Positions 1 to 64,000 of a DNA stretch of 64,000 nt are shown here, piece after piece. The position numbers and the translations under genes were made by a program. How positions within the stretch are numbered: the first letter of the stretch is position 1; the number at the start of each line of letters is the position of its first letter. This DNA is from Sporosarcina sp. Its GTDB lineage: Bacteria; Bacillota; Bacilli; Bacillales_A; Planococcaceae. The stretch is from contig JAPFCR010000043.1 of the NCBI GenBank assembly GCA_026169375.1, positions 1-64,000 on the forward strand, in the 5' to 3' direction. Below the pieces are notes generated by a model. That model searched no databases, was not told the origin of the DNA, and saw only the letters and a list, made by a program, of their open reading frames with translations.

Positions 1-105
1 TTAGCGGGACAGGTGAGACCCCGCAGTGGAGCGAAGCGACCGAGGAGGCTCGCCGCCCGCCCCACGGAAAGCGTGCGCCTGGAACGGAGATCAACATTGT
101 TCGGG
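1..105. repeat. GC-rich intergenic repeat of the Bacillales type (truncated by window edge)
   Basis: About 100 bases far richer in G+C than everything after position 110. It contains the phrases gcgggacaggtgagacccc, gaggaggctcgccgcccgcc and gcctggaacggagatcaac. From memory these are hallmarks of a multi-copy intergenic repeat found in many Bacillus and Planococcaceae genomes. No open frame fits a protein. The left end is cut by the window, and no second copy is present here. Confidence 0.6.
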
Positions 106-270
106 AATTTTTAGTGTAAGGTTAATTATGAAATTGACTCATTTATAAACGATAATTTATTAATATTCATATTTGTATTTGAAATCTATTTCAAAATGCC
201 ATAGTATAGTAAACATAGCTATTTTTGGATTATTCTTATAAGATAGCGAAAAAAAAAGGGGGATAAGAGA

Positions 271-1872
271 ATGAGAATCATGAAGTTTTTCGTAGCATTT
301 CTCATTGCATTTGTTTTAGTTATTCCAACAAATGCCAATGCAGACACTACATTTTCAGACATCTCGACAGATTATAGGTTTTCCGATGAAATTACCCAAC
401 TTGTCGACTCTAATGTAATTAGCGGATACAAAGACGGGACATTTAGACCTGATGAGTCAGTGAACCGTGCCCAGGCTGCTATTATGTTAGCAAAAGCTTT
501 AGAGTTAGATGTAAACAATGTACAACCTACTCATTACAAAGACGTATCGAAAAAATCAGCTGCTTATAATCATATTGCTGCAGTAACAGAAGCAGGAATT
601 ATGCAAGGAAGTCAAGCTGGATTTAACCCGGATGGATCGTTGACAAGAGCTCAAATGGCAGTTGTCTTAACGAAAGCGTTTAATTTGAAAGGAGACAATA
701 AAACTTCTTTCAAAGATGTGCCGAAAGATTATTATGCACATGACCATATCGATGCTATTTTGACAAACGGAGTAACAGCGGGCTACCCAGATGAGACATT
801 CAGACCGGATGAACCAACAACAAGAGCTCATTTCGCTGCTTTCCTTTCTCGTGCTTTAGATGAAACAAGTGAAGAGAAAGAAGCGGTTGTTGCACTTTTA
901 AAGAAAGCTTATGAAAATGAATTTGCAATCGATTCTTATTCGTTTGATGGAGATTTCAATTTTGGTCTTTCACTTCCTGAAGAGTTACAAACACCTGAAA
1001 TGCAAATGTTCACAGATATGCTAGAAAACATTCAAGTAGAAATGACAGGTGCTTATGTTAAAGATCCTATGATGTTAGAAGCGAATATGAAATTAACGAT
1101 GTCAGGTGAATTCGGTGTAACGATGAATATGCCGATGATTATGACAGCAGAAAAAATGTGGTTTAAGCTGCCACAAATCCCAATGGCGCCAATGCCTGAG
1201 GAATTAGATGGGAAATTTATCGAAATCGATTTAACTGAGCTTCCAGAAATAGAAGGTCAACCATCTGTTTCTATGGATTTTGACTTACAAATGGAACTTT
1301 CATCAGTCATTAACAATCTATTTGTAGAACAATTCGGTCCAGATTTTTATCAATTCACAAAAGCGGATGCATTACAAATCCCGAACAATATCGATGTTCA
1401 AAAAGTAGTGAAGTTTGAGTTAACAAATGAAACACTACAACCATTCGTCGAAAAAATGATGACTGTCTTCTTACCAGAATTCTTTGAAGTTATGCAAGAT
1501 CCAAAATATGCAGAAGTGCTAGGCATGACGGCTGAAGACCTTGAAGAAGCGAAAGAAGGCATTGCTTTAATCAATGAAAACCTTGATGAAATTATTCAAT
1601 CAATCCATGACACGGTAACGGTTAATACGTTAGACCAACATATCGTGATCGATAAAAATGATTTCATTGCTTATGATGTGATGGACATGGATCTCGATTT
1701 CACTTCTGAAGAAGGCGTATTTGGTCTCAAAATGGGATCAAAAATGCAAAAATCGAACATCAACGAAGGAATTGAGTTCACAATGGAAATTCCAAATGAA
1801 GATGAAGTGATTACGATGGAAGAACTTGAAGACTTGATGTTCGAAGATATGGAAGATTTTGATTTAGAGTGA
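271..1872 (+). CDS. S-layer homology (SLH) domain surface protein
   Basis: 533 aa secreted protein. An N-terminal signal peptide (basic start, hydrophobic core, ANA cleavage region about residue 24) is followed by three SLH repeats at about 27-72, 88-135 and 146-195. Each has the FxDv...aI..l...gi..Gy.dGtFrPd...tRaq pattern that binds pyruvylated secondary cell-wall polymer. The C-terminal part (about 205-533) is Met/Glu/Asp-rich and resembles DUF6612/LprG-like beta-rich modules of Bacilli; its function is unknown. The run aaaggggg lies 8 bases before the ATG. A second ATG at 280 is possible but less well spaced. Monocistronic, ending at a bidirectional terminator. Confidence 0.85.
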   Translation: MRIMKFFVAFLIAFVLVIPTNANADTTFSDISTDYRFSDEITQLVDSNVISGYKDGTFRPDESVNRAQAAIMLAKALELDVNNVQPTHYKDVSKKSAAYNHIAAVTEAGIMQGSQAGFNPDGSLTRAQMAVVLTKAFNLKGDNKTSFKDVPKDYYAHDHIDAILTNGVTAGYPDETFRPDEPTTRAHFAAFLSRALDETSEEKEAVVALLKKAYENEFAIDSYSFDGDFNFGLSLPEELQTPEMQMFTDMLENIQVEMTGAYVKDPMMLEANMKLTMSGEFGVTMNMPMIMTAEKMWFKLPQIPMAPMPEELDGKFIEIDLTELPEIEGQPSVSMDFDLQMELSSVINNLFVEQFGPDFYQFTKADALQIPNNIDVQKVVKFELTNETLQPFVEKMMTVFLPEFFEVMQDPKYAEVLGMTAEDLEEAKEGIALINENLDEIIQSIHDTVTVNTLDQHIVIDKNDFIAYDVMDMDLDFTSEEGVFGLKMGSKMQKSNINEGIEFTMEIPNEDEVITMEELEDLMFEDMEDFDLE

Positions 1873-1917
1873 TGAAGAAACTTTATGTTAGAAATTGACC
1901 ATTTTGTGGAATAAAAG

Positions 1918-1956
1918 TAAAGGCTATCCTGATTATATAGGATAGCCTTTACTATT
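1918..1956. terminator. Bidirectional terminator between SLH gene and permease
   Basis: Perfect 13-bp inverted repeat (TAAAGGCTATCCT / AGGATAGCCTTTA) with an 8-base loop, lying between two convergent genes. Confidence 0.85.
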
Positions 1957-2904
1957 TTAATTCTTTTTTCTTGTGAGAAGCAGTATTTGAGAGACAATAG
2001 CCAGTACAGGTAATTCAATCAAAGGTCCAATAACTAAAGCTAAAGCAATAAGGGGCTGGTCTGGGAATGCTGTCACAGCTATAGCTAAAGAAACTGGTGA
2101 ATTCCTAGCAATAATTGCCATGTTTAAGCTAACGGAATCTTCATAAGAAAACTTTAAAAACTTTCCAACCAAGTGTCCTACTACATAGCTAATAACAAAA
2201 AACAATAAAATTGGTATGATTAAAATATAAATAACCGCTAGATTTCCAAATAAATAAGAACCTTGTGAAGCGAACATTGCCATAATCGCTAATGATAAAA
2301 AGAAAATTTGAGCATTAGCGAAAAAGGGAATAATCTTGTTGTTTAAAACAGATTTTTTATTTAATAAGAATCGCGTAAGATGAGCAAGTGCAAAAGGGAT
2401 AAACAACACAATCAATACACTCTCTAAAAGAGTTGATATGGGAATCGTTTCAATAGTTCCAGCGAATAGTAGCAAATATATTGGTAAAAGTACGACTTGT
2501 AAAATTAAATTAATCGGTAAAACCGAAGTTGAGAGAGCTACATTTCCTTTTGCTATGCGGGTAAACGCGAGGTACCAATCTGTACAAGGTGTCACCATAA
2601 GCATAATAAAACCAATCCATAAAGCTGGATAATCAGATAAGAAAATGGCTCCTAAACTCCAAGCTAATACTGGTGTCCATATAAAATTAATAAGAGTGCT
2701 AGATCCAAGAAATTTAATATTTGAAAAAGCCTTTTTTAATTGTTGCAATGGGATTGTTAAAAATAATCCATAGAGCATCAAGAGTAGAAAAGGAATAACT
2801 AAAGTTTCCGCATATTGTTCAATGATGTCTACTTGTCCTAATAAAAGACCTAAACCAACAGCAAATAGTATGATAAAGGTTTGTAGTTTATCTAGTATTC
2901 CCAC
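1957..2904 (-). CDS. Arsenic-resistance/bile acid:sodium symporter family permease
   Basis: 315 aa integral membrane protein with about ten hydrophobic segments and no soluble domain. The motif TPCTDWY in the fourth segment carries the Cys in a PCT context typical of the ACR3/BASS superfamily, and the later NSPVSLAIA segment fits the helix-breaking core. Family membership is fairly clear. The substrate (arsenite or an organic anion) is not: no arsR or arsC lies nearby, so arsenic export is only one option. Start is GTG at 2904 with agaggg nine bases upstream. Confidence 0.7.
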   Translation of the reverse strand: MGILDKLQTFIILFAVGLGLLLGQVDIIEQYAETLVIPFLLLMLYGLFLTIPLQQLKKAFSNIKFLGSSTLINFIWTPVLAWSLGAIFLSDYPALWIGFIMLMVTPCTDWYLAFTRIAKGNVALSTSVLPINLILQVVLLPIYLLLFAGTIETIPISTLLESVLIVLFIPFALAHLTRFLLNKKSVLNNKIIPFFANAQIFFLSLAIMAMFASQGSYLFGNLAVIYILIIPILLFFVISYVVGHLVGKFLKFSYEDSVSLNMAIIARNSPVSLAIAVTAFPDQPLIALALVIGPLIELPVLAIVSQILLLTRKKN

Positions 2905-3128
2905 AGATTAATTCCCTCTCTTTAAAAGTCACTATAGATGAGTATAATACATCACGTTATTTATTGCTTATATATTCAGTTAAAGTTATTCCGTAATCGG
3001 GTGCTTTAACGGCAAAAAATTATGCTTCAATCAGACCGGATTAGTTGAAAGGGGAAATACATAAGTGGAACTCTTTTAAGTCTTGACTCATATACTGATT
3101 CATCTACAAGGTTCCTGGAGGTATTTAG

Positions 3129-3551
3129 ATGAAACGTTTTATGTATTATTTTGTCTGGGTGCTATTTATTGGTTTCATATGTTATTTAGGTAGCCATTAT
3201 TATATGAGTTTAAAATCGATTGCAAAAGAAACGTTTGATAACAAATTATTCTTTATATATAGTCTCATCTTTCCTGTCATTATTGGGATGTTATTAAAGC
3301 TCCCTGTATTGGTCAAAGACATTAAGCAACAGAAGAAATGGACATTCGATTGGGTGAAATTGTTGGCAATTGGTACTCCAACTTTCTTTATCGTAACTTC
3401 TCCCGTGTGGATTTATCTGATTTGGACATATACCTCGTTTGGAGAACATTCAATATTCACAGACCTTTTAAGAATAACAAGTAATACCCCATTTACAACA
3501 GCAGCGGGAATAGCGCTTGGATACTGTTTGTTAGATATTTTGAAAAGGTAA
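3129..3551 (+). CDS. Small membrane protein, unknown function
   Basis: 140 aa, not assignable to a family by eye. Four hydrophobic segments at about 5-25, 43-60, 76-100 and 113-135, with basic loops (KDIKQQKKW), suggest a four-helix inner membrane protein. The ctggaggt site lies seven bases before the ATG. It sits alone between divergent and downstream genes, with a rho-independent terminator about 80 bases after the stop. Confidence 0.6.
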   Translation: MKRFMYYFVWVLFIGFICYLGSHYYMSLKSIAKETFDNKLFFIYSLIFPVIIGMLLKLPVLVKDIKQQKKWTFDWVKLLAIGTPTFFIVTSPVWIYLIWTYTSFGEHSIFTDLLRITSNTPFTTAAGIALGYCLLDILKR

Positions 3552-3625
3552 AATGTTTTAACCTGTTATGCTTGTGTTGGAGAATCGGACTAGCGACTTG
3601 GCCTCAATTGATGGGCGTTTAGGTG

Positions 3626-3664
3626 AAACAAAAAAGATCATCAATGATGGTCTTTTTTGTTTTA
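3626..3664 (+). terminator. Rho-independent terminator
   Basis: Inverted repeat acaaaaaagatc / ggtcttttttgt around atcaatgat, ending in a T-rich run. It follows the small membrane protein gene and precedes the thermonuclease gene. Confidence 0.7.
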
Positions 3665-3708
3665 TTTATATAGTATGGGAAAGAGTAAAAGATTAGGAGG
3701 AAGTTTTG

Positions 3709-4296
3709 ATGAAACAATCGCAACAAAAGAGACCGAATTTTAAAGGGAAGAAAAGTATTGGTTCTATTATTGCAATACTGATCATTGCAGCATTTGCGTA
3801 TTTTTTTGATATAGATTTGTCCGATGATGAACCCATTACCGGGGATCAAATACCTGTAGAACTTGTTCGAACGATTGACGGGGATACGATTACAGTCAAT
3901 ATTGAAGGCGAAAAAAGGAATATTCGTTATTTATTAATTGATACACCTGAAATTGACCATAAAAACCCGGAGAATACAGAACCATTTGCGCGTAAAGCGA
4001 CAGAACGAAATGATGAATTGTTAAGAAGTGGACAAGTGACGATTGAGTTTGACGTGGGAGACCGTGAAGATCGGTATGGACGTCTGTTAGCCTATATTTA
4101 TGTAGATGGTGAAAGTGTACAAAAGACTTTGTTAGAAGAAGGCTATGCGCGTGTTGCTTTTGTATTTGAACCGAATACGAAATATATAGATGAGTTTAAT
4201 GCGGCGGCCCGCAAAGCAAAAGATGCAAAAATAGGTGTGTGGGAAAGAGAAGGTTATGTGACGAATCGAGGTTTTGACACTTCTGTTTATAATTGA
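3709..4296 (+). CDS. Membrane-anchored thermonuclease (SNase family)
   Basis: 195 aa staphylococcal-nuclease fold protein. After a basic N-terminus there is one hydrophobic anchor (about 19-36), then the OB-fold catalytic domain (about 50-185). The SNase set is visible: RTIDGDTI (metal Asp), IRYLLIDTPE (catalytic Arg, Asp and Glu) and DRYGRLLAY (second Arg). All catalytic residues are intact, so a calcium-dependent extracellular or cell-surface nuclease is likely. The ATG at 3709 is preferred over the TTG at 3706 because aggagg sits eight bases before it. Single gene. Confidence 0.9.
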   Translation: MKQSQQKRPNFKGKKSIGSIIAILIIAAFAYFFDIDLSDDEPITGDQIPVELVRTIDGDTITVNIEGEKRNIRYLLIDTPEIDHKNPENTEPFARKATERNDELLRSGQVTIEFDVGDREDRYGRLLAYIYVDGESVQKTLLEEGYARVAFVFEPNTKYIDEFNAAARKAKDAKIGVWEREGYVTNRGFDTSVYN

Positions 4297-4340
4297 CAGA
4301 CGTAGAATTGCTTCCGTAAATCGAAGTGAACAGAGAAAGA

Positions 4341-4368
4341 TTGACAACTGTTTTGAATATGATATGAT
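4341..4368 (+). promoter_or_regulatory. Sigma-A promoter of the T-box/nhaC unit
   Basis: TTGACA at 4341-4346 and TATGAT at 4363-4368 with a 16-base spacer. It lies just before the T-box leader. Confidence 0.7.
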
Positions 4369-4375
4369 TCAATTC

Positions 4376-4620
4376 AACTAGTTTCACGAAAAGAAAATAT
4401 ACATAATATGAGAAGATGTTGAAGTAGTCTATTTGTGGGCAGTGAAAAGAGACTGAACGGTTAGTGAAAGTTCAGGCAGCAAATCTGATGAATTACGCCA
4501 TTTGTTTTTCTCATCACACACATGAAGTGGATGATTCGAATTTTGAGTCAATCAATTAGGGTGGTAACGCGGAGAACTCTTCGTCCCTTGTTTAGGGGAT
4601 AGAAGGGTTTTTTTATTTTA
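4376..4620 (+). promoter_or_regulatory. T-box riboswitch leader, probable tyrosine (UAC) specifier
   Basis: The T-box AGGGTGGTAACGCGG is at 4558-4572, followed by a terminator (cttcgtccc / ggggatagaag, then a T run, 4576-4618). Upstream, stem I can be folded from GAGAA/TTCTC, ATTTG/CAAAT and CTGAAC/GTTCAG. The 5' arm carries an AGTA S-turn, and the 3' arm reads GATGAATTACGCC. With the usual GAA-N-codon spacing the specifier is TAC at 4494-4496 (Tyr). The alternative registers TTA (Leu) and ATT (Ile) cannot be excluded by eye. Uncharged tRNA would promote read-through into the transporter gene. Confidence 0.85.
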
Positions 4621-4642
4621 TTTAAAAGGAGCGCGTTGAAGA

Positions 4643-6031
4643 ATGTTAAGAACGAAATCGGTACTTAATCCGTCTTTTTTAGAGGCATTATCACTTGTAG
4701 TCTTGATCGTCATGATGATTAGTGTGAGCATTGTAAAATTTGAAGCTGTGCCACATATTCCTATTTTGTTATCTGTTTTATTACTCATTTGTTATGGGTT
4801 AGTGAAAAAAGTGAAGTATCAAGATGTTGAAAGTGGGCTTGTTGAAGGAGCAGGCGCAGGAATGAGTGCGGTATTTCTATTCTTCTTTATCGGAATTTTG
4901 GTAGGGACTTGGATTATGAGTGGAACGATTCCAACACTTATTTACGCGGGGTTTCAAATTGTAACGCCGACATATTTCTTTGCGATCATATTTGTTGTGA
5001 CGGCAGTTGTTGGTATCGCAGTGGGAAGTTCATTAACAACTGTTGCGACTGTTGGTGTCGCTTTTATTGGTATGGCGACAGTATTAGATGTATCACTGCC
5101 TATTGCAGCAGGAGCGATTGTATCGGGGGCTTTCTTTGGCGATAAAATGTCACCACTTTCGGATACGACCAACTTATCCGCTTCAATTGTGGGCGTAGAT
5201 TTATTCGAACACATTCGAAATATGGGATGGACAACGTTTCCCGCATTCGGAATCACACTTATTTTATTTGGATTCTTATCGCCAAGTATTACAGAAGTAG
5301 ATGATAGGAAAATTACAATGTTCCAAGAAGGATTACTTCAAACTGGAACGATTCATTGGTACACGATTCTTCCATTACTCGTTTTATTTTTGCTTACGAT
5401 GATGAAAGTGCCTGCAATGATGACATTGGCTGCAAGCTCATTAACAGCGATTATGATGACTTATTTTCACCATACACCAACAGTGAGTGAAGTATTTACT
5501 GTTATGTTTACTGGATTTGAATCAACAACAGGGATCGAAGAAATTGACGAATTATTAACGCGCGGCGGTATGGAAAGTATGATGTTCACCATTTCGTTAG
5601 TGTTACTCGCGCTTAGTATGGGTGGTTTATTATTTAAACTGGGCATTGTTCAATGTTTACTAGACAAAGTCGAAAATGCTTTACGAAAAGTATCTTCGGT
5701 TATTGCAGCTTCTGCATTAACAGCGATCAGTATTAATATTTTAATCGGTGAACAATACTTATCAATCTTATTAACGGGCCAAGCTTTCCAAACACAATAT
5801 GAAAAAGTAGGACTAGCAGGAAAGAATTTAAGTCGAGTGATGGAAGATGCGGGAACAGTTGTCAATCCACTTGTCCCGTGGAGTGTTTGTGGCATATTCA
5901 TCACGAAGATGCTAGGGGTAGGTACGTTAGAATATTTACCATTTGCTTTCTTTTGTTTATTATCACCTGTTTTAACAGTGTTATTTGGGTATATCGGGAA
6001 AACGTTAACATTTGAAAAAGTAGCGAAATAA
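4643..6031 (+). CDS. NhaC-family Na+/H+ antiporter-like transporter under T-box control
   Basis: 462 aa polytopic membrane protein with about 11-12 hydrophobic segments. It carries NhaC-family features: GVGAGMSAV-like early loop, SGAFFGDKMSPLSDTTNLS (positions about 160-180) and EDAGTVVNPLVPWS near the C-terminus. Length is normal for NhaC. Sodium/proton antiporters are not usually amino-acid controlled, so the T-box upstream suggests that this paralogue moves an amino acid, probably tyrosine; this is inference from regulation. Start ATG with aaaggag 11 bases upstream; a closer TTG at 4637 is possible. Confidence 0.85.
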   Translation: MLRTKSVLNPSFLEALSLVVLIVMMISVSIVKFEAVPHIPILLSVLLLICYGLVKKVKYQDVESGLVEGAGAGMSAVFLFFFIGILVGTWIMSGTIPTLIYAGFQIVTPTYFFAIIFVVTAVVGIAVGSSLTTVATVGVAFIGMATVLDVSLPIAAGAIVSGAFFGDKMSPLSDTTNLSASIVGVDLFEHIRNMGWTTFPAFGITLILFGFLSPSITEVDDRKITMFQEGLLQTGTIHWYTILPLLVLFLLTMMKVPAMMTLAASSLTAIMMTYFHHTPTVSEVFTVMFTGFESTTGIEEIDELLTRGGMESMMFTISLVLLALSMGGLLFKLGIVQCLLDKVENALRKVSSVIAASALTAISINILIGEQYLSILLTGQAFQTQYEKVGLAGKNLSRVMEDAGTVVNPLVPWSVCGIFITKMLGVGTLEYLPFAFFCLLSPVLTVLFGYIGKTLTFEKVAK

Positions 6032-6036
6032 ATATA

Positions 6037-6084
6037 GAAAAGGGATATTCCATGACTTGATAGATGATGGAATATCCCTTTTAT
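6037..6084 (+). terminator. Rho-independent terminator after the NhaC gene
   Basis: Stem AAAAGGGATATTCCAT / ATGGAATATCCCTTTT, followed by TTATTA. Confidence 0.85.
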
Positions 6085-6119
6085 TATGAGTCTTTGTATA
6101 GACGATATTGAAAAAATGA

Positions 6120-6338
6120 TTAACTCTCATCTTCTGATAAATAATTGATCAGTTCATCTCAATAAATGAGCACTTGAGTAGATGCTTCTTCCAAACGATG
6201 TAATTCTTCTTCTGCCCGCGCAATATCATGATTTTTAAAATGAATTGCGGCTTCTCTTGCAGCATTATGAACATCTAAGTGATACTCATCTAAATTTTGA
6301 TAAGCTTGTAAATGGCGGAGTCGAGGCCATTTTACCAT
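6120..6338 (-). pseudogene. Remnant of a CZB (chemoreceptor zinc-binding) domain protein
   Basis: Read on the minus strand from 6338, the frame begins MVKWPRLRHLQAY and continues through DEYHLDVHNAAREAA and EELHRLEEASTQVLIY. It meets a TGA at 6161-6159, then resumes as DELINYLSEDES before a TAA. The H..VH...A and the A...L..L..AS..V...L..L pattern matches the C-terminal half of CZB domains. The N-terminal half, with the first His/Cys ligands, is missing, and a TAG precedes the fragment. I infer a truncated gene with a nonsense mutation (a Leu codon changed to TGA). The remaining 6340-6480 bases hold another short open fragment on the plus strand that I cannot identify. Confidence 0.45.
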
Positions 6339-6483
6339 CTCCTAAAGTCATGTATCCTAGTGTACTATATCAGTATAAAGAAATGTGCAATGTTGATAAG
6401 TCGTATAAAGAATTCATGGGAAAACGAACTATGAAGGATCAATATGATTCTCGAAAGTAGTTCAATTGAAAGGGCTGTTAACG

Positions 6484-7002
6484 CTATGTTGTCTTGTAAT
6501 TGGTCGCTTCTTTCAATGCTTTCTCCTCAATCGGAATCCGTATAGCCAAAATCCATCCGTTCAATAAAGTAAAGATAATAGCGGTGATATACGCATTGAA
6601 GAGTAAGGGTAAGGTGAGAAGTTCTAATGAGACAATCACATAATTTGGGTGCTTTAAGAAACGATAGGGACCTTTTTTTACAACGTTTATATTTGGTAAA
6701 ATCATAATTTTGGTATTCCAAAATTTTCCCAATGAGGATAAACACCAAAATCGCCCAATTTGCATGATGAAAAATAAAATGAAGAAAAATACCCACCAAA
6801 AGGAGAGATCACGCTCAAACAGCGTCACTTCTCCGATTAGGGTGATGAAAAATGCAATATGCATCAAAGCCATTAATGGGTAATGAGAAGCGCCGACTTC
6901 ATAACCACCTTGCTGAAGAATCCATCTTTCATTTTTTCTCGCGATGAATAATTCTACTATTCTTTGTACGATGACAAGTGTGACCAGTATGCTGAAAAAC
7001 AA
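6484..7002 (-). CDS. bpsB: Isoprenylcysteine carboxyl methyltransferase-family protein, alkylpyrone O-methyltransferase BpsB/YpbQ
   Basis: 172 aa membrane methyltransferase with four to five hydrophobic segments. The C-terminal signature GPYRFLKHPNYV with a following acidic/hydrophobic stretch is the ICMT SAM-binding region. It lies 10 bases downstream of a type III polyketide synthase gene, the same order as B. subtilis bpsA-bpsB, where this protein O-methylates alkylpyrones. Start is TTG at 7002 with gaggga seven bases upstream. The last gene of the pair. Confidence 0.8.
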   Translation of the reverse strand: MFFSILVTLVIVQRIVELFIARKNERWILQQGGYEVGASHYPLMALMHIAFFITLIGEVTLFERDLSFWWVFFFILFFIMQIGRFWCLSSLGKFWNTKIMILPNINVVKKGPYRFLKHPNYVIVSLELLTLPLLFNAYITAIIFTLLNGWILAIRIPIEEKALKEATNYKTT

Positions 7003-7012
7003 TGATTATCCC

Positions 7013-8092
7013 TCATTCCCATTGTAATAATAAAAGTTCCCCGCAAAAACCAGGCCCTAACGCAGCCATTAATCCGAAATCTTGTGATTGTGGATCCCTC
7101 TCCATAAATTGTTTTAATACATATAAAATTGTTGGCGAAGACATATTACCGTGTTTATTCAACACTTCACGGGAAATTTCCGTTTCTGACGCTGAAAATT
7201 GAAGAGTATCTTCATACGCTGTTAAGATTTTCTTTCCACCTGGATGCGCGACGAAATGTGTAATCTCCTGAGTTGTAAGCTGATGCTTATTTAAAAACTC
7301 ATGAACAACAGGCCCGAGCCACTTTGTAATAATGTTTGGGATGCTTCTGGAGAAAATAACATGAAGCCCATTGTTTTTGACTTCCCATCCCATAACGTCT
7401 TCTGAGTTTGACATGAATTTGGAAGAGGTTCCAATGATTTTAGGAACACTTTTAATAGGTTGAATACCTGATTCATCTCCAGATAGAAGGACACAGGCAA
7501 TGCCATCCGAAAATAAAGAAGCGCCAACAAGATTGCTTTTTGAGTAATCATCTTTTTGAAATGTTAAACTACACAGCTCAATCGCTAATACAAGCACATT
7601 CGCTTTTGGGAATGCTAAACAATATTCATATGCACGACTAAGTCCAGCGGCACCACCCGCGCAACCGAGTCCCCAAATTGGAATTCGCTTCGTATCTTCT
7701 CGAAACGGAAGCAAGTTCATAATTCGTGCTTCAATACTCGGAGTGGAAATTCCGCTACTTGAAATATAAAAAATGGCGTCAATTTCAGACGGATGAATTT
7801 CTTTTGGTAATGTAGTAGAGTTCTTCAGACATTGTTCAATCGCTTGTACACCAAAGTTTACCGCATGTTCAGTATATAAATGATTCCTTTCTTCAAAATC
7901 GTGTGGTTGCTCAAACCATTCAAGTGGCATACATAGATGACGGTTTTGAATGTCACCGTTCTCAAAAACTTTTAACATTCGCTCAATGTTTTGAAATCGA
8001 TCTTTAAATAAAGCACGCGTTAATGCAGCTGCTTCCTTTTGTTGAATCGTAAATGGGGGATTGACAGTACTAACAGATAAAATTTTAGGCAT
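7013..8092 (-). CDS. bpsA: Type III polyketide synthase (chalcone/stilbene synthase family), BpsA/BcsA
   Basis: 359 aa thiolase-fold enzyme. In the family it condenses long-chain acyl-CoA with malonyl-CoA to make alkylpyrones. The catalytic triad is visible: Cys in GLGCAGGAAG, His in THFVAHPGGKK and Asn in KHGNMSSPT. Length matches B. subtilis BpsA (about 365 aa). Start is ATG at 8092 with ggaggt five bases upstream; the longer TTG frame begins on the ribosome site itself. Forms a two-gene unit with the methyltransferase downstream. Confidence 0.9.
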   Translation of the reverse strand: MPKILSVSTVNPPFTIQQKEAAALTRALFKDRFQNIERMLKVFENGDIQNRHLCMPLEWFEQPHDFEERNHLYTEHAVNFGVQAIEQCLKNSTTLPKEIHPSEIDAIFYISSSGISTPSIEARIMNLLPFREDTKRIPIWGLGCAGGAAGLSRAYEYCLAFPKANVLVLAIELCSLTFQKDDYSKSNLVGASLFSDGIACVLLSGDESGIQPIKSVPKIIGTSSKFMSNSEDVMGWEVKNNGLHVIFSRSIPNIITKWLGPVVHEFLNKHQLTTQEITHFVAHPGGKKILTAYEDTLQFSASETEISREVLNKHGNMSSPTILYVLKQFMERDPQSQDFGLMAALGPGFCGELLLLQWE

Positions 8093-8180
8093 AGGAACCT
8101 CCAAGTTTTTTGATGTAGCTAGTATATGAAGGATGTCACGGTCACATGAGTATTGTAAAGTAAATGGAGAGGTGAAAAGA

Positions 8181-9188
8181 ATGACGATAAAATTAAGTAT
8201 ATTAGATCAATCGCCAATTTCAGAAGAGGGTACAGCAAAAGAAGCATTGCAAGAAACGGTGGAACTTGTGAAGAAAGCTGAAAAATGGGGATTTACTCGG
8301 TTTTGGGTTTCCGAACATCATGATGCGCCGACGCTTGCCGGTTCATCGCCGGAAGTGTTAGTCGCTCATTTAGCATCCGTGACGTCTACAATTCGCGTAG
8401 GGTCGGGTGGTGTGATGTTACCGCATTATTCGGCTTATAAAGTAGCTGAGAACTTTAAGTTATTAGAGGCATTATTCTCAGGAAGAATTGATGTCGGTGT
8501 AGGCCGAGCGCCAGGTGGGATGCCACGGGCGACCTATGCACTTCATAACGGGAAGTACCGAGATGTGTCGATTTTTCCTGAACAAATAGATGAGTTGCTG
8601 ATGTATTTAAATGATGCTATGTCAGACACTCACCCGTATGCAGGGTTAAAAGCAACACCAATCATTGACGAAGCACCACCTGTTTGGACGCTTGGTTCTA
8701 GTGTGAGTTCAGCAAAACTCGCTGCAGAAAAAGGATTGCCTTATATGTATGCGAAATTTATTAATGATGAAGGGGGCAGTGAGGCGGCAAAGGTCTATCG
8801 TGAATCCTTCCAGCCATCAGAATATGTAAAAGAACCAAAGCAAGCCGTGGCGGTATTTTTTGTTTGTGCAGAAACAGATGAAGAAGTTGAAAGGATTACG
8901 TCATCTTTAGACTTATCTCTTCTTTTAACAGGTCAAGGGATTCCAATGAGTGGAACACCCTCACCTGAAAAAGCAATGCGTTATCCTTATACAGCATTTG
9001 AGAAGAAATACATTCCTGAAAATCGAAAAAGAATGATCATCGGAACACCACAATCTGCACGCCAGCAAATTGAACAATTGGCTGAAGAACATAAAACAGA
9101 TGAAGTGATGCTCGTGATGAATACGTATCATTTTAAAGATAAACTTAAAGCGTATGAATTAATTGCGAAAGAAATGAGGTTGTATTAA
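8181..9188 (+). CDS. LLM-class flavin-dependent oxidoreductase (MsnO8/YceB type)
   Basis: 335 aa luciferase-like TIM-barrel protein. Diagnostic segments are LSILDQSPISEG-like start, FTRFWVSEHHDAPTLAGSSP, IRVGSGGVMLPHYSAYKVAE and GRIDVGVGRAPGG, typical of the bacterial luciferase-like group that binds reduced FMN. The substrate is unknown. Translation starts at ATG 8181 with gagaggtg upstream; a longer upstream frame lacks a ribosome site. Single gene diverging from bpsA. Confidence 0.9.
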   Translation: MTIKLSILDQSPISEEGTAKEALQETVELVKKAEKWGFTRFWVSEHHDAPTLAGSSPEVLVAHLASVTSTIRVGSGGVMLPHYSAYKVAENFKLLEALFSGRIDVGVGRAPGGMPRATYALHNGKYRDVSIFPEQIDELLMYLNDAMSDTHPYAGLKATPIIDEAPPVWTLGSSVSSAKLAAEKGLPYMYAKFINDEGGSEAAKVYRESFQPSEYVKEPKQAVAVFFVCAETDEEVERITSSLDLSLLLTGQGIPMSGTPSPEKAMRYPYTAFEKKYIPENRKRMIIGTPQSARQQIEQLAEEHKTDEVMLVMNTYHFKDKLKAYELIAKEMRLY

Positions 9189-9191
9189 GCG

Positions 9192-9632
9192 TTATTTGAG
9201 CTTTTCGCATAGCTTTTCTAAACTTTGTTTAAACCGTAAATTATTTTCTTTAGAACGTTTTTTAGGTCCGCGTAATCGGCCACCGCTCCTGCGTATTTTT
9301 TGTGCTTTATGTCTTGCGTAAAGTAATTGGTCGATATTTTCTTCCGTATACAAACGACCATTTTGATCGATTGGATGTCCTTGTTTGGCGAGAACCATCG
9401 CCGCTAATCCGTAATCCTGTGTTACGACAATATCATTTTTTTGGACGCGGTTTACAAGCACAAAGTCAACGGCATCCGCTCCTTTGGAAACAATGATGGT
9501 TTCGGCACCTTCTCGATAAATTTCATGTGCGGTGTCACAGATTAACGTGCATTCAAAATCAAATTCATTTGCCACTTGAATGGTCTCTTTTACGACAGGA
9601 CACGCATCTGCATCTACAAATATTGCAGGCAT
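9192..9632 (-). CDS. YaiI/YqxD family (UPF0178, DUF188) protein
   Basis: 146 aa, near the usual length. Begins with MPAIFVDADACPVV, the conserved Asp-rich start of the family. It continues with DIVVTQDYGLAA and a basic C-terminus (RRSGGRLRGPKKRS). The fold is PIN-like with conserved aspartates, suggesting a nuclease, but no function is established. ATG 9632 has aaggag nine bases upstream; a TTG at 9665 would extend it without a ribosome site. It ends four bases from the LLM gene's stop, so the pair converge. Confidence 0.9.
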   Translation of the reverse strand: MPAIFVDADACPVVKETIQVANEFDFECTLICDTAHEIYREGAETIIVSKGADAVDFVLVNRVQKNDIVVTQDYGLAAMVLAKQGHPIDQNGRLYTEENIDQLLYARHKAQKIRRSGGRLRGPKKRSKENNLRFKQSLEKLCEKLK

Positions 9633-9779
9633 AAGATCCGCTCCTTTTTTATTATTTATATTCAATCATACCGTTTAATATACTGTTTTGCATTTAAGAA
9701 TGGTGGAATATGTTTTGTTTAGTATTTTGAAAAAAGGGTATGCTTATGTAAGTTTGGAAATTATGGAAGGAGCGATCGG

Positions 9780-10016
9780 ATGTTTAGAAAACCTGAAGAT
9801 GTTCGTATGACAAAAGAAGAATCAGAAGGATATGGTCAAAAAATTAATGCGCCAAGTGCTAAGTATGAAAATGTTGAATTTACTTCGGAAGAAACTCCTG
9901 CTGAAGAGGGAAGAAAAACAGAAAAATTATCTGAAGAAGAAATCAAAAAACGAGTGGGCGAACAAAATTATAAAAATATAAAAGACGACAAATCAATCGG
10001 TTCAATTAATAGTTAA
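9780..10016 (+). CDS. Small acidic hypothetical protein
   Basis: 78 aa, highly charged and probably disordered: Glu/Lys-rich, with no hydrophobic segment and no cysteine. Not recognised. Strong aaggag site seven bases before the ATG, and a good terminator directly after the stop, support expression as a single gene. Confidence 0.6.
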   Translation: MFRKPEDVRMTKEESEGYGQKINAPSAKYENVEFTSEETPAEEGRKTEKLSEEEIKKRVGEQNYKNIKDDKSIGSINS

Positions 10017-10020
10017 ATGC

Positions 10021-10060
10021 TTACCTACATGTTTGAGATTAGACATGTAGGTTTTTTGTT
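10021..10060 (+). terminator. Rho-independent terminator
   Basis: ACCTACATGT / ACATGTAGGT around a 10-base loop, followed by TTTTTTG. Confidence 0.85.
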
Positions 10061-10249
10061 TTCAAAAATGATTTCATTTCTACCACAAAGAAAGCGGTGA
10101 AGTGAATAGGTGGATTAGACGGAAGATTTCGGAAATAAAAACTTTATAGAAAAAGATGCAATAAATGATGCTTAGATGTAAAATATTAAATATAGACTTT
10201 TTTTAGGAGTAAGAATTTTCAATAATACATAAAAGTAAGGAGCATAAAA

Positions 10250-11227
10250 ATGACTGTCATTAGAGATTTCTTTATTGGCGTATCTAGAAACGAACTTTTG
10301 AATGAAGCAGCAAAAAAGTACGGTTTAAAGCTTGGTGCACAAAATGTTGTCGCGGGAACGACGATTGAAGAGACAATGGAAAGCATTAAGAAAATAAATG
10401 TGCAAGGAATTTCATGTGCGATTGATAACTTAGGCGAATTTGTATTTGAAAAAGATGAAGCTTTAAAAGCAAAAGCGAGTATTCTTTCAGTAATTGAAGA
10501 AATTCATAAGCGCGGGGCAGACGCACATATTACTTTGAAACCTTCACAACTTGGGTTAGACATTGATTATGATTTTTGCTTTGAAAATTTAGAAGAAGTT
10601 GTCAGTCTAGCAAATAAATACGGCATTTTCGTAAACTTTGATATGGAGGATTATTCACGTTTACAAGCTTCTTTCAATCTTGTTGAAGCGATTGCGGAGA
10701 AATACGACAATGTTGGAACGGTCATTCAAGCTTACTTTTACCGTGCGGAAGAAGATTTAAATCGTTATAAAAATCTTCGTTTACGTATCGTGAAAGGGGC
10801 ATATAAAGAGAATGATGATGTCGCTTATCAGGATAAAGCTGATATCGATGCGAATTTTATTAAGTTAATCGAGTGGAATTTATTAAATGGTAAGTTCACT
10901 TCAATTGGGACACATGATCATGATGTCATTAATCATATTAAACAATTCGTTAAAAAACATAATATCTCAAATGACAAGTTTGAATTCCAAATGTTATTTG
11001 GTTTCCGCATTGAATTGCAACAACAACTTGTAAAAGAAGGCTATAATTTCTGTACATATGTGCCTTTTGGAGACGATTGGTTTGGCTATTTCATGCGTCG
11101 CTTAGCGGAACGTCCACAAAATATAAACTTAGTAACAAAACAAGTATTTAATAAAAAGACAAATACAATTCTCGCAATTGCAGCAGGCGCATTTGCTTTA
11201 GGTCGTTTAACAAAGAAAAAGAAATAA
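10250..11227 (+). CDS. Proline dehydrogenase (PutB/FadM type)
   Basis: 325 aa monofunctional flavoenzyme oxidising proline to pyrroline-5-carboxylate. Family motifs are VNFDMEDYSR (about 126-135), LRIVKGAYKE (FAD/substrate region), GTHDHD and the C-terminal YVPFGDDWFGYFMRRLAERP, whose two Arg bind the substrate carboxylate. After the normal end there is a 25-residue tail with a hydrophobic run (ILAIAAGAFALG) and a KKKK end, suggesting membrane tethering. ATG 10250 follows aaggag. Single gene: no P5C dehydrogenase follows. Confidence 0.88.
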   Translation: MTVIRDFFIGVSRNELLNEAAKKYGLKLGAQNVVAGTTIEETMESIKKINVQGISCAIDNLGEFVFEKDEALKAKASILSVIEEIHKRGADAHITLKPSQLGLDIDYDFCFENLEEVVSLANKYGIFVNFDMEDYSRLQASFNLVEAIAEKYDNVGTVIQAYFYRAEEDLNRYKNLRLRIVKGAYKENDDVAYQDKADIDANFIKLIEWNLLNGKFTSIGTHDHDVINHIKQFVKKHNISNDKFEFQMLFGFRIELQQQLVKEGYNFCTYVPFGDDWFGYFMRRLAERPQNINLVTKQVFNKKTNTILAIAAGAFALGRLTKKKK

Positions 11228-11233
11228 TGGTAA

Positions 11234-11278
11234 ATAGACTTTCAGATGGCAATATTTATCTGAAAGTCTATTTTTTTG
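11234..11278 (+). terminator. Rho-independent terminator after proline dehydrogenase
   Basis: ATAGACTTTCAGAT / ATCTGAAAGTCTAT with a short loop, then a run of seven T. Confidence 0.9.
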
Positions 11279-11447
11279 TTGGTACTGACGATAGAGAGGC
11301 TTGAGTAAAGTTGATTCACATATCTCAATATTGGAAGAAAATTCTATCAAATGATATGATGAGGAAGTGTAGAAAAGAGAAAAGTATTTCGCATTCGACC
11401 TTGAATGAATGCGTTAAAAAAGATTATTGAAATAAGGGAGAATGAAT

Positions 11448-12830
11448 ATGACAAACAAAGTTCAAATTATTTTTCAATCAGATGCAAAAGTAACAGCAAA
11501 CTTAGCAGCCAAAACATTCGTAGAGAATAGTTCGGGAGATAGCTGTTCGGTTTTATTAGATGGTGGCCATGTTGTTGTTGTAAAAGAACAAAAATCTTAT
11601 ACGACTGAAAGAATTCGTTCTATTGCAGGAGATATAGCAAAAGATGTGAGCCAGCGTAAAGTTGAACAAGCCGTTGTCTCTGCAAAAGACCTTATTGATC
11701 AGTTTAAGGATGTTGACGGTGAAGATGTCATTACAGCTTTCGTTGAAGGTTGGGCATTAGGGAGTTATCAATTTGTTACGTATAAACCAAGTGCAAAAGC
11801 TTTTAAGACGGCTTTAACGCTTACTGAAAACGAAGATTATGAAGTGGCTATCAAAACAGGGGAAATCCGTGCAGAAGCAATGGCTTTCTCACGTGATTTA
11901 ATGAATGAAGTTTCAGATGTACTTAATCCGGAAACGTATCCTGAAGTATTAAAAGAAAAATTTGCCGGCACAGGTGTTGAAGTAAATGTACTCGACAAAA
12001 CGAAACTTGAAGAAATGGAAATGAATGGAGTGTTAACGGTAGGTCGTGGAAGTAAATATGCACCAGCATTTGTAGAACTTGTCTATAAGGGCGATGCGTC
12101 AAAACCACTCGTGGCATTAGTCGGAAAAGGTGTGACATTCGATACGGGTGGAATTAGCTTAAAGAGTGGTAAAGATTTAAGCGATATGCGTATGGATATG
12201 GGCGGATCAGCGGCGGTTGCAGGTGCCATGTTACTACTCGCAAAGTCGAAAGCAAAAGCAAATGTCGTTGTGCTTATTCCAATAGTAGAAAACGCACCAG
12301 ATAATACATCTGTTTATCCGGGAGAAGTAATTACGTATAAAAACGGTAAAACAGTCCAAGTAGGGAACACAGATGCGGAGGGACGCCTCATTTTAGCAGA
12401 TGGGCTAATTCGTGCAGGTGAATGGGGTGCAGCGTACATCGTAGATATTGCAACACTAACAGGCGCGGTGGCAAATGCACTTGGCAATGAATTAGGCGGT
12501 GTCTTCGGGGACGAGGAACTTGCATTTGAGATGAAAAAACTTGGGGATAAAAACGGTGACTTTGTATGGCCGATGCCATTAGTTGAGGCATATGATCAAA
12601 CACTTGCAAGCGACTATGCGGATATGAATAATATTAGTTCGATGAATGCGGCCGGGTCAATTACAGCAGGCCTTTTCCTTCGTCGTTTTGTACCGGAAAA
12701 TAGTAAGTGGTTACATGTCGACATGGCAGGCGTGATGGATAAAACAAAAGCGTCGGGTTACTATGCTAAATCAGCAACAGGTTACGGCGCTCGCTTACTT
12801 GCTGACTTTACAACATTTGTATCAAAATAA
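11448..12830 (+). CDS. Leucyl aminopeptidase (cytosol aminopeptidase, M17)
   Basis: 460 aa M17 metallopeptidase that removes N-terminal residues from peptides, using two metal ions in a hexamer. The N-terminal macro-like domain covers about 1-150. The catalytic domain has VGKGVTFDTGGISLK (Lys and Asp ligands), MRMDMGGSAAVAGA and the signature NTDAEGRLILADGL. All are intact. Of two close ATG codons, 11448 has the better distance (seven bases) from the gggag site; 11442 lies almost on it. Followed by a strong terminator. Confidence 0.92.
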   Translation: MTNKVQIIFQSDAKVTANLAAKTFVENSSGDSCSVLLDGGHVVVVKEQKSYTTERIRSIAGDIAKDVSQRKVEQAVVSAKDLIDQFKDVDGEDVITAFVEGWALGSYQFVTYKPSAKAFKTALTLTENEDYEVAIKTGEIRAEAMAFSRDLMNEVSDVLNPETYPEVLKEKFAGTGVEVNVLDKTKLEEMEMNGVLTVGRGSKYAPAFVELVYKGDASKPLVALVGKGVTFDTGGISLKSGKDLSDMRMDMGGSAAVAGAMLLLAKSKAKANVVVLIPIVENAPDNTSVYPGEVITYKNGKTVQVGNTDAEGRLILADGLIRAGEWGAAYIVDIATLTGAVANALGNELGGVFGDEELAFEMKKLGDKNGDFVWPMPLVEAYDQTLASDYADMNNISSMNAAGSITAGLFLRRFVPENSKWLHVDMAGVMDKTKASGYYAKSATGYGARLLADFTTFVSK

Positions 12831-12845
12831 AAAATCCAGTTAAAC

Positions 12846-12887
12846 GTAAAATCGACTTGGCTTTAAGTAGGCCAAGTCGATTTTTTA
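12846..12887 (+). terminator. Rho-independent terminator after leucyl aminopeptidase
   Basis: AAATCGACTTGGC / GCCAAGTCGATTT with an 8-9 base loop and a T run. It can also serve the convergent gene. Confidence 0.9.
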
Positions 12888-12924
12888 AGTTAAGTTTCAG
12901 TCGTTTATTATGAGTAAAATCATA

Positions 12925-13866
12925 TTATTCACAAACGAGGATTTGTCTAATGAAAGTGCTTTTCTTCGCTTCACAACGATCGACAATAGTCAGATTTGCT
13001 TTTTCAATCATATCATCAATTGTATCGATAGTGACGACAATGACTTTTTTGGCGATACGTCGTGCATGCATTAAAATAGCTTGTTGATCATCAGGGGATG
13101 CACTTGTGAAAATATTATACGGCATATCAATAATTGCCACATCATAAAATTTATCAATATTAGCAATTGCTGTTGTTGTGACTTCACAAGAATACCCGAA
13201 ATAGTCGATGTTTTCACGGGTATGTTTGACAACGAGCCAGTTAATATCACTGCCAACGATATCGAAATCCATTGAAAGTGCTTCAACGAGTACATTGCCA
13301 ATTCCACAACAAGGATCGATGAGTGTTACGTCTTTTGGAAAAGGCGCGGCGATATTTGCAACAGTTCGAGCAAGCTGTGTACTTAAAGCCGTAGAATAAC
13401 TATGGGGTTTATTCCGGTGGCGTAGTGAAACGGCTTTGCTTTCAGTGTACTTTCCAAAGTACCAATGGCCATCGATTGTCACAAAGCCAAAAATGATATT
13501 AGGATCATCTAAATCAGGCTCACCATTTATAGCTAATCCAATTTCACGTTCTAACTTCCGGCGGTCATGAATTTCCATTTTAGGTGTTGTATTTAATGCT
13601 GTATGATTTAAACAATTGACCTTAAAAGTTAGCGGGTCAAAATTTAAAGCAGCAGCTTGTTCGATAAGCGATTGCCAATTCTCTGCGTCAAATAAAACAT
13701 CGAGTTTCCCTTTTATAAATGTACTTCGACTTGGTTCAATATCGACAGAACTCATAAGAACATTCGCTTTAGAATCTTCTCCGAAAAAAGCACGCATTTC
13801 TAAACGACATAACTCTTCATCATCCCAATGTCGTGCATATAGATAAATAAAGTAATTAGCAGTCAT
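12925..13866 (-). CDS. TRM11-family SAM-dependent RNA methyltransferase
   Basis: 313 aa, UPF0020/TRM11-like. The N-terminal region (about 1-150) would be the RNA-recognition part. The C-terminal Rossmann domain has SAM motif DPCCGIGNVLVEAL (about 187-200), acidic motif VGSDIN and the catalytic DMPYN (variant of N/D-PP-Y/F used by N-methyltransferases). A tRNA guanosine N2-type target is likely by family, but the exact site is unknown. Overlaps the upstream gene by four bases, so the two are translationally coupled. No clear Shine-Dalgarno at the ATG, consistent with coupling. Confidence 0.85.
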   Translation of the reverse strand: MTANYFIYLYARHWDDEELCRLEMRAFFGEDSKANVLMSSVDIEPSRSTFIKGKLDVLFDAENWQSLIEQAAALNFDPLTFKVNCLNHTALNTTPKMEIHDRRKLEREIGLAINGEPDLDDPNIIFGFVTIDGHWYFGKYTESKAVSLRHRNKPHSYSTALSTQLARTVANIAAPFPKDVTLIDPCCGIGNVLVEALSMDFDIVGSDINWLVVKHTRENIDYFGYSCEVTTTAIANIDKFYDVAIIDMPYNIFTSASPDDQQAILMHARRIAKKVIVVTIDTIDDMIEKANLTIVDRCEAKKSTFIRQILVCE

Positions 13867-14462
13867 GTCGTCTCCTCAATTGTTGCGACCATTTGAAAAA
13901 TAAATGAATAAACGAGTTCATAAGCATCTAATAAGGTCATATCTTCATGGAAGCCTTCAATATAATTTACAGCCAAGTTCATATTCCATAATCCGTCTTC
14001 GCCTGAAAAAGCAACGCTAAATTTGCCGCGTTCATCTGTTAAATGCTCGTTTAAATAATCTTTTAATGCATCTTCATACTTCTTTTTCATTTTCAGTCCA
14101 AAAAGTGCTGTATATGTGCCAAAAACATCATCTACTTCCATTGAAAGGGCATCGACTCCGAGGCGGTTAAAAAATGGTGATTCAACATATAAAAATTCAC
14201 GTGAATGCGTTTTTAAATGGTCGATTTTCTCTTTCAAGAACATTGGCGTTTCTACAATGATTAATGCGATTGTTTCTTTCTCACAGCGCTCTAAATAAGC
14301 AGTGTCAAAGCGACTTGTTGTATCTTCTACAACCACTTCTGTGGAATCTGGTAGCAAATTATGTTTGATTGCATAGGCTTTTTCTTCTTGATATAACTTA
14401 ATGTCTGAAGGATTTTGTTGAATGAATTCATTGAGATAATCGGTCATGTTTTGTTTTAACAA
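13863..14462 (-). CDS. Conserved hypothetical protein upstream of TRM11-type methyltransferase
   Basis: 199 aa soluble acidic protein. It resembles Bacillus conserved hypotheticals with the phrase SMEVDDVFGTYTALFGLKMKKKY and a C-terminal NYIEGFHEDMTLLDAYELVY; some older database entries misname such proteins as aminotransferases. I see no catalytic motif. TTG at 14462 has aaggag 11 bases upstream; the ATG at 14447 is too far from it. The stop overlaps the methyltransferase start, so the pair form an operon. Confidence 0.65.
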   Translation of the reverse strand: MLKQNMTDYLNEFIQQNPSDIKLYQEEKAYAIKHNLLPDSTEVVVEDTTSRFDTAYLERCEKETIALIIVETPMFLKEKIDHLKTHSREFLYVESPFFNRLGVDALSMEVDDVFGTYTALFGLKMKKKYEDALKDYLNEHLTDERGKFSVAFSGEDGLWNMNLAVNYIEGFHEDMTLLDAYELVYSFIFQMVATIEETT

Positions 14463-14665
14463 TTACGTTCGCACTCCTTTGTTTATATGTTCTATCCTAC
14501 CACAAAATTAGATTGGACTGCGATTGATGATTCTTCGTGTAAGGATGAAAAAAGCATTTAAATTATTTGAAAATATGATAGAATTAATTTAATTAACTTT
14601 ATTTTTAGAGTTACGATAACAATCAGATAACAATGTGTTGAATACGAAGCAGAAGGAGGGGGACG

Positions 14666-15943
14666 ATGACCAAGTGGCAATCCCTTGAAAAGAAAATTAT
14701 TGAAACGATGAAGAGCGAACATATCCCCGGCGTATCCATTGCGATTTCGAAAGATGACGAAGTGATTTATTCGAAAGGATTCGGAAAAGCAGATTTAGAA
14801 ACGGGTAAAAAAATAACACCGGATACGATCTTTGGAACGGCGTCGATTACCAAATCATTCACTGCCTTCACAATCATCAAGCTTGAAAAGGAAGGAAAAT
14901 TATCGCGAGAAGATGCGGTGAAAAAACATCTTCCAGCATTTGCGTTAAAAGGATACGACGAGATCGATGCGATTAAAATTCATCATGTATTGTCCCATAC
15001 AACGGGGATTCCAACAGTAGAGAGAAAAGAAGAGCTTGATACATTTGAAGCCCATCTTCACTACTTAAAATCGATTGATATCGAGCCATTAGGAGCGCCT
15101 GGGGAGTATTTTTGTTATAACAATGATTTGTTTTTGTTGTTAGGTGCAATTATTGAAAAAGTAACAGGTGAAAATTATAAAGAAGTGATTAAAAAAGAGA
15201 TACTCCTGCCGCGGCAAATGACAAGAACGACTTTTGAAATAGCGGCATTAAAAAACGATGACAATGTGACAACGCCTTATCAATTTGAAAATGGTCAATA
15301 CAAAACATGTGCATGGCCGAAACTTGGGAATTATGCGGTAGGCGGCGGAATCCGGTCAACAGTTCTTGATTTATTGAAATATGGTCAAATTTACTTACAG
15401 GAAGAAAATATCATAGGTCAACCTGTCCACCGAACGCATGGGAGCCGTGCTTATGGTTATGGGCTTCACATTACACCGAATTATAATTATGTCACGCTTG
15501 TTGAACATGGCGGATCACAACCAGGTGTTTCCTCAAATTTTGGGTTTATTCCAGAAAAGAATATGGTCATTGCAGTGTTAACGAACGCTAGTAAAGTTAG
15601 TGCGTCGGATATTTGGTTATATGCGGTAAATGCAGCTTTAGGACTGCCATTACATAATAAACGGAGTATTGAGCCGCATTACTTCATGGAAAGAGCAGAA
15701 TGGCCAAAGTTTGTAGGTACTTATACGACAGGGGAAGGATCAACAATAGAAGTTGAAATCGCTTCTAAGCAACTTCGAGTGGTGATTGACGGGGAGCGGC
15801 ATAGACTTCGTGCAAGTAATAAAGAAACACTCGTACTCTTACCGAAAGAAGAGCCGATTCGATTTTATTTTGATGAAAAAGGGGAAGCTTGGGCATTGTT
15901 TATGGGGTTACGTATGTTTGTGAAAAAGGAGAAGGAAGAATGA
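14666..15943 (+). CDS. Serine hydrolase of the beta-lactamase (class C)/penicillin-binding family
   Basis: 425 aa. The serine hydrolase triad is visible: TASITKSFTAF (SxxK nucleophile), CYNNDL (YxN) and EHGGSQPG (HGG in place of KTG). A C-terminal beta domain (about 340-425) is like those of esterase/D-aminopeptidase-type members. There is no signal peptide, so it is probably cytoplasmic; activity could be esterase, D-amino-acid peptidase or amidase rather than antibiotic resistance. Strong gaaggaggggg site. First gene of a three-gene unit with a C26 amidase and an M19 dipeptidase, suggesting turnover of unusual peptides. Confidence 0.85.
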   Translation: MTKWQSLEKKIIETMKSEHIPGVSIAISKDDEVIYSKGFGKADLETGKKITPDTIFGTASITKSFTAFTIIKLEKEGKLSREDAVKKHLPAFALKGYDEIDAIKIHHVLSHTTGIPTVERKEELDTFEAHLHYLKSIDIEPLGAPGEYFCYNNDLFLLLGAIIEKVTGENYKEVIKKEILLPRQMTRTTFEIAALKNDDNVTTPYQFENGQYKTCAWPKLGNYAVGGGIRSTVLDLLKYGQIYLQEENIIGQPVHRTHGSRAYGYGLHITPNYNYVTLVEHGGSQPGVSSNFGFIPEKNMVIAVLTNASKVSASDIWLYAVNAALGLPLHNKRSIEPHYFMERAEWPKFVGTYTTGEGSTIEVEIASKQLRVVIDGERHRLRASNKETLVLLPKEEPIRFYFDEKGEAWALFMGLRMFVKKEKEE

Positions 15944-16653
15944 AACCACTAATCGGTATTACAGCGAGTTTAAGTAACAGTCATCATCACAAAGTGAAAG
16001 ATACTTACGTTCAAGCGGTCATTCGTACAGGAGGAATTCCTGTGCTTTTACCGACAGGGACTGAAGAAGATATTGAAAGTTTAATAGAGAAATTTGATGG
16101 TTTTATCTTTACAGGTGGGGGAGATGTTGATCCGATATTATTTGGAGAAGAACCACATGTAGATTTAGGAGATATTGAGCCTGAGCGAGATCTGTTTGAA
16201 ATTCCGCTTGCAAAAGCAGTCATAAATTCAAACAAACCATTTCTTGGCATATGTCGGGGAATGCAAGTGTTGAATGTTGCACTGAAAGGGAGTGTGTACC
16301 AAGATATTTATGCACAGCAAGACAATACAACGATTCAACATAGTCAAAAAGCGCCAACTTACTATGCGTCTCACTTTGTGCAAGTAACAGAAGGAAGTTT
16401 GATGAGGGCAATTGCAGAGAAAGAAACGATTAAAGTGAACTCATTTCATCATCAAGCAGTAAAAGATGTGATAGAACCACTTCAAGTAAGTGGCGTCGCA
16501 AATGACGGAACGATTGAAGCGATCGAAAGTACGACACATCCATTTGTTGTTGGTGTACAGTGGCATCCTGAAGCTTTAATCGAAAAAGATGATCAACTAT
16601 CACTGCAATTATTTGAGACATTTATACAAAAAAGTAAAGAAAGTAGGGAATAA
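15940..16653 (+). CDS. Gamma-glutamyl-gamma-aminobutyrate hydrolase family protein (peptidase C26)
   Basis: 237 aa class I glutamine-amidotransferase-like hydrolase. Catalytic Cys is in FLGICRGMQVLN, and His/Glu in VQWHPEAL. IFTGGGDVDP and the FHHQAVKD segment fit the PuuD/C26 group that cleaves gamma-glutamyl bonds. The ATG overlaps the TGA of the preceding gene (ATGA) with ggagaagga just upstream, so the genes are translationally coupled. In this context it may trim gamma-glutamyl peptides; the substrate is not known. Confidence 0.9.
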   Translation: MKPLIGITASLSNSHHHKVKDTYVQAVIRTGGIPVLLPTGTEEDIESLIEKFDGFIFTGGGDVDPILFGEEPHVDLGDIEPERDLFEIPLAKAVINSNKPFLGICRGMQVLNVALKGSVYQDIYAQQDNTTIQHSQKAPTYYASHFVQVTEGSLMRAIAEKETIKVNSFHHQAVKDVIEPLQVSGVANDGTIEAIESTTHPFVVGVQWHPEALIEKDDQLSLQLFETFIQKSKESRE

Positions 16654-16656
16654 GTT

Positions 16657-17583
16657 ATGCAAGTAATTGATTTACACTGCGATGTGTTACTCGGCTTATA
16701 TCAAGCTGAGGGGAAATTAGCTTATAAAGATGCACCAGAACTCGACGCAAACTATGAAAAATTAATGAAAGGTGAAGTTAAAGTACAAGCCTTCGCCATT
16801 TTTCTGTGGCCAAACATGAAATCTGATGAAAAATTTCAAGCAGCGCTCGATCAAGTGTATTATTTTTATGCAGAAGTTCTTGGGAAAAACCCGAATATGA
16901 AATTGATCAAAGAGTGGAGCGACATCGATAGGTTAAAAGAGGGAGAAATTGGCGCATTATTAACATTAGAAGGTGTCGATGCAATTGGGAACGATTTGAA
17001 AAAGTTAACCATTTTATATGAACTCGGCGTACGGTCGATTGGACTTACTTGGAATAATGCAAACTTAGCGGCGGATGGTGTTGGAGAGCCTAGGGGTGGT
17101 GGATTGACTGTATTCGGTAAAGAAATTATTCAATTTAATAATGAACATAAAATTTTAACGGATGTCTCTCATTTAAGTGAACAAGCTTTTTGGGACGTCA
17201 TGGAAGAAGCGAAGTATCCGATTGCAAGTCACTCCAACTCGAAGGCGATCTGTAATCATCCAAGAAATTTATCAGACGAGCAAGCAAAAGCAATGTTTGA
17301 AAAAGATGCAATGATTCATGTCGTTTATTGTCCACAGTTTGTAAAACTCGAAGGTGATGTAACGATTAGCCATTTAATCGAACATATCGATCATTTCTGT
17401 TCATTAGGTGGCGTCGACAAAGTCGGTTTAGGGTCTGACTTTGACGGCATTACCACGAAGATTATTGAACTAGAAGATGCTTCGAAGCAACAAAACTTAA
17501 TCAATGAACTATTGAAGCATTATAAAGAAGATGAAGTGAAAGGATTTGCTTACCAAAACTTTTTAAACCACCGTCCAAAGTGA
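16657..17583 (+). CDS. Membrane dipeptidase family (renal dipeptidase, M19)
   Basis: 308 aa zinc amidohydrolase-fold dipeptidase. Metal site segments: HCDVLLG near the N-terminus (H.D), LLTLEGVDA (bridging Glu), VDVSHLSEQAF (His) and IASHSNSKA (His), with GLGSDFDGI near the end. No signal peptide, so it is cytosolic despite the family name. Three bases separate it from the C26 gene. Members cleave dipeptides, including those with D-residues, which fits recycling of wall or gamma-glutamyl peptides in this operon. Confidence 0.9.
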   Translation: MQVIDLHCDVLLGLYQAEGKLAYKDAPELDANYEKLMKGEVKVQAFAIFLWPNMKSDEKFQAALDQVYYFYAEVLGKNPNMKLIKEWSDIDRLKEGEIGALLTLEGVDAIGNDLKKLTILYELGVRSIGLTWNNANLAADGVGEPRGGGLTVFGKEIIQFNNEHKILTDVSHLSEQAFWDVMEEAKYPIASHSNSKAICNHPRNLSDEQAKAMFEKDAMIHVVYCPQFVKLEGDVTISHLIEHIDHFCSLGGVDKVGLGSDFDGITTKIIELEDASKQQNLINELLKHYKEDEVKGFAYQNFLNHRPK

Positions 17584-17584
17584 A

Positions 17585-17625
17585 AAAAAGACTAAATGCG
17601 ATACATCTTCGCATTTAGTCTGTTG
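17585..17625. terminator. Terminator shared by dipeptidase gene and gerC gene
   Basis: AGACTAAATGCGA / TCGCATTTAGTCT with a seven-base loop. The run of seven A on the left gives a T tract only for minus-strand transcription. The gerC-type stop codon (17615-17617) lies inside the right arm. Confidence 0.8.
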
Positions 17626-18754
17626 CACCATGACGAATGAGCTCAACTTCTACATTAAACTTCACTTCAATATTTGGATATTTTTCGCGCCACTCTTCAA
17701 CGGTTAAATCTTTTCCTTCTCGTGTCCTTTTATAATAGCGACCGTAACCAAAGGGATCCGATCCATAATCTTTTAGTTTCTTTAAAAGTTTATTGAAACG
17801 TTCCTCCATGTTTTTCTCGATTTCATTTTCAAGAATTTCAATCACTTTTGGTTCCGTTAATTTGACGCTAGCAGATTGTTCAATGAGCCGAAACTGTATT
17901 TTCGTATTGGTTTCAAAAATTAAATTTTCGATATCGACGAGTTTTGTTTTACTTTTCCCTTTTTGGATGAAAAATGCGAGATCTAGATCATTTCTGTTAT
18001 GCGGTTGTTCTATTTTTTCAAAAAAGTCCTTAAATGGTTCAATGGGAAGAGTCAATTCAAATACTTTATCTTTAACAACCCGATCCATTAAGTTAATCAG
18101 CATGATATCATCATTCGTTAGTTGGCCAATCATTTGATCTCCTCTAAACAAGGCAATGCCGATTTGTTTGGGGGTTTTTTCTTGCACCTCAAAAATAGGT
18201 AATACGTTATCTTGTCCTATGTCATAATAGATGCGTAAAAAATCTTGTAAGGATTTGCGAGGCACATTGTGATCAGTCGAATGGTTTTCAATGATGTCAT
18301 GTAAAAATTGACCGACATCTTTGGAAATCTCACTTTCATCTACATTAAGAATTTCTTTAGCTGTTGGCCTACCAACAGCTAAGTACATCATATCGGGAAC
18401 GCGTGCATCACGCGTTTGCATATCTAAATAAGGGAGGATTCCTTGTTTGGCCATCTCTTCTCCGAATAACGTTAATTTGATCTTACCAGGGACTAATCGG
18501 TTAATAGAAGAGAGTTCTGCGTCCTCGGTTGCCCCTCCTAGTGTTTTCCCTGTACCGGTTATAATCTGTGTCATATTATCCGATAGTGAAGAAAAATCAA
18601 AAATTACTAATGTGGTTTCAATAGAATCGTCTTTTGTCGAATCTACACCGCCGGCATTAATGATTCCGATATCTTCAATTTCCTGTGTTTGAACACAGCT
18701 GACAAGAAAAATACTCAGAAAAGAGAACCAAAATAATTTGAATAGCTTAGTCAT
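17615..18754 (-). CDS. Ger(x)C family spore germination lipoprotein
   Basis: 379 aa. The N-terminal signal ends in a lipobox (FLVSC), so it is anchored outside the inner spore membrane. The rest follows the GerAC pattern, with PDMMYLAVGRPTAKEIL and a C-terminal region with FGYGRYYKR and WREKYPNIEVKFNVEVELIRHG. It is the C subunit of a nutrient germinant receptor. The ATG at 18754 overlaps the upstream TGA (ATGA) with aaggaag nine bases before it. Last gene of the receptor operon; the terminator overlaps its stop. Confidence 0.92.
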   Translation of the reverse strand: MTKLFKLFWFSFLSIFLVSCVQTQEIEDIGIINAGGVDSTKDDSIETTLVIFDFSSLSDNMTQIITGTGKTLGGATEDAELSSINRLVPGKIKLTLFGEEMAKQGILPYLDMQTRDARVPDMMYLAVGRPTAKEILNVDESEISKDVGQFLHDIIENHSTDHNVPRKSLQDFLRIYYDIGQDNVLPIFEVQEKTPKQIGIALFRGDQMIGQLTNDDIMLINLMDRVVKDKVFELTLPIEPFKDFFEKIEQPHNRNDLDLAFFIQKGKSKTKLVDIENLIFETNTKIQFRLIEQSASVKLTEPKVIEILENEIEKNMEERFNKLLKKLKDYGSDPFGYGRYYKRTREGKDLTVEEWREKYPNIEVKFNVEVELIRHGATD

Positions 18755-19863
18755 TTTCGCACTTCCTTTGACACTTTCCGTTTCGTTTTCAATAAGACAA
18801 GAGGGAGTAAGACAAATGGATAAACAAATATAATCCAAAATCCAAAAGTAGTAACAAAATCGGTCACTTTTTGAATGTCAACGATAGAATTTATAAACGT
18901 ACATAACACTAATAAAACAGCCGCCACGACATATAATGTGACCTTTTGTTGAACTTGGAAAATTCTTTCTGTTCCGTGCACAATTGCCCACATGAGTAAA
19001 ATAGCTGTCGGAATGACTACCATCATCCACTCCGCAATAATGAAATAATCGAATCGTTCCATAAATGAAAACGCTACCGATTTAAATAGAGATACCACTG
19101 GCCAGTCCAACAAGTCAAAATCATTCGGACTGTAATATCCAATCGAAATAATCGTCGTCACCAGAACAATGAGCGCAGAAGTCGTTAAGCCTAGGTAGGT
19201 TGGGCGTTTAGCTTTTTCCTTATTGTCTATAAACGGATAAATGATGAATAAAATTTCTAAACCGAAAAATGAGTAAGATGTTGTTTGTGCACCTTTTAGC
19301 AAATCGACAACAGATGCTTCGAACAATGGTAAAAAATGTGCACTTTCCATCCTTGTAATCGGGTCATATAATAACGGGAAAAACCAGGGAGACATTATGA
19401 CGAACAGAAAAACAACTCCTATGACAATTCGAATGCCACCAAGAACGCTATAGACAATGAGGATAAGTAATAATATGGGCATGACAAAGGAAGGCATCGT
19501 TGGATAGATGAAAACTTGAACAACTTCATTATAACTTAATAAAAGTGATAGTAATTCGCTAGTAAACAGTAGTAAATAAACGATTCCTAGAAGCGTTCCA
19601 AACCACTTACCGAAAACATGTACTTGAATCCCGAAAATATCCGTATTTTCATATCGTGATAAAATCACAAACATCACCTTTGTAACAAGTATCATAAAAA
19701 GATAAGCGACTATAATCGAGACCCATGCATCTTGATGTGCTTTTTCAAATATATAGCGGGGCGCACTTAAAAAGCCAACCCCGATTTGAATTCCAATAAT
19801 CACAAAGAATAAGTAGTATGCACGAATTCGCTGGCCTTTTTTTATGCTTAGATTGATTTCCAT
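18751..19863 (-). CDS. GerAB/ArcD/ProY-type germinant receptor permease subunit
   Basis: 370 aa, about ten hydrophobic segments, APC-superfamily fold. The start is typical for GerAB (IGIQIGVGFLSAPRYIF, about 22-40). This subunit is thought to bind the germinant within the inner spore membrane. ATG 19863 is preferred because taggtg lies six bases before it; a GTG directly after the upstream stop (19872) is the alternative. Middle gene of the A-B-C operon, overlapping the C gene by four bases. Confidence 0.92.
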   Translation of the reverse strand: MEINLSIKKGQRIRAYYLFFVIIGIQIGVGFLSAPRYIFEKAHQDAWVSIIVAYLFMILVTKVMFVILSRYENTDIFGIQVHVFGKWFGTLLGIVYLLLFTSELLSLLLSYNEVVQVFIYPTMPSFVMPILLLILIVYSVLGGIRIVIGVVFLFVIMSPWFFPLLYDPITRMESAHFLPLFEASVVDLLKGAQTTSYSFFGLEILFIIYPFIDNKEKAKRPTYLGLTTSALIVLVTTIISIGYYSPNDFDLLDWPVVSLFKSVAFSFMERFDYFIIAEWMMVVIPTAILLMWAIVHGTERIFQVQQKVTLYVVAAVLLVLCTFINSIVDIQKVTDFVTTFGFWIIFVYPFVLLPLVLLKTKRKVSKEVRK

Positions 19864-19872
19864 AATTTTCAC

Positions 19873-21363
19873 CTACTCTTCAATATCACGTTTCTCCATG
19901 GCATCTTCCTTTGAAAATCGTTCTTGGTCTTTCGGTCGATACATTGAAGCACGCTCGCTTTTTTTATTCGGCGGCGGATTAAAAAACACTTGGCTAAAGT
20001 CTTGTAGTCGTAACGGATAAAGAGGGGATAGATATGGTCTACCTAGGGATGTTACTCGAAGTAAGTGGATCAGAAGAAAACAAATCCCAAACATAACACC
20101 AATTAGACCGTACACTCCCGCTAATACAATCATTGGAAATCGAATCACACGAAGCGAACTACCCATTAAGTAATTCGGTGTGGTAAATGAGGCAAGTGTA
20201 CTTGCAGCGACAATAATGATTAAAAAATTACTTGCAAGACCGGCTTCAACAGCGGCTTGCCCAATCACGATTCCTCCAACAATTCCCATTGTCTGTCCAA
20301 TTTTTGTAGGCAGTCTGGCACCCGCTTCGCGTAATAATTCAATCATCATTTCAATTAACAATGCCTCAATAATTGGGGGAAAAGGTACAGCCGATCGCGA
20401 TTGTCCGATTGAAACGAGAAGCGCTGTTGGGACTAGTTCGTATTGATAAGTGATGATGGCTACATAGAGTGGAGTTGAAAATAATGCAATTGCAATGGAG
20501 ATAATTCTTAACAGTCGAAAGGCGGTAGCTTGCATCCACCTTAAGTAAGTATCTTCGGTCGTTTCGAAAAAACTAAAAAAGGTGGATGGCGCGATAAAAG
20601 CATTTGGACTATTCTCGGCTAACACGCCAATTTTCCCTTCTTTTACGGTATAGCTTAAATGTGCAGGTAATTCCGTTAAAAGAAACTGTGGGAATAGACT
20701 AAGTGTTGAGTCCTCAATGTATTGTTTTAAAGCTGAACTATCTTCTATTTCGTCAACGTCAACTTCTTGGATTCTTTGCCGTATTGTGTTCACGTCGGCC
20801 TCATTGGCAACCGATTTCATGTAAATGATTCGAACTTCACGCGGTACAACTTTCCCCACCGTTAACTTTTCAATGACTAAATCAGTTGTTGGAAGAATCT
20901 TTCGTATCACATTTAAATTTGTGCTTAAAGACTCGGTAAAGGAAAGTTGTGGTCCAATGATAACCGACTCTGTTTCAGATGTGTCTAAACTACGCTCCTC
21001 CTGTTGCGCTAGAGGGTATGTGACAAACTCATTTTCGCCTTCAATATAAATAAAAACCGAACCGGTAATGAGTTTTTCAAACATTTCATCTATATCATTA
21101 GAAATTACACCATTCTCAACCGGAATAACATTTAATAATAATGAAGATTTCCAAGCTTTTTTATGATCTAGTAAGGGGGCAAGTAATGCACTATCTAATC
21201 TATTTGCGTCGATTAGATATTTGATACCCCACACTGCAATTTTTTTATTTCGATGTGTATAAACTGAAAAGATTAGGTCGTCCTCGGAATGATGTTCAAA
21301 TTTACTTTTAATAAAAGTTTCAAGTTGTTCTACTTTTAAGGGGAACTTTATATTAGTAACCAC
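19873..21363 (-). CDS. GerA family spore germination protein (A subunit)
   Basis: 496 aa. A large hydrophilic N-terminal half includes GSVFIYIEGENEF and the signature KVVPREVRIIYMKSVA. It is followed by five to six hydrophobic segments and the family motifs IGQSRSAVPFPP and ELLREAGARLP. GTG start at 21363 with an ideal aggaggt five bases upstream. First gene of a three-gene germinant receptor operon; the ligand cannot be predicted. A possible sigma-G -10 (CATACT, minus strand, 21401-21396) is present, but the matching -35 is weak. Confidence 0.92.
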   Translation of the reverse strand: MVTNIKFPLKVEQLETFIKSKFEHHSEDDLIFSVYTHRNKKIAVWGIKYLIDANRLDSALLAPLLDHKKAWKSSLLLNVIPVENGVISNDIDEMFEKLITGSVFIYIEGENEFVTYPLAQQEERSLDTSETESVIIGPQLSFTESLSTNLNVIRKILPTTDLVIEKLTVGKVVPREVRIIYMKSVANEADVNTIRQRIQEVDVDEIEDSSALKQYIEDSTLSLFPQFLLTELPAHLSYTVKEGKIGVLAENSPNAFIAPSTFFSFFETTEDTYLRWMQATAFRLLRIISIAIALFSTPLYVAIITYQYELVPTALLVSIGQSRSAVPFPPIIEALLIEMMIELLREAGARLPTKIGQTMGIVGGIVIGQAAVEAGLASNFLIIIVAASTLASFTTPNYLMGSSLRVIRFPMIVLAGVYGLIGVMFGICFLLIHLLRVTSLGRPYLSPLYPLRLQDFSQVFFNPPPNKKSERASMYRPKDQERFSKEDAMEKRDIEE

Positions 21364-21617
21364 GTTGGACCTCCTGTAAAGCAGTGATTAGTTGAAGTAT
21401 GGGATAAAAGGATGGAAATTATAAGTAAAAGTTATATCGTTTTGGAAATCATTTTTCTGAAACATGATATTACTGGTAGGAAGTTTATGAGAAAGTACAG
21501 AGCTGTTAGGAATATATTTTAGGTAGTAATTCGAGGGGGAACTTAGGAGTGTTGATTCGGGAAATTAAGGATATGGAATGTTGGAAAGGTGAATAAAACT
21601 GAATAAGTATATCATAA

Positions 21618-21658
21618 AAGGGAATACCATTCGAAAATTTACGAATGGTATTCTTTTT
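21618..21658. terminator. Rho-independent terminator after the DUF3231 gene
   Basis: GAATACCATTCG / CGAATGGTATTC with an 8-base loop. T-rich flanks on both strands; it serves the minus-strand gene ending at 21676. Confidence 0.85.
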
Positions 21659-21675
21659 AAAGCAGCTGTTCATGG

Positions 21676-22176
21676 TTAAGAATTCATGTGAAGTGGAGGG
21701 GGAATAACCCAGCCTTTCTCTTTATTCAAGCGTAAAAGTTTAAAGCCGAATAAAGCCCTTTCAGAATGGTATTTTTCGAACATCATGGCAATGTCTTCGC
21801 GAATACATTGTCCCATGACTTCGCTGCACGAAACCAATCCTTGCCCTACGTTTAGAGAGACAGCAGCACTAATTTCGGGATCCATAAATTTTGCTCCAGC
21901 AGGAATTTCATCAGTTTTTACTTTAGGTCGTCCAGGTAATGAAGGGGGAGGAACAATGCCATTCTTTTTCAATGTTTTTTCAAGTTCTTTATTCTCTGCT
22001 TGCATCATCTTGATGGCTTCATGCAACAGTTTAATAAGTTCATCATCACCTGCATGACTTGCGAACGCTTCATACCCACTGATTAAACCATTGTTTGAAC
22101 CTATAAAAGCCCATACACCAATGACTTCTCCGTAATGCATCGGTTCTTTTTTAGGATTACCATCCATAACGCCCAT
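21676..22176 (-). CDS. DUF3231 family protein (CotF-like helical bundle)
   Basis: 166 aa, mostly helical: MHYGEVIGVWAFIGSNNGLISGYEAF-type start, then a linker with VPPPSLPGRP, then a second helical half. This layout is typical of DUF3231, a Bacillales family related to ferritin-like/CotF coat proteins. Its function is unknown. ATG 22176 has agaggag seven bases upstream; the long upstream extension in frame has no ribosome site. Single gene, probably sporulation-linked by family. Confidence 0.75.
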   Translation of the reverse strand: MGVMDGNPKKEPMHYGEVIGVWAFIGSNNGLISGYEAFASHAGDDELIKLLHEAIKMMQAENKELEKTLKKNGIVPPPSLPGRPKVKTDEIPAGAKFMDPEISAAVSLNVGQGLVSCSEVMGQCIREDIAMMFEKYHSERALFGFKLLRLNKEKGWVIPPPLHMNS

Positions 22177-22469
22177 AAAAGCACTCCTCTTGATTTCATA
22201 TTTTATTACAATGATTACTGTGCACAAAATCAAGATCCTTATGTGATTAAAGTTAGTGGAAATAAATGTCTTTTCGGAGTACATATAGATGGAGTGAGTG
22301 GGTGATTATATTTTAAAATTAGGGATAACATAGGTCCTGTAAGCGGGGTTAGATGCTTCGCTTAACAAAATGTAGCTGACTTTCTGGACGATATTCCAAT
22401 GGCAAATCATCGAGAGAAAAATAAAAAAACAAAGGAATAATCCTGGTCAAAATATTTGCAGTTGGTGAA

Positions 22470-22506
22470 ACAACCTGTATCGTACCCCGACGATACAGGT
22501 TTTTAT
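22470..22506 (+). terminator. Orphan rho-independent terminator
   Basis: AACCTGTATCGT / ACGATACAGGTT with a short loop and TTTTT. It lies in the 388-base gap 22177-22564 before the MBL gene, and no plus-strand gene precedes it there. I see no other feature in the gap. Confidence 0.6.
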
Positions 22507-22564
22507 ATGAATTCGGGATTTCTGGATAGAATAATGACGATTCGATTTATAAGGAGGAGAATAG

Positions 22565-23416
22565 ATGGACGAGAATTTATCTTACGGAAAAGATTATAAG
22601 TTTATTCCAGCTACATCGATTGAAAGTGGTGTAGGAACAGAAGTCCTTCCAGATTTGTATAGTTTCACTGTACAAATCGTCAACATTGTAATGGTAGGAC
22701 ATGCAGATCACAAGGAATTTGTTTTAGTTGATACAGGGATGCCTTACTCAGCTAATAAAATCATTGCTGAAGTAGAAAAGCGTTTTGGGGCTGATAGTCG
22801 TCCGAAAGCGATTATTTTAACTCATGGACATTTCGATCATGTCGGCTCAGTTATTGAGTTAGTGAAACACTGGGACGTATCCGTATATGCACATGAACTG
22901 GAATTACCTTACTTGACCGGAAAAAAAGATTATCCTGAACCAGACACAACCGTGGAGGGCGGTATGGTTTCGAAAATGTCATCCATGTTTCCGAGTGAAG
23001 CCATTGATCTTGGAAGTCGCGTGCAAGCTCTTCCGGCAGATGGGACGGTTCCCCATTTGCCTGGATTTAAATGGATTCATACACCTGGACATTCTGCAGG
23101 ACATGTTTCGCTATTCAGGGAAATGGATAAGGCTTTAATTGCGGGTGATGCTTTTACAACGGTTAAACAAGAATATTTATATAAGATGCTGACTCAAGAA
23201 CTGGAAATTAGTGGACCACCACGTTATTTGACGCCAGATTGGAAAGCAGCTAAAGAGTCTGTGGGAAAATTGGAGGCTTTAAAACCTTCTGTTGCGATAA
23301 CTGGACATGGACTTCCGATTGCTGGTGCAGAATTGACGGGGTATTTAAAGGATCTTGTAGAAAACTTTGACTCCATAGCCGTTCCTGATTATGGCAAGTT
23401 CGTTGAAAAAAATTAG
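22565..23416 (+). CDS. MBL-fold metallo-hydrolase
   Basis: 283 aa metallo-beta-lactamase fold. The metal motif THGHFDHVGS (HxHxDH), then HTPGHSAGHVS and IAGDAFTT, and a terminal His in ITGHGLP make up the full binuclear site. Similar to glyoxalase II-like/quorum-quenching-type hydrolases, but the substrate is not predictable. ataaggagg lies before the ATG. Single gene; the hairpin after it lacks a clear T run. Confidence 0.85.
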   Translation: MDENLSYGKDYKFIPATSIESGVGTEVLPDLYSFTVQIVNIVMVGHADHKEFVLVDTGMPYSANKIIAEVEKRFGADSRPKAIILTHGHFDHVGSVIELVKHWDVSVYAHELELPYLTGKKDYPEPDTTVEGGMVSKMSSMFPSEAIDLGSRVQALPADGTVPHLPGFKWIHTPGHSAGHVSLFREMDKALIAGDAFTTVKQEYLYKMLTQELEISGPPRYLTPDWKAAKESVGKLEALKPSVAITGHGLPIAGAELTGYLKDLVENFDSIAVPDYGKFVEKN

Positions 23417-23569
23417 CTACACTAAGGAAGCAATTGCGTGTAAAAAAATGATTCGAATAATAACAATAAGCGGGGAAAAGATCCCGCTTATTGGTGTATC
23501 ACTATATTGTGTGATGAGTCACTCGTCGCTACCTTAAATCGATTGGTAGTTTCAGGTTTCCCCGAATTT

Positions 23570-23833
23570 TCAACGTTTCTTAAACCGACTTTTTTTCCTT
23601 GATTGTAGACGTGTTAGCCGATTTTGGATTTCAATTTCCATTTGTTGTGTTTTCTCTTCATCTAATTGTATTGAAGTAATATTATTACCTTGAACCTCAA
23701 CCAAAAACCAATTGCCAGGTTCGCTTCCTTCCGGGAGTGAAGAGGGTGAAAGTAAAAAATCTTTTTGAAGACTTTCCACTAGTAAAACGGCTTGATCATG
23801 ATTTGCGATGCGGTCAAAGTATGCTGAGTACAT
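23570..23833 (-). CDS. DUF3006 family small protein
   Basis: 87 aa. Starts with a short beta pattern (AYFDRIANHDQAVLLVE) and continues with SLPEGSEPGNWFLVEV, matching DUF3006. That family often accompanies ComEC-like MBL proteins in Firmicutes, exactly as here. The C-terminus is basic (RKKSRFKKR). aggagg precedes the ATG by seven bases and overlaps the stop of the upstream MBL gene, so the two are coupled. Confidence 0.7.
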   Translation of the reverse strand: MYSAYFDRIANHDQAVLLVESLQKDFLLSPSSLPEGSEPGNWFLVEVQGNNITSIQLDEEKTQQMEIEIQNRLTRLQSRKKSRFKKR

Positions 23834-23836
23834 TAG

Positions 23837-24961
23837 TTATCCTCCTATACATGCTAACTTTTGTTTTTTAATATCTTTTAACCGTTTAGCGCCAATTCCA
23901 TTAATAATATTTAGTTCATTAAGAGATTTATACGGACGAAGTTTTATAAGTTCTTCTGCCGACTTTTCTCCAATATGAATAATTTTTTGTAGCTCTTCAG
24001 CAGGAGCTGTATTAACATCTACACATCCTTCTCCTTCAACAGGCGGGGGAACAATTCCTTCTTCTTCAGTCGAAATGTGAACTTTTTTCCCATTCGTCTC
24101 CAATGTAATTGTCCCGTACTGATCTGTCCCGTATACTAGGGAGTGATGATCATTCAATCGGTCAATGACTTCTTGGTCGGGCAGGCCATATGAATTATCA
24201 ATACCTGCCGAATAGACAGCTATTTCAGCATTAACTGCTTCCAAGAATTCCTCACTGCTCGATGTCTTTGAACCATGATGCCCGACATGTAAAATATCAG
24301 CATTTAACTCCAAACTACTTGCAAGCATTTCCTTTTCAGCTTCCAATTCTGCATCTCCAGTAAAGAGGAAAGAGACATCACCGTATTGAATACGCATAAC
24401 GATAGAATTATTATTAATCGCCGAGTTTTTATTAGTTTTTGAAAAATTATCAGTAGGATGAATCACATCAATTGTTAAGCCGCCAATCTCGAAAGATTCA
24501 CCTGCCCTCGGTTCATAATAACCTACATCATGTACCTCAATTGCTTCTAAAGCATTAGCAAAGGCTTGTGCATTATTCGTATCCCCATTCATCCATACTT
24601 CATCTACATGGAAAGAATCTAAAATCATATCAAGTTGGCCAATATGATCTGCATGTGGGTGCGTAATCGCAACTAAATCAATGTCACTAATTTTTTCATT
24701 TTGTAAATAAGATACGACATCTTTTCTCTTCCAATCGCCTGTATCAATTAACATTGTAATGAGTTCATCATTTTCTTTTAACTGTAAAAGTGTAGCATCT
24801 GCTTGACCAGCATAGATAAAATGTATCCGTAAAAAAGAGTTAGCCTCAATCTTTTTTCCGTTGGTCGGTTGCATTGAATTTTCGACCATTCCTTCATCCG
24901 CGCAACCGGCTAAAATTAGTAATATTGCAAAAAGAAATGGAAAGAATTTTATTTTTTTCAC
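23837..24961 (-). CDS. ComEC/Rec2-related MBL-fold lipoprotein with C-terminal helix-hairpin-helix
   Basis: 374 aa. Signal peptide with lipobox (ILAGC, about residue 20), then an MBL domain (about 45-290) with THPHADHIGQ, FTGDAELE and HVGHHGSKTSS, the ComEC-like nuclease signature. The C-terminus (about 310-370) holds a ComEA-like double helix-hairpin-helix (VNTAPAEELQKI, INGIGAKRLKDI). The layout implies a surface-anchored, DNA-binding phosphodiesterase or nuclease; this is inference. GTG start at 24961 with ggagg nine bases upstream. Forms an operon with the DUF3006 gene. Confidence 0.88.
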   Translation of the reverse strand: MKKIKFFPFLFAILLILAGCADEGMVENSMQPTNGKKIEANSFLRIHFIYAGQADATLLQLKENDELITMLIDTGDWKRKDVVSYLQNEKISDIDLVAITHPHADHIGQLDMILDSFHVDEVWMNGDTNNAQAFANALEAIEVHDVGYYEPRAGESFEIGGLTIDVIHPTDNFSKTNKNSAINNNSIVMRIQYGDVSFLFTGDAELEAEKEMLASSLELNADILHVGHHGSKTSSSEEFLEAVNAEIAVYSAGIDNSYGLPDQEVIDRLNDHHSLVYGTDQYGTITLETNGKKVHISTEEEGIVPPPVEGEGCVDVNTAPAEELQKIIHIGEKSAEELIKLRPYKSLNELNIINGIGAKRLKDIKKQKLACIGG

Positions 24962-25091
24962 ATTAAATCGCCTCCAGTTTATGTCGTTATGTTTAACCTA
25001 TATTAACGAGCGATAAACCTTGCTCATTGAAAGTCGCCTTGATAACGCCAAACAATAATTGTACCATACATTTCCGTAAACTTACTCTCAA

Positions 25092-25126
25092 TTAATAAAA
25101 AACTCGGCTAATGATTAGCCGAGTTT
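25092..25126 (-). terminator. Rho-independent terminator after the YvlD-like gene
   Basis: Perfect AAACTCGGCTAAT / ATTAGCCGAGTTT stem with a one-base centre; T run on the minus strand. Confidence 0.85.
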
Positions 25127-25131
25127 GGTAA

Positions 25132-25476
25132 TTATTTTTTAAGAATTGTTGAATCGATGATTAAATTTAAAAATGACATGAGTAAAGCAACAAGTAAAGC
25201 AACCCCAAAGCCGTCGATGATAAATCCATCACCAACAAATCGGTTAACTAACAGGAGCATTAACGCATTTATAATAAATAAAAATGCACCAAGTGTAAGG
25301 ATCGTTGCGGGGAGTGTAAATAAAATTAAAAGGGGACGTACAAGAATGTTCACAATTGCCAAGACAAGACTTGCTCCAATCGCTGCACCAATGCTTTCAA
25401 CGTGAAAACTTGGGATAATAAATGAAATCACTAAAAATAATAACGCATTTAATAAAACACTACCAAACCATTTCAT
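25132..25476 (-). CDS. Phage holin family 4 / YvlD-like membrane protein
   Basis: 114 aa with four hydrophobic segments. It has the LVLAIVNILVRPLLILFTLP motif and a terminal LLVALLMSFLNLIID, diagnostic of the PF04020 (YvlD, mycobacterial IV holin-like) family. Despite the name these chromosomal members are not phage holins; in B. subtilis YvlD belongs to an envelope-stress operon. Here it is alone. ATG 25476 has only a weak upstream site. Confidence 0.85.
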   Translation of the reverse strand: MKWFGSVLLNALLFLVISFIIPSFHVESIGAAIGASLVLAIVNILVRPLLILFTLPATILTLGAFLFIINALMLLLVNRFVGDGFIIDGFGVALLVALLMSFLNLIIDSTILKK

Positions 25477-25540
25477 GATTAATTAACAACCTTTCGATAA
25501 TATATAACTAGTATAGAATATGTAGAGTATTATTTTCAAT

Positions 25541-25578
25541 GAAAAAAGCATGGCTAGAAATGCGACCATGCTTTTTCC
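25541..25578 (-). terminator. Rho-independent terminator facing the minus strand
   Basis: AAAAAGCATGG / CCATGCTTTTT around a 12-base loop, with a T run on the minus strand. There is no minus-strand protein gene upstream of it, which suggests a non-coding transcript from the 25.6-25.96 kb gap. Confidence 0.6.
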
Positions 25579-25965
25579 ATGTAAAAATTACACTCGGAAA
25601 ATTTGTCTTTTCATTTAAAATCTGTTTGACGATCTTATTTGACTCGTCTTCCAGTTTGTTTTACCGACTGCCTTCTTAATCCATTAGGATAAGGGAGTTA
25701 CACTTGCTGTTTGTAACGAGCACCTTCAGCAGTTGGCTTTGTCATACACTTACACAAAAAATTTACTGCTAACTAATTCAAGTAATGCTTAGTTCTTTTA
25801 AAAGCGACGAGTTTGTAAGTCCGTCAACTATGCAAATTTTCCGCCAAGGCTGTGCGTCTTTACAGAAGTAGTTGACTAACTTTACACAAAATTGTAGTTC
25901 GCTACTTTGTAATTTTGCCTTGTAGTTAATGTATACCCCGTTCGATTTACAATAAAACCTTATTT
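25579..25965 (-). other. Gene-free region with several inverted repeats, possible minus-strand RNA
   Basis: The gap 25477-26029 holds no convincing protein. On the minus strand it can form GTAG-CGAA-CTAC extended by AAAATT/AATTTT, GTCAACTA/TAGTTGAC, AGCAGT/ACTGCT and GTTACA/TGTAAC hairpins, and it ends at a terminator (25578-25541). One frame starting ATG near 25742 reads MTKPTAEGARYKQQV and then meets several in-frame stops, so a decayed gene is also possible. No promoter with good boxes was found. Confidence 0.3.
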
Positions 25966-26029
25966 CGCTAATTTTTTAAAAAGATTATAATAAAGGAAGA
26001 AAAAATATATAGAAAGAGAGGGAAATGAC

Positions 26030-27022
26030 TTGAAAACGAAGAAAATCATACCGTCACGTGAACGTTTTCTTGAAGTGTTACGGATTTTACAGGAACATAC
26101 AGACGAACGAAATCAGTTAGATATCCACGAAATTCAAGGACATTTTTCAAATAAATTCAAAGTAGGACTCCGTGGGATTCGTGAGGATTTACAAGTACTG
26201 GAAGGTTCTACTGTTTTTCCAGTGATTGCAACGCAAGAAAAGAATGGACTGAAGAAAAAATATTATTATGACGGACGTCTATTTGAAGTACATGAGTTAC
26301 GGTTACTTATGGATGCGATTGTCGCTGCAAAATTTATCCCGAAGCAAGAGACAGAAGGATTATTAATGAAAATTCGCCGATTGACGAGTGATAATTTCGC
26401 CAATCAATTAAAAAATGAATTGCAAGTTGCTGAACAAATGAATCATAATACACAAGAAGTATCGAAGTTTGTTCAGTTGCTTCACGAGGCGATTGAGAAT
26501 AAACAAATCGTCACTTTTCAATACGGGCGATACAATACAGAGCTTCAATTCAGACTGGGAAATGAAGGGAATGAATATGAAGTAAAACCACTTGGTCTTG
26601 TTTGGAATAAAGATCGCTATTATTTAGTTGCGAATTACATACCTAAAGATGAGGTTAGGCAATATCGAGTAGATCGGATGCGAAATGTTCAATTGATGGA
26701 AGCGTCTTTCGTCCCAGAACCAACCTTTAATCTCCGGCAATATGTCAATAATATGATGCATATGTACAGTGGAGAGATGATTTCACTGGAAGCAGAGTTC
26801 TCGGAAAAACTTATCAATGTAGTCATTGATCGGTTTGGTTTAAAAGCGAATATTCAAAGTGATGGAAATAGAAAGTTCGTTTTGAAGACAATGATTGCGA
26901 AAAGTGATGGCCTCATTGGTTGGTTATTACGCTGGGGAAGTGATGTGAAAGTGCTTCACCCACCAAAGCTTGTTCACGAGATGAAAGAAGAAATACAAAA
27001 GCTAGCACAACAATACGAGTGA
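26030..27022 (+). CDS. WYL-domain transcriptional regulator
   Basis: 330 aa. N-terminal winged helix-turn-helix (about 8-70, RFLEVLRILQEHT...RGIREDLQVLE), then a WYL domain (about 165-240, VKPLGLVWNKDRYYLVANY...QYRVDRMRNV) and a C-terminal extension. WYL proteins sense ligands, often nucleic-acid or nucleotide derived, and regulate neighbouring or DNA-damage genes. The target is not evident here because the downstream lipoproteins are behind a terminator. TTG start at 26030 with agagaggga seven bases upstream. Confidence 0.88.
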   Translation: MKTKKIIPSRERFLEVLRILQEHTDERNQLDIHEIQGHFSNKFKVGLRGIREDLQVLEGSTVFPVIATQEKNGLKKKYYYDGRLFEVHELRLLMDAIVAAKFIPKQETEGLLMKIRRLTSDNFANQLKNELQVAEQMNHNTQEVSKFVQLLHEAIENKQIVTFQYGRYNTELQFRLGNEGNEYEVKPLGLVWNKDRYYLVANYIPKDEVRQYRVDRMRNVQLMEASFVPEPTFNLRQYVNNMMHMYSGEMISLEAEFSEKLINVVIDRFGLKANIQSDGNRKFVLKTMIAKSDGLIGWLLRWGSDVKVLHPPKLVHEMKEEIQKLAQQYE

Positions 27023-27056
27023 CCTTTCCCTATATGAGCAAAGGTCGCTCTTTTTA
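27017..27056 (+). terminator. Rho-independent terminator after the WYL gene
   Basis: GAGTGACCTTT / AAAGGTCGCTC followed by TTTTT; the left arm starts in the stop region of the gene. Confidence 0.85.
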
Positions 27057-27097
27057 ATTTGCTACAGTTGAATTAGATCAAGAGAGGAGAGAGTTAA

Positions 27098-27739
27098 ATG
27101 AAGAAATTATTTTATCCAATTGTAGCTACATTATTGTTATTATTAAGTGCTTGTGGTGATATTGATGAGAAAAATGATCGTGAAGTACAATCACAACAAA
27201 GTGATGAAATTGAACATGAAGAAGAAAAAGAAGTGAAAGAAGAAGAAGAAGAGAAAGAAGAGGAGAAAGAAAAAGCAATTGGAACACGATCAAATCCATT
27301 GCCTTTTGGAGACGCAATTACAGTGAAAAGAAATATCTACGACGATAGTTTTAATGGTTATGAAGCATTATTGGAATTAACGTTACTGGAAACGATTCGC
27401 GGAGAAGAAGCATGGGCAATTATTCAAAGTGAAAACCAGTTTAATGACCCTGCTGACGATGGATTTGAACATGTGCTTATAAAAGTAAAAGGGTTCTTGA
27501 AAGAGGCTGAAACAGATGATGACAGTTTATTCTTTTCGTCATTTGATTTTAAGTTCGTATCTGATGACGGGGAAGTATATGATTTTAAATCCGCAGTAAT
27601 TCCAGATGAATTGCAAAAAGAATTATATAATGGTGGAACAGGCGAAGGATATATTCACGGACAAGTGAAAAAAGGGGATGAATTCAAAGTTTCTTATAAT
27701 TCAAGTGAAGGTTCTCCTGTATTCTTTTTTGTTGAATAA
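27098..27739 (+). CDS. Predicted lipoprotein with acidic linker
   Basis: 213 aa. Signal peptide with lipobox (LLSAC, Cys about 20), then a highly repetitive Glu/Lys linker (about 40-65). The globular C-terminal half (IGTRSNPLPFGDAITV...) resembles DUF4352-type beta-sandwich lipoproteins, with an immunoglobulin-like fold and no catalytic motif. Strong gagagga site. The next lipoprotein gene starts 12 bases after its stop, so the two probably form an operon of surface proteins. Confidence 0.7.
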   Translation: MKKLFYPIVATLLLLLSACGDIDEKNDREVQSQQSDEIEHEEEKEVKEEEEEKEEEKEKAIGTRSNPLPFGDAITVKRNIYDDSFNGYEALLELTLLETIRGEEAWAIIQSENQFNDPADDGFEHVLIKVKGFLKEAETDDDSLFFSSFDFKFVSDDGEVYDFKSAVIPDELQKELYNGGTGEGYIHGQVKKGDEFKVSYNSSEGSPVFFFVE

Positions 27740-27751
27740 TAAGGAGGCGTA

Positions 27752-28363
27752 ATGAAGATGAAAAAAATGGGTACTATGATGGTTTTATTATTATTTTTAG
27801 GTGCGTGTGGATCAGACGAGCCAACTGAAGTCGAAGCAGAAGATGATGTAGTGGAAGAAAAAGGAATGGAAGTAGATAAAGGACTTCTCAATGTAGAAGT
27901 CACGATTCCTGCGATGTTTTTTGAAGATGAAGACGTCGATGAAACGATTGCAGATGCGAAAGCAAATGGTGTCAAAGATGTTAAGAAAAACGACGATGGT
28001 TCTGTAACTTATAAAATGTCAAAAGCACAACATAAAGCAATGTTAAAAGAAATCAAAGAAAGTATGGTGGACTATATAACGGAACTTGAAGAAGATGAAG
28101 ACTTTCCATCGATTTATAAAATAACTTACAATAAAAACTTCAATGAGTTTACGTTAGAAGTGAACCGAGAAGCATTTGAAAATAGCTTCGATGGTTTTGC
28201 GACATTAGGTATCGGTTTGACAGGGATGTATTATCAAGTGTTTGAAGGAACCGACGCTCAGAAAATAAAGGTTGTTATGCATTTAAAAGACAGTGACACG
28301 AACGAGGTATATCATAGCATCGTCTATCCGGATGATTTAGATGATGATGAAGACGAGTCATAA
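27752..28363 (+). CDS. Predicted lipoprotein, unknown function
   Basis: 203 aa. Short signal peptide with lipobox (FLGAC), acidic linker, then a globular domain with KNDDGSVTYKMSKAQHKAMLKE and repeated acidic patches; the tail is DDLDDDEDES. Members with this layout are scattered in Bacillales without known function. aaggagg lies four bases before ATG 27752 and ten before ATG 27758; either could be used. Second gene of a lipoprotein pair. Confidence 0.65.
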   Translation: MKMKKMGTMMVLLLFLGACGSDEPTEVEAEDDVVEEKGMEVDKGLLNVEVTIPAMFFEDEDVDETIADAKANGVKDVKKNDDGSVTYKMSKAQHKAMLKEIKESMVDYITELEEDEDFPSIYKITYNKNFNEFTLEVNREAFENSFDGFATLGIGLTGMYYQVFEGTDAQKIKVVMHLKDSDTNEVYHSIVYPDDLDDDEDES

Positions 28364-28432
28364 AATGTATAGTGTACGCACCTAAGGAAATGCTAAGAAA
28401 AATAAGCAAAACTTTAGGAGGCATACTATCTA

Positions 28433-28687
28433 ATGGCTAAAAAAGACAATCGTTCTCACCATGATAAAGGTGGGACATTGAATTTTAATCGGAAAGAACA
28501 TTCGAATAGTTTTATACAACGTCGAGATCCAAGACTAAATCAGCAAGAAATTGCAAAACAAAATTTAGCACAAAATGCGAAGGAAGGCAATCGAAATTAC
28601 GAGGAAATCCAAACACAATTGGCAGAAGCTGCTGAGGAATTTGACAGTCTGGATTTCTCTCGAGAAGACCGAAAAAAAGAGAAGTAA
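28433..28687 (+). CDS. Small charged hypothetical protein
   Basis: 84 aa, hydrophilic, rich in Asn, Gln, Lys and Glu, and predicted to be helical/disordered; not recognised. taggagg precedes the ATG by about 11 bases, and a terminator follows immediately. The base use is like that of the neighbours. No sign of signal or membrane segments. Confidence 0.55.
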   Translation: MAKKDNRSHHDKGGTLNFNRKEHSNSFIQRRDPRLNQQEIAKQNLAQNAKEGNRNYEEIQTQLAEAAEEFDSLDFSREDRKKEK

Positions 28688-28724
28688 TGGAAAGAGAGAT
28701 GCCGAGCGTGGGCGTCTCTTTTTT
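28688..28724 (+). terminator. Rho-independent terminator
   Basis: AGAGAGATGCC / GGGCGTCTCT with a TTTTTT run. Beyond it, 28725-28921 holds no gene I can support. Confidence 0.8.
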
Positions 28725-28921
28725 ATCCCGAATGTTCGGCCCGACATGATGTTGGTCACACAAGCGGTGGCATGTGATGTGATGCGCTTAGCTGGTGTTC
28801 GCCTCATCAGCGGAAATTCATCGCGGATTGAAGTTTCATTTTATTCATAAAACCTTATATTATGCACATACTTTGGATACAAATTTAACTGAAATTGTAT
28901 CGTCTATAGGAGGCTGAGATT

Positions 28922-30583
28922 TTGAGTACATTGTCGGTTTTTGCATTAGGTGGGTTAGATGAAATTGGAAAAAATATGTATGTATTGGAATACGGCAATG
29001 ATATTGTGATTATTGATTGTGGCTCCAAATTTCCAAATGAACAGACATTAGGTGTTGATTTAATTATTCAAGATGTTGCTTATTTAAAGGAAAATCAAGA
29101 GAAAATTCGCGGCATACTCGTAACACATGGGCATGAAGATCATATTGGGGGCATCCCGTACTTTTTACAGCAAATGAACGTTCCTGTTTATGCGACTCGT
29201 TTAACGCTTGGGTTAATTCAGCTGAAGTTGAAAGAACATCGATTACTAAGAACGACTGATTTGGTTTTGATCCACGAGGATTCTCATTTATCATTAGGTT
29301 CGATCGAGGTAACTTTTTTCAAAACAAATCATAGTATACCGGATTGTCTTGGGATTGTTTTGCATACAAAAGAAGGCGTAGTTGTTCATACGGGTGATTT
29401 TAAGTTTGATTTTACACCAATTAATGAGGATTATGCAGATATTCGGAAAATGGCTGAGATTGGATCAAAAGGGGTTCTACTTTTATTATCCGAAAGTACA
29501 AATGCAGAGCGACCTGGATTTAACCCTTCTGAACGTATAATTGGAGAACAAATTGAAGAAGAGTTTAAGAAAGCGAAACAAAAAATATTTATTTCTACAT
29601 TTGCGTCGAATGTGCATCGGGTCCAGCAAGTTGTCAATGCCGCAGCGAAAACAAATCGAAAATTAGTTTTACTCGGTAGAAGTATGGTAAACGTTGTATC
29701 AGTGGCGGCAGAACTAGGATACTTGATGATTCCTGAAGGGATGTTGATCGATAAAAAAGAATTACAACATCTAGAACCAGCTGAAGTTGCGGTTTTATGT
29801 ACAGGAAGTCAAGGCGAACCGATGGCGGCATTGTCACGTTTAGCGACAGGGAATTTTCGTCAAGCTGAAATACTTCCAAATGATACTGTTTTATTCGCAT
29901 CTTCTCCGATTCCGGGAAATGAAAAAAATGTCACGGAAGTCATCGATAATTTACTGCGTTTAGGAGCAAATGTCGTGTATGGCTCTGGACGTGATACAGG
30001 TTTACATGTTTCAGGACATGCTTGTCAGGAAGAATTGAAGCTGATGTTAACACTCATGAAACCAAAATACTTAATGCCCATTCATGGAGAGTTTCGAATG
30101 CTTCATAAGCATCGTATGCTTGCAGAAGCAGTTGGTGTACCGTTTGAAAATGTGTTTATTATGAAAAACGGGGACGTACTGGAAGTCGCTGACGGGGAAG
30201 CAAGACAAATCAAAAGTATTCATTCAGGTCATGTGTTTGTAGATGGATTGGGAATTGGGGATGTAGGCAGTATAGTGTTACGTGACCGGAAACTCCTTTC
30301 TGAAGAAGGCATTGTTGTCATCGTTGTAACGATTAACGAGCGGAACGGAGCACTCGTTTCGAACCCTGACATTATTTCAAGAGGGTTTGTTTATAGGCGC
30401 GATGCAGAAGCGTTAATGAATGAATTGCAGACGTTAGTGATTGATAAAGTAACTGAATTACAAAGCCCCAGTCGAAATCAAGGGAGGGTCATCCGACAAA
30501 CATTAAAGAAAACAACAGAACAATTATTATATTTGGAAACGAAAAGGAGACCGATGATTCTCCCTGTAGTGATTGAAGTTTAA
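28922..30583 (+). CDS. Ribonuclease J family exo/endoribonuclease
   Basis: 553 aa MBL/beta-CASP ribonuclease. THGHEDHIGG (complete metal motif), HTGDFKFDFTP, the beta-CASP core with SESTNAERPGF and LCTGSQGEPMAALSR, SGHACQEELKLML and the C-terminal ETKRRPMILPVVIEV are all present. It shares the HGHEDH of RNase J1, while NAERPG recalls J2. Unlike B. subtilis J2 its metal site is intact, so it should be active. It is not next to rpoY, the usual neighbour of rnjA, so which paralogue it is stays open. TTG start with aggagg eight bases upstream. Confidence 0.92.
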   Translation: MSTLSVFALGGLDEIGKNMYVLEYGNDIVIIDCGSKFPNEQTLGVDLIIQDVAYLKENQEKIRGILVTHGHEDHIGGIPYFLQQMNVPVYATRLTLGLIQLKLKEHRLLRTTDLVLIHEDSHLSLGSIEVTFFKTNHSIPDCLGIVLHTKEGVVVHTGDFKFDFTPINEDYADIRKMAEIGSKGVLLLLSESTNAERPGFNPSERIIGEQIEEEFKKAKQKIFISTFASNVHRVQQVVNAAAKTNRKLVLLGRSMVNVVSVAAELGYLMIPEGMLIDKKELQHLEPAEVAVLCTGSQGEPMAALSRLATGNFRQAEILPNDTVLFASSPIPGNEKNVTEVIDNLLRLGANVVYGSGRDTGLHVSGHACQEELKLMLTLMKPKYLMPIHGEFRMLHKHRMLAEAVGVPFENVFIMKNGDVLEVADGEARQIKSIHSGHVFVDGLGIGDVGSIVLRDRKLLSEEGIVVIVVTINERNGALVSNPDIISRGFVYRRDAEALMNELQTLVIDKVTELQSPSRNQGRVIRQTLKKTTEQLLYLETKRRPMILPVVIEV

Positions 30584-30638
30584 TAAGGACTGGTTTAAGT
30601 GTTAAAGTTAAGCAATACTGCGCAAGACTTGCAATGAA

Positions 30639-30682
30639 AAACTTTCCAGAAAATTATTTTTCATGTTCTTTCTGGAAAGTTG
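30639..30682 (-). terminator. Terminator overlapping the 3' end of the serine protease gene
   Basis: AACTTTCCAGA / TCTGGAAAGTT. On the minus strand the first arm lies inside the last codons of the protease gene and the second arm runs into TTTTTC. Confidence 0.75.
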
Positions 30683-31478
30683 TTTGTTGATGGAATGCGT
30701 CAATTGGAATGACAAGGCCTACTTTTCCGTATGTTTCTTCGTTTAAAGTTGCGAAAATAATCCCAATTACTTCTCCAGTTTCATCAAAAATAGGGCTACC
30801 GCTGTTGCCGCGATAAACGGGCGCTTGTATCATCATCACTTCGTTTTCCCAATTTGCCAATTGTTTATAACCAAGCATCGTTCCTTCATTTGCGATGCCA
30901 TTAAAGTTGAGTGGATTCCCAATAAAACGAACGGGCGCATCTGGCATGAAGTCCATTCTTTCAGCAACCGTTAAGAAAGGAAGGTTTTTCCCATTAATAT
31001 CAAGAATGGCTAAATCGATATCAGGAAATGTTTCTACAACTTTTGCAGAAAACAGTCCTTCATCGGGAAATGAGACGGTGACTTGATGGCGGTCTTCAAT
31101 CACATGGTAGTTCGTGATGATGGTTCCATCAGCCGAAATTGAGAAGCCAGTTCCTTTTCCATCTTCGGTTGTAACGACAACGACTGATTTTTTATACGTT
31201 GTAATGTCTTCATCTTGTGATAGCTTTGCAGAAGTTTTTAAAAATTCAACTGCTGGAATAGAATAAATTTCAAAAATGACAGAGAATGTGCTAAATGCCA
31301 ACACGAAAGTCATCAGCCAAAAAATCCATTTTGGAAAAGGGCGTTTTGTTTCCGCCTGTTCTTTTTCAAGTCGTGCTTTTGCTAACGCTTCTTGCTGTGC
31401 TCGGAGTACAAGTTCATTAAATTCTTCTTCAGTTAATTCTTCTGTAGGTATATCTTCAAGTTGTCTTTCTTCGTCCAA
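30654..31478 (-). CDS. Membrane-anchored trypsin-like (HtrA/S1C type) serine protease without PDZ domain
   Basis: 274 aa (282 from the alternative GTG at 31502). A Glu-rich cytoplasmic N-terminus is followed by one transmembrane helix (about 50-72) and an extracellular protease domain with TNYHVIED (His), DIDLAILDI (Asp) and VYRGNSGSPIFD (Ser), a complete triad. Bacillus HtrA-type proteases usually add a PDZ domain; this one ends right after the protease core. TTG 31478 is preferred because aaggatg lies eight bases before it, whereas the GTG has no good site. Likely an envelope quality-control enzyme. Confidence 0.85.
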   Translation of the reverse strand: MDEERQLEDIPTEELTEEEFNELVLRAQQEALAKARLEKEQAETKRPFPKWIFWLMTFVLAFSTFSVIFEIYSIPAVEFLKTSAKLSQDEDITTYKKSVVVVTTEDGKGTGFSISADGTIITNYHVIEDRHQVTVSFPDEGLFSAKVVETFPDIDLAILDINGKNLPFLTVAERMDFMPDAPVRFIGNPLNFNGIANEGTMLGYKQLANWENEVMMIQAPVYRGNSGSPIFDETGEVIGIIFATLNEETYGKVGLVIPIDAFHQQTTFQKEHEK

Positions 31479-31609
31479 TGACACCACATCCTTCGAGTCC
31501 ACTCGCTTCTATCTAATAACCTAATCATATCATTGATTTGTTAAATAGATGTGTAGAAAGGAAACTTATCAATCATTGTCGAGGGAAGACATGTAAATAT
31601 GATGTTAAA

Positions 31610-31648
31610 TAAAAAAGACAAAGCCTAACAATCGGCTTTGTCTTTTTC
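31610..31648. terminator. Terminator after the LysM-3D gene
   Basis: AAAAAAGACAAAGCC / GGCTTTGTCTTTTT with an 8-base loop; a T run on both strands. Confidence 0.9.
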
Positions 31649-31655
31649 TTGTAAA

Positions 31656-32453
31656 TTAATCTAACACTTTAATTTTAACTGATCTACGGCCCCAATTGAG
31701 CGCTTCTTGTTGTTGTTCTAGAAAAACATCGATAATATTCCCTTTAATCGCTCCGCCAATATCTCCTGCAATTGCTTCGCCGTATCCTTCAACCCATACA
31801 CGGGAACCAAGTGGAATGATTGATGGATCGACTGCGATTACTTTTTGATTTGGATTTGCGCGTAAGTCAATGCCCGTATACGTCGTTCCGGAACAACCTT
31901 CACAATATGCAGTATATGCGGTTGCAGTTACTGTCATTTCTTTGCCAGATGCGGCTGTTGGAATTTGTTCATTTTGTGTTGGCTTGGTATTCGTTTGTTC
32001 GTTTTGCACTTTCTTTTCAGGCGTAGATGAAGGTGCTGTTGATTTTGGTGAATGATTGACCGAAGCAGAAGCGACAGTCACTTTCTTTTCTCCATTAATG
32101 GTTAATTCCTCACCTGGGAAGATTAAATGATTTGCAATATTATTCCAACGTTTCAAATCTGTTAACATAATGTCATGTGTTTCAGCTATTTGAGAGAGTG
32201 TATCTCCTTTTTTCACTACATAAGCTTTACCTTTACTGCTCACTTTAATCTCTTGTCCGGGAAGAATAAGAGAGGAGTTCAATTCATTCCAAGTCATTAA
32301 CTCATCTATCGTGACATTATTTTCTAATGCAATTTCCCATAAGGTATCTCCTGTTTTCACCTGATACGTATTGGATGCTTTTATAGCTTGTCCACCGATC
32401 ATGCTGAAAATAAATACGACTGTAAATAATAAACTAATTACATACTTCTTCAT
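31656..32453 (-). CDS. LysM and 3D domain cell-wall protein (YocH-like)
   Basis: 265 aa secreted protein. Signal peptide (about 1-26), LysM 1 (about 28-72, YQVKTGDTLWEIA), LysM 2 (about 76-120, YVVKKGDTLSQIA), a Ser/Thr/Pro/Gln linker, then a 3D domain (about 170-265) with DIGGAIKGNIIDVF; the three Asp define the MltA-like lytic fold. A peptidoglycan hydrolase of the YocH type is likely. The 5' leader carries a large palindrome (32501-32542). ATG 32453 is preceded by aggaagtg at a long distance, or by atagg closer. Confidence 0.88.
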   Translation of the reverse strand: MKKYVISLLFTVVFIFSMIGGQAIKASNTYQVKTGDTLWEIALENNVTIDELMTWNELNSSLILPGQEIKVSSKGKAYVVKKGDTLSQIAETHDIMLTDLKRWNNIANHLIFPGEELTINGEKKVTVASASVNHSPKSTAPSSTPEKKVQNEQTNTKPTQNEQIPTAASGKEMTVTATAYTAYCEGCSGTTYTGIDLRANPNQKVIAVDPSIIPLGSRVWVEGYGEAIAGDIGGAIKGNIIDVFLEQQQEALNWGRRSVKIKVLD

Positions 32454-32500
32454 CCTATTTTCACTTCCTATTCATTAATAAACACAACTAAACAAACTCA

Positions 32501-32542
32501 TTAAGAGAGGAGTTACACCGGGCAATGCGTAACTCCCTCTTA
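32501..32542. repeat. 42-base near-perfect palindrome in the leader of the LysM-3D gene
   Basis: TTAAGAGAGGAGTTAC / GTAACTCCCTCTTAA around a 10-12 base loop with one mismatch. It lies 48 bases before the LysM-3D start codon. Neither flank has a T run, so it is more likely an mRNA hairpin or protein-binding site than a terminator. Confidence 0.6.
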
Positions 32543-32737
32543 AAATTAGTAGTAACCATGCCTACTCAAATCTATACAAAGAAGTGTCAATTGATAAAAT
32601 TGTAATATAGGTTATTTTGTTTAATAATTATAATAAGAAGTAATAGAGTAGGGTGAAATACTAAAAAAATGTAGAGACTTATTATAGAAGAAGCTACAAT
32701 GAAGGAAGCGTTGGAAAATTAGGAGGGTTTTAGATAG

Positions 32738-33850
32738 ATGAAAATTACAGAGATTGAAATTTTTGCGATTCGTTTACCATTACACGAACCATTTATCATT
32801 AGTTATGGGCGTTTTGATGATATGCCTTCGATTATTGTTAAGATGACAACGGATACGGGACATGTTGGTTACGGAGAAGGCGTTGCGGATGATCATGTTA
32901 CTGGCGAAAGCTGGCACAGCACCTATCATGTTATTAAACATACATTAGCACCTAAGTTAATTGGCGAAAATCCGAAGAATATCGAGCGTATTCATGAAAT
33001 GATGGATTCGGCAATTTACGGTGTACCAACAGCGAAAGCAGCGATTGATATTGCTTGTTATGATCTTATTGGGCAGGCACTAGACGTACCCGTTTATGAT
33101 TTACTTGGCGGCAGGTATCATGAAAGCTTTCCAATTACACATGTCTTAAGTATTGGTTCACCCGAAAAAATGGCAGATGAAGCAGAGGAAAGAGTAGCTA
33201 TGGGCTATCGTTCATTAAAAATGAAAGTCGGCGAACGTGTGATGGACGACGTGAAGCGGATTGAAGCTGTTCGTGCGCGTGTCGGGGAAGAGATTGCAAT
33301 TCGAGTAGATGTAAACCAAGGTTGGGAAAATAGTGCAAACACATTACAAGCACTCCGTAAACTAGAACATTGTGAACTTGATTGGATTGAACAACCAGTT
33401 GTCGCTGATGATATTGATGGCATGGTGGAGATTAAATCGAAAACACATACCCCAGTCATGATTGACGAAGGCTTACGCGGTTTCCGAGAAATGAGAGAAA
33501 TTATCGCAAAACGTGCGGCGGATAAAGTGAATATTAAACTAATGAAATGTGGCGGCATTTACCCGGCGATGAAGCTTGCGCATATGGCAGAAATGGCAGG
33601 TATTGAATGTCAAGTCGGTTCAATGGTTGAATCCTCAATTGGATCAGCTGCAGGATTTCATGTGAGCTTTGCAAAAAAAGTCATTACAAGTGTTGAATTA
33701 ACGGGTCCTTTAAAATTTAAAGAAGATGTTGGTAATCTTCAGTATGATGTACCAACGATTTGTCTCAATGAAAAACCAGGTCTTGGCCTTGATATAGACG
33801 AGCGTCAATTACAAAAACTAACAGTCTTTTCAGGGAAGGTATCTTTATGA
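32738..33850 (+). CDS. Dipeptide epimerase-like enolase superfamily enzyme
   Basis: 370 aa, mandelate racemase/muconate-lactonizing group. N-terminal capping domain (about 1-115), then a TIM barrel with LKMKVG (KxK, general base), IRVDVNQGW (metal Asp), IEQPV (Glu), MIDEGLRG (Asp) and VNIKLMKCGG (second Lys). This set and the IEQPV/IDEG spacing fit the L-Ala-D/L-Glu epimerase/dipeptide epimerase branch; exact peptide specificity is not readable. aggaggg precedes ATG 32738. Overlaps a GNAT gene by four bases. Confidence 0.85.
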   Translation: MKITEIEIFAIRLPLHEPFIISYGRFDDMPSIIVKMTTDTGHVGYGEGVADDHVTGESWHSTYHVIKHTLAPKLIGENPKNIERIHEMMDSAIYGVPTAKAAIDIACYDLIGQALDVPVYDLLGGRYHESFPITHVLSIGSPEKMADEAEERVAMGYRSLKMKVGERVMDDVKRIEAVRARVGEEIAIRVDVNQGWENSANTLQALRKLEHCELDWIEQPVVADDIDGMVEIKSKTHTPVMIDEGLRGFREMREIIAKRAADKVNIKLMKCGGIYPAMKLAHMAEMAGIECQVGSMVESSIGSAAGFHVSFAKKVITSVELTGPLKFKEDVGNLQYDVPTICLNEKPGLGLDIDERQLQKLTVFSGKVSL

Positions 33851-34533
33851 ATCGAAAGCAAGTGTTAAAAAATGGAGAAAAAATCGTTATTAAAAGACTG
33901 ACAGTTGTAGATATTGACGCGGTATTATCATTACAAGATGAAGTAATTCAATCACTTACGACCGTATCTTCTTTACAGCCTTTATCGAAAGAAGAATATG
34001 TACATATTTTAACAGGAAACGGCATGATGTTAGGTGCTTTTTCATATGATGAACTAATTGCATTTCGTGCACTGTTAATTCCGAGCGTTGACGAACCGGA
34101 GCATTTAGGAGAAGATGCAGGACTTGAACAAGAAGGATGGTCTCAAGTGATTTATTCGGAAATTTCGAATGTAAAGCCAAGTTTTCGCGGCAATGGCCTC
34201 CAAAAAATATTAGGGGAATTCATCATCGAAGAGATCGATACGAAGAAGTTTCGCTACATATGTGCGACAGTTGCACCTTTTAATATCGCCAGTTTATTAG
34301 ATAAATTTGTTCATGGTTTACAAATTATTGCGCTGAAAGAGAAATATGAAGGAAGCTTACGGTATGTTTTAGTAAGAGATTTTGAAGAACAATCGAAAGA
34401 AGCGAAAACATGTAAACTTGTCAAAATGGAGAATATAGAAGAACAACAAGCCCTTATAGAAAAAGGATGGCGCGGAGTCCATGTCGAGAAGCAAGATCAG
34501 CAATGGTTCGTTGAATATCAAAGTTTTTGGTAA
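33847..34533 (+). CDS. GNAT-like N-acetyltransferase
   Basis: 228 aa. An acetyltransferase-like core with VKPSFRGNGLQKILGEFII (acetyl-CoA binding, R/Q-x-x-G-x-G/A variant, about 114-132) and ICATVAPFNIASLLDK. The last 60 residues form a separate C-terminal extension. The substrate is unknown. The start overlaps the epimerase stop (ATGA), so the two are probably cotranscribed and coupled; together they may process a peptide or amino acid of D-configuration, which is inference. Confidence 0.7.
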   Translation: MNRKQVLKNGEKIVIKRLTVVDIDAVLSLQDEVIQSLTTVSSLQPLSKEEYVHILTGNGMMLGAFSYDELIAFRALLIPSVDEPEHLGEDAGLEQEGWSQVIYSEISNVKPSFRGNGLQKILGEFIIEEIDTKKFRYICATVAPFNIASLLDKFVHGLQIIALKEKYEGSLRYVLVRDFEEQSKEAKTCKLVKMENIEEQQALIEKGWRGVHVEKQDQQWFVEYQSFW

Positions 34534-34583
34534 TCCATTTTAAAGGGAAGTTTATACAGAGTGGTTGAAAAGGAGTGCAAAGC

Positions 34584-35222
34584 ATGCGTAATATTGAGCA
34601 CTATGAACAAGAGGAAATACAAGAAGTGAATCCGTGGAAAACAATTTGGTATTCCCCGAGAGCAGCAATTCGTTCTGTTATTGAATTTAAGCCAACGAGT
34701 TTTGCAATTATTTTAGCCGCTATTGTTGGTATGACAGAAATCTTTGATAAAGCAATTAGTGAAGAGTTAGGAGAAACAATGGCGATGCCGCTTATCTTAC
34801 TTATTGCATTAATCGGAGGCGCCATTTCTGGAGTGATTGGTTTAGTTGTGACAGCTGGACTTTCAACATTAATTGGTAAGTTATTTGGTGGCGTGGCAAG
34901 ATTTAAAGAAATGTTTATGGCAATTGGCGCAGCTTATATTCCTGCTGCATTGTCAATTGTCATTTACGTCATTGATTTACTCATTTTAGGTGAAAAGTTA
35001 TTTATCGACGTAGATATATCCGTTTTTCAAGCACTTTGGTTAGTTTTCTCTGCATTCTTAACGGTTGTATTATCCATTTGGATGTTATTTTTAACAATTA
35101 AAGCGATTGCTGTAGCGCACCGTTTTTCATTTTGGAAAGGATTATTTACGTATATTATTCCAAGTATTGCGATTTTCCTTTTATTAATCGGATTTATATT
35201 CATGATTTTTCTTTTCTTTTAA
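34584..35222 (+). CDS. Yip1-family integral membrane protein
   Basis: 212 aa. A short acidic N-terminus, WYSPRAAIRSVIEF (W.sPr..ir motif of Yip1 proteins), then five hydrophobic segments between about 40 and 210. Family members in Bacilli have no established role. aaggag precedes ATG 34584 by eight bases; a GTG at 34575 overlaps the ribosome site. Ends at an inverted repeat shared with ypsA. Confidence 0.8.
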   Translation: MRNIEHYEQEEIQEVNPWKTIWYSPRAAIRSVIEFKPTSFAIILAAIVGMTEIFDKAISEELGETMAMPLILLIALIGGAISGVIGLVVTAGLSTLIGKLFGGVARFKEMFMAIGAAYIPAALSIVIYVIDLLILGEKLFIDVDISVFQALWLVFSAFLTVVLSIWMLFLTIKAIAVAHRFSFWKGLFTYIIPSIAIFLLLIGFIFMIFLFF

Positions 35223-35223
35223 T

Positions 35224-35266
35224 ATGAAATGATCCCCGGGCTAATCACCACGGGGATCATTTCATT
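35224..35266. terminator. Inverted repeat between convergent Yip1 and ypsA genes
   Basis: ATGAAATGATCCCCG / CGGGGATCATTTCAT, 15 bp, 12-base loop; the right arm includes the ypsA stop. Only short T runs follow, but the stem is strong. Confidence 0.7.
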
Positions 35267-35819
35267 CATACCACTCTTTTAATTGTTCTTCTTCTGCGAT
35301 GAAATTTAAATCATCGGCAGTAATTGTGAGCAGTTGATAATTATTTTTCTCCATATATTGATCTACAAGTCTTTTCATGAATTTAGGAGAGCCTTCATTT
35401 TCATAATCATAAACAAGAATCATCCCATCTGAGTTGCGAATTAAGAATTTATCTTTTTCCGAGAATTGCCACGGTGCTTCATAAGGCTTCGACGTTAAAC
35501 TCACATGATAATCAGCGTGAATGATCATGGATTCATATTTTTCTTGGTTGAGTTCATTCCAGTTTTTACTTTGGTCAATAAAAGGTGTAATGACCGCATA
35601 TTTCAACTGAGGATATTCTTCTTGTAGTTCAACAATGACTTCTGTTGCCCATAGTTCGACTCCGAGTTGCCCACTGACAATCATCCACTCTAATCCTTCG
35701 GGAATCAATGCGATTAACTGACTTCTTAATGCTTTTTTTATAATGGCGATTCCTGGGTGTTTGTCGTCAAATATGCCGAGCTCATGTTGTTTGTAGCCAG
35801 TTACAACGACTCTTTTCAT
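35262..35819 (-). CDS. ypsA: YpsA (DUF1273, SLOG-fold) protein
   Basis: 185 aa. Starts MKRVVVTGYKQHELGIF and has IVSGQLGVELWATEV, a Rossmann-like SLOG nucleotide-binding pattern, with the conserved YESMIIHADYHVSLTSKPYEAPWQF stretch. YpsA influences cell division and oxidative-stress survival in B. subtilis. In that species it neighbours gpsB, which is not found next to it here. ATG 35819 has an excellent aggagg eight bases upstream. A terminator and a 6S RNA gene lie directly upstream. Confidence 0.9.
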   Translation of the reverse strand: MKRVVVTGYKQHELGIFDDKHPGIAIIKKALRSQLIALIPEGLEWMIVSGQLGVELWATEVIVELQEEYPQLKYAVITPFIDQSKNWNELNQEKYESMIIHADYHVSLTSKPYEAPWQFSEKDKFLIRNSDGMILVYDYENEGSPKFMKRLVDQYMEKNNYQLLTITADDLNFIAEEEQLKEWYE

Positions 35820-35853
35820 CGAGAATTCCTCCTGAGTTTTAATTGAAAGAAAT

Positions 35854-35884
35854 AAAAAAGTCAGCTTCCTAAGGAAACTGACTG
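35854..35884 (-). terminator. Terminator of the 6S RNA transcript
   Basis: Minus strand: AGTCAGTTTCC / GGAAGCTGACT with a 4-base loop, then TTTTTT. Confidence 0.85.
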
Positions 35885-35894
35885 AATAGACTAT

Positions 35895-36087
35895 GTACAA
35901 AGCCGCCTCTGCCGTAATTATTTAGAAAGTTTTAAACCACACTTCTTCTAAGTGGGTGCTTGCAGAAATCTTCCTGTCTGTCTTTACAAGTAATGTGTAA
36001 AGCCTACCATTCCAATTCCGATGTAAAACTCCCTGTTGCTGTATAAAGGTTAAAACTTAATTGTATTACGAACAATGCAGCTTGTAT
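35895..36087 (-). ncRNA. ssrS: 6S RNA
   Basis: About 193 nt on the minus strand. The ends pair as a closing stem (TACAAGCTGC with GCGGCTTTGTA, one bulge). The 5' side has TTGTTCGTAA, equivalent to the conserved UGUUCG of 6S RNAs. The 3' side has ACGGCAGAGGCGGC, equivalent to the conserved GGC-rich 3' element. The central bubble strands are AAGTTTTAACC and GGTTTAAAACTT; the first resembles the product-RNA template I recall for B. subtilis 6S-1. A sigma-A promoter and a terminator flank it. It would bind housekeeping RNA polymerase in stationary phase. Identification is by these motifs, not by a covariance search. Confidence 0.82.
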
Positions 36088-36092
36088 TAATT

Positions 36093-36121
36093 ATTATAGC
36101 GGACTCGGCATGAAATTACAA
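36093..36121 (-). promoter_or_regulatory. Sigma-A promoter of the 6S RNA gene
   Basis: Minus strand TTGTAA (36121-36116), 17-base spacer, consensus TATAAT (36098-36093). The start point is predicted near 36087. Confidence 0.8.
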
Positions 36122-36135
36122 GTTGTAAGTCTATA

Positions 36136-36164
36136 TTGCTTCTTCTTAAGCAACAAGTTATACT
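36136..36164 (+). promoter_or_regulatory. Sigma-A promoter of the TetR gene
   Basis: TTGCTT (36136-36141), 17-base spacer, TATACT (36159-36164). The operator palindrome begins at the end of the -10 box. Confidence 0.65.
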
Positions 36165-36183
36165 GAATGACAATCAGTCATTT
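36164..36183. promoter_or_regulatory. TetR-family operator, copy 1 (autoregulation)
   Basis: TGAATGACAATCAGTCATTT, containing the inverted repeat AATGAC-N5-GTCATT. It directly overlaps the start point of the regulator gene. A near-identical copy lies at 36821-36840. Confidence 0.75.
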
Positions 36184-36203
36184 TTAGAAAGGAGAAAGAA
36201 AAG

Positions 36204-36779
36204 ATGGGGAAAAAGGAATTAATCGTTCACGCGGCGATTGGGGAATTCCGTGAAAAAGGGATTGAAAAAACAACGGTATCTCATATTGTCAAAGCGGCGG
36301 GAATTGCGCAAGGAACTTTTTACTTGTACTTTCCATCCAAGCTTGCTTTAATGCCGGTCATTGCAGAAGAGATGGTAGAAAAAACATTAGAAATCGTTAA
36401 GGAAACGGTACAAGAACAGGCATCTTTTCAGGAGAAACTAGAGCAATTAGTTGATGCGATTTTTCTTGTTGCGCGTGATTTCAATGAAATTCAAGCACTC
36501 ATTTATGCAGGACTTGCTTCAACAGAACATTTAAAAGAATGGGAAACGGTGTATGCGCCTTTTTATGAATGGATTAGTCATTTACTAAAAGAAGCTGAAG
36601 CAGCAGGAATTATCCGAAGTACGATGAATCTTGAGCGAACGGCAAAATTATTAATTGGTTTAGTTGAGTCAGCTGCTGAGCAAGTGTATTTATATGACAA
36701 TACAGATGAAGTCGAAGTGCGTCGTCAAAAAGAAGAAGTCTTATCGTTTTTGTTTCACGCATTAGGTGTCAAATTATAA
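36204..36779 (+). CDS. TetR/AcrR family transcriptional regulator of the SMR pair
   Basis: 191 aa. N-terminal helix-turn-helix (about 8-50, KGIEKTTVSHIVKAAGIAQGTFYLYF is the recognition region) and an all-helical ligand domain. The gene is followed by two SMR efflux genes, the same arrangement as B. subtilis yvdT-yvdS-yvdR. The same 20-base palindrome stands before both this gene and the efflux genes, so it most likely represses itself and them, with release by a cationic ligand. aaaggag precedes the ATG. Confidence 0.9.
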   Translation: MGKKELIVHAAIGEFREKGIEKTTVSHIVKAAGIAQGTFYLYFPSKLALMPVIAEEMVEKTLEIVKETVQEQASFQEKLEQLVDAIFLVARDFNEIQALIYAGLASTEHLKEWETVYAPFYEWISHLLKEAEAAGIIRSTMNLERTAKLLIGLVESAAEQVYLYDNTDEVEVRRQKEEVLSFLFHALGVKL

Positions 36780-36820
36780 AAGAAATGAATATATACTATA
36801 GAAAGTTTTTCACATTAAAA

Positions 36821-36840
36821 TGAATGAACGTCAGTCATTT
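36821..36840. promoter_or_regulatory. TetR-family operator, copy 2 (SMR operon)
   Basis: TGAATGAACGTCAGTCATTT differs from copy 1 at only three positions, all in the centre (ACG for CAA). It lies 22 bases before the first SMR start. Confidence 0.75.
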
Positions 36841-36861
36841 TATTCGGATAGGAGTTTACGT

Positions 36862-37206
36862 ATGGAAAAGAAGTGGATTTATGTTGGATTGACGAGTTTT
36901 TTTGAACTCGTATGGATTTATGGATTTAATGTTGCGAGTAGTTGGTGGCATTGGATCTTTATTGTGATTTTTATTATTATTGATTTTCATTATTTAACGA
37001 AAGCATGTGAAGCGTTACCGACTGGAACTGTTTATGCGATTTTTGCTGGGATTGGAACAGTTGGAACTGCATTGATGGACGTCTTTTTGTTTGGTGGAAG
37101 TTTAGGTGTAGGAAAAGTAATCTTCATTATTGTTTTAGTTGTCGGTGTAATTGGATTGAATTTAGCAGATAAAATTGAAGAGGAAAAGAAAGGATTTGTG
37201 CAGTAA
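36862..37206 (+). CDS. Small multidrug resistance (SMR) efflux subunit 1
   Basis: 114 aa, four transmembrane helices. The essential Glu lies in helix 1 (SFFELVWIYG), and helices 3-4 carry GTVYAIFAGIGTVGTAL and GVGKVIFIIVLVVGVIGLNL. Similar to YvdS/YkkC-type partners of heteromeric SMR pumps. ATG 36862 with ataggag seven bases upstream; the longer upstream frame runs through the operator. Its stop overlaps the next start by one base. Confidence 0.88.
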   Translation: MEKKWIYVGLTSFFELVWIYGFNVASSWWHWIFIVIFIIIDFHYLTKACEALPTGTVYAIFAGIGTVGTALMDVFLFGGSLGVGKVIFIIVLVVGVIGLNLADKIEEEKKGFVQ

Positions 37207-37520
37207 TGGGTTGGTTATTTGTGTTCCTCGCTGCAATTAGTGAGATTGTCGGTGTTGTCGGATTAAAAATGTATAGTCAACAAAAAACGTGGAGGAATGG
37301 ACTCATTTATGGTGGTGGATTTGCAACCTCCTTTGCCTTTTTATATATTTCATTTAAGTTTTTACAAGTGAGTATTGCTTACGCAGTTTGGATTGGTGTT
37401 GGGACGGCTGGAGCTGTACTCATTAATATGATTGTCTTCGGGGAATCGAGGAGTATAGGAAGAGTCATGAGCGTTGGACTCATTATTATTGGTGTCGTCG
37501 GGTTAAAAGCACTGTCTTAA
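37206..37520 (+). CDS. Small multidrug resistance (SMR) efflux subunit 2
   Basis: 104 aa, four helices, Glu in helix 1 (AISEIVGVVGLK), with AYAVWIGVGTAGAV and FGESRSIGRVMSVGLIIIGVVGLK as SMR signatures. Together with the preceding gene it should form a heterodimeric cation pump of the YvdSR/EbrAB kind. Substrate may be quaternary cations or guanidinium-like compounds; no guanidine riboswitch is seen. Coupled to the upstream gene (TAATG overlap). A strong terminator follows. Confidence 0.88.
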   Translation: MGWLFVFLAAISEIVGVVGLKMYSQQKTWRNGLIYGGGFATSFAFLYISFKFLQVSIAYAVWIGVGTAGAVLINMIVFGESRSIGRVMSVGLIIIGVVGLKALS

Positions 37521-37531
37521 CTTATACATCA

Positions 37532-37580
37532 TAAAAAACGTCAGCTACAATTTATAAAAAATGTAGCTGACGTTTTTTAT
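37532..37580. terminator. Terminator between SMR genes and cynS
   Basis: AAAAACGTCAGCTACA / TGTAGCTGACGTTTTT with T runs on both strands; convergent genes. Confidence 0.9.
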
Positions 37581-37596
37581 TCAAATAAGTGATCTT

Positions 37597-38052
37597 TTAC
37601 CATTTTTTATAAGGCAAAAACTTCCCATCTAATGTAACAATAACGCGGTCGCCTTCTGGATCTTCTTTCTTTTCAACATCCATCGTAAAGTCAATCGCAC
37701 TCATAATGCCATCTCCAAACTTATCGTGGATGACTTCTTTCAACGTAGTTCCATATACTTGGACAATTTCATGGAAACGATAAATGAGTGGGTCAACAGG
37801 CACTGTCTCGTCTAGTGAACCTTTCATCGGAATCTCTTGTAAAGCATCGCCGACAGGCTTATTTAAATCTAATAAATTAATCAGTTTTGTTGCTTCTTCC
37901 GAGCTCATCGTTGCTTGTCCCATAATTGCAGAAGCAACCCAAACTGGATGACGCCCAATCGCTTCAGCAATTTCGTCAAAAGTTAAATTCTTTTGACTTT
38001 TCGCGAATAAAATTTGCTCTGTTGCCATCTCTCGTGTGAAAATTTCTTTCAT
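37597..38052 (-). CDS. cynS: Cyanate hydratase (cyanase)
   Basis: 151 aa, full length. N-terminal helical DNA-binding-like domain, then the catalytic domain with IYRFHEIVQVYG (Arg and Glu) and GIMSAIDF (Ser), the three catalytic residues of cyanase. It converts cyanate and bicarbonate to ammonia and carbon dioxide in a decamer. Ribosome site aaaggag is far (about 15 bases) from ATG 38052. No cyn transporter or carbonic anhydrase adjoins it. Confidence 0.93.
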   Translation of the reverse strand: MKEIFTREMATEQILFAKSQKNLTFDEIAEAIGRHPVWVASAIMGQATMSSEEATKLINLLDLNKPVGDALQEIPMKGSLDETVPVDPLIYRFHEIVQVYGTTLKEVIHDKFGDGIMSAIDFTMDVEKKEDPEGDRVIVTLDGKFLPYKKW

Positions 38053-38260
38053 ACTTATTTTAATCCGCTCCTTTTCATCATCAGCACCTTTATCATAGCA
38101 TAAGAGTGGAATACACAGAAGGATTTACATGCTTATTCAAATAAGAAATCAGTTTTCTTAAATCATCTTTTTGATTTTTGTTAAATCTAACTATTCCAAT
38201 AATAATAGAGGATAGTGTATACTAAATAGAACATTTAAAGATGCAAAGGAGAGAATAGGA

Positions 38261-39169
38261 TTGCCGATTACGATACCTAAAACATTACCAGCCCGTCAAT
38301 TATTAAAGGAAGAGAAAATATTTGTGATGGATGAAGAACGTGCTTCTACTCAGGATATTCGTCCGTTAAATATTGCGATACTAAATTTAATGCCAGAAAA
38401 AGAACGAACAGAGTTACAATTATTACGACTTTTAGGAAACACACCTCTTCAAGTATCAATTACTTTTTTGCACATGGCGACACATGAGTCAAAAAACGTT
38501 AGTAAATCACATTTAGATCAATTTTATGAAACATTTGAAGAGATTAAACATCGAAGGTTCGACGGATTAATTATTACAGGTGCACCGATTGAACACTTAT
38601 CTTTTAAAGAAGTGAATTATTGGGAAGAACTTACAGAGATTATGGAATGGTCCAAAGAGAATGTGACTTCGACTTTACATATTTGCTGGGGCGCACAAGC
38701 TGCACTTTATTATCATTATGGGATTGATAAATTTCCGTTAGAGAAAAAATGTTTTGGTGTTTTTGAACATTCATTAACAGATCCCACTATTAAATTAGTT
38801 AGAGGATTTAATGATCAGTTTTATGTTCCACATTCACGATACACAGATGTTTCAATGGAAGAAATCAAAGCGCATCCAACGTTACAGTTACTGGCAAGTT
38901 CAGATGATGCAGGGGTCTTTATGGTCATGTCCGAAGATGGCAAGCAGATTATGCTGACAGGACATTTAGAATACGATGCAGATACACTTGCGGAAGAGTA
39001 CAAGAGAGATATGGAAAAAGGAGTCGATATTGCGATACCTCAAAATTACTTCCCGCAAAACGATCCAACGAAAAAGCCGGCTAATGCATGGCGTTCACAT
39101 ACGCATTTATTGTTTTCTAATTGGTTGAACTACTACGTATACCAAGCAACACCTTACGAATGGGAGTAA
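38261..39169 (+). CDS. metA: Homoserine O-acetyltransferase (MetA)
   Basis: 302 aa, MetA family. Contains [41 protein letters not shown] (catalytic Cys) and LTGHLEYD (catalytic His). GAPIE has Glu at the position that in studied homologues selects acetyl-CoA, where the E. coli succinyl enzyme has Gly; so acetyl transfer is predicted. First committed step of methionine synthesis. TTG start 38261 with aaaggag ten bases upstream. No S-box leader is seen. Confidence 0.93.
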
Positions 39170-39171
39170 AT

Positions 39172-39215
39172 TGGAAAAGGGAGATGCTCATGAATAATGA
39201 GCATCTCCCTTTGTT
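39172..39215. terminator. Bidirectional terminator after metA
   Basis: AAAGGGAGATGCTCAT / ATGAGCATCTCCCTTT, 5-base loop. T-rich on the plus side; it can also end the minus-strand RNA started at about 39462. Confidence 0.85.
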
Positions 39216-39462
39216 TTTCGGTAACAATGATTGTTGAATAATTATATGCACGATTCGTTTTAATGAATCATTATCTTATAGAAAACTTATTTCCTTAACC
39301 GCGGTAATTGTTCCACTGGGTATTTTCTTCCCTTAAACGACATAAACCCTACCTACTTTTATGTCCTTGCGACCCCAAAGTCGCGCCAGTGTGAATAAGA
39401 ATCTTCAAAAACATTCCGTAGAATGCCAGCAATTCAATATTTATTGCTACCATTGCTAACAT
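39216..39462 (-). ncRNA. Candidate structured non-coding RNA between metA and fer
   Basis: A minus-strand transcript is predicted from a consensus promoter at 39497-39469. No protein fits. It can form AGCAAT/ATTGCT, GCATTC/GAATGT, CTTATT/AATAAG enclosing CACTGG/CCAGTG, and inside that GCGAC/GTCGC and GACATAAA/TTTATGTC plus GGG/CCC: a multi-branched core of about 110 nt. It would end at the terminator shared with metA. It does not match 6S, SRP, RNase P or any riboswitch I recall. Confidence 0.5.
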
Positions 39463-39468
39463 CTTTAA

Positions 39469-39497
39469 ATTGTAGTACAATAATCGAAGAAAGTCAA
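39469..39497 (-). promoter_or_regulatory. Sigma-A promoter on the minus strand upstream of the candidate RNA
   Basis: TTGACT (39497-39492), 17-base spacer, TACAAT (39474-39469). Both boxes are within one base of consensus. No protein gene lies downstream on that strand before metA's terminator. Confidence 0.7.
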
Positions 39498-39624
39498 TTG
39501 TTACATTCGTAAAGGAAAAAACGACAAAAAATAAGGCTTTTCATTTTTTATTTTACGAGAAGTATACTAGACTATTTCTATACGTATAAAATATAATTTT
39601 AAATGTGAAAGGGAGGCGTTATAG

Positions 39625-39864
39625 TTGGCTTATGTTATTACCGGAGCATGCATGGATGAAAAAGCATCAGACTGCGTTTTAGTTTGTCCAGTAGATTGTA
39701 TTGAAGAAGGGGAAGACCAATACTATATCGATCCTGATATTTGTATTGACTGCGGCGCTTGTGTAGCGGCTTGTCCAGTAGATGCAATTTATCATGAAGA
39801 AGACTTATTAGACGAAGACTTACCATTCTTAGAAAAAGCTAAAGAATTCTATAATATTTTATAA
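39625..39864 (+). CDS. fer: Ferredoxin, 4Fe-4S (Bacillus Fer type)
   Basis: 79 aa acidic electron carrier. The second cluster site CIDCGACVAACP is complete. The first (CMDEKASDCVLVCP) has the C-M-x-E variant spacing typical of Bacillus ferredoxins and may bind a different or no cluster. TTG start at 39625 with gggagg nine bases upstream. Followed by a strong terminator. Partners include cytochrome P450 and desaturase systems in relatives. Confidence 0.93.
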   Translation: MAYVITGACMDEKASDCVLVCPVDCIEEGEDQYYIDPDICIDCGACVAACPVDAIYHEEDLLDEDLPFLEKAKEFYNIL

Positions 39865-39865
39865 T

Positions 39866-39908
39866 AATGAAAGAGTTCACTATGTGATGTATAGTGAACT
39901 CTTTTTGT
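39866..39908 (+). terminator. Rho-independent terminator after fer
   Basis: AAAGAGTTCACTAT / ATAGTGAACTCTTT followed by TTG-rich T run. Confidence 0.9.
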
Positions 39909-39932
39909 TTTGATAAAGGCCATATATCAATA

Positions 39933-40592
39933 CTACAAAATTTCCCAATTCCTTCTTTTCGCAATTGCACGGAGCTTATCATCTGGTTGAACTGCAACCG
40001 GATTTCCAACGAGACTAAGTACGGATAAGTCAGAGTAACTGTCCCCGTATGCGTAACTATTTTCCCAATCAATCGTTTGATTTTGCAAATATTGTTGGAC
40101 TTTCTCGTTTTTTCTCATTCCTTGAATATGATAAATCGGTGCTTTCGAAGTTATTTTTCCATTTGTCACAGGAATATCGGTCCCAATCACTACATCAATT
40201 GGTAGGTCTTGGGTTGCTACGTGAAGAAGAGGCGTGTATGCACCTGATACAAGCATTACATGAATTTGGTCAGCAGCATGTTCTTTTATTTTCTCAACAA
40301 TTTTTTCATTGAAATCAAGACGCATTTTCTGTGCAATCTGTTCAAAATAAATATCTGCTTCTTCGACGGTTAAGTAATCTAAAGCGTTTAAGTATAATTG
40401 CATAGAGCGTGAACGCATTTTCGCAGTCGGATACAGTTTTGTTTTATTGGCGATATATGGTGGAAAGATGGCACGCATAAACTTTGGATATCTATTGCGG
40501 TAAAGAGGATGGTGTTTTAAGTGATCCATCATCGTGTAAAATGTTTCGTTTGAATATAATGTTCCGTCGAAGTCGAAAATAGCAATTCGCAT
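39933..40592 (-). CDS. HAD-superfamily IB (SerB-like) phosphatase
   Basis: 219 aa. Motif I DFDGTLYSNE, motif II LVSGAYTP (Ser), conserved Lys around KNEKVQQ, motif IV YGDSYSDLSVL. The helical cap between motifs I and II matches subfamily IB, as in phosphoserine phosphatase-like or lipid phosphate phosphatases of the PGPase/CicA type. Substrate unknown. Short ribosome site gggtga before the ATG. Single gene. Confidence 0.85.
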   Translation of the reverse strand: MRIAIFDFDGTLYSNETFYTMMDHLKHHPLYRNRYPKFMRAIFPPYIANKTKLYPTAKMRSRSMQLYLNALDYLTVEEADIYFEQIAQKMRLDFNEKIVEKIKEHAADQIHVMLVSGAYTPLLHVATQDLPIDVVIGTDIPVTNGKITSKAPIYHIQGMRKNEKVQQYLQNQTIDWENSYAYGDSYSDLSVLSLVGNPVAVQPDDKLRAIAKRRNWEIL

Positions 40593-40674
40593 CTCATTTC
40601 ACCCATTCTTTTATAATCATAGTAGTTAAATGATACATGGTTTATTTCGTCTGTGCAATGGGCGTTTGTTTTTT

Positions 40675-40727
40675 AAAAAGCCATCTCAAAAAGTCAGTTT
40701 TCACTGATTTCTGAGATGGCTTTTCCA
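40675..40727 (-). terminator. Rho-independent terminator after cotF
   Basis: AAAGCCATCTCA / TGAGATGGCTTT with a longer loop carrying a nested ATCAGTGA stem; T run on the minus strand. Confidence 0.8.
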
Positions 40728-40730
40728 TCG

Positions 40731-41369
40731 TTATTGTAAATTTGTTGGTGGCGGCATGCCAGGTTGACCTTGACTCGTTGCATAGGAATTTAAAACATTT
40801 TGCATATCCTGCGCCCCGAGTTGCGGAACTTGGTAATATTGGTGTTTATTTTGATAAATGGACAGTTCATAGGCCATTTCAATACAGTTTGGAATGGAGT
40901 CTGCAAGAACACGCCGTACTACTGGGTTACAAGTTTCTAGTGCGGCTGCGGCTCGACCTGTTGCACCGGTTTTAGCACCACTTAGTAAAAATCCTGAAAT
41001 CATTTCATCTGTGATTTCCTCATTTGGTTGCATTGGTTTTTTAGGTTGAGACGGTTTTATGCCATAAATAAAATCATTTTCTTGTTGCATTTGATAAGAG
41101 CCTGTGGGATGAGATGGATCTTTTCCAGTCTTAAACGCTTCTACCGTAATATTGTATTCGTCGAGTGTGAAGCGGTATTGACGATCTAATATGTCGAGTA
41201 GCTCTTGATCTTTTACATGAGGCCGTAAAATCAACATTTGATTTAAAGCCCCAATCGTTGCAGAAAGTACTTCATGTACATCAAATAACTCATGGCCACC
41301 ATGATTCATGTTTGGTGGTACAGTTCCTGTTTGCATATTTTCAGGTTGATTATGTGGTTCGGTATGCAT
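40731..41369 (-). CDS. Spore coat protein, CotF family
   Basis: 212 aa. The N-terminal tail is His/Pro/Asn-rich, the central part helical (HEVLSATIGALNQMLILRPHVKDQELLDIL), and the C-terminal half contains TGRAAAALETCNPVVRRVLADSIPNCIEMAYELS, the CotF signature ending in a Tyr/Gln/Pro-rich tail. A ferritin-like bundle on the coat is expected. aggagg eight bases before ATG 41369. A sigma-E-like pair (GCATATT and CATCCTAT, spacing 15) is possible upstream but weak. Confidence 0.9.
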   Translation of the reverse strand: MHTEPHNQPENMQTGTVPPNMNHGGHELFDVHEVLSATIGALNQMLILRPHVKDQELLDILDRQYRFTLDEYNITVEAFKTGKDPSHPTGSYQMQQENDFIYGIKPSQPKKPMQPNEEITDEMISGFLLSGAKTGATGRAAAALETCNPVVRRVLADSIPNCIEMAYELSIYQNKHQYYQVPQLGAQDMQNVLNSYATSQGQPGMPPPTNLQ

Positions 41370-41483
41370 ATTGTAGTCCTCCTATAATCACATTTTTGAA
41401 CAGCATGAATAGGATGGATAGTAATCGTGAAAATATGCGGGCAGACTATAGTTTATTCCGGTTCATTTGCGCAAAAGCATCCA

Positions 41484-41624
41484 TTAATCTTTGCTCAAAT
41501 GGTTAACACTCGATTGCCATATTTCTAAATCAGGGCAAAATAATAAGGCGGGAAGTAAGGTAAATGCAAAAAGTAATAAAAAATTTGCATAAAACACATT
41601 TCGAATACATTGTTTAAAACTCAA
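41484..41624 (-). CDS. Predicted membrane microprotein (46 aa) behind a sigma-K-like promoter
   Basis: Minus-strand frame from TTG 41624 (46 aa; 52 aa if the in-frame ATG at 41642 is used). aagggg lies five to six bases before the TTG. It has one hydrophobic helix with an Arg just before it: QCIRNVFYANFLLLFAF and LLPALLF. Not a known family to me. The helix resembles the 26-aa product at 51049-50969 (shared I-R....A-N...L-F.F..L-P.L pattern). It lies between cotF and sleL with a near-perfect sigma-K promoter just upstream, so late mother-cell expression is inferred. Confidence 0.5.
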   Translation of the reverse strand: MSFKQCIRNVFYANFLLLFAFTLLPALLFCPDLEIWQSSVNHLSKD

Positions 41625-41669
41625 CCATTCCCCTTCTTTCATTCGATTAATTTAAACGACTGTTTGCTT

Positions 41670-41696
41670 TAGTCTATGCGAATGCCCAGATAAAGT
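41670..41696 (-). promoter_or_regulatory. Sigma-K consensus promoter of the microprotein
   Basis: Minus strand AC (41696-41695), 16-base spacer, CATAGACTA (41678-41670), matching the sigma-K pattern AC-N16-CATANNNTA exactly. Confidence 0.55.
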
Positions 41697-41721
41697 GATG
41701 CTTTTCGATTGAATTTTCATA

Positions 41722-41750
41722 TCATACTTTAAGGACCTCATTCATATAAT
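41722..41750 (+). promoter_or_regulatory. Sigma-E-like promoter of sleL
   Basis: TCATACT (41722-41728), 14-base spacer, CATATAAT (41743-41750), close to the sigma-E consensus. The predicted start near 41757 means translation begins at 41780/41783, not at 41759. Confidence 0.55.
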
Positions 41751-41782
41751 CCTAGAGAATGTTTTCTAATGAAAGGCAGATG

Positions 41783-43075
41783 ATGGTTTTGCAAATCCAT
41801 GTTGTACAAAGAGGAGAAAGTTTGTTTCGAATTGGTAAGGCATATGGGATTTCTTCTGAAAAGATTGCAACGGCAAATGAAATACCAGATCCTTCACAGC
41901 TTGTCATCGGGCAAGCATTGGTGATTCCAATTGAAGGAAGTTATACAATTGTTCAAGCAGGGGATTCCCTTTATAAAATTGCGCAATTATATCACATTAG
42001 CGTAGAAGAGTTAGCGCGTTTAAATAATTTATCGCAAAATACAACGCTACAAATTGGGCAACCGTTAAAAATTCCTTCTAATGAAAAACGTTCGGTCAAT
42101 TCATTTTTATATGTAGAACCGCGAATACCTGTGGCGACAACTATGGTAGATGAAGTAAGAAGACGTGTAGGAGACTTAACATTTTTAGGGATGTTTAGTT
42201 ATCAAGTGCACCGGGATGGTTCTTTAACGCCACCGCAAACAGATGATATTTTACAAATCGCAAGAGATGCAGGCGTAACAAATGCACTTGTTGTGAGCAA
42301 TTTGGAAGATTATGCTTTTAATGCTGATCTGGCCCATGCATTATTTATTGATGAAGCTGCACAAAATCAATTACTTGGGAATTTAATTCAAATTGCAAAT
42401 GATGAAGGATACGGTGAAATCCATTTTGACTTCGAACTTCTTCATCCAGAAGATCGCGAACTTTATACGAATTTTCTTAGAAAAGCTCGCGATCGATTCC
42501 ATCAAGCAGGATTCAAAGTTTCAGCAGCGGTTGCGCCAAAATCATCAGATGTGAAAACAGGAATTTACGGAGCACATGATTATGCAGCGCTTGGGGAGAT
42601 ATTAGATTATGTCATGCTCATGACGTACGAGTGGGGCTATATGTATAGTGACCCGCAAGCTGTCAGTCCGATTCAACCTGTTAGGAGTATTTTAAACTAT
42701 GCGACGAGTGTGATACCTCAAGAGAAAATACTTTTAGGACAAAATTTATATGGTTATGACTGGACTGCACCTTTTCCACCACAAGGCGGACCACCAGCAC
42801 AAGCAATTAGCCCGCAGCAAGCGATTGCAATTGCATTAGAAAGAAATGCGGAAATTCAATATGATACTCAAGCACAAGCACCTTATTTTCATTATTATGA
42901 TGATCGAGGGCTGTTACATGAAGTGTGGTTTGAAGATGCACGAAGTATTCAAGCGAAATTTGATTTAATGAAGGAACTTGACATTGGTGGCATTATGTAT
43001 TGGAAGTTAGGCCTTGGCTTTCCACAAAATTGGTTGCTGTTACATGATAACTTCAACGTACAAAAATTAACATAA
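41783..43075 (+). CDS. sleL: Spore cortex-lytic N-acetylglucosaminidase, SleL/YaaH type (LysM2-GH18)
   Basis: 430 aa. Two LysM repeats (about 2-48 and 52-98; HVVQRGESLFRIG, YTIVQAGDSLYKIA) are followed by a GH18 domain (about 110-430). The catalytic strand reads IHFDFELLHPEDR, with the acid Glu after DF. WYWKLG-like end IMYWKLGLG is present. No signal peptide, as in B. subtilis YaaH, which reaches the spore by binding cortex. It cleaves muramic-lactam peptidoglycan during germination. ATG 41783 has aaagg before it; a closely spaced ATG at 41780 is equivalent. Confidence 0.9.
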   Translation: MVLQIHVVQRGESLFRIGKAYGISSEKIATANEIPDPSQLVIGQALVIPIEGSYTIVQAGDSLYKIAQLYHISVEELARLNNLSQNTTLQIGQPLKIPSNEKRSVNSFLYVEPRIPVATTMVDEVRRRVGDLTFLGMFSYQVHRDGSLTPPQTDDILQIARDAGVTNALVVSNLEDYAFNADLAHALFIDEAAQNQLLGNLIQIANDEGYGEIHFDFELLHPEDRELYTNFLRKARDRFHQAGFKVSAAVAPKSSDVKTGIYGAHDYAALGEILDYVMLMTYEWGYMYSDPQAVSPIQPVRSILNYATSVIPQEKILLGQNLYGYDWTAPFPPQGGPPAQAISPQQAIAIALERNAEIQYDTQAQAPYFHYYDDRGLLHEVWFEDARSIQAKFDLMKELDIGGIMYWKLGLGFPQNWLLLHDNFNVQKLT

Positions 43076-43077
43076 TG

Positions 43078-43126
43078 ATAAAAGCAGATGAAAGGGCAGA
43101 TGGAAGATCTTTTCATCTGCTTTTTA
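43078..43126 (+). terminator. Rho-independent terminator after sleL
   Basis: AAAAGCAGATGAAA / TTTCATCTGCTTTT with a 17-base loop and T run. Confidence 0.85.
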
Positions 43127-43211
43127 AATTCAAAATAAAATCAAGCTGAAAGTTCTTATAATAAAAAGTACTGCGTATAGAGTGATATTTTCAATTAATT
43201 AGACAACTCGA

Positions 43212-43240
43212 TTGACACCCGGCTTTGTAAATCATAAGAT
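43212..43240 (+). promoter_or_regulatory. Sigma-A promoter of ilvD
   Basis: TTGACA (43212-43217), 17-base spacer, TAAGAT (43235-43240), 34 bases before the ilvD start. Confidence 0.75.
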
Positions 43241-43273
43241 AGAGTGTAATAACTTTATAAAGGTGTGGATATA

Positions 43274-44944
43274 ATGAGAAGTAATATGATTAAGATTGGT
43301 GTAGATCGTGCACCGCATAGGAGTTTACTATATGCAACAGGACAAGTGAAACCAACAGATTTAGAAAAACCTTTTATTGGGATTTGTAACTCATACATAG
43401 ATATTATTCCAGGGCATGTCCATTTACGTGAATTTGCAGATGTAGTCAAAGATGCGATTATTGAGGCAGGCGGGATTCCGTTTGAGTTTAATACAATTGG
43501 TGTAGACGATGGGATTGCAATGGGGCATATCGGTATGCGTTATTCACTCCCAAGTCGTGAACTTATTGCAGACTCTGCAGAAACTGTGATTAATGCGCAC
43601 TGGTTTGACGGTGTGTTTTATATTCCAAACTGTGACAAAATTACGCCTGGAATGCTGATGGCAGCGGCGCGTACAAATGTCCCTTCTGTATTTGTATCGG
43701 GTGGTCCAATGGAAGCAGGTGTGAGTGCATCTGGCCAACAGATTTCATTAACTTCAGTATTCGAGGGAGTCGGCGCTCATAAGTCAGGAAAGATGTCAGC
43801 AGAAGAATTGTTAGATATTGAATTGAATGCTTGTCCAACATGCGGTTCTTGTTCAGGAATGTTCACAGCGAACTCAATGAACTGTTTAATGGAAATGTTA
43901 GGCATGACACTTCCTGGAAATGGTACAATTGTTGCTACGAGTGAGAAGCGTAAGGAATTAGTTTATGAAGCGGCAAGACAACTCATTAGAATGATTAAAG
44001 AAGATGTGAAACCGAGAGATATCATTACAAAAGAAGCAATTGATGATGCATTCGCACTCGATATGGCGATGGGTGGGTCAACGAATACAGTTTTACATAC
44101 ATTAGCCATTGCACATGAAGCGGAAATCGATTATGATTTAGCGGAAATTAATATAGTTGCAGAGAGAGTTCCTTATCTTGCCAAGATTATGCCAGCTTCA
44201 GACATTTCAATGGATGATATTAATAAAGCAGGCGGCGTCGAATCGATTATTAATGAATTGACTAAAATTCCAGGTGCGATTCATCCTGACCGAATGACAA
44301 TTACAGGTAAAACAATGGGGGAACTTGTAGGAGATCACCATATTACAAACCCAGAAGTCATTCGTACGAAAGACAATCCTTATAGTCCAGTAGGTGGATT
44401 ATCAGTATTATATGGTAATCTCGCGCCACAAGGCTCTGTCATTAAAGTAGGTGCAGTTGATCCATCGATTCAAACATTTACAGGTGAGGCAATCGTTTTT
44501 AATTCGCAAGATGAAGCACAAGAAGCGATTGATGATGGAACTGTTCAAGCAGGACATGTTGTTGTCATTCGTTATGAAGGACCTAAAGGTGGACCGGGTA
44601 TGCCTGAGATGCTTGCGCCAACGTCAGCGATTATGGGACGCGGTCTAGGAAAAGAAGTCGCACTCATTACAGACGGTCGATTTAGCGGTGCATCTCGCGG
44701 AATTTCAATTGGCCATATTTCACCAGAAGCGGCTGAAGGTGGTCCAATTGCACTCGTTCAAAACGGAGATACGATTGAAATTGACTTACCAAGTCGGACG
44801 ATGAAATTAGATGTATCAGATGAAGAATTAGCAGAACGCAAAAAAGATTTAAAACCATTCGAACCGAAAATTAAAAAAGGATGGTTAGCGCGTTATTCAA
44901 AACTTGTTACAAATGCTTCAACAGGCGGCGTAATGAGTATTTAA
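43274..44944 (+). CDS. ilvD: Dihydroxy-acid dehydratase
   Basis: 556 aa, full length. Iron-sulfur ligands and signatures are CDKITPGM and [18 protein letters not shown] region (Cys at the three expected sites), with [16 protein letters not shown] near the C-terminus. Converts dihydroxy-isovalerate and dihydroxy-methylvalerate to keto acids in valine, leucine and isoleucine synthesis. It stands alone, away from other ilv genes, with its own promoter and terminator. ATG 43274 with aaggtg eight bases upstream; a GTG nine bases earlier is less likely. Confidence 0.95.
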
Positions 44945-44949
44945 AAAAT

Positions 44950-44988
44950 ATAAAATCAGCCTATTCATGCGAATAGGCTGATTTTATG
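44950..44988. terminator. Bidirectional terminator between ilvD and chemoreceptor gene
   Basis: AAAATCAGCCTATTC / GAATAGGCTGATTTT with a 4-base loop. Confidence 0.9.
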
Positions 44989-44989
44989 A

Positions 44990-46666
44990 TTAGTACTTAA
45001 ACGCTTGGATTGTTTCTTGTAAATGGATGGCCATTTCTGCTAAGTGTGTGGATGCAGCAGAAACTTCTTCCATAGATGCCATTTGCTCTTCGGATGAAGC
45101 AGCAACGCTTTGGACGTTATCAGTCGACTGTTCTGACACATGATGAATTTTATTAATGTGAGAGACGAGTTCTTCAATATCTTGTGAAATTAAATGAACT
45201 GCGTTTGTTACTTCTTCTGTTTGGTGTTGCACTTTGTCAATCGATTCATCGATCATTGTAAAAGATTGGTTGGCGATATCAACGCGTTCTTTACCTGTTT
45301 TAACTGAAGATTCATTGATGATAATTTCTTCTACAATTTTTTCTGTGTGTGCCGTAATGACTTGGACCATATTTTCAATTTCAATTGCTGCACGGTTCGA
45401 TTCATCAGCGAGGTTTCGTACTTCCGTAGCGACAACGGCAAATCCTTTGCCATGTTCCCCGCTACGTGCTGCTTCAATAGATGCGTTAATCGCAAGTAGA
45501 TTTGTTTGTTCAGCAATGCCTTTAATGACATTAACTGCTTCAGCAATTAAAGTTGTATTTGTATCGAGCTCTTTTACATCTTCAGTCAGAGCAACTGTGT
45601 TCGTAGAGATAATGTTCATTTGGTCTATAATATTATCTAAAGATACTTGCCCTTCATCAGCGAGCTGTTTTGTGGTATTTGTTGAATCGTTTACGCTATT
45701 AATATTTATTGTAATGTGACTCATTTTATCTTTTACATTTTCAGAAAGCGTATTGGCATTCGTTGTCATCTGATTTTGTTGGTCGATTCCGTGAGAAATA
45801 TCTTGGATTGATTCGGTTACAATTTCAGTAGCATAAGTTACTTCATTACTGCTCGCTGTTAACTCTTCAGCTGTTGCAGCAACTTGTTGTGAAGAATCTC
45901 CAACATTTCTGACTGTATTGCTTAATTGATCGGTCATGGAGTTGAAAGAATCAGAAAGTAATTCAAACTCATCTTTTGTTTTTAAGTTTAATTTAGTAAG
46001 GAAGTTTCCGCTTGAAAACTCACCCATTTTTTGTACAACTTCTTGAATGTTTCTCGCAATTCGTCTACCGAAAAACGTTGAAATAATGAAACTTACGATA
46101 ATAGAGAAAGTTGACAATCCAATCATGATGATTAAATTTATTTGTCCGCTTTCTTTTGTCGCGTGAATATTCTTTTCAGTTTCAGCTGCTATTTCACTCG
46201 CCATTGATTTTCCAAAAACAACTAATTTTCTTGATCCTTCTCCTAAAATAGGAGTCGCTATATCTTGAGCAGCGATTGGGTCAGTAGAAAGTAAAGGTAG
46301 GATATCTTCATCAATTCCATTTTCCCATTCATCGAGTTGTTCTAAATAGGTTGTAAATTCAGGATTATCTACACCTAAACTTTTCAAACCATCAATTCCA
46401 TCATGTAAATCTTCGCGAATGCTATAATGATTGTTTAACATTTCCTCTTTTCCATAGAGCATATATCCGCGGATTGCGGCATTCGCCCGTACTGCTTGGA
46501 ATGCAATTTCATGATAATAATTTGCAACGTTTTGTTCACTTTCAATTGTTGATAATGTTTGATTATTTTCTTTTAAATAAAATATACTGATTCCCGAAAT
46601 TATTAAAAGAAAAAGTAAAATAACCCCAAAACCAATTTGAAGTTTTGTTTTGACCGTCAATTTCAA
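44990..46666 (-). CDS. Methyl-accepting chemotaxis protein (4HB-HAMP-MCP)
   Basis: 558 aa. Transmembrane helix 1 (about 10-31), extracellular four-helix sensor (about 33-170), transmembrane helix 2 (about 173-196), HAMP (about 197-250), then the long coiled-coil signalling domain. The hairpin tip lies around [26 protein letters not shown]. Ligand unknown. TTG start 46666 with ggag nine bases upstream. Monocistronic. Confidence 0.92.
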
Positions 46667-46916
46667 TATCCGACACTCCTTTAAAGTTATTTAGAGAATT
46701 CTATATTAGGTAATATTTAAATACAGCTAGCAAATATAACCATTCTTTTCTAGTATGACAGATTATCAATGAAAGTGGTATAAAAATACTAGAAAGGGAG
46801 AGGGGACTTAGGGGGTATTGAAAAAAATAATGTCTAAAGAGAGAGAAGATGAATTGTTTGAAAGTTATTGCTATACTCAAGAGAAATAATGCTTTTAAAA
46901 CAAGGAGTTGTTAAAT

Positions 46917-47705
46917 ATGGTTCGAGCGATTTTTTTTGATTTAGATGATACGTTATTATGGGATGAAAAAAGTATTCAAACAGCATTTGACAAGACGTGC
47001 CAAGTTGCAGTTGAAAGATACGGATTGGAGCAAAATCAATTTGAAGAAGCAGTACGTGAGGAAGCGCGTCAACTGTATGCTACATATGAAACATATCCAT
47101 TCACAAAGATGATTGGAATTAATCCATTTGAAGGTTTGTGGGGAACGTTTAACGACGCTGGAAACGATTTTCAGAAAATGAAGGAAATCGTCCCGACGTA
47201 CCGTAAAGATGCGTGGACAGGTGGTTTGAAACGTTCAGGGATTGATGATGAGCAATTCGGTGCGGAACTGGCAACATTGTTTATTGAAAATCGTAAAGAA
47301 AATCCGTTTGTTTACGAAGAAACGTTTCGTGTACTTGATTTATTAAAAGAAGATTATAAGCTTGTGCTAATTACAAATGGTTCACCGAGTTTACAGCAGA
47401 CAAAACTTTCAATCACACCAGAGCTTATAACATACTTTGAACATATTATCATTTCAGGTGGTTTTGGTGTAGGAAAGCCAGACCCTTCTATATTTGAACA
47501 TGTGCTTGAATTATGTGATGTACAAGCAGCGGAAGCTTTAATGGTAGGGGACAATAGAATGACTGACATATTAGGCGCTAATCGTGTAGGCATTCCTTCT
47601 GTTTGGATTAATCGTAAAAATGAAGAACCGATCGAAGAAGTGACGCCGACTTATGAAATCGCAAGTTTAGAAGAGTTACAAGAAATTATTAATAAAAAGA
47701 AATAA
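46917..47705 (+). CDS. HAD-family hydrolase (YsaA-like, possible phosphoserine phosphatase)
   Basis: 262 aa, HAD subfamily IA. Motif I FFDLDDTLLW, motif II TNGSPSLQ, Lys in GVGKPDPSIF, motif IV GDNRMTDILGA; a helical cap lies between about 18 and 100. Close to B. subtilis YsaA, which has been linked to phosphoserine hydrolysis. Its position next to the convergent serine genes supports that role, but many YsaA-like proteins are promiscuous. ATG 46917 has aaggag nine bases upstream; an upstream TTG overlaps the site. Confidence 0.82.
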   Translation: MVRAIFFDLDDTLLWDEKSIQTAFDKTCQVAVERYGLEQNQFEEAVREEARQLYATYETYPFTKMIGINPFEGLWGTFNDAGNDFQKMKEIVPTYRKDAWTGGLKRSGIDDEQFGAELATLFIENRKENPFVYEETFRVLDLLKEDYKLVLITNGSPSLQQTKLSITPELITYFEHIIISGGFGVGKPDPSIFEHVLELCDVQAAEALMVGDNRMTDILGANRVGIPSVWINRKNEEPIEEVTPTYEIASLEELQEIINKKK

Positions 47706-47708
47706 TAA

Positions 47709-47748
47709 TCAAGCCCAAAATGGTTGCGTAACCATTTTGGGCTTTTGG
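47709..47748. terminator. Bidirectional terminator between HAD gene and serA
   Basis: AAGCCCAAAATGGTT / AACCATTTTGGGCTT around a short loop. Confidence 0.9.
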
Positions 47749-47755
47749 TAAAAGG

Positions 47756-49342
47756 TTATAGCTTTAGTGCTGTTACATCAAAAATATCATCTAATTCTTT
47801 TAGCTGATTCACATCATATCCGCCGACGTACTCATCGATTGTAAGCATCATAATTGCATCCCCACCGATATTTGTACGGCCAACTTGCATCGCTGCAATA
47901 TTAATATTTTCTTTTGCGAGTATGGTTCCAACACGTCCAATTGCACCTGGTTGGTCTTGGTGACGAACGAAGATTAAATTACCTTCAGGCACAACATCGA
48001 CATAATATTTATCTACTTTGACGATCCGACCACCTAAACCGTTTAACAATGTACCAGAAACACTTCGCTCTCCATGTTTTGTACGCGCACTTACTGTGAT
48101 TAAGTTCGTAAAGCTTTTTGTTGTAGACGTTTTATGTTCATTCACTGTGATGCCAATTTGGTCCGCTAAGTATTTTGCGTTCACATCATTTACATGGTCT
48201 CCAAGATTGCCTTTTAATAATCCTTTTAATGTGTTTCTCGTTAAAGGACGCACATCAAACCCAGCTACATCGCCGTAGTAATGAATCGTAACTTCTTCAA
48301 CAATGCCATCAATTAACTGAGAAACAAAGGCGCCTAGTTTTTCGGTCAAGTCAAAGAAAGGTGCTACTTTCCCCATGAGTTCTTTTGAAACTGAAGGTAA
48401 GTTCACAGGATTTTGAACAAGTCCGTGTGTTAGAAAGCTCACAACATCCGCAGATACATCAATCGCAACGCTTTCCTGCGCTTCTATTGTACTTGCTGCT
48501 AAATGTGGTGTGGCAATGACTTGTGGAAGTGTCAGCAGTTTATGACCGACGAATGGTTCTTCTTCAAACACGTCTAATGCTGCACCAGCAACTTTTCCAC
48601 TGACAATCGCATCGTATAATGCATCTTCATTCACAATACCACCGCGTGCACAGTTTACAAGTTGTACACCATCTTTCATCAGTTTAAAAGCTTCTTCATC
48701 TATTAAGTTTTTCGTTTCTTTTAACAGCGGTGTATGAATCGAAATGAAATCTCCCGCACGTAACACCTCTTCTAAAGTTCCTTTGGTAATCCCAAGTTTA
48801 TGTGCTTTTTCTGATGTAAGGAAAGGGTCATAAGCAACAACTTGCATTCGCTGACCTTTTGCGCGTGCAGCTACTTCAGATCCAATTCGACCAAGCCCAA
48901 CAACACCTAATGTTTTATTTTTAACTTCAACACCAACAAAAGACTTCCGGTCCCATTCTTTATTTTTTAAAGAGATGAAAGCTTGAGGAATTTTCCGAGC
49001 AAGTGCTGTGAGCATTGCCATCGTATGTTCTGCCGCTGAGTTTGTATTTCCATCTGGTGCATTCACGACAATGACGCCGTTTTCAGTCGCAGCGCTTAAG
49101 TCAATATTATCCACACCAACACCAGCACGTCCGATTATTTTTAAATTTGGTGCGCTTTCAATGACTGCACGTGTTACCGATGTTTGACTTCGAATAAGAA
49201 GCGCATCATAATGGTTAATTTCATCGAGTAATTCTTCATTTGTTAAGTCCGTTTTCACTGTTAGTTCGAAGTTCTCCGCTTGTCTTAATGGAAAAATACC
49301 ATCTTCGCTTAATGGATCAGTGATTAATACTTGAAATGTCAT
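47756..49342 (-). CDS. serA: D-3-phosphoglycerate dehydrogenase
   Basis: 528 aa, the long (type I) form. Substrate/NAD core with [24 protein letters not shown] (dinucleotide motif), [13 protein letters not shown] and the HLAAST catalytic His region. Then an allosteric ASB domain (about 320-450) and a C-terminal ACT domain (about 455-528) for serine feedback. Catalyses the first step of serine synthesis. The start overlaps the upstream aminotransferase stop (ATGA). Under the serine T-box 1.2 kb upstream. Confidence 0.95.
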
Positions 49343-50499
49343 TTGTTAATCCCTTCCTCTAGGTAAACTTGTTGAGCAGCGGCAGTTCCGCTGCCTAATT
49401 GAATATCTTGTCCCATTTTTTGTAAACCAATTTCAATTGCGCTAATCGTTTGTAATACATCTGCAGGAGAGCAGTAGCCCATATGACCAATACGGAAGAT
49501 TTCATTAGCCAGATGTTGCTGACCACCTGCAACAATTAAATTAAATTCTTGTTGTAGTACTTTTCTAAAGTCCGCAGCTTTAAATTGTGTCGGATGAACT
49601 GCTGTAACAGTAGGAGAAGCATGTTCATCATTAGCCAGGAGTGGTAATTGTAAAGCTTTCATTGCGGCACGTACCATTTTCATCATGAGTTGATGACGTT
49701 TGTATATGTTTTCTAATCCTTCACGGTCAAATAATACTAATGTTTCTTCAAGCCCATAGAGTAATGAAGAAGCTGGCGTAAATGGTGTTGTGTTTTTTTC
49801 AATATTTTGACGGTATTTTTTCAAATCAAAATAAAAAGTAGGACGTTTATTTGTTTCGATTCTTTCCCATGCACGCTTATTGCAAGCAACGAATGCAAGG
49901 CCCGCTGGAAGCATGAAAGCTTTTTGAGAACCTGTCACAACAATATCAACACCCCAATGATCCATTTCAATCGGTGTTCCACCAATGCTTGAAACACCAT
50001 CGATAATGATAAGCGCATCAGAAATTGAACGAACAGCTTGTGCAATTTCTTGAATTGGATTTAAAACACCTGTAGAAGTTTCACATTGTGTAATAAAAAT
50101 CGCACGAATCTCTGGATGACTTTGAACATAATCTGTGATTTCTTTAGCTGTTACAGCATGTCCCCATTCGATATCTAGGCGATGCGTTTTGGCACCATGC
50201 GCTTCACAAATTTGGGAGAAACGATCGCCAAATGCGCCTGTTACAGCTACAAGTACTTCTTCTTCTGGATGGACGGCATTAACAAAAGCAGTTTCCATTC
50301 CACCTGTGCCACTACTCGCGATAATTGCAACTTCTTCTGATACACCAAAAACTTTTTGTAATCTAGGTCTAACTCCTTTCAAAAGTGCTGATGTTTCTTC
50401 ACTTCTGTGACCAATCATTGGTTTGTTCATCGCTCTTTGAACAACTGGTGGAATCGGTGTTGGTCCCGGAATACGTAAAATTTGCTGATCTGTTAACAT
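49339..50499 (-). CDS. Class V PLP aminotransferase (alanine-glyoxylate family), probable phosphoserine aminotransferase
   Basis: 386 aa fold-type I aminotransferase of the AGXT/PucG branch, not classic SerC. Starts with RIPGPTPIPPVV and has SGTGGMETAF (phosphate-binding loop), IIDGVSSIGGTPIEMD and the PLP lysine in VTGSQKAFMLPAG. Because it is translationally coupled to serA and lies behind a serine T-box, I infer that it makes phosphoserine (or serine) in this organism. No canonical serC is visible in the window. agagggg lies eight bases before ATG 50499. Confidence 0.85.
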   Translation of the reverse strand: MLTDQQILRIPGPTPIPPVVQRAMNKPMIGHRSEETSALLKGVRPRLQKVFGVSEEVAIIASSGTGGMETAFVNAVHPEEEVLVAVTGAFGDRFSQICEAHGAKTHRLDIEWGHAVTAKEITDYVQSHPEIRAIFITQCETSTGVLNPIQEIAQAVRSISDALIIIDGVSSIGGTPIEMDHWGVDIVVTGSQKAFMLPAGLAFVACNKRAWERIETNKRPTFYFDLKKYRQNIEKNTTPFTPASSLLYGLEETLVLFDREGLENIYKRHQLMMKMVRAAMKALQLPLLANDEHASPTVTAVHPTQFKAADFRKVLQQEFNLIVAGGQQHLANEIFRIGHMGYCSPADVLQTISAIEIGLQKMGQDIQLGSGTAAAQQVYLEEGINK

Positions 50500-50818
50500 G
50501 TAAAAAACCCCTCTCTTAGTATCAAAATATATAAAAAAGACCTTTCGCTCCCTCTATAAAAAAGGGGCGAAAGGTCTGTCAACACTTACGCGGTACCACC
50601 CTAGGTTGCTAACTTGTATTGCTATAAGCACACAAGTAGCCTCAAAGATCTCATGCTTAACGAGCATGAAGCGGATAGACGTACTATTTTGTTCAGTCTA
50701 TCTATTCAGGAGTGCTGTTTTATATAAAAATCACTAGTTTCCACCAACCACTAGCTCTCTGTTAGATTTTTAATTATAAAATATATCTCCATCAAAATAA
50801 TTTATTATTAATTTTGTT
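50500..50818 (-). promoter_or_regulatory. T-box riboswitch leader with serine specifier (AGC)
   Basis: Minus strand: T-box AGGGTGGTACCGCG at about 50602-50589, preceded by stem I (CTAGT/ACTAG hairpin) and a long second stem (ATAGAC/GTCTAT, CATGCTCG/CGAGCATG-type arms). By position before ACUCCUGAA the specifier is AGC (50716-50714); the nearby TCC is also a Ser codon. The terminator GACCTTTCGC / GCGAAAGGTC with T run is at 50577-50533. Serine starvation would allow read-through into the aminotransferase and serA. Confidence 0.9.
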
Positions 50819-50824
50819 GAATTT

Positions 50825-50853
50825 ATTCTAAATAAAAAGAAATGAAATGTCAA
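50825..50853 (-). promoter_or_regulatory. Sigma-A promoter of the serine T-box operon
   Basis: Minus strand TTGACA (50853-50848), 17-base spacer, TAGAAT (50830-50825). Confidence 0.75.
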
Positions 50854-50968
50854 TCTTTTTTGGAGAAAGATTAAGTTTTTTGATATTTATAAAGGAAAAT
50901 CAGGTTTCGGGAAAAATTTACTCTTTGTTAAGATGAATAAGTAGATTTTGTATAATTTCAATATCTGG

Positions 50969-51049
50969 TTATAACATTAGAGTAGGGAGAAAAGCAAAAA
51001 CAAAAAGGAAAATCAGATTTGCACCAATCGTTGAACGAATAAAATTCAT
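50969..51049 (-). CDS. Predicted 26-aa membrane microprotein
   Basis: Minus-strand frame of 26 residues from ATG 51049: MNFIRSTIGANLIFLFVFA then FLPTLML. aggtagga lies seven to nine bases before the ATG. It is one hydrophobic helix preceded by an Arg. It shares an IR....AN...LF.F..LP.L pattern with the microprotein at 41624-41484. Unknown function; possibly a membrane-subunit-like or sporulation peptide. Confidence 0.4.
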   Translation of the reverse strand: MNFIRSTIGANLIFLFVFAFLPTLML

Positions 51050-51149
51050 AATTTTTTCCTACCTTTCAAACTCAATGATCGATATAATTGAATAGTGAGA
51101 TAACTCATTGAAGTGATTAAAAAAGAAAGCAAAATACATTTAAAAGTCT

Positions 51150-51236
51150 TTAAATTGACATTCTTTTTATAAAGTAGATGTTGTATAAACACTTAATTAA
51201 TTGTAATATAAGTAAATATATGTGCAATTCCGACAT
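51150..51236 (-). CDS. Predicted 28-aa hydrophobic peptide
   Basis: Minus-strand frame from ATG 51236: MSELHIYLLILQLIKCLYNI then YFIKRMSI. The ribosome site aaggag lies eight bases before the ATG, as good as those of long genes. An in-frame upstream extension to 51341 exists but would skip this site. The gap 50854-51472 otherwise contains only the 26-aa frame and AT-rich sequence. No homologue recognised; could be spurious. Confidence 0.35.
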   Translation of the reverse strand: MSELHIYLLILQLIKCLYNIYFIKRMSI

Positions 51237-51472
51237 TGTTTTAGCTCCTTCTATTCTATTTTTCTCTCTGTTGAAAAATAGTGAAAGTGAGGCTATTCTA
51301 CACCCACATGATAATTTCAAAGAAATGTTAGCAAAACTCATAGGATTTTAAACTGAGAAAAGAAAAAACTATGTTTATATTAAATCTGTTTGTTTGAATA
51401 TTGGAAAAATAAAATGCTTTAGCGCGAAAAAATGTATAAGAAACTTGGTAAATTTATGAAAGGGATGAGTGT

Positions 51473-52858
51473 ATGTTGACGAATGTAAATGAAACGTATA
51501 ATGACCCAAAAAAACTAGCGAATGATTATGTACATGATGTATATAAACAATTAAAAGTAAGAAATCCAGATGAAATTGAGTTTTTACAAGCGACAAGAGA
51601 AATATTCGATTCACTGCGGCCGGTGTTTATGAAAAATCCACATTACATAGACCATGGAATTCTCGAACGGATTACGGAGCCAGATCGGATTATTACTTTT
51701 CGCGTGACGTGGGAAGATGATCAAGGGAAAGTTCATGTAAACCGTGGCTATCGTATTCAATTTAATAGTGAACTTGGTCCTTATAAAGGGGGAATTCGTT
51801 ATCATCCTTCAGTCAATTTAAGTATTATGAAATTTTTAGCATTCGAACAAATTTTCAAGAATTCTCTTACTGGTCAACCAATTGGCGGTGGAAAAGGGGG
51901 TTCTGATTTCGATCCGAAAAATAAATCAGAACGTGAAATCATGCGTTTTACCCAAAGTTTTATGACTGAATTGTCGAAGTACTTGGGACCTGATAAAGAT
52001 GTGCCAGCAGGTGATATTGGCGTTGGTAGAAGAGAAGTTGGCTATATGGCGGGACAATATAATCGTATAAATGGTGGTTTTGAGCCGGGTGTCTTTACGG
52101 GGAAAGATCCAAACTATGGCGGGAGTTTAGGTAGGCAAGAAGCAACAGGATATGGAACAGTTTATTTTGCTGAAGAAATGTTAAAGACGAATGATTTAAG
52201 TTTTAAAGGCAGTAGAGTGATTGTATCTGGCTCTGGAAACGTTTCAACTTACGCAATGGAAAAGGCGATTGAACTCGGTGCGACAGTCATTGCCTGTAGT
52301 GATTCAAGTGGCTATATTTACGATGAAAATGGAATTGATGTTGAAACGGTTAAACAAATTAAAGAAGGATCAGGAGAACGGATTAAAACATATCGAAAAT
52401 ACCATGAGACCGCAAAGTATGTAAAAGGCTGCGAAAACATTTGGTCTTTACCATGTGAAATCGTATTGCCATGTGCGACACAAAATGAGCTTGATGAACA
52501 TGCGGCTGCCACGTTAATTCAAAATGGTCTAAAAGCAATTGCGGAAGGAGCAAATATGCCTTGTACACAGGAAGCAATCGAACTGTTTCAAGAGAAAGGA
52601 ATTTTATTTGCTCCAGCAAAAGCTGCAAATGCAGGAGGTGTCGCGGTGTCGGCAATGGAAATGTCGCAAAATAGTATGCGATTAAATTGGACTGCTGAAG
52701 AAGTCGATGAGAAATTAAAAGAAGTCATGAAGAATATTTATAAAAGTTGTGTAGAAGCAGCAGAAAAATACGGACACACAGGTGATTTGGTTGTCGGTGC
52801 AAATATTGCAGGTTTTTTAAAAGTAGCAAATGCGATGGTTAGCCATGGGATTCGTTAA
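51473..52858 (+). CDS. gdhA: NADP-specific glutamate dehydrogenase
   Basis: 461 aa, hexameric class I enzyme of the NADP type. YKGGIRYHPSVNLSIMKFL, PIGGGKGGSDFDPKNKS (catalytic Lys and signature), DVPAGDIGVGRREVGYM and a Rossmann part with IVSGSGNVSTYA. Assimilates ammonia onto 2-oxoglutarate. The GGGKGGSDFDP form and full-length N-terminus separate it from the catabolic RocG/GudB type. aaaggga before ATG 51473. Confidence 0.94.
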   Translation: MLTNVNETYNDPKKLANDYVHDVYKQLKVRNPDEIEFLQATREIFDSLRPVFMKNPHYIDHGILERITEPDRIITFRVTWEDDQGKVHVNRGYRIQFNSELGPYKGGIRYHPSVNLSIMKFLAFEQIFKNSLTGQPIGGGKGGSDFDPKNKSEREIMRFTQSFMTELSKYLGPDKDVPAGDIGVGRREVGYMAGQYNRINGGFEPGVFTGKDPNYGGSLGRQEATGYGTVYFAEEMLKTNDLSFKGSRVIVSGSGNVSTYAMEKAIELGATVIACSDSSGYIYDENGIDVETVKQIKEGSGERIKTYRKYHETAKYVKGCENIWSLPCEIVLPCATQNELDEHAAATLIQNGLKAIAEGANMPCTQEAIELFQEKGILFAPAKAANAGGVAVSAMEMSQNSMRLNWTAEEVDEKLKEVMKNIYKSCVEAAEKYGHTGDLVVGANIAGFLKVANAMVSHGIR

Positions 52859-52892
52859 TGTGCTACATATTCATATGAATTTTAAGAGTTGA

Positions 52893-52952
52893 AAAGAGCT
52901 GTTATGTAAAATGAATCCGGGGGGATTTATTTTACATAAAGCTTTTTTGTTT
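52893..52952 (+). terminator. Rho-independent terminator after gdhA
   Basis: GAGCTGTTATGTAAAAT / ATTTTACATAAAGCTTT with a GC-rich loop and TTTTTT. Confidence 0.8.
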
Positions 52953-53075
52953 TTTAGAAATACATTTAAATAGTAAAAATAAGCTTTAAAAGTACATAAA
53001 TAGGTAATAGATAAGCAGGTCCTAATTACTTCTATATAAAGCGTTTTTTCTTAATTAAAATTATGTCATGATAGT

Positions 53076-53130
53076 TTGTGCCAAAAAGGTATTTTCTTTC
53101 AATTGTGAAAGGCATTGTGAACGCTTTAAA
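53076..53130 (+). promoter_or_regulatory. Candidate CcpA (cre) site and MtlR half-site upstream of mtlA
   Basis: TTGTGAACGCTTTAAA at 53115-53130 matches the cre consensus WTGNNARCGNWWWCAW with one mismatch. TTGTGCCAA at 53076-53084 matches one half of the MtlR operator (TGTGNCAA). The other half is not clear. Confidence 0.5.
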
Positions 53131-53199
53131 ATAAAAAGTGGGAACATAATAGTAAAAGGAAGAAAAAATAAAACAAATTATAGAAAGGAGTTTTAAATA

Positions 53200-54981
53200 A
53201 TGGAAAATAATACAAATACCGAATCCGGTTGGAAAATGAAAGTACAAAGATTCGGTACTTTTTTAAGTGGAATGATTATGCCGAACATTGGTGCATTCAT
53301 TGCATGGGGTCTAATTACTGCTTTATTCATTCCAGATGGCTGGATTCCACATGAAGGGTTTGCTGAACTTGTTGATCCAATATTAACGTATTTACTACCG
53401 ATTTTAATTGGATTTACAGGTGGCCGAATGGTTTATGATATTCGAGGTGGGGTCGTAGGTGCGACGATTACAATGGGGGTTATTGTAGGTTCTGATATCC
53501 CAATGTTCCTCGGGGCCATGATTGTAGGTCCATTAGGTGGATGGATCATTAAACGATTTGATAAATTAATTGAAGGAAAAATTAAATCAGGCTTTGAAAT
53601 GCTTGTAAATAACTTCTCAGCAGGAATTATTGGAGGAGCATTAACACTTGTGGCGTACCAAGGAATTGGACCGCTTGTTGCTTCTTTGAACAAAGCACTT
53701 GCTGTTGGTGTTCAAGTAATTGTTGATGCGAATTTACTTCCAATTACAAGTATTTTTATTGAACCCGCTAAGATTTTATTCCTAAATAACGCAATTAACC
53801 ACGGGGTGCTCGGCCCAATCGGATTTGAGCAGGTGGGGGAAGCAGGAAAGTCAATCCTATTCTTATTAGAGTCGAATCCTGGTCCCGGACTTGGAATTTT
53901 ACTTGCTTATGTAGTCTTTGGAAGAGGATCAGCTAGACAGACAGCTTCTGGTGCAGCACTGATTCATTTTGTAGGTGGAATTCATGAGATTTATTTCCCG
54001 TATGTACTTATGCGACCACTTCTAATTGTGGCTGCGATTGCGGGAGGCGCGTCAGGTATTTTTATGTTCCAACTGATGGACGCTGGTTTAGTTGCTACAG
54101 CATCTCCGGGAAGTATTATCGCTTACTTTACGTTAACACCTAAAGGGAATTATCTTGCAATGATTGTTGGTGTACTCGTGGCAACAGTTGTATCATTCCT
54201 AATTGCTTCAATCATTTTAAAAACTGGAAAAGATACAGAGGAAGACGAAGATGAATTAGAAAAAGCAGCGAAAAAGACATCTGCATTAAAAGGAAAAGAA
54301 AGTCGTGCATCTTCACTTGTTCAAAAAACTGAGGGATCAGATTCAACAGGTATCAATTATGCAAATGTGAAAAGTATCATTTTTGCATGTGATGCCGGAA
54401 TGGGATCAAGTGCAATGGGCGCTGGTATCTTAAAGAATAAAGTGAAGAAAGCCGATTTAGATATCGACGTAACGAATATGGCAATTGCCAATTTACCAAA
54501 AGATGCTGAAATCGTCATTACGCACAAAGATTTAACAGATCGTGCGAAGAAGCAAGTGCCAAATGCAGAACATATCTCAGTAGAAAACTTCTTAAATAGT
54601 CCAAAATATGATGAGTTAATGACAAACTTAGAAGTGGCACAAGCTGACGGAAATGATCAAGAAGCATCAGATACTGAAACTCCAGATGCGGAACCGGCAT
54701 TAGACAATGTATCAAGTATTATTTTTGCATGTGATGCTGGAATGGGTTCAAGTGCGATGGGAGCGGGCATACTAAGAAATAAAGTAAAAGAAGCCGATTT
54801 AGATATTGCGGTATCTAACATGGCAATTTCGAATTTACCGAAAGATGCTGAAGTAGTCATTACCCATAAAGATTTAACAGGTCGTGCGAAGAAACAAGTA
54901 CCAGATGCATATCATATTTCAGTAGAAAACTTCTTGAACAGTCCGAAGTATGATGAGTTAATGGAGCAATTAAAAGAGTGA
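53200..54981 (+). CDS. mtlA: Mannitol PTS permease EIICB with tandem duplicated EIIB domain
   Basis: 593 aa, about 110-120 longer than usual EIICB-Mtl. EIIC membrane domain about 10-345 (FGTFLSGMIMPNIGAFIAWG start, GGIHEIYFPYV substrate loop). Charged linker about 346-388, EIIB-1 about 391-480 (phospho-Cys397 in ACDAGMGSSAMGA), acidic linker about 480-505, EIIB-2 about 505-593 (Cys511 in the same motif). The two EIIB copies differ at about 13 of 89 residues. Both keep the active Cys, so both can be phosphorylated by EIIA. aaaggag precedes ATG 53200. First gene of mtlARFD. Confidence 0.95.
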   Translation: MENNTNTESGWKMKVQRFGTFLSGMIMPNIGAFIAWGLITALFIPDGWIPHEGFAELVDPILTYLLPILIGFTGGRMVYDIRGGVVGATITMGVIVGSDIPMFLGAMIVGPLGGWIIKRFDKLIEGKIKSGFEMLVNNFSAGIIGGALTLVAYQGIGPLVASLNKALAVGVQVIVDANLLPITSIFIEPAKILFLNNAINHGVLGPIGFEQVGEAGKSILFLLESNPGPGLGILLAYVVFGRGSARQTASGAALIHFVGGIHEIYFPYVLMRPLLIVAAIAGGASGIFMFQLMDAGLVATASPGSIIAYFTLTPKGNYLAMIVGVLVATVVSFLIASIILKTGKDTEEDEDELEKAAKKTSALKGKESRASSLVQKTEGSDSTGINYANVKSIIFACDAGMGSSAMGAGILKNKVKKADLDIDVTNMAIANLPKDAEIVITHKDLTDRAKKQVPNAEHISVENFLNSPKYDELMTNLEVAQADGNDQEASDTETPDAEPALDNVSSIIFACDAGMGSSAMGAGILRNKVKEADLDIAVSNMAISNLPKDAEVVITHKDLTGRAKKQVPDAYHISVENFLNSPKYDELMEQLKE

Positions 54982-55037
54982 AAGCTTATAGTAAATTCCA
55001 AAAAATCGAATGAAAAGGTTCAACTGGAGTGTTAGGC

Positions 55038-57131
55038 ATGTATATTTCCGCTCGAGAAAAAATGATTATAGAAAAATTATTAAGCGTGCCCGAAGAAATA
55101 ACAATTCAAGAATTAGCGAAAGAAATTGCAGTCAGTTCTCGAACAATTCATCGTGATTTAAAAGGGATTGAAAGTTTTTTACAAACGTATCACTTAGAGC
55201 TGACAAGAAAAACAGGAAGAGGTATACAAATTACAGGTTCAGTAGAAAATAAAGATTTGTTAAAGCGAAAATTAATGACTTTCACGCTACAAGATTATAT
55301 GGCTGAAGAAAGGCAAACATTATTGTTAAGCATGCTTTATGACGCGGCTGGACCTGTAAAACTTTTTACATTAGCAAATGAACTGAAAGTAACTGCAGCA
55401 ACCATTAGTAATGATTTACTTAAATTAGAAGAAGAGCTTGAACACTTTCAATTGTCAATTATCCGAAAGCGTGGTTACGGCATTGAATTGAGCGGTACTG
55501 AAGAAGCAAAGCGTAGGGCCATTAGTTATATTATTTCAAAATCCTTAAATGAGGATGAGTTTCTATCACTTATACGACGGAATATTGAAAGAAAATCAAC
55601 TGTCCAAAACAATGCGATTTCAGAACGATTACTTCATCTTGTCGATCGTGAAAAAGTGTTAATCATTGAAGAAACGATCCGACATTTTCACGAAGCGCTT
55701 TTAAGTTCTATGACAGAAACTGCTTATGTCGGGCTCATTGTACACTTAACACTCGCTATTGATCGAATTCAGCGGGGAGAAAAAATTGAAATGGAGCCTG
55801 ATTTTTTAACAGGATTGAAGAAAGAAGTTGAATACGATACCGCAAAAGAAATGATTCAACAATTGGCGAATCGATTTAACATTGATATTCCGGAAGCTGA
55901 AGTAGGTTATATAACCATGCATCTTCAAGGGGCTAAGGTAAGAGAATATGAAGAGTACTCTTTAGAAGACGCACATATGAAAGTGGTTATACAGGCGAGA
56001 CAGTTAATTCAAGAAGTTGAAACGTTAATAAATATTAAGTTGACAAATCACGCACCGTTATTGGAAGGGTTAGTGACCCATTTAAAACCTGCGTTGTATC
56101 GAATTGAGCAAAAGATGGGCATTCGAAATCCATTATTGAAAAACATAAAGGAAGATTATGAAGACCTTTTTCAAATCGTAACGATAGCATCTGAAAATGT
56201 TTTTCGGGATATAAAGATTCCAGACGAAGAAATAGGCTTTTTAGTTTTACATTTTGGCGCTGCAATTCTAGGACTTGAAAAAGCAGGGAATTTAACCGCT
56301 TACGTTGTTTGTTCAAGTGGGATTGGCACATCGAAAATGTTAGCGATGCAGCTAAGACGTGAAGTTCCAGAGATTCAAGAAATTCGAAATGTGTCCGCAT
56401 TTGAATTAATAAATCATCCTATTTCGGAACATGATCTAGTCATCTCTACGATTCGTTTAACAGATGTACCATTTGAATATTTAATTGTTAGTCCCTTTCT
56501 CACTGAAGAAGAGGTGCAACAAGTGCAAATGTTTGCGAAAAGAAAGTTACTCATTCAAAACGAAACGAAGCCTGCTAAACAAGACCTTACTTCAAATGGA
56601 AAATGCGCGACGAGCCGGATGCATGCAATTCAAGCATATAGTGGTGCAATGGCTGCGCTATTAGAAAACTTTGCGGTGATGAAAATTGAAAATAAACAAC
56701 CAATTCAACAATCGATTTATGAAGTTTGTGAAAAGTTAGCAGTGAGTCATATCATTCAAGACGCGGGTGAAATTGCAAAAGCTTTATTTGAACGTGAAGC
56801 ATTGGGAAGTTTAGGAATCCCTGAAACGGATATGGTTCTATTTCATACGAAACATCGAGGGGTTTTAAAACCTTCGTTTACAATGTATCAAATAAGGGAA
56901 CCCATTGTAATGAGCGCAATGGATGGAACCGATATTGAAGTGACAACGATCTTACTATTATTAGCACCAGAGCCGTATCATTCATACGGTATGGAAGTAT
57001 TAAGTTTGATGAGTTCGATCATTATTGAAAATGAAAAAAGCATTGATTTATTTCAATCGGCTAATGAGAAATTGATTCATGCGCATATTGGAAAAAAATT
57101 CGAACAATTTCTTTATGAAAAAATAAAATAA
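55038..57131 (+). CDS. mtlR: Mannitol operon activator MtlR (HTH-PRD-EIIB-EIIA)
   Basis: 697 aa. Two helix-turn-helix units (about 5-60 and 85-140), PRD1 (about 185-285) and PRD2 (about 295-400) with regulatory His, an EIIB-Gat-like domain (about 405-495, VVCSSGIGTSKMLAMQL with Cys), and an EIIA-Mtl-like domain (about 545-697). It activates the mtl promoter when PRD2 is phosphorylated by HPr and the EIIB site is dephosphorylated. ATG 55038 has ctggag eight bases upstream; a GTG nine bases earlier sits on the site. Confidence 0.94.
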   Translation: MYISAREKMIIEKLLSVPEEITIQELAKEIAVSSRTIHRDLKGIESFLQTYHLELTRKTGRGIQITGSVENKDLLKRKLMTFTLQDYMAEERQTLLLSMLYDAAGPVKLFTLANELKVTAATISNDLLKLEEELEHFQLSIIRKRGYGIELSGTEEAKRRAISYIISKSLNEDEFLSLIRRNIERKSTVQNNAISERLLHLVDREKVLIIEETIRHFHEALLSSMTETAYVGLIVHLTLAIDRIQRGEKIEMEPDFLTGLKKEVEYDTAKEMIQQLANRFNIDIPEAEVGYITMHLQGAKVREYEEYSLEDAHMKVVIQARQLIQEVETLINIKLTNHAPLLEGLVTHLKPALYRIEQKMGIRNPLLKNIKEDYEDLFQIVTIASENVFRDIKIPDEEIGFLVLHFGAAILGLEKAGNLTAYVVCSSGIGTSKMLAMQLRREVPEIQEIRNVSAFELINHPISEHDLVISTIRLTDVPFEYLIVSPFLTEEEVQQVQMFAKRKLLIQNETKPAKQDLTSNGKCATSRMHAIQAYSGAMAALLENFAVMKIENKQPIQQSIYEVCEKLAVSHIIQDAGEIAKALFEREALGSLGIPETDMVLFHTKHRGVLKPSFTMYQIREPIVMSAMDGTDIEVTTILLLLAPEPYHSYGMEVLSLMSSIIIENEKSIDLFQSANEKLIHAHIGKKFEQFLYEKIK

Positions 57132-57147
57132 TTTAGGAGTGTTTATT

Positions 57148-57579
57148 ATGTCAGTATTATCAGTAGAAAACATCGTATTAAATAAAGAGTTATCAACAAT
57201 GGAAGAAGCGATTCGCTTTACAGGACAAGTACTCGTTGATAAAGGATATGTTGAACCAGCATATATCGAAAAAATGTTGGAACGTGAAGAGATGACATCT
57301 ACTTTCATGGGGAACTCTGTAGCGATTCCACACGGAACAGATGACGCGAAAAAAGAAGTGAAAAAATCAGGACTTGCGATTGTTCAAGTTCCAGCAGGTG
57401 TTGATTTTGGCGATGGCAATATGGCTAAATTACTAATCGGAATTGCTGGTAAAGGCGATGAGCATTTAGAAATTTTATCAAATATCGCAGTCGTTGTTGC
57501 AGATGCAGATAATGTAGAAAAAATAGTGAATGCAAAAACAGCAGAAGAAGTTATGGGATTCTTTGAAGGAGTGAATTAA
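57148..57579 (+). CDS. mtlF: Mannitol PTS EIIA component
   Basis: 143 aa. The EIIA-Mtl/Fru fold with phospho-His in VAIPHGTDDAKK and LLIGIAGKGDEHLEIL. Passes phosphate from HPr to the EIIB domains of MtlA. ttaggag eight bases before ATG 57148; the nine-base-earlier GTG lies on the ribosome site. Sixteen bases after mtlR and one base before mtlD. Confidence 0.95.
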   Translation: MSVLSVENIVLNKELSTMEEAIRFTGQVLVDKGYVEPAYIEKMLEREEMTSTFMGNSVAIPHGTDDAKKEVKKSGLAIVQVPAGVDFGDGNMAKLLIGIAGKGDEHLEILSNIAVVVADADNVEKIVNAKTAEEVMGFFEGVN

Positions 57580-57580
57580 C

Positions 57581-58729
57581 ATGAAAGCTGTTCATTTTGG
57601 AGCAGGGAATATTGGAAGAGGATTTATTGGCAAATTATTATATGAATCAGGATTCGAAACGTGCTTCATAGATGTGAACAGAAATATTGTTGATTTATTG
57701 AATGAGAAGAAAGAATATCGTGTACAACTTGCAAATGAGACGAAAGATGAAACGCTTGTGAAAAATGTATGGGCGATTAACAGTGCAGAAGATCCGAATT
57801 TAGTCGTTGAAGAAATTGCACAATCGGATATCTTAACAGCAGCAGTCGGTGCAAATATTTTACCCCATATATCAAATCTCATTGCAGATGGACTAAAACA
57901 ACGATTACAAACGTCGAATAATCCCCTCACGATTATTGCGTGTGAAAATATGGTCGGCGGAACTGACTTTTTAAAAGAAAAAATTTATGAACATTTATCA
58001 GAAGAAGAAAAAGCACAGTTTGATAAAGTTTATAGTTTCCCAAATGCTGCAGTCGATCGTATCGTTCCAAATCAAAACAACGAGGATCCTTTACTCGTAC
58101 AAGTTGAGCCTTTCTTTGAATGGGTAGTCGACGAATCAGGTATTCAAGGAGAAAATCCGCCTATTGAAGGTGTAACGTTCGTCGAGGACTTAACACCGTT
58201 TATTGAAAGAAAACTTTTCACAGTGAATACTGGGCACGCAACAGCGGCGTATTTAGGTTATGCCGAGGGTATCCCAGCAATTCATGAGGCGCTTGCAAAT
58301 CAAGATATTAAAGAAGCGATGAAAAAAACGTTGCAAGAAACTGGGAGATTACTCATTGAAAAATATACGTTTAATGAAGAAGAACACCAAACGTATATTG
58401 AAACAATTATTGGTCGATTTGCGAATCCATTCATTTACGACGAAGTGACAAGAGTAGGACGTTCGCCCATTCGTAAACTTCAAGCAAATGATCGTTTCCT
58501 TAGCCCAGCGAAGCAATATACAAAAGCTTTTGGTGAAGTTCCTGAACATTTAACGAAAGCAATCGCAACTGCTTTCCATTTTGATTTTGAAGAAGATCCA
58601 GACGCAGTGAAAATTCAAGAGACGATTCAAGATGAAGGCATTGATGTTGCAATTGAAACATATACAGAACTTACACCTGAGTCAGAACTTTTCCAAGCAA
58701 TTCGAAAGCAATATGAAGCGTTAAAATAA
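57581..58729 (+). CDS. mtlD: Mannitol-1-phosphate 5-dehydrogenase
   Basis: 382 aa. N-terminal Rossmann motif FGAGNIGRGFIGKLL, the conserved ACENMVGGTDFLK and FPNAAVDRIVP blocks, and the catalytic Lys region ERKLFTVNTGHATAAYLGY. Oxidises mannitol-1-phosphate to fructose-6-phosphate. Start ATG 57581 with ggagtg inside the end of mtlF. Last gene of the operon, with a terminator after it. Confidence 0.96.
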   Translation: MKAVHFGAGNIGRGFIGKLLYESGFETCFIDVNRNIVDLLNEKKEYRVQLANETKDETLVKNVWAINSAEDPNLVVEEIAQSDILTAAVGANILPHISNLIADGLKQRLQTSNNPLTIIACENMVGGTDFLKEKIYEHLSEEEKAQFDKVYSFPNAAVDRIVPNQNNEDPLLVQVEPFFEWVVDESGIQGENPPIEGVTFVEDLTPFIERKLFTVNTGHATAAYLGYAEGIPAIHEALANQDIKEAMKKTLQETGRLLIEKYTFNEEEHQTYIETIIGRFANPFIYDEVTRVGRSPIRKLQANDRFLSPAKQYTKAFGEVPEHLTKAIATAFHFDFEEDPDAVKIQETIQDEGIDVAIETYTELTPESELFQAIRKQYEALK

Positions 58730-58733
58730 AATG

Positions 58734-58778
58734 AAAAATGGTCTAGCACTTCCTTTAGTGACTAGACCATTTTTTGTT
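58734..58778. terminator. Terminator between mtlD and hisJ
   Basis: AAATGGTCTAG / CTAGACCATTTTTT with a loop that can pair further (CACT/AGTG). Convergent genes. Confidence 0.88.
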
Positions 58779-59575
58779 TACAAAAGTTTTTGAATCAGAT
58801 GAAATGTAGGCTTTTGTTTGTCAAAAGTTGTGATGTATTTTAAGCCAATAGCTTGTAGTAATTTTAGAGATTCACGGAATTGAAAAGCAAGCTCAGAGAC
58901 GCGGTGTGCATCAGAACCTAATGTAATGATTTCTCCACCACACTTTTTATAAAGCTTAAGCACGTCTTCGCTTGGGAGTGCATGGCTCAGTCCGTAACGT
59001 ACACCGGAAGTATTCAGTTCAATTCCTTTCCCGTTCGGAATTAACTCTTCGAAAATCGCTGTTAATTCATCGTGAAATAAATCTTTTGAAGGTGTATCAG
59101 TATATCGTTTAATAAGATCAACATGACCGAGCACGTTAAACTTTTTAAAATCCTTAATACAAGTTAAGTATTCATCGTAATATAATTTAAATGCTTCCTC
59201 GACTGTTCGACCTTCAAAAATTTCCTTGTAATGTAAACTCTTTTGATCTGTTGTATGCATCGAACAAATGATAAAATCGAATTCCTCTTCGTCCATCAAC
59301 TGTTCATACTTATGCAAAATATGAGGCTGTACACCAATTTCGATCCCTTTTTGAATTTGAATAATGCCTTCATATTTTGTACGCAAGCGGTTTAATTCAA
59401 GATTGTATTTTTTAAAATCAACATCAAAAACAATTGAATCATCGGGATATTCATAGTCAACGTGCTCTGTAAAACAAATCTTAGACAATCCTTTTTGAAT
59501 GGCTCCGATCACGATTTCTTCCATTGGTACTTCACAGTCTGCTGAAAAATCACTATGCATATGGTAATCAAACAT
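58778..59575 (-). CDS. hisJ: Histidinol-phosphatase, PHP family
   Basis: 265 aa PHP-domain phosphatase. Metal-binding segments: YHMHSDFSADC (HxH), FTEHVDYEYP, KGIEIGVQP, IICSMHTTD, GHVDLIKRY and GSDAHRVSELA. These match the HisJ/HisK family that removes phosphate from histidinol phosphate. The gene diverges from the his operon, which has no other phosphatase visible, so it fills that step. ATG 59575 with ggagggg six bases upstream. Confidence 0.88.
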   Translation of the reverse strand: MFDYHMHSDFSADCEVPMEEIVIGAIQKGLSKICFTEHVDYEYPDDSIVFDVDFKKYNLELNRLRTKYEGIIQIQKGIEIGVQPHILHKYEQLMDEEEFDFIICSMHTTDQKSLHYKEIFEGRTVEEAFKLYYDEYLTCIKDFKKFNVLGHVDLIKRYTDTPSKDLFHDELTAIFEELIPNGKGIELNTSGVRYGLSHALPSEDVLKLYKKCGGEIITLGSDAHRVSELAFQFRESLKLLQAIGLKYITTFDKQKPTFHLIQKLL

Positions 59576-59710
59576 GAAAAACCCCTCCAGATAATATAGT
59601 ATTCATTCATTCCATAAAACTAATGTCTAAAGTATGTATTTTCAGAAAAGAATAAAGTTTCTTTAGATTACTATACAATTCAACTCCCTTTTCCTGTAAA
59701 CTAAATGATA

Positions 59711-59739
59711 TTGACAAACAATTCTATATCTCTTATAGT
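59711..59739 (+). promoter_or_regulatory. Sigma-A promoter of the his operon
   Basis: TTGACA (59711-59716), 17-base spacer, TATAGT (59734-59739). No T-box or attenuator is visible between it and hisZ. Confidence 0.75.
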
Positions 59740-59794
59740 ATTAAATAACTTCACCTTAGTAAAGTGTTAAAGTAAAATGGAAGGTGGGAATAAA

Positions 59795-61033
59795 TTGTAT
59801 ACTGATTATAATGCGAATGATAAAAAAGTCAAAGATTATGAAAAATACGAAAGAATGATTAAAACGATTAATAAACGTTTTAAAACATACGGATATGAGC
59901 GAATTAAAACGCCAACATTTGAACCGTATGATTTATATGCAGAAGTTAAAAGTTCTATTAATCGTAAAGAAATGATTAAAGTCATTGATTGTGAAGGAGA
60001 CGTGCTTGTTTTAAGACCTGATGTTACAATCCCTATCACAAAACAATTAGCAGATGATTACATGACTTTACCGCACGAATTGAAGTATTATTACGTACAA
60101 GATGTTTTTAGACAATCTCAAGTAGATGATGAAAATGTCGAAAGTACACAAGCAGGCATTGAGTACTTCTGTGAAAACTCACCAGAAGCAGAAGCAGAAG
60201 TAATTGCACTTGCATGTCACACATTAAAAGATTTAGGGTTTCAAAATATTACAATCGAAATTGGTCATGCAGGATTTGTGCAGTCATTAATAGAAAAGGC
60301 TAATTTTACAGATCGAACGTTAACTCAATTAAAAAAATTAATTCAATCTAAAAATATTGTTGAACTTGAACCATTTTTACGGACATTAAAAATTGAAGAG
60401 TCACTGATTCAGTCATTTACAAAAATCCCGATGCTTTACGGAGATCCTGTTCAAGTTAGTGAGCGAGCAAGAGAAATTACACAAACAGAAAAAATGGACG
60501 AAACACTCGATTATTTATTAGAAGTGTATGAGATTTTAGCGCTTTATGGTCTGGAGCAATTGGTTGTGATGGATTTAGGGCTCATTAACCATATGGATTA
60601 TTATTCTGATATGATTTTCCAAGGTTTTGTAGAAGATTTTGGAAGACCTGTTTTAATGGGTGGACGTTATAACCGTTTAGCAAATGAATTTGGGGCAGAA
60701 TTACCAGCAATCGGTTTTGCTTGCACGGTAGAATCTTTATTAGAAGCTTCAAAAGCAGAACTTCCAATCAGAAGAACACCTGTTGACGTCAGCATTCAAT
60801 ATGATCAACAAAATTTACAAACATCAATTGCTTTTACGAATGAGTTGCGCGAACGAAACTATACAGTTATTTCTTCTAAGCTTGAAGAGCAATTAACGAA
60901 TCCGCGACAAGTCATTTATCAAGTTGAATTGACTGAAAATAAATACAAGTTTTTTTACAAAGATAAGTCTCACACTTTCGATTCGTTTAAGCAATTGCTT
61001 AAGTTAATCAGTGAAATCAAAGGAGGGATTTGA
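59795..61033 (+). CDS. hisZ: ATP phosphoribosyltransferase regulatory subunit
   Basis: 412 aa, HisRS-paralogue fold. RIKTPTFEPYDLY, VLRPDVTIPITKQLA (motif 2-like), YYVQDVFRQSQ and the later GGRYNRLANEFGAELPAIGFA match HisZ. It lacks the anticodon domain of HisRS. It partners the short HisG below to form the regulated octamer. TTG 59795 is favoured, with aaggtgg seven bases upstream; the ATG at 59777 would place that site inside the gene. Confidence 0.9.
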   Translation: MYTDYNANDKKVKDYEKYERMIKTINKRFKTYGYERIKTPTFEPYDLYAEVKSSINRKEMIKVIDCEGDVLVLRPDVTIPITKQLADDYMTLPHELKYYYVQDVFRQSQVDDENVESTQAGIEYFCENSPEAEAEVIALACHTLKDLGFQNITIEIGHAGFVQSLIEKANFTDRTLTQLKKLIQSKNIVELEPFLRTLKIEESLIQSFTKIPMLYGDPVQVSERAREITQTEKMDETLDYLLEVYEILALYGLEQLVVMDLGLINHMDYYSDMIFQGFVEDFGRPVLMGGRYNRLANEFGAELPAIGFACTVESLLEASKAELPIRRTPVDVSIQYDQQNLQTSIAFTNELRERNYTVISSKLEEQLTNPRQVIYQVELTENKYKFFYKDKSHTFDSFKQLLKLISEIKGGI

Positions 61034-61669
61034 GTGAAAGATTTAACGTTAGCACTTGCGACAGGACGAACAGCCAAACAAGCGATTGCTTTACTCGAAA
61101 AAGCAGGGATTGTTTTTCCCGATTATCACAATAAAAGCCGAAAATTAGTCATGGTTGATAAAACGAAAAAAATCCAACTTATTTTAGTGAAAACAGCTGA
61201 TTTGTCTACCTATGTTGAGAAAGGGGCAGCAGATGTAGGTGTGATTGGGAAAGACGTCGTTATGGAAGCACAGCCAGATGTTTATGAATTGGCAGACTTA
61301 CACATTGGAAAATGTAAAGTTGCAGTTGCAGGGTTTCCTGAAACTGCGCTAGAAAAAAATTCACCTGTAACGGTTGCAACAAAGTATCCACTTATTACCA
61401 AAAGCTTCTTTGATGAAAAAGGAATGGCTGTTGAAACGATTAAACTAAATGGATCAATCGAATTAGCGCCACTGATTGGTTTATCTGATGTCATTGTAGA
61501 TATTGTTGAAACAGGGACAACGTTAAAAGAAAATGGGTTAGAAGTATTGGAAGAAATTATGGATATTAGTGCACGACTCATTGTGAATAAAGCGAGCTTT
61601 GCAACGAAAACAGAGGATATTGAACAATTTATTGGGAAATTAACAGAGGCGTTGGAGGTGGAAATATGA
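61034..61669 (+). CDS. hisG: ATP phosphoribosyltransferase, short form
   Basis: 211 aa short-form HisG without the C-terminal regulatory domain, in line with the presence of HisZ. LALATGRTAKQAIALLEKAG, ADVGVIGKDVVME and the PRPP loop DVIVDIVETGTTLKENGL are present. First step of histidine synthesis. GTG start immediately after the hisZ stop with aaaggagg upstream. Overlaps hisD by four bases. Confidence 0.95.
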   Translation: MKDLTLALATGRTAKQAIALLEKAGIVFPDYHNKSRKLVMVDKTKKIQLILVKTADLSTYVEKGAADVGVIGKDVVMEAQPDVYELADLHIGKCKVAVAGFPETALEKNSPVTVATKYPLITKSFFDEKGMAVETIKLNGSIELAPLIGLSDVIVDIVETGTTLKENGLEVLEEIMDISARLIVNKASFATKTEDIEQFIGKLTEALEVEI

Positions 61670-62949
61670 AAGTGCTAACTGGTGAGCAATATAAAATGGA
61701 ACTAGCCGACAAGCGAATTGATACTGAAGAAGATGAAGCAATTAACCGCACTGTACAACAAATTATAAAAGATGTGCAAGTACGTGGGGATGAGGCGTTA
61801 ATTGCGTATACGAAAGAATTTGATCGAGCTGAACTGACAGGTTTAACTGTAACGATTGAAGAAATAGCAGAAGCGAAAACAGTAGTCGGTAAGGAATTTA
61901 TACAAGCCATTCAACACGCACATGATCATATCCGCGCATTTCATGAAGAACAAACAGAAAAAACGTGGCTAACAAATCCAAAAGAAGGCGTTATTTTAGG
62001 TCAGAAAGTAACGCCTTTACAAAGTGTTGGTATTTACGTGCCAGGCGGAAAAGCGGCTTATCCATCAACTGTATTGATGAATGCAATTCCTGCAAAAATT
62101 GCGGGTGTTAAAGAAATTGCATTAACAACACCCGTTCAAGAAAACGGAAAAGTGAATCCATATGTTTTAGTCGCTGCTTCTATCACAGGAATTGAAACAA
62201 TTTATAAAATAGGAGGGGCGCAGGCAATTGCAGCACTCGCTTATGGAACGGAGACAGTGAAGAAAGTCTTGAAAATTGTCGGACCTGGAAATGCGTATGT
62301 CGCAACTGCGAAAAAGTATGTATTCGGGGATGTCGCGATTGATATGATTGCTGGCCCGAGTGAGATTTGTATTATTGCAGATGAACATGCAAATCCATCA
62401 TTTGCAGCTGCAGATTTATTGTCCCAAGCAGAGCATGATGAAATGGCATCTGCAATTTGCATTACTACGAGTGAGTTATTCGTAAAAGCACTTCAAAGAG
62501 AAGTGCAAATCCAAACTGAAAAGGCAGATCGAAAAGAAATTATTGAAAAATCAATCGCTAATAACGGACGAATTGTAGTTGTGCGTTCGTTAGAAGAAGC
62601 TTATGAACTTGTGAATGAATTAGCCCCTGAACACTTGCAATTAATGATTAGCTATCCAATGGAAAAGTTATCTTATATTGAGAATGCTGGTGCGATTTTC
62701 CTTGGAAATTACTCACCTGAAGCACTAGGAGACTATTATGCAGGGCCGAATCATACATTACCAACGAGCGGCACAGCGAAGTTTTCATCACCTCTTGGCG
62801 TTTATGATTTTGTAAAGAAAACGAGTATTATTCATTATTCATCAAACGCATTAAAGGAAAGTGCAGATGACATTATTACGATTGCAAATGCGGAAGGGTT
62901 AACAGCTCATGCAAATTCAATCGCATTACGGAAGGAGTATTTAAAATGA
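61666..62949 (+). CDS. hisD: Histidinol dehydrogenase
   Basis: 427 aa. VGIYVPGGKAAYPSTVLMNA, IVGPGNAYVATAKKYVFG, DMIAGPSEICIIAD, LLSQAEHDEMA and the GPNHTLPTSGTAKFSSPLGV block include the zinc and catalytic His residues. Oxidises histidinol to histidine in two NAD-dependent steps. ATGA overlaps on both sides (hisG and hisB) show tight coupling. Confidence 0.96.
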   Translation: MKVLTGEQYKMELADKRIDTEEDEAINRTVQQIIKDVQVRGDEALIAYTKEFDRAELTGLTVTIEEIAEAKTVVGKEFIQAIQHAHDHIRAFHEEQTEKTWLTNPKEGVILGQKVTPLQSVGIYVPGGKAAYPSTVLMNAIPAKIAGVKEIALTTPVQENGKVNPYVLVAASITGIETIYKIGGAQAIAALAYGTETVKKVLKIVGPGNAYVATAKKYVFGDVAIDMIAGPSEICIIADEHANPSFAAADLLSQAEHDEMASAICITTSELFVKALQREVQIQTEKADRKEIIEKSIANNGRIVVVRSLEEAYELVNELAPEHLQLMISYPMEKLSYIENAGAIFLGNYSPEALGDYYAGPNHTLPTSGTAKFSSPLGVYDFVKKTSIIHYSSNALKESADDIITIANAEGLTAHANSIALRKEYLK

Positions 62950-63530
62950 GACAAAAAGCATTATCAAGAGAGACAGCAGAAACATCTATTTCATTAGACT
63001 TTTCAGTCGATGGAACAGGTGAGACTGATATTCAAACAGGCGTTGGTTTTTTCGATCATATGTTAACATTATTTACAAAACATGGATTATTTGATTTGAA
63101 AGTAAAGTGTGGTGGTGATACAGAAGTCGATGATCACCATACAGTCGAGGACATTGGAATTGTGTTAGGACAAGCTTTTAACGAAAGTATCGGAACGAAA
63201 GAGGGAATTGAACGATACGCAACGATTTCGGTTCCGATGGATGAAGCACTTTCAACAGTATCTTTAGACATTAGTGGACGTTCATTTTTAGTGTATAACG
63301 TAGAAGGGTTGAAGGACAAAGTAGGAGAGTTTGACACGGAATTAGTAGAAGAGTTTTTCCACGCATTTACGAGCCATGCAAAAGTAACGTTACACATTAA
63401 TTTACAATATGGGAAAAATACCCACCATATCATTGAATCGATTTTCAAAGCATTCGGTCGTGCTATGCGTGTAGCAAGCTCTATTAATCCAGATGTGAAA
63501 GGAATTCCATCAACAAAAGGATTATTATAA
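62946..63530 (+). CDS. hisB: Imidazoleglycerol-phosphate dehydratase
   Basis: 194 aa monofunctional enzyme. Duplicated metal motifs: GFFDHMLTLFTKHG with DDHHTVEDIG, and FFHAFTSHAKVTLH with NTHHIIESIFKAFGRA. Converts imidazole-glycerol phosphate to imidazole-acetol phosphate. Four-base overlap with hisD. The next gene in the order is hisA, 51 bases downstream; hisH, which usually lies between, is absent. Confidence 0.96.
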   Translation: MRQKALSRETAETSISLDFSVDGTGETDIQTGVGFFDHMLTLFTKHGLFDLKVKCGGDTEVDDHHTVEDIGIVLGQAFNESIGTKEGIERYATISVPMDEALSTVSLDISGRSFLVYNVEGLKDKVGEFDTELVEEFFHAFTSHAKVTLHINLQYGKNTHHIIESIFKAFGRAMRVASSINPDVKGIPSTKGLL

Positions 63531-63581
63531 ACATCTTTAAATGCGTATATGAATCTATTTCATCAGAAGGAGCGAAAAACA

Positions 63582-64000
63582 ATGATTCTTTTTCCAGCGA
63601 TTGATATTCGAAATGGTAAATGTGTAAGACTTGTACAAGGGGATTATGACCAAGAAGTGGTCTACGGAGATTCTCCAACGGAAATGGCACTTTTATGGGA
63701 AAAACAAGGTGCTGAATTTATACATATCGTTGACTTAGACGGGGCGAAAACAGGAGACTCACCTAATCAGCGAGCAATACAAGCGATTGCAAAAGCAGTA
63801 TCCGTTCCAATTCAAGTAGGTGGCGGTGTCAGGTCGATGGAAATGATCGAGAAGCATATAGAGAGCGGTGTAGACCGTGTCATTATTGGTACAGCTGCCA
63901 TTACGAATCGTCCATTTTTAGAAGAAGCTGTCGGGAAATACGGGAATCAAATTGCAGTTTCGATTGATGCACGAAATGGGTTTGTCGCGACAGATGGCTG
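63582..64000 (+). CDS. hisA: ProFAR isomerase HisA (partial, runs off the window)
   Basis: First 139 codons of HisA. MILFPAIDIRNGKCVRLVQG (catalytic Asp in AIDI), HIVDLDGAKTG and VPIQVGGGVRSMEMIE then VIIGTAAI are the half-barrel signatures of 5'ProFAR isomerase rather than HisF, which would start with a KRIIPCLD-type sequence. aaggag seven to eight bases before ATG 63582. The 3' end lies beyond position 64000. Confidence 0.93.
   Translation, partial: MILFPAIDIRNGKCVRLVQGDYDQEVVYGDSPTEMALLWEKQGAEFIHIVDLDGAKTGDSPNQRAIQAIAKAVSVPIQVGGGVRSMEMIEKHIESGVDRVIIGTAAITNRPFLEEAVGKYGNQIAVSIDARNGFVATDG

Follow-up and report, generated by a model that had tools for sequence, protein, structure and literature searches.

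The DNA analysed here, a stretch of 64,000 nucleotides from a 51-contig draft genome of Sporosarcina sp., is referred to as the window. It contains the gene cluster mtlA-mtlR-mtlF-mtlD, and its mtlA is the sole copy in the draft genome. The features of the cluster, with the evidence for each in brackets, are as follows:

53200..54981, plus strand: mtlA, an EIIC-EIIB-EIIB mannitol permease of 593 aa (ORF starting with ATG, Pfam, NCBIfam)
53212..54249, plus strand: EIIC (membrane) domain, approximately residues 5-350 (HMM and BLAST boundaries; TIGR00851 matches residues 14-350)
54358..54633, plus strand: EIIB copy 1 (B1), active Cys397 at 54388-54390 (DNA repeat, Pfam, conserved positions)
54634..54699, plus strand: inter-EIIB linker VAQADGNDQEASDTETPDAEPA, 22 aa, 7 acidic and 0 basic (sequence)
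54700..54975, plus strand: EIIB copy 2 (B2), active Cys511 at 54730-54732 (DNA repeat, Pfam, conserved positions)
55029..57131, plus strand: mtlR-like activator with HTH, Mga HTH, two PRDs, an EIIB-like part (VVCSSG) and an EIIA-like part (ORF, Pfam)
57139..57579, plus strand: mtlF, encoding a stand-alone EIIA (PTS_EIIA_2) that presumably donates phosphate to B1 and B2 (Pfam, NCBIfam)
57581..58729, plus strand: mtlD, mannitol-1-phosphate dehydrogenase, Mannitol_dh (Pfam)

Pfam detected one PTS_EIIC and two PTS_IIB stretches in MtlA, as opposed to the single EIIB of the mannitol EIICB permeases. The membrane domain was of the mannitol type, scoring 566 bits with TIGR00851 (mannitol IIC, cut-off 468), and the protein was also above the cut-off of NF011663. 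The best NCBIfam subfamily match names the protein IICBA, a name that is misleading for annotators, the third domain being a second EIIB and no EIIA being found in it by Pfam. The EIIB-like match in the mtlR product (22.9 bits) was slightly below its Pfam cut-off of 23.6, and two genes of the HPr family were found in the host genome. A scan for sigma-70 promoters gave no signal (15 matches versus 19.9 in shuffled sequences). Upstream of mtlA, the sequence TTATGTCATGATAGTTTGTGCCAA at 53061-53084 resembles the MtlR box of B. subtilis; since the search pattern was partly shaped on the window itself, a chance estimate for this site does not constitute a test.

At the DNA level, the two EIIB domains appeared as a repeat of 271 nt (54364-54634 and 54706-54976) with 83% identity and a spacing of 342 nt, and just upstream of it, at the same offset, the identity fell to 7-9 of 30 bases. 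Over the whole domains, 77 of 92 residues (84%) and 82% of the DNA were identical. The original prediction of two tandem EIIB domains, about 85% identical and with similar DNA, was therefore borne out, as were the in-frame duplication that it proposed and the active site CDAGMGSSAMGA that it placed in both copies, at Cys397 and Cys511, 114 residues apart. It had also proposed a duplicated unit of about 340 bp with a new acidic linker; the linker stood, being unlike the one between EIIC and EIIB, but the unit was reduced to the EIIB of about 275 bp.

Given that the genome is a draft, such a repeat might in principle be produced or collapsed during assembly. However, 51 of the 276 bases differ between B1 and B2, 33 of them at third codon positions (39 codons differ, 24 of them silently), and the same layout was found in the sister species G015 and in another 12 MtlAs from other genomes in which both cysteines are kept. 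The divergence of the copies together with the recurrence of the layout makes an assembly artefact very unlikely, to the point of being negligible.

Both copies of the window look functional and neither of them looks decayed. B1 and B2 each keep 22/22 of the positions conserved in at least 95% of 155 single EIIBs, and they scored 152 and 149 bits, respectively, with an EIIB profile that has both of them among its rows (single-EIIB median, 150). The comparison of B1 with B2 gave a pS of 0.53, a dS of 0.93, a dN of 0.10 and a dN/dS of 0.11; the dS values between species were mostly near saturation and thus rough. Unless gene conversion misleads, this dS and dN/dS indicate that the duplication is not recent and that selection held both copies. 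The qualification of the event as recent was hence abandoned, the architecture being, moreover, common to G015. The dN/dS and the conserved positions support the conclusion that purifying selection has maintained B1 and B2 alike.

The distribution of two-EIIB permeases was analyzed at several levels. In the genome itself and 200 relatives, 56 of 201 genomes had a match. Two EIIBs were present in the window and in G015 and one in the other nine of the 11 MtlA ORFs fetched from the same genus, a sample in which two further genomes gave fragments only and a second, distant MtlA of G014 was left out. A search of 261 genomes of the order matched 62, with both copies covered only in G000 and G015. 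When 398 genomes of Bacilli were searched with an EIIB-EIIB query, 224 were matched, and at least 15 of these genomes had matches covering both copies, all confirmed as two-domain ORFs. In a collection of named genomes, of whose 580 related places the 80 best were considered, the hosts of two-EIIB permeases were Priestia abyssalis, Bacillus sp. FJAT-14578, Alkalihalobacillus sp. CinArs1, Bacillus taeanensis, Oceanobacillus indicireducens, Shouchella shacheensis, Tetragenococcus halophilus, Enterococcus sp. 669A and Sedimentibacter sp. SX930.

Altogether, the 214 loci yielded 183 distinct MtlA-like ORFs of 300 aa or more, not one of which lies within another; two EIIBs were present in 27 of them, one in 155 and none in one. 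The proportion 27/183 is not a prevalence, because the loci were gathered by a two-EIIB query and some were fetched for looking doubled. This search of homologues for domain count, which had been recommended beforehand, also divided the claim that known mannitol permeases have a single EIIB: it agrees with the literature, as far as its accessible part goes, but not with the sequences. The streptococcal MtlA, at about 589 aa, would have length enough for a second domain.

The 27 two-EIIB permeases fell into two classes: 14 kept both cysteines (hereafter twins) and 13 had lost the second one while keeping that of B1 (hereafter pseudo). Among L031-L037 and L047, several named hosts of twins (Alkalihalobacillus, Oceanobacillus, Tetragenococcus halophilus and others) appear, judged by name, to be salt- or alkali-loving; many rows with a single EIIB are from genera of this kind too. 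The record L036 is titled Arthrobacter beigongshangensis and carries a mtlA-mtlR-mtlF-mtlD cluster at most 74% identical to that of the window; it is possibly mislabelled or contaminated. This gene order was found in 10/11 twins and 49/69 singles (two rows untyped), and no association between the twin architecture and gene order was seen in the 94 of 214 loci compared, mostly those with long flanks.

B1-B2 identity in the 10 twins measured ranged from 61 to 86%. In the pseudo class (for example L066, L089, L132, L181, L192, L202 and L208-L213), seven of whose 13 members belong to genus g45, the aligned cysteine column of the second EIIB is occupied by Tyr, His, Ala or Phe. This second domain kept 106 of the 286 conserved cells, versus 255/286 in the first, and Pfam, at E up to 1, recognized it in two of the three proteins scanned and missed it in the other. 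Sedimentibacter sp. SX930 (L089) and G888 (L212 and L213) each carry two genes for MtlA, and in both genes the second EIIB is Cys-less. Acidic residues exceeded basic ones in the linkers of 14/14 twins and in 11 of the 12 pseudo linkers examined; the acidic linker is thus not specific to the twins.

In two close pairs of orthologues of the pseudo class, the second EIIB has changed faster than the first: 88/95 and 79/94 residues were identical in the second domain, versus 93/93 and 91/93 in the first. Nevertheless, its dN/dS in these pairs was 0.036 and 0.060 (dS was saturated for this domain in the remaining pairs tried), so that it is constrained, if more loosely, and may have become a docking-only domain. 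In a quick EIIC tree, Tetragenococcus, with both cysteines kept, was placed within a set of pseudo proteins that comprises 12 of the 13. This placement would fit a decay from twin to pseudo, which we propose as a hypothesis; in the EIIB tree, however, its second EIIB stood apart from those of the pseudo class, long branches making that tree unsafe.

The number of origins was addressed with trees of both domains. On an EIIC tree of 182 rows, the twins required a minimum of 7 changes, and well-supported branches forced 4 of these. A more careful EIIC tree of 62 of these rows (14/14 twins, 3/13 pseudo and 45/155 singles, with twelve long rows outside the random draw of singles) required a minimum of 8 changes, 5 of them so forced. 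Topology tests, run after quick trees had been inspected and without Tetragenococcus, rejected a single clade of the 13 twins both on EIIC (p-AU 2e-13) and on EIIB (p-AU 1.9e-5), and a single clade of all 13 second EIIBs on the EIIB tree (p-AU 4e-6). The EIIB set for these tests consisted of the twins and 22 chosen single EIIBs, without pseudo rows.

In the EIIB trees, which have about 92 columns and many weak forks, the four EIIB domains from the window and from G015 clustered together (97/94), surrounded by single EIIBs from their own genus; within this cluster, B1 was paired with B1 (99/90) and, weakly, B2 with B2 (87/41). Most likely, then, the duplication arose in the ancestor of these two species. 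The copies of g352 (100/99) and of Alkalihalobacillus (97/93) also grouped by lineage, as did, with weaker support, those of B. taeanensis and Oceanobacillus. The copies of Priestia/FJAT-14578, Shouchella/G844 and G170 did not pair within the protein, which points to older or more complex events. Additionally, Alkalihalobacillus, B. taeanensis, Shouchella and G844 came together in the quick EIIC tree (support 75) and may share one doubling; the doublings are therefore counted as several, without a number. Since both trees reject a single twin clade, several separate doublings of EIIB among the MtlAs are likely.

A single ancient duplication followed by many losses could give the same picture if gene conversion between the copies mimicked independence. 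Some signs of conversion were indeed detected. At silent sites within the window gene, 49 of 73 codons were identical between B1 and B2 (random choice, 35.6; sd 3.8), 3.5 sd above random, and within that of G015 46 of 73 (random choice, 38.2; sd 3.4), about 2.3 sd above. Across the two species the orthologous copies shared 39/77 and 40/74 codons, near random, although the proteins pair B1 with B1 and B2 with B2. The site patterns of this pair were few, with 11 concerted, 7 orthologous and 6 crossed; at third positions they were 9, 1 and 6, respectively. The excess of likeness within each gene over that across species is suggestive of partial conversion in the window lineage. In the g352 pairs, concerted sites numbered 2, 3 and 4, versus 20, 15 and 21 orthologous ones, and in the pair L151-L152 the central part of the domain had no orthologous sites, a gap that conversion could explain; in Shouchella/G844 there were 12 concerted and 26 orthologous sites. 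By contrast, Priestia abyssalis and FJAT-14578 showed no sign of conversion (35 orthologous sites versus 1 concerted). The EIIC tree, moreover, is beyond the reach of conversion in EIIB and equally rejects one twin clade, and many losses would be required. A single ancient origin is accordingly held to be quite improbable.

It could also be argued that the doublings have no function at all, short in-frame repeats being frequent, harmless and able to persist. Tandem duplication is a common mutation, and its repetition may partly reflect the mutation rate; the scattered distribution, the sister species with a single EIIB and the several doublings would all fit. Against this, a copy without function should already have decayed at the divergence seen between B1 and B2, unless conversion repairs it, yet the window copies combine a low dN/dS with intact conserved positions. 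Two EIIBs were, in addition, retained in 3/3 matching g352 genomes and in Priestia abyssalis as well as Bacillus sp. FJAT-14578. A neutral duplication is thus considered unlikely. The repeated doubling instead suggests a benefit of the extra copy, for uptake or for mannitol sensing, even though nine of the ten other loci fetched from the same genus manage with one EIIB.

What a second EIIB might do can be discussed in the light of the relationship between the permease and MtlR. In B. subtilis, the EII domains of MtlR are described as tethering it to the membrane via the mannitol permease, a tethering that its activity requires (PMC8560693), in agreement with the link to MtlR made in the prediction. 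The title of Bouraoui 2013, cited there, names the EIIB domain. EIIB of MtlA and MtlR are stated to meet at the membrane (PMC8560693; PMC6148471), and a cytoplasmic EIIB-Mtl to be non-functional until fused to a membrane domain (PMC6148471). On the other hand, the permease is reported to phosphorylate MtlR and thereby inactivate it, and deletion of mtlAF to render the mtl promoter constitutive (PMC3217849), indicating that the permease also inhibits. Tethering and inactivation together make EIIB both a carrier and a sensor.

We propose, with roughly even confidence, that both EIIBs of the window permease are phospho-carriers fed by MtlF that in addition offer two docking or phospho-transfer sites to MtlR. 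B1 and B2 would each take phosphate from MtlF on their own cysteine, and either could pass it to mannitol in EIIC, B2 serving as a second carrier on a flexible acidic tether. The two sites offered to MtlR would make the induction by mannitol sharper or stronger. The genes for the donor (mtlF), the regulator (mtlR) and the dehydrogenase (mtlD) all lie beside mtlA according to Pfam. A gain in flux from the second carrier is uncertain, because EIIC is not duplicated. Likewise, the constitutive promoter of the mtlAF deletion implies that EIIB is not simply an activating dock, so that a second EIIB could either strengthen or weaken induction.

A tethered second EIIB could add a carrier, a regulator site, or both, and the two roles may have been divided between the copies, one EIIB (probably B1, which adjoins EIIC) phosphorylating the sugar and the other mainly docking MtlR or MtlF. 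The 13 permeases with a Cys-less second EIIB and a kept B1 cysteine, including the two close pairs under purifying selection, argue for this division, and the extra IIB' of FruA is said to serve protein-protein interactions and not phosphoryl transfer (PMC6872149). The window copies, with their cysteines and conserved positions, show no sign of lost catalysis, and FruA transporters are reported to contain duplicated IIB domains of which, in E. coli, both are required for full activity (PMC2405797). For the window permease, such a division is possible, but we lean against it. The repeated doubling and the Cys-less second EIIBs together argue for a benefit of the second EIIB that consists, at least in part, in docking; the Cys-less domains suggest that in relatives a part without phosphate transfer can suffice to keep the domain. 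Since neither window copy has decayed, the window itself favours both roles, those of carrier and of regulator site.

More tentatively, Bacilli may, on repeated occasions, have made a signalling transporter with two EIIBs out of the mannitol permease, proceeding from an active twin to a Cys-less docking domain that would be the counterpart, by convergence, of the IIB' of FruA. The starting state would be represented by the window, G015, Priestia, Oceanobacillus, Alkalihalobacillus and others. In the end state (Enterococcus sp. 669A, g45 and others), the second EIIB would be permanently unphosphorylated and would keep MtlR or MtlF membrane-bound independently of sugar flux. The mannitol permeases, ranging from active twin to Cys-less, offer a natural series separating the role of EIIB as phosphate carrier from its role as membrane partner of MtlR.

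Searches of the open literature, most subscription journals being outside its scope, gave no paper recognizable as dealing with a doubled mannitol EIIB; a hit on 'IICBB' proved to be FruA, and in the relevant text of PMC6872149 a doubled IIB is stated for FruA alone. Compared with known systems, the window permease shares with MtlA of B. subtilis the EIIC and EIIB families, the active-site motif, a separate MtlF and an MtlR of the PRD/EIIB/EIIA type, but differs from it in having two EIIBs, the B. subtilis protein being listed as EIICB with one (PMC6148471). With E. coli FruA, written IICBB', it shares two IIB domains in one permease and the fructose-mannitol family, but FruA has a fructose-type IIC, while that of the window is of the mannitol type. 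The extra IIB' of FruA is located at the N-terminus; that of the window is C-terminal, after B1, resembles B1 closely and keeps its cysteine. The likeness to E. coli MtlA (EIICBA) lies in the sequence of IIB (structures 1vkr, 1vrv and 2few, E 1e-29), and in that protein EIIA follows EIIB, where the window MtlA has its second EIIB. The doubled IIB was already known in FruA, and what appears to be new is the mannitol permease with a second EIIB.
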